Source: a bacterium (GTDB lineage: Bacteria; RBG-13-66-14). Taken from it: a DNA stretch of 9,782 bases. Below, piece after piece: positions 1 to 9,782 of the stretch. Each line of letters starts with the position of its first letter. Within the stretch, counting starts at the first letter, position 1. The stretch covers positions 1 through 9,782 of the forward strand of contig DATKYS010000029.1 in the NCBI GenBank assembly GCA_035528375.1. Direction: 5' to 3'. Made by a program: the position numbers and the translations under genes. Under the pieces are notes generated by a model. The model had not been told where the DNA came from and made no database searches. It worked only from the letters and a program-made list of their open reading frames with translations.

Positions 1-66
1 GTAGGGGCGACCGTCCACGGTCGCCCGCGGGCCGACCTGAACGGCGCGCCGTCGGTCGGCCCCTAC
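1..66. repeat. Composite palindromic intergenic repeat (copy 1)
   Basis: The element begins GTAGGGGC (1-8) and ends GCCCCTAC (59-66), so it has terminal inverted repeats. It holds two palindromes side by side. The first has a perfect 10-bp stem (5-14 with 17-26). The second is GGGCCGACC (29-37) against GGTCGGCCC (54-62) around the perfect core ACGGCGCGCCGT (41-52). Bases 28-76 recur exactly at 171-219, and a one-mismatch copy lies at 8463-8505. It looks like a REP/MITE-type non-coding repeat. It could extend left of the window. Confidence 0.75.
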
Positions 67-120
67 GTCATCGCAAATGCGGGGCGGGGTGGGGAGCGAA
101 AACGCGGCGGCCTGCGGCCT

Positions 121-157
121 CCCTCTCCCTCCGGGAGAGGGGATGGGGGTGAGGGCC
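121..157. repeat. Short hairpin repeat with G-rich tail
   Basis: CCCTCTCCC (121-129) pairs perfectly with GGGAGAGGG (133-141) across a 3-nt loop, and a G-rich tail runs to about 155. The plus strand has four runs of three or more G within 133-155, which fits the usual G-quadruplex pattern. The form resembles the CCCTCTCC...GGAGAGGG intergenic repeats seen in many bacterial genomes. Bases 1-230 hold no gene, only this hairpin and the two palindrome copies around it. Confidence 0.5.
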
Positions 158-164
158 ACCTTAT

Positions 165-209
165 AAAAAACGGGCCGACCTGAACGGCGCGCCGTCGGTC
201 GGCCCCTAC
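165..209 (-). terminator. Rho-independent terminator of ccdA, formed by repeat copy 2
   Basis: On the minus strand the palindrome (arms 197-205 and 172-180, with an inner self-complementary core) is followed by G and six T residues (complement of 165-170). That is the classic GC stem plus U-tract, about 22 bp past the ccdA stop. The other two copies of this palindrome lack a T-run on the minus strand, so only this copy is predicted to terminate. Confidence 0.7.
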
Positions 210-219
210 GTCATCGCAA
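171..219. repeat. Palindromic intergenic repeat (copy 2)
   Basis: This is an exact 49-bp match to 28-76. It has the arms GGGCCGACC (172-180) and GGTCGGCCC (197-205) around ACGGCGCGCCGT (184-195), then CTAC and GTCATCGCAA. Unlike copy 1 it lacks the left-hand GGGCGACCGT palindrome. It starts 12 bp beyond the ccdA stop codon and forms the stem of the terminator annotated here. Confidence 0.75.
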
Positions 220-230
220 TTTACGCCGCG

Positions 231-1088
231 CTAAAACGCCAAAACCGCCTGCAACAGGTCCAGAATCATCAGCACACCCAGCGCGATCAACAACAATCCC
301 CCCACTATCTCCACCACTTTCATGTGCTTCTTGATCCTGTTGAAGAAGCCGAAGAAGGCGTCCACCGCCAGGGTGGTGAGGATGAAAGGGATGGCAAGCC
401 CGAACCCGTAGGCCGCCGCCAGGAAAACCGCCCCGAAGATATTGCTCTTGGTCATGGCCATGCCGATGATGCCGCCGAAGAAGCCCATGGTGCAGGCGGA
501 AAAGGCGAAGGCGAAGGAGAGGCCCATGACGACGCTCTGCCAGGCGCTCCCGCCGCCGCCCTTGGTCCCCCCGCCGCCCAGGAAGTCCAGGAACGGGATG
601 CGCACCAGCCCGGTCATGTGTACTCCGAATAAAACCACCACTGCTCCAAGGACGCGGAAGACCCAGATGCGCAGCGGGCTCGACGGGCTGAAGGCGACGC
701 CCAGGACGCCGAAGACCGCGCCGATGAGCACGTAGACGATTATCACCCCGACGGCGAAGAAGAGCGCGTTCTTGACCATCTTGCGCCGGTTCTTCCGCTT
801 CAGCTCCCGCTTCTCGTCCGCGGGCAGCGCCTCCATCTCCTTGCCGGTTATCTGGCCCAGCGACAGGCCGCTCATGTAGGAGATGAAGGCGGGCACCACC
901 GGCAGCACGCAGGGGGTGATGAAGGTGAAGAGGCCCATCAGGATGGCCACCAGGACGCCGAGGAGGCTGAACTCGGCGGTCTGGCGCTCGGTCCAGGAGG
1001 GGCCCTCGTCCCCGGCGCTCTCGGCCGCCGCCGCCAGGGGTGCCGCCAGGGCGAGGAGGAGGAGAAGGATTGGAACGGCTCTCTTCAA
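231..1088 (-). CDS. ccdA: CcdA/DsbD-family thiol-disulfide transporter (cytochrome c biogenesis transmembrane protein)
   Basis: Inner-membrane protein predicted to pass electrons from cytoplasmic thioredoxin to envelope thiol partners, as in cytochrome c maturation or disulfide reduction. The 285 residues show an N-terminal signal or membrane segment (about 4-22), then some six hydrophobic helices. The family motif FTFITPCVLPVVP carries the first redox Cys (C60). The second Cys is C199 in FSACTMGF, which lacks the prolines that usually flank it. A Gly-rich loop (171-180) lies before the helix holding C199. The start is TTG, supported by a GAGGAG ribosome site (complement of 1095-1100) six bases upstream, and no better start is visible. 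It lies 123 bp after tilS, and a terminator follows, so it is probably its own or the last unit. No cytochrome or thioredoxin gene is in the window, so the electron acceptor is unknown. Confidence 0.88.
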   Translation of the reverse strand: MKRAVPILLLLLALAAPLAAAAESAGDEGPSWTERQTAEFSLLGVLVAILMGLFTFITPCVLPVVPAFISYMSGLSLGQITGKEMEALPADEKRELKRKNRRKMVKNALFFAVGVIIVYVLIGAVFGVLGVAFSPSSPLRIWVFRVLGAVVVLFGVHMTGLVRIPFLDFLGGGGTKGGGGSAWQSVVMGLSFAFAFSACTMGFFGGIIGMAMTKSNIFGAVFLAAAYGFGLAIPFILTTLAVDAFFGFFNRIKKHMKVVEIVGGLLLIALGVLMILDLLQAVLAF

Positions 1089-1111
1089 CGTCGGCTCCTC
1101 GGTTGGGATGT

Positions 1112-1150
1112 GTAGGGCGGCCCCGCAGGACGAGTCCCCTGCGGGCCGCC
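1112..1150. repeat. GTAGGGC-headed hairpin in the ccdA leader
   Basis: GGCGGCCCcGCAGG (1116-1129, one bulged C) pairs with CCTGCGGGCCGCC (1138-1150) over a loop of about 8 nt. The GTAGGG head (1112-1117) matches the head of the repeats at 1 and 8505. On the minus strand no T-run follows, so it is not a standard terminator for tilS. It probably belongs to the same broad group of palindromic repeats, and would fall inside the ccdA 5' leader. Confidence 0.5.
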
Positions 1151-1158
1151 GTTTTCTA

Positions 1159-1189
1159 ATTGTAGGACTGAGGTTACCTTCGGATGCAA
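1159..1189 (-). promoter_or_regulatory. Possible sigma70-type promoter for ccdA
   Basis: On the minus strand TTGCAT (complement of 1184-1189) and TACAAT (complement of 1159-1164) are separated by 19 bp. The -10 is one base from consensus, but the spacer is longer than ideal. It would give a 5' leader of about 65 nt holding the 1116-1150 hairpin. This is pattern match only. Confidence 0.3.
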
Positions 1190-1211
1190 TTATGCCATAG
1201 TGAGTAAATCG

Positions 1212-2561
1212 TCATTGTAACCGATCCACGACGAGGCGCCGGGCGCCCCGCATCGGGCACCGCTCGTCGGCGGCCAGACCGGGGACCCACAGCGGACCGT
1301 CGGCGTCGGCGACGACGGGGTGGTACGGCCGCTCCCACGCCGGCACCCTTTTTTCGGCGAAAAGTTTTTTCAGCTTCTTCGCGCCCACGCCCGTCAGGCG
1401 GAGCGCATCGCCCCGTCCCGGCGTGCGGACCACGAGCGGCAGGTTTCCCTCCCCGAGGGGGATGGAGTCTGCGCCCCGGGCCGTCGGCGCGGCGGCCAAC
1501 TCAACGCGGAACGCGCCCCACGTCCAGCTTCCCGGCCCGGTAATCCCCAGCCCGGCGGGGGGCGGCGGGGGGCGCTTCGGCCCCAGGCAGACCTGGGTCC
1601 AGCACCGGCGCAGCCTCCTGCCCCGGGGCAGGTCCACGGCGCCCTGGTCCTTCCCCCCGGCGACCAGCTCCGCCATCTCCGTCAGGTGGCCGCTCTCGAG
1701 AAACCCGCGCCAGCCGACCTCCCCGGCCCAGATGGCCCGCAGCGCCTCGTAGAGCAGCGCCTCGCCGGCCAGGGCCAGAAGCGGCCCCGAATAAACCGCG
1801 CCCCACGGGCCCTCGGAGAGGTAGGCCCGCTCCGCCAGCTCCTCCCCCACCGCGCGCAGGTAGGCCCGCTGGCGCCGGAGAATCCCCGCGGTCCGGGCCA
1901 CGGCGGCGATCGCCCCGGGGTTGATTCTCACCAGGAGCGGCAGGACCTCGCGGCGTATCAGATTTCGGGCCGCCCCCAGGTCCTCGTTGGTGGGGTCCTC
2001 CCGCCAGGCGAGGCCCCGGTCCGCGAGGTAGGCCCGCAGCGCCGCGTGGTCCAGGTCCAGGAACGGCCGCCACAGCGGCCCGTCCAGCACCTCCATCCCG
2101 CCCAGTCCGTCGAGCCCCGCCCCCCGGACCAGGTTCACCAGCACCGTTTCGATCTGGTCCTCGCGGGTGTGGCCCAGGGCGATGCGCTCGAACCCTCCGT
2201 CGGCGGCGGTTTTGTGCAAAAAATCGTAGCGGGCCTCCCGAGCCCGGGCCTCGCCCTTCTTCGCCGCCCGCCAGCGCCGCACGTGGCACTCCAGCCCCAG
2301 CCGGTCCGCCAGTCCGACCACGTGGGCGGCGTCGTCGGCGGAATCCGGCCGCAGGCCGTGATCGAAGTGGGCCACGGCCAGCTTCAGCCCCGGTCCGGAC
2401 TCGGCGAGCGCCGCCAGGAGGGCGGTGGAGTCGGCCCCGCCGCTCACCGCCACCAGGACGCGCGTCCCCGCCGGGGGGGCCGTGGCCGCGAGAGCCGCCC
2501 GTAACGGGGCGAAAAGATTGTCGGCGGAGTCGGTCATAGTCATGCGGGGAACGGAGAACAC
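1212..2561 (-). CDS. tilS: tRNA(Ile)-lysidine synthetase TilS
   Basis: Cytoplasmic enzyme that uses ATP to attach lysine to C34 of the CAU-anticodon tRNA-Ile, making it read AUA. Visible family marks are the PP-loop ATP motif SGGADS (about 40-45), HFDHGLRPDS (65-74), AREARYDFL (108-115), GHTREDQIETVL (130-141), WREDPTN (186-192), RNLIRREVLPLL (199-210) and a C-terminal domain (about 375-449) with KKLKKLFAEKRVPAWERP and LWVPG. The length is normal for two- or three-domain TilS. The frame opens with GTG at 2561, but ATG codons at residues 7 and 9 fit the family N terminus at least as well, and none has a clear Shine-Dalgarno, so the start is uncertain by up to 24 bases. It follows the methyltransferase by 41 bp with no visible terminator between them. 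Confidence 0.95.
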   Translation of the reverse strand: MFSVPRMTMTDSADNLFAPLRAALAATAPPAGTRVLVAVSGGADSTALLAALAESGPGLKLAVAHFDHGLRPDSADDAAHVVGLADRLGLECHVRRWRAAKKGEARAREARYDFLHKTAADGGFERIALGHTREDQIETVLVNLVRGAGLDGLGGMEVLDGPLWRPFLDLDHAALRAYLADRGLAWREDPTNEDLGAARNLIRREVLPLLVRINPGAIAAVARTAGILRRQRAYLRAVGEELAERAYLSEGPWGAVYSGPLLALAGEALLYEALRAIWAGEVGWRGFLESGHLTEMAELVAGGKDQGAVDLPRGRRLRRCWTQVCLGPKRPPPPPAGLGITGPGSWTWGAFRVELAAAPTARGADSIPLGEGNLPLVVRTPGRGDALRLTGVGAKKLKKLFAEKRVPAWERPYHPVVADADGPLWVPGLAADERCPMRGARRLVVDRLQ

Positions 2562-2602
2562 CGGGGGAGAAGGAAATGCATTGGGTCGTAAGAATCATCC
2601 GA

Positions 2603-3409
2603 TTAACCGATTCGATAGACGAGTATCCGCTGCGCATTCCTCGCCGCGGAGAAGAGATTGGCGATTTTATATACCAGTCTCGTTCCCATTCCCAGCTTAT
2701 TTATGATTTCGTTGGAAGTGAAATATATGGTTTCTATAAATTCAGTTTGGGACATCCAGCCGGTCAATTCCTGCGGATCATCAATCCCCCAGTGAACCTC
2801 CGCGCCGGTTTTCTTGAGCGAGGGATGTCTCCCGATTCTTTTTGCGGTATAAACACTATACGCGTCAAATATTAAGGTGTAATGACCAATCCATTTTTCC
2901 AGTGCGCATAGGACCGCCTTGATTTCCTCTTCCCGGAGATACATAAAGAGACCTTCAGCAACGACGAGATATTGCTTGTTTTCCACGGGAATTCTCTCAA
3001 TCCACCCCAGTTCCGTAACGGATGAAGCAAGTAGGTGGTATTTCTCGGTTTCCGGGAAAAAATCCCTGCGAATATCAATCACTTCTTTATAGTCCAGGTC
3101 ATACCAGTCCACTCTCTCATTATTAATCCTGGTGTATCTACTATCCAGCCCGCATCCCAAATGCATGACGGTGCTCGTTATTTCCTGTTCCAGGCAACCT
3201 GCCACGTAATTATCGAACAGTTTCGCCCTGATGCACATCATCACGTTCGTTTTCTTGGGTGTTTTCAATGAATTGAAGTCATAGGCGATGTTTTCTACGA
3301 TATTCAACGCTTTCTCATCATAAAGAATCGGGGCGCTCTTCCTGCTTTCCAGCGCCTTTCCATACAGAGGCACGAGTAGGGTTTCCTTCTCTTTCTCCAG
3401 TTCAATCAT
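2603..3409 (-). CDS. LCM/TcmP-type SAM-dependent O-methyltransferase, AT-rich
   Basis: Class I SAM methyltransferase of the leucine carboxyl methyltransferase-like family, which includes TcmP-type polyketide methyltransferases. The substrate cannot be told. Of 268 residues, the SAM-binding motif HLGCGLDSR lies near 83-91, the acidic WYDLDYKEVI near 102-111, and AEGLFMYL, typical of this family, near 151-158. The frame is open up to a TTG at 3457, but I chose ATG 3409 because GGAG (complement of 3417-3420) sits seven bases upstream and the family match begins soon after. Composition is clearly more AT-rich than both neighbours, with many AT-ending codons, which suggests recent transfer into the space between porX and tilS. 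It is 54 bp after porX and may be read from the same transcript. Confidence 0.8.
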   Translation of the reverse strand: MIELEKEKETLLVPLYGKALESRKSAPILYDEKALNIVENIAYDFNSLKTPKKTNVMMCIRAKLFDNYVAGCLEQEITSTVMHLGCGLDSRYTRINNERVDWYDLDYKEVIDIRRDFFPETEKYHLLASSVTELGWIERIPVENKQYLVVAEGLFMYLREEEIKAVLCALEKWIGHYTLIFDAYSVYTAKRIGRHPSLKKTGAEVHWGIDDPQELTGWMSQTEFIETIYFTSNEIINKLGMGTRLVYKIANLFSAARNAQRILVYRIG

Positions 3410-3463
3410 CCAGTGTCTCCAGATGCCTACTACCAAACAACGAAAGTTGCGAAACAACCCGGC

Positions 3464-5041
3464 TCATCTCTCGGGCCGCCGGAGGGTCTTGGGGTGCAGC
3501 ACGGCGCAGGGGACTATCATCTCGGGCATGGAGATGCCGCCGTGCTGGAAGGCGCCCGCGTAGAAGCGGCGCTGCTCGTTCTTCGAGTACGAGTAGACGA
3601 AGTTGTAGTCCTCCAGCGCCACGAGGTAGTTCTTGCCGATGTGCTCCGCGGGGAGCATCCACTCCGCGGGGTGGTTGATCAGGAGCGCCCCCTCGCCCTC
3701 GAAGCGCAGGTTCTGGCCGAACCACAGCCGCAGGCCCTTGGAGGTCTTCTTGTCGCAGTAGGCGATGACCGCCCGCTCGGTCTGGATGCTGCCGTGGTCC
3801 GAGGTGATGACGACGGTGACGTCCCGGCCGGTGAGCTCCTTCAGCCCGGCCAACAGGCTCGAGTGGGCGAACCAGGCCGCCGCCACCGCCCGGAACCCCT
3901 GCGGCGTGTCGCTCATCTCCGAGAGCACCTGGAGGTTGGACCGCTCGTGGGTCAGAAGGTCCACGAAGTTGACCACCAGGGAGTAGAGGGTGGTCTCGCG
4001 CCAGCCGCGGAAGAGTTCGAGGACGCTGGGCTCCGTGCTGCCGCCGCGGATTTTTTTGTAGCGCGGTCGGGCCGGGAGCTTCACCCCATGCCGCTCCAGG
4101 CACGCGTTCAGGAGCTGGCCCTCGTGCTGGTTCAGCCCCGCGTCCTCCTCGGAGCGCTCGGACCAGAACTCCGGCAGCTTCTCGGATATCTCCTTCGGGT
4201 ACAGGCCGGCGAAAATCGTGTTCCGGGCGTAGTTCGTGCTCGTGGGGATGATCGAGAGGTACGGGAAGTCGTCTATGAGCCAGTGGGGCTCCAGGAACCG
4301 GCGGAACAGGAGCCAGAGGTCGTAGCGCATGGCGTCTATGACGATGAAGTAGACCGGCCGCTTCTGTTTCAGGAAGGGGGTCACCACCCGGGGGAGGATG
4401 TCCACCGAGAGCATGGGGCGGTCCGCCCCGCCGGCCACCCAGCCGCGGTAGTTCTCGATGACGTAGCGGGCGAAGAGGGCGTTGTCCTCGCGCAGGACCT
4501 GGTCGTGAAGCTTGTGGAGACCGGGGTCCCGGGCCGTCTCGAGATTCAAGTCCCAGTTGACCAGGGAGACGTAGCGCTCGAGCCAGCCTTTCCAGTCGGT
4601 GATTTCGTGCCGGGTCTGGTCGAACTGGCGGAGCTCGGCCATGTAGCGCTGGACCAGGGTGGAGGTCTCGAGGGCCTCGCGGTCCAGGATGCGCTTGAGG
4701 ACGCCGGCGAGCTGGGTCGGGGTGACCGGCTTGACCACGAAGTCGTCGGCGGCCAGGCCGTAGGCCTCGTCCATCAGCGAGTCCTCATGGCCCTTGGTGA
4801 CCATGACCACGGGGAGGTTGGGCCTCACCCGCTTGAGCTCGGCCAGGGTCTCGGTGCCCGAGAGGCCCATCATGTGCTCGTCCAACAGCACGGCGTCGAA
4901 GCGTTCCTCGAGCACCTTCGCCAGGGCGTCGTCGCCGTTGGTGACCCCGACCACCTCGTAGTCGCGGCGTTCGAGGAAGACCACCTGGGAGCGCAGGAGC
5001 TCTATCTCGTCGTCAACCCAGAGGATGCGGCGTTTCTCCAC
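3464..5041 (-). CDS. porX: PorX-like response regulator with PglZ/alkaline-phosphatase-fold output domain
   Basis: Two-domain signalling protein of 525 residues, close to the usual PorX length. The receiver domain (about 1-120) has ILWVDDE with the acidic pair D10/D11, phospho-acceptor D54 (LLDEHM), T82 and K104 (VVKP). After a helical linker, the PglZ domain (about 225-515) shows a set of alkaline-phosphatase-like metal and catalytic candidates: D236 in IVIDAMRYD, T268 in PTSTNYARN, D361 and H365 in NFVDLLTH, D415/H416 in ITSDHG, and H500 in QHGGISMPEM. In Bacteroidota PorX regulates type IX secretion with the kinase PorY and has phosphodiesterase activity on oligonucleotides. Here the active-site set looks intact. 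The start is GTG with AAGGAG only three bases upstream. A PorY-like kinase lies directly upstream. No type IX secretion gene is visible, so the target pathway is open. Confidence 0.9.
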   Translation of the reverse strand: MEKRRILWVDDEIELLRSQVVFLERRDYEVVGVTNGDDALAKVLEERFDAVLLDEHMMGLSGTETLAELKRVRPNLPVVMVTKGHEDSLMDEAYGLAADDFVVKPVTPTQLAGVLKRILDREALETSTLVQRYMAELRQFDQTRHEITDWKGWLERYVSLVNWDLNLETARDPGLHKLHDQVLREDNALFARYVIENYRGWVAGGADRPMLSVDILPRVVTPFLKQKRPVYFIVIDAMRYDLWLLFRRFLEPHWLIDDFPYLSIIPTSTNYARNTIFAGLYPKEISEKLPEFWSERSEEDAGLNQHEGQLLNACLERHGVKLPARPRYKKIRGGSTEPSVLELFRGWRETTLYSLVVNFVDLLTHERSNLQVLSEMSDTPQGFRAVAAAWFAHSSLLAGLKELTGRDVTVVITSDHGSIQTERAVIAYCDKKTSKGLRLWFGQNLRFEGEGALLINHPAEWMLPAEHIGKNYLVALEDYNFVYSYSKNEQRRFYAGAFQHGGISMPEMIVPCAVLHPKTLRRPER

Positions 5042-5057
5042 GGTCTCCTTTTGGTTC

Positions 5058-5103
5058 GGGGCGCCGGGGCGCCGGGGTGGACAAGGGGTTTAAACCCCTC
5101 GTC
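5058..5103. repeat. Intercistronic GGGGCGCC repeats and 16-bp palindrome between kinase and porX
   Basis: GGGGCGCC occurs twice in tandem (5058-5073), followed by the perfect palindrome AGGGGTTTAAACCCCT (5084-5099). Outer GAC/GTC pairs extend the palindrome to 5080-5103 with one mismatch. No T-run follows on the minus strand, so read-through into porX is expected. It may be a processing or attenuation hairpin, or simply another intergenic repeat. Confidence 0.5.
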
Positions 5104-5151
5104 TTTTACGGTGTCCGGCTTCGGAAACGCCGGCGCGTGGGCATCGGTTCC

Positions 5152-6381
5152 CTAGACCGGCAGGGTGATCGTGAAGCGTGTCCCCTCGCCGGGGGAGCTC
5201 TTGAGGCGGATGCGGCCGTGGTGGTACTCGACGATTATCCGGCGCACCAGGGTCAGCCCCAGGCCCCAGCCACGGGCCTTGGTCGAGTGCCCGGCGTCGA
5301 AGACGCGGCGGCGCATCCACCAGTTCATCCCCGCCCCGGTGTCGGACACCTCCAGCTCGACTCCCCTCGGCACCCGCCGGAGGCGGACCGTTATCAGGCC
5401 CCGGCCGGGTTTCCTCCGCCCCTTCTTTCCCCCGTCGCCGGGGTTCGCCAGGACCTCCGCGGCGTTGCGCACCAGGTTCTCTATCACCCAGCCGAAGAGG
5501 ACGGCGGACAGGGGCACGAGCCCCACGTCCTCCGACTCGTCCACCAGCTTGACGTTGGCCAGGGAGATGCGCTTGCGGCAGTATTCCACCGCCTCGCGGA
5601 CCACTGCGCGGAGGTCCGTTTTCTCCAGCTCGGGCGTACGGCCCACCTCGGCGAAGCGGTGGACTATCTGCTCCAGCCGCTTCACGTCCCGGGTCATCTC
5701 CGGCTGGACCTTCCCGACCGCGGCGGGGTCCTCCCTCAGAAGCTCCAGCCAACCCAGAAGGCTCGAGACGGGGGTGCCGAGCTGGTGGGCCGTCTCCTTG
5801 GCCAGCCCCACCCAGATGGCCTGCTGCTCCGACAGGCGGAAGCGGTGGTTGGCGAAGAGCCCCAGCCCGCCGAAAATTAAAATGAACGCGATGCCCACCA
5901 CGGGCAGCCAGGAGAGGGTGGTGATTATCTCCGGCGAGGAGTAGTGCAGCGTGGCGACCAGGCGCTCCTCCACCGTTCCGGTGGGCTTTTGCACCCGGCG
6001 CTCGACCAGGGGGATGGGGTCGTTGTCCTCGTCCATCTCCGCGGCCAGGCGCAGGATTTCCAGACGAGAGGCCGCGTCCACCGGATGCAGGTCGCCGGGC
6101 AGGTTGCGGCACTCCATCTGCTTCCCGTCCGCCGAGACGACGATGGCGGGGAATTTCAGCATGCGCCGCAGGGAGTCGGTTATATCCTTCAACAGGTCCA
6201 GCGACACGTCCCCCCGCGTGACGGCGGTGATGATGGTCGAGGAGACGTCGGCGTAGGCGATGGATATGGAGCGGTACTCGTTCTCCAGCCGGTTGATGAG
6301 GGCGTTGGAGTAGGTGAAAAGACCCACCCCCACGAGGAGGAAGAGGATCAGAAAGTAGAGGGTGATGCGCCGCAGAATCAT
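5152..6381 (-). CDS. PorY-like membrane sensor histidine kinase
   Basis: Inner-membrane sensor kinase of 409 residues, likely partner of the PorX-like regulator downstream. One membrane helix lies near 6-24, an extracytoplasmic sensor of about 130 residues follows, and a second helix lies near 157-177. There is no HAMP domain: the phosphorylated His (H199) is about 20 residues after the helix. The H-box WVGLAKETAHQLGTPVSSL is very like the MAKETAHQLGTP form found in PorY-type kinases of Bacteroidota. The catalytic domain has the N-box IENLVRNAAEVL (about 300-310), DTGAGM (347-352), an F-box region VFDAGHSTK and GWGLGL (371-376). The ATG start is 14 bp after the preceding gene, with only a weak ribosome site, so translation may be coupled. 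The signal it senses is unknown. Confidence 0.9.
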   Translation of the reverse strand: MILRRITLYFLILFLLVGVGLFTYSNALINRLENEYRSISIAYADVSSTIITAVTRGDVSLDLLKDITDSLRRMLKFPAIVVSADGKQMECRNLPGDLHPVDAASRLEILRLAAEMDEDNDPIPLVERRVQKPTGTVEERLVATLHYSSPEIITTLSWLPVVGIAFILIFGGLGLFANHRFRLSEQQAIWVGLAKETAHQLGTPVSSLLGWLELLREDPAAVGKVQPEMTRDVKRLEQIVHRFAEVGRTPELEKTDLRAVVREAVEYCRKRISLANVKLVDESEDVGLVPLSAVLFGWVIENLVRNAAEVLANPGDGGKKGRRKPGRGLITVRLRRVPRGVELEVSDTGAGMNWWMRRRVFDAGHSTKARGWGLGLTLVRRIIVEYHHGRIRLKSSPGEGTRFTITLPV

Positions 6382-6395
6382 GGACCGCCGTTGGT

Positions 6396-6845
6396 TCAGG
6401 GCGTCGCGTATGCGCGCAGGAGGGCGTGCTCACGCTCCGCCGTCGCCGCCAGGGAGCCGAGCACCTCCAGGTACGCCTCGGGGGACGTGTCGGAGGTGCG
6501 CAGGTCCGCCGCCAGGTGCAGCCGGGTCCCGGTGGGGTCCAGGGCGAACTTGACGAGCGGCAGGTCGAAATTTCTTTCCAGCGCCCAGCGCTGCATCCCG
6601 GCCGGGATGCCCTCCCCCTCCACCCGGATGGGCAGAGAGAGGAAGAGGTGCTCCGGCGTGCGGTACACCGTGATCCGCCAGTCGCTCTCGGCGCCGGCGA
6701 AGTCCACGTACCAGCGGTCGGGGTTTTCGGGATCGAGTGAGTAAATGAGGCCCGCCCCCGCCGTGGCCGCGGTGTACTCGACGCTCTCGGCGGCCGGTGA
6801 AACGACCGCCGTCAGTAGCGCGAGAATAATCGTCGCCCGTTTCAC
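6396..6845 (-). CDS. Small exported protein, YbjN-like fold suspected
   Basis: A 149-residue protein with a short signal peptide (MKR, then a hydrophobic stretch to about residue 18, likely cut near SPAAES). The mature part is acidic and ends in a segment (about 75-145) with the pattern LSLPIRVEG, MQRWALERNFDLPLVKFALD, GTRLHLAADL and a final helix. That resembles YbjN / type III chaperone-like sensory proteins; this is a weak similarity judged by eye. The start is GTG and overlaps the stop of the lipoprotein gene by 4 bp (GTGA), so translation is probably coupled. The kinase follows 14 bp later. The position suggests an envelope accessory or ligand-binding partner for the kinase, which is inference. 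Confidence 0.7.
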   Translation of the reverse strand: MKRATIILALLTAVVSPAAESVEYTAATAGAGLIYSLDPENPDRWYVDFAGAESDWRITVYRTPEHLFLSLPIRVEGEGIPAGMQRWALERNFDLPLVKFALDPTGTRLHLAADLRTSDTSPEAYLEVLGSLAATAEREHALLRAYATP

Positions 6846-7717
6846 GGCCAGAGGGCCAGCCCGGTTAGCTCCCCCTCGACGTCGAGGATGAGCACCGGGG
6901 GCGGCGCGCCCACGGGGGTTTCCGCCCGCCGGTACACGCCCGGGCGGCCGCCGATCTCGCCGTAAAAATAAATCGTCTGGTTGTCCGCGTCCACCACGGG
7001 GTGGCGCTCGTTCCCGGCGTCGTCGGTCAGCCGGACCGGCTCCCCCGACTCCAGGTCCACGACGTAGAGGTCGTAGTCCCCGCCGCGGTCGCTGGCGAAT
7101 ACCAGGGCGCGCGAGTCGGCGGAGAAGGCCGGGTCCACGTCGTCGTAGGGGCCCTCCACCAGGCGGCGGAAGCGGTTCGAGCGCAGGTTCAAAAAGTGGA
7201 TATCACCCGCGTAGACCAGGGCCGCGAGCCCGCCCGTCCGGTCGAGGACCAGCCCGTCCGGCTCACTCTCGAGGTCCGGGGAGAGGGTGTTGAGCGTGGT
7301 CGGGTCGCCCGGTGAGTCCAGGTGCCGCAGGGCCGGTCCGGTGTCGTCGGAGGCCACGAAGACCACCGACTCGTCCAGGATGCCGCGTGTCGGGAAGCGG
7401 TCCGGGGTGAAGTTTTTGGTGAGCTGCTCCGTGTCGCCGCCCTCGGCGGGGACGCGGTAGATTTCCCAGTCCCCGTCCGCGTCGCAGGCGTAGAGGACCC
7501 AGCGGCCGTCGGCGGAGAAGGCCGGGGCGCCCTTGAGGCCCCGGGTGAAGGTGAGCTGGCGCTCCTCGCCGGATTCGAGGTCGTAGAGGTAGACCTCGTC
7601 GGCGCCGCCCTTGGCGGCGGTGTAGGCCAGCAGGGGCGTTCCCCCCCGGGAGGCGCATCCGGCCGTGAGGACGAGGGTCGCCAGAATAAAGGCTGCCGCG
7701 GTTTTTCGCATCTTCAT
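6842..7717 (-). CDS. PD40/TolB-type beta-propeller lipoprotein
   Basis: Lipoprotein of 291 residues. The signal peptide ends in the lipobox LTAGC with lipidated C21. The rest is a run of about six diverged WD40-like PD40 blades, seen as repeats of YDLESGEERQLTF, PAFSADGRWVLYACDADGDWEIY, VDPAFSADSRALVFASDRGGDYDLYVVDLESGE and NERHPVVDADNQTIYF. Such propellers usually bind partners at the envelope (TolB and the PorE-type propellers of type IX secretion are examples). The ATG start has GGAG six bases upstream. It is the first gene of the apparent unit leading to the PorY/PorX-like pair, so an envelope-side sensing or scaffold role is a fair guess. The blades are much more diverged than those of the propeller at 8726-9727. 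Confidence 0.85.
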   Translation of the reverse strand: MKMRKTAAAFILATLVLTAGCASRGGTPLLAYTAAKGGADEVYLYDLESGEERQLTFTRGLKGAPAFSADGRWVLYACDADGDWEIYRVPAEGGDTEQLTKNFTPDRFPTRGILDESVVFVASDDTGPALRHLDSPGDPTTLNTLSPDLESEPDGLVLDRTGGLAALVYAGDIHFLNLRSNRFRRLVEGPYDDVDPAFSADSRALVFASDRGGDYDLYVVDLESGEPVRLTDDAGNERHPVVDADNQTIYFYGEIGGRPGVYRRAETPVGAPPPVLILDVEGELTGLALWP

Positions 7718-7832
7718 CGCACGCTCCGGGTTGAAGGTCCGTGCCCCGTCCGGGGCGAGTATTTAGCCAGGTGCGTCAAACCTTGGACACACGAAGATTT
7801 CCAGGGCTCTAGTGGGATCCGCTCCACGCGGC

Positions 7833-8384
7833 TTACCTCAGCGTAGAGGTTTCCGTTTGGAGGATTTCGTAGGTTTCGGTGTCTACAAAGGTGCTAAAAA
7901 CGTAGCCATCTTCGTCCCAGCACTCAACGCTAAAGATTAAGGCTTCCGGAAAATCCGCGTGTGGAAAATGGGCATATAAAGAGAAGCAATAGGTGCCCTC
8001 TTCGTAGTTGTCATCAAGATACTGCAGGACTGGCGCCATCAAGCGCCGAATGCGCTCGTTATCATAAATAATCTCTGGACCTGGCTTATAAAAGTGGTCC
8101 ACCGGCTTAACGTTTTCGTTGTAATACACATCCCAGCATTTACTTTCGTTTCCGTCAGCGTCGGTAAATACGAGAGTCCAATAGCATCCCATCATTAAAA
8201 GGCCGTCCCTATCCACGATTCCATTAAAATGAGACAAATGCGCGCCGGGATTCCAGATGTAATCTTTGACAACGTTCGTTGCCCAATCAAAGGAACCCTT
8301 CGTTGGAGTTCCGCCATCCGCGCTTGCGCTCGTAACGCACGCCAGTATGAGGACGGCCGGGACGCCGAGCAGTATCCGTTTCAT
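7833..8384 (-). CDS. Secreted protein of unknown function, sharing its leader with the propeller gene
   Basis: 183 residues. The signal peptide (1-22, predicted cut ASA|DGG) is residue-for-residue the same as that of the 8726-9727 protein, and the DNA upstream is the same too. The mature part is unrelated to the propeller. It is rich in aromatic and acidic residues, with four Cys (C67, C83, C133, C155), three of them in Cys-aromatic contexts (GCYW, KCWD, ECWD), which could form two disulfides. The last segment, FVDTETYEILQ, is faintly like the end of a PepSY domain, but I do not call it. I do not recognise the family. GC is lower than in most neighbours, which hints at separate origin for the mature part. 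C16 in LILAC is a poor lipobox, so a soluble secreted form is favoured. ATG start, AGGAGG nine bases upstream. Confidence 0.7.
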   Translation of the reverse strand: MKRILLGVPAVLILACVTSASADGGTPTKGSFDWATNVVKDYIWNPGAHLSHFNGIVDRDGLLMMGCYWTLVFTDADGNESKCWDVYYNENVKPVDHFYKPGPEIIYDNERIRRLMAPVLQYLDDNYEEGTYCFSLYAHFPHADFPEALIFSVECWDEDGYVFSTFVDTETYEILQTETSTLR

Positions 8385-8439
8385 CTAGCCCTACCTCCTC
8401 ATTTCGATTTTATGGGCCGTTTTTCTAATCAAGCGCCTA
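8309..8439 (-). repeat. Leader/signal-peptide cassette, copy 1 (131-bp direct repeat)
   Basis: This block matches 9652-9782 at an offset of 1343 bp, with only two mismatches (8316 and 8325, both synonymous). It covers the upstream region, the ribosome site, the start codon and the codons for the signal peptide plus Asp-Gly-Gly. Similarity stops just inside the mature protein. On the upstream side copy 1 runs into unique sequence at 8440. Copy 2 is cut by the window end, so the true length may be greater. Confidence 0.9.
8394..8432 (-). promoter_or_regulatory. Ribosome site and possible promoter of the 183-residue secreted protein
   Basis: AGGAGG (complement of 8394-8399) lies nine bases before the ATG and is a strong ribosome site. 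Upstream, TAAAAT (complement of 8407-8412) and TTGATT (complement of 8427-8432) could be -10 and -35 boxes, but their 14-bp spacing is too short for a good sigma70 promoter and the -10 sits very close to the ribosome site. The ribosome site is solid; the promoter is tentative. Confidence 0.4.
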
Positions 8440-8462
8440 AACTATTTTAAGGTGTTATTCCC

Positions 8463-8505
8463 CCCGCGGGCCTACCTGAACGGCGCGCCGTCGGTCGGCC
8501 CCTAC
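8463..8505. repeat. Palindromic intergenic repeat (copy 3)
   Basis: Matches 24-66 with one change (G34 to T8473). It has arms GGGCCTACC and GGTCGGCCC around ACGGCGCGCCGT (8480-8491), ending CCCCTAC. It lies in the gene-free stretch 8440-8725, whose remaining content is the other repeats listed here. Unlike copy 2, no T-run follows on the minus strand. Confidence 0.75.
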
Positions 8506-8510
8506 ACTCC

Positions 8511-8596
8511 GGTCCGCCCCGCCGGGGCGGGGAATGGTCGCATTCGGGAACAAATTAGTCGGGCGTCTACGGTCCGCACCCGCCGGGGCGGGGAAT
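8511..8596. repeat. Two copies of a GC-rich short repeat (family A)
   Basis: GGTCCGC, then CCCGCCGGGGCGGGGAAT, occurs at 8511-8535 and again at 8571-8596, differing by an inserted base. CCGCCCC and GGGGCGG in the first copy can form a 7-bp stem with a 3-nt loop. The 35 bp between the copies (8536-8570) show no other structure that I see. Confidence 0.6.
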
Positions 8597-8631
8597 CGAG
8601 TTTTGAGCTCACCCGATGTTTCCGGCCCCCA

Positions 8632-8725
8632 CCCTTCGGCCTCCACCCACGGGGAGAGAGGGGCGTAGCCGGCAACTGAATTTCGAACGGCTCCCTTCGG
8701 CCTCCGCCCACGGGGAGAGAGGGGC
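8632..8725. repeat. Two copies of a 33-bp repeat (family B) at the propeller stop codon
   Basis: CCCTTCGGCCTCC...CACGGGGAGAGAGGGGC occurs at 8632-8664 and 8693-8725 with a single mismatch (A8645, G8706), 61 bp apart. The second copy ends exactly at the base next to the stop codon of the propeller gene (8726-8728). The ACGGGGAGAGAGGGG part recalls the GGGAGAGGGG hairpin repeat at 121-157. Confidence 0.65.
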
Positions 8726-9727
8726 CTACTCCGCCGGACTCCAGGCGGGAAAACCGTCATCGCTTTCGTCGTCGGTCAACCGGGTCACCTTGCCCCCGTC
8801 GGCGTCCATCACGAAAATTTCCAAGTCCCCGTCGCGCTCGGACTCGAAGGCGATGCGGCGGCCGTCCGGACTCCAGACGGGATTCCTGTCATCTTTTATG
8901 TTGTCGGTCAACCGGGTCAGGTTGCCCCCGTCGGCGTCCATCACGAAAATTTCGTGGCTGTCGGAGTCGCCGCCGGAGCGGAAGGCGATGCGGAGGCCGT
9001 CCGGACTCCAGGCGGGATTCCCGTCAGTGCTATTGTTGTTCGTCAACTGGGTTTGATTGCCCCCGTCGGCGTCCATCACGAAGATTTCAGCGTCCCCGTC
9101 GCGCGCGGACTCGAAGGCGATGCGGCGACCGTCCGGACTCCAGGCGGCAAAGTGTTCCCGGTCATCGTTGAAGGTCAACTGGGTTTGATTGCCCCCGTCG
9201 GCGTCCATCACGAAGATTTCAGCGTCCCCGTCGCGGTGGGATTCGAAAGCGATGCGGCTGCCGTCCGGACTCCAGGCGGGATACATGTCCCAGTCATCGT
9301 TGAAGGTCAACCGGGTCACCTCGCCCCCGTCGGCGTCCATCACGAAGATTTCCCAGTTTCCGTCGGGGAAGGAGGTAAAGGCGATGCGGCCGCCGTCCGG
9401 ACTCCAGGCGGGGAACTCATCATCGCTTACGTTGTCGGTCAACCGGGTCAGGTTGCCCCCGTCGGCGTCCATCACGAAGATTTCGTAGTCCCCGTCGCGG
9501 CTGGAAGCGAAGGCGATGCGGCGGCCGTCGGGACTCCAGACGGGATTCCTGTCATCTTTTATGTCGTCGGTCAACCGGGTCTGGTTGCCCCCGTCGGCGT
9601 CCATCACGTAGATTTCCCCGTGCCCGTAGCCGCCGTGGACGAAGGTTATTTTTCCGCCGTCCGCGCTCGCGCTCGTAACGCACGCCAGTATGAGGACGGC
9701 CGGGACGCCGAGCAGTATCCGTTTCAT
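8726..9727 (-). CDS. Secreted seven-blade PD40/TolB-type beta-propeller protein
   Basis: 333 residues: a signal peptide (1-22, cut ASA|DGG) and then seven blades of 44-45 residues. Each blade follows IAFxSxRDGDxEIFVMDADGG, NxTRLT, xxDDxxPAWSPDG. The blades are so alike that the gene is a tandem repeat at DNA level. The protein ends WSPAE where other blades continue WSPDGRR, and the phase from the first strand (KITF) gives seven complete units, a normal closed propeller. Asp-rich DADGG and RDGD turns could bind Ca2+, which is inference. There are no Cys in the mature part. The ligand is unknown; PD40 propellers mostly bind proteins or glycans in the envelope. ATG start, AGGAGG nine bases upstream, in a leader shared with the 7833-8384 gene. 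Confidence 0.88.
   Translation of the reverse strand: MKRILLGVPAVLILACVTSASADGGKITFVHGGYGHGEIYVMDADGGNQTRLTDDIKDDRNPVWSPDGRRIAFASSRDGDYEIFVMDADGGNLTRLTDNVSDDEFPAWSPDGGRIAFTSFPDGNWEIFVMDADGGEVTRLTFNDDWDMYPAWSPDGSRIAFESHRDGDAEIFVMDADGGNQTQLTFNDDREHFAAWSPDGRRIAFESARDGDAEIFVMDADGGNQTQLTNNNSTDGNPAWSPDGLRIAFRSGGDSDSHEIFVMDADGGNLTRLTDNIKDDRNPVWSPDGRRIAFESERDGDLEIFVMDADGGKVTRLTDDESDDGFPAWSPAE
8729..9652 (-). repeat. 132-bp in-frame tandem repeat array coding the propeller blades
   Basis: The run CCCCCGTCGGCGTCCATCAC begins at 8793, 8925, 9060, 9192, 9324, 9456 and 9588: six intervals, five of 132 bp and one of 135 bp. Blades 4 and 5 are near-identical neighbours. Blades 1-2 match blades 6-7 as a block at an offset of 663 bp, with about three mismatches over 95 bp around 8847-8944 and 9510-9607. 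This points to recent amplification and segment-wise duplication or conversion. Confidence 0.9.
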
Positions 9728-9782
9728 CTAGCCCTACCTCCTCATTTCGATTTTATGGGCCGTTTTTCTAATCAAGCGCCTA
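9652..9782 (-). repeat. Leader/signal-peptide cassette, copy 2 (131-bp direct repeat)
   Basis: Second copy of 8309-8439, in the same orientation, with two synonymous differences. It supplies the leader, ribosome site and signal peptide of the propeller gene. The match runs to the last base of the window, so the repeat may extend further. Confidence 0.9.
9737..9775 (-). promoter_or_regulatory. Ribosome site and possible promoter of the propeller gene
   Basis: Identical to the site upstream of the 183-residue protein: AGGAGG (complement of 9737-9742) nine bases before the ATG, with TAAAAT (9750-9755) and TTGATT (9770-9775) as weak -10/-35 candidates 14 bp apart. The two genes are therefore expected to share translation strength and any control acting on this leader. 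Confidence 0.4.

Follow-up and report, generated by a model that had tools for sequence, protein, structure and literature searches.

Capture of a promoter and signal peptide, by local duplication or by exchange of 5' ends, is known among bacterial genes for lipoproteins and secreted proteins, as are families of variable lipoproteins that share a 5' region, such as vmp of Borrelia and vlhA and vsa of Mycoplasma. Here we analysed a stretch of 9,782 nucleotides (the window), which is an entire contig (C29 of the genome G000, from an uncultured member of the Coatesbacteria) and in which an orphan gene and a neighbouring PD40 propeller gene begin with almost the same DNA. We consider it likely that this leader belonged ancestrally to the orphan gene, as its front end, and that the propeller gene is a newcomer with a copy of it, obtained through a single recent local duplication.

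The repeated leader and the end of the contig

Along the window, the features that concern us are the following:

6842 to 7717, reverse strand: PD40 lipoprotein gene downstream of the orphan gene; a syntenic anchor, conserved in the sister genomes G003 and G001
7833 to 8384, reverse strand: orphan gene, 183 aa; probable lipoprotein (Cys16) with a predicted tandem PepSY/YpmB-like fold
8309 to 8439, reverse strand: leader copy 1, of the orphan gene, with about 55 bp of upstream DNA, AGGAGG, the ATG at 8384 and codons 1-25; probably the ancestral copy, with an orthologous copy in G003 (C132:1047-1133) at 87%
8401 to 8424, reverse strand: conserved upstream box, AAAAACGGCCCATAAAATCGAAAT; kept at 24 of 24 positions in G001, before the PD40 lipoprotein gene, the orphan being absent there
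8440 to 8725, no strand: spacer from the propeller gene to leader copy 1; largely dispersed genomic repeats, with one 42-48 bp element in about 30 or more copies
8726 to 9727, reverse strand: propeller gene, 333 aa; the leader runs straight into the first of its seven PD40/TolB-like repeats; belongs to an expanded paralogue family
9652 to 9782, reverse strand: leader copy 2, of the propeller gene; found by repeat search, truncated by the contig end

An earlier note on this DNA had described a near-identical 131-bp segment, running from upstream DNA to the signal peptide and bearing two synonymous changes, and this was confirmed by a repeat search and a base-by-base comparison. The copies at 8309-8439 and 9652-9782 form a direct repeat with a spacing of 1343 and are identical at 129 of 131 positions (about 98.5%), a match for which chance is ruled out. 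The repeat holds about 55 bp upstream of the ATG, including the AGGAGG ribosome site, and codons 1-25 (MKRILLGVPAVLILACVTSASADGG). The mismatches lie at 8316/9659 and 8325/9668, at most 17 bases from the cargo junction, and both are synonymous (one GCA/GCG, Ala, the other GAT/GAC, Asp). The description of one leader before unlike mature parts was equally borne out, the first cargo having no Pfam match and the second being a PD40 propeller.

Because the contig stops within copy 2, the upstream limit of the repeat lies beyond view, and the true repeat may be longer than 131 nt. The final 114 bases of the contig recur exactly at 8326-8439, but the final 115 do not. A de Bruijn assembler working at k=115 would produce such a break if a true repeat extended at least one base further, although this is only suggestive. 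IDBA-UD settings of mink 65 and maxk 115 have been used in published work (PMC8204110, PMC9258230), and among 48 contig ends of this genome there were no informative overlaps that reveal k. An assembly error could also have joined the leader of the orphan to the propeller gene at the contig end. This would agree with a contig that stops inside a repeat, with last bases that exactly copy an internal stretch, and with the fact that no other contig continues this end. We nevertheless regard such an assembly artefact as unlikely: the two base differences mean that copy 2 is no plain paste, at least close to the junction; the reading frame runs through the junction (...SADGG followed by KITF) and gives a sensible protein, in which the first propeller repeat follows the signal peptide; and a de Bruijn assembly at k=115 would stop at exactly this point in a true repeat.

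A GC-rich element of 42-48 bp (GGGCCGACC...GGTCGGCCC type) was observed at 28-66, 171-209 and 8458-8505. The genome contains some 30 or more copies of it, with identities of 93-98%, also near contig ends, and this dispersed intergenic element probably breaks assembly.

The two genes behind the leader

No Pfam or NCBIfam model matched the orphan, and a search by peptide pattern found no relatives of it in genome contigs or viral contigs. Its lipobox reads LILAC in G000 and LFLAC in the orthologue of G003, with Cys16 invariant behind a short hydrophobic stretch (alignment judged by eye). The ASA motif is missing in that orthologue, in which orphan codons 17-25 (VTSASADGG) are unconserved. Since Cys16 is invariant and ASA is not, processing as a lipoprotein at Cys16 appears more likely than cleavage by signal peptidase I after ASA. 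The proposal of shared upstream DNA and a shared signal peptide, cleaved after ASA, is thus retained in its first part and doubtful in its second.

An AlphaFold2 model of the orphan, built from two sequences (mean pLDDT 78.7, low for residues 1-25), consists of a helix and strands followed by a second helix and strands. Its best match in the PDB was 4exr, the putative C. difficile lipoprotein CD1622, which aligned over 131 residues with Z 10.3, an rmsd of 3.9 and 12% identity. Further matches were YpeB (5boi; Z 7.2) and YpmB (2gu3; Z 6.2, rmsd 9.8), amid unrelated copper amine oxidase rows, and Foldseek returned YpmB at E 0.063 and nothing below E 0.001. We take 4exr, YpeB and YpmB to be PepSY-type proteins, and the model suggests a tandem PepSY-like lipoprotein as the probable identity of the orphan. 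It would resemble the PepSY/YpmB/YpeB-type lipoproteins in the alignment of its predicted fold with 4exr, but differs from them in having no sequence-family match and in its low (12%) identity. Weak sequence relatives of the orphan, mostly with lipoprotein-like signals, were seen in the phylum (L042, L043, L045, L046 and L047), and the orphan may be one member of a wide family of lipoproteins that diverge fast.

The propeller gene encodes seven repeats of about 44 residues each, as read off the translation, and matches PF07676 with 226.8 bits in six stretches, above the gathering score. As TolB itself (TIGR02800) it was rejected, its 307.1 bits being below the equivalog cut-off of 343.15. It is thus like the TolB-like PD40 (WD40-like) propellers in scoring on both models, but unlike them in falling below the TolB cut-off, in having no TolB N-terminal domain reported, and in the joining of the leader straight to the first repeat. 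A dozen or so paralogues are present in the genome, with up to 72% amino acid identity. At E <= 1e-40 the family has 14 matches there, some of which are separate pieces of one gene; in three less complete sister genomes it has 4, 2 and 1. Among the propeller relatives in the genome whose front end was checked, none carries this leader.

Highly similar PD40 propeller repeats are expanded in G000 beyond the sister genomes (contigs C32, C58, C67, C69, C105, C117, C126, C131 and C140), and the heads of these genes vary, with lipoprotein signals, CsgG-like domains and a zinc ribbon. Within the propeller of the window, the repeats at 8734-8972 and 9397-9635, near the two ends of the protein, share 87% DNA identity over 239 bp, above other repeat pairs, and this likeness suggests internal gene conversion or duplication. 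Elsewhere in the window (3464-5041 and 5152-6381), a response regulator fused to a PglZ domain adjoins a histidine-kinase-like gene, encoded on the strand that also carries the orphan and PD40 lipoprotein genes; we take this response regulator-PglZ architecture to be the one known from PorX.

The orthologous site in sister genomes

Two genomes of the same genus retain the site. In G003 (Candidatus Coatesbacteria CSMAG_1439), a GGDEF gene lies directly upstream of the leader and an orthologue of the orphan (54-55% amino acid identity), followed by the orthologue of the PD40 lipoprotein gene; the propeller is absent. In G001 the order is the GGDEF gene, a perfect 24-nt remnant of the upstream box and the PD40 lipoprotein gene, with neither orphan nor propeller, and the remnant favours loss of the orphan over its never having been present. 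The spacer of the window (8440 to 8725) was not found at either site. The upstream DNA of G003 resembles that of G001, whereas the spacer upstream of copy 1 in G000 differs. The GGDEF gene of G000 itself is on a separate contig, C14, where its neighbour is an unrelated ORF of 315 aa or more, and there has therefore been more than one change in the region upstream of copy 2. This open ORF (L072, C14:1-945) has no match in Pfam or NCBIfam; it flanks the GGDEF gene where, in the sister genomes, the orphan (G003) or the PD40 lipoprotein gene (G001) is found.

The leader is taken to be ancestral to the orphan because in G003 it heads the orphan orthologue and because the propeller is absent at both sister sites, and the duplication is taken to be recent because the copies are 98.5% identical, as against 87% to the sister species. 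As a single local duplication predicts, the only copies in the genome are adjacent, and the sister genomes hold a single-copy site. The earlier note had proposed that the divergence of leader and cargo be compared: beside the 98.5% between leader copies, identity between G000 and G003 is 90% over the 40 bp before the ATG, 83% over signal codons 1-16 and 65% for the mature part of the orphan.

Ancestrally, the orphan with its leader (upstream box, ribosome site and lipoprotein signal peptide) would have stood between the GGDEF gene and the PD40 lipoprotein gene. A PD40 propeller gene and a second leader would then have been added just upstream in the lineage of the window, giving the order leader-propeller-spacer-leader-orphan. 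This could have come about by tandem duplication followed by replacement of one body, by insertion with duplication of the leader, or by gene conversion. As the duplication is recent, both products would be translated from the same initiation region; they would probably be transcribed alike and exported as probable lipoproteins, and we infer their co-regulation and lipid attachment.

Gene conversion might also have acted between two older genes, the propeller having had a related leader of its own that was recently overwritten. Both differences lie at the edge nearest the cargo, the place at which a conversion tract would stop, and the lack of conservation of orphan codons 17-25 in G003 would allow part of the leader to stem from the propeller side. 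However, the propeller is absent at the orthologous site in G003 and G001, and an earlier duplication would be needed anyway, so that we find this history improbable. The more modest suggestion of the earlier note, that duplication of the leader or gene conversion placed it before two unrelated cargoes, finds support in the two copies, the orthologous placement of the leader in G003 and the lack of a propeller at the sister sites.

Distribution of the leader and comparison with known systems

A search of the whole genome (2.63 Mb, completeness listed as 100) found exactly two copies of the leader, before the orphan and the propeller, and no third. Among 60 other genomes, the sole substantial match was the single copy before the orphan orthologue of G003 (87% over 87 bp), and no copy with a different cargo was found. 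G001 had two short matches, the box remnant at the orthologous site and a match of 79% over 53 bp that covers only signal-peptide codons, those of a small, unrelated lipoprotein of 106 aa, and weak matches of 28-30 nt occurred in two genomes outside the phylum. The exact leader pattern was absent from viral contigs, and in the species genome set and genome contigs only the G003 record matched. There was no match in Rfam and no sigma-70 promoter match in the leader, upstream box included; the box is a probable regulatory element. A literature search on leader sharing found nothing directly relevant.

A second leader, MRTL, is common to four genes of G000 (C32a, C32b, C117 and C67), which are 76-91% identical pairwise over their DNA matches, and precedes both propeller-only genes and genes with a CsgG-like domain and a propeller. 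Since all four cargoes carry propeller repeats, this family would be explained by old paralogy in which the CsgG-like domain was gained or lost. One leader before differing architectures is thus not unique to the window, yet gives no evidence for a cassette machine. A second dispersed repeat (CCCTCTCCC...GGGAGAGG type; L052:1070-1110 and many contigs, about 40 matches in the genome) was observed just upstream of the MRTL-leader genes. One might speculate that the genus repeatedly spreads PD40 propeller modules behind existing export leaders (MKRIL here, MRTL elsewhere), helped by dispersed repeats, an idea that we hold to be rather unlikely.

The earlier note had looked to three or more copies with different cargo, which would make the leader a reusable cassette and the marker of a co-regulated family of secreted or surface proteins; apart from short matches, there are two copies in the genome and, in G003, one orthologous copy whose cargo is the same. 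Two copies that fit a single local duplication are the pattern that the note itself had named as refuting this reading. A reusable expression-and-export cassette placed before many cargo genes could draw on the one leader before two unrelated cargoes and on the two architectures behind MRTL, but is highly improbable given the missing third copy, the 60 genomes without a different cargo, the viral contigs and species genome set with no match beyond G003, the absence of a recombinase or flanking signature at the boundary within the window (the upstream side of copy 2 lying beyond the contig end), and the propeller repeats of all MRTL cargoes, for which domain loss or gain suffices. Neither the cassette nor the hidden regulon is supported; because the leader signal is local, with two copies only, DNA matching with this leader would uncover no such regulon in this genome.

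The likely single local duplication would instead make this locus a case of a newly arrived gene that gained its expression and export signals by copying the front end of its neighbour, the site as it is without this gene being seen in sister species. As in promoter and signal-peptide capture among bacterial lipoprotein and secreted-protein genes, one front end precedes two different mature proteins; unlike in that process, the window has only two copies and the recombination route is not visible. With Borrelia vmp and Mycoplasma vlhA/vsa the locus shares common leader DNA before different mature parts. It differs from them in that no silent archive, multi-copy array, repeat tract or inversion signals were seen, and in that each of the two genes has a complete leader of its own.
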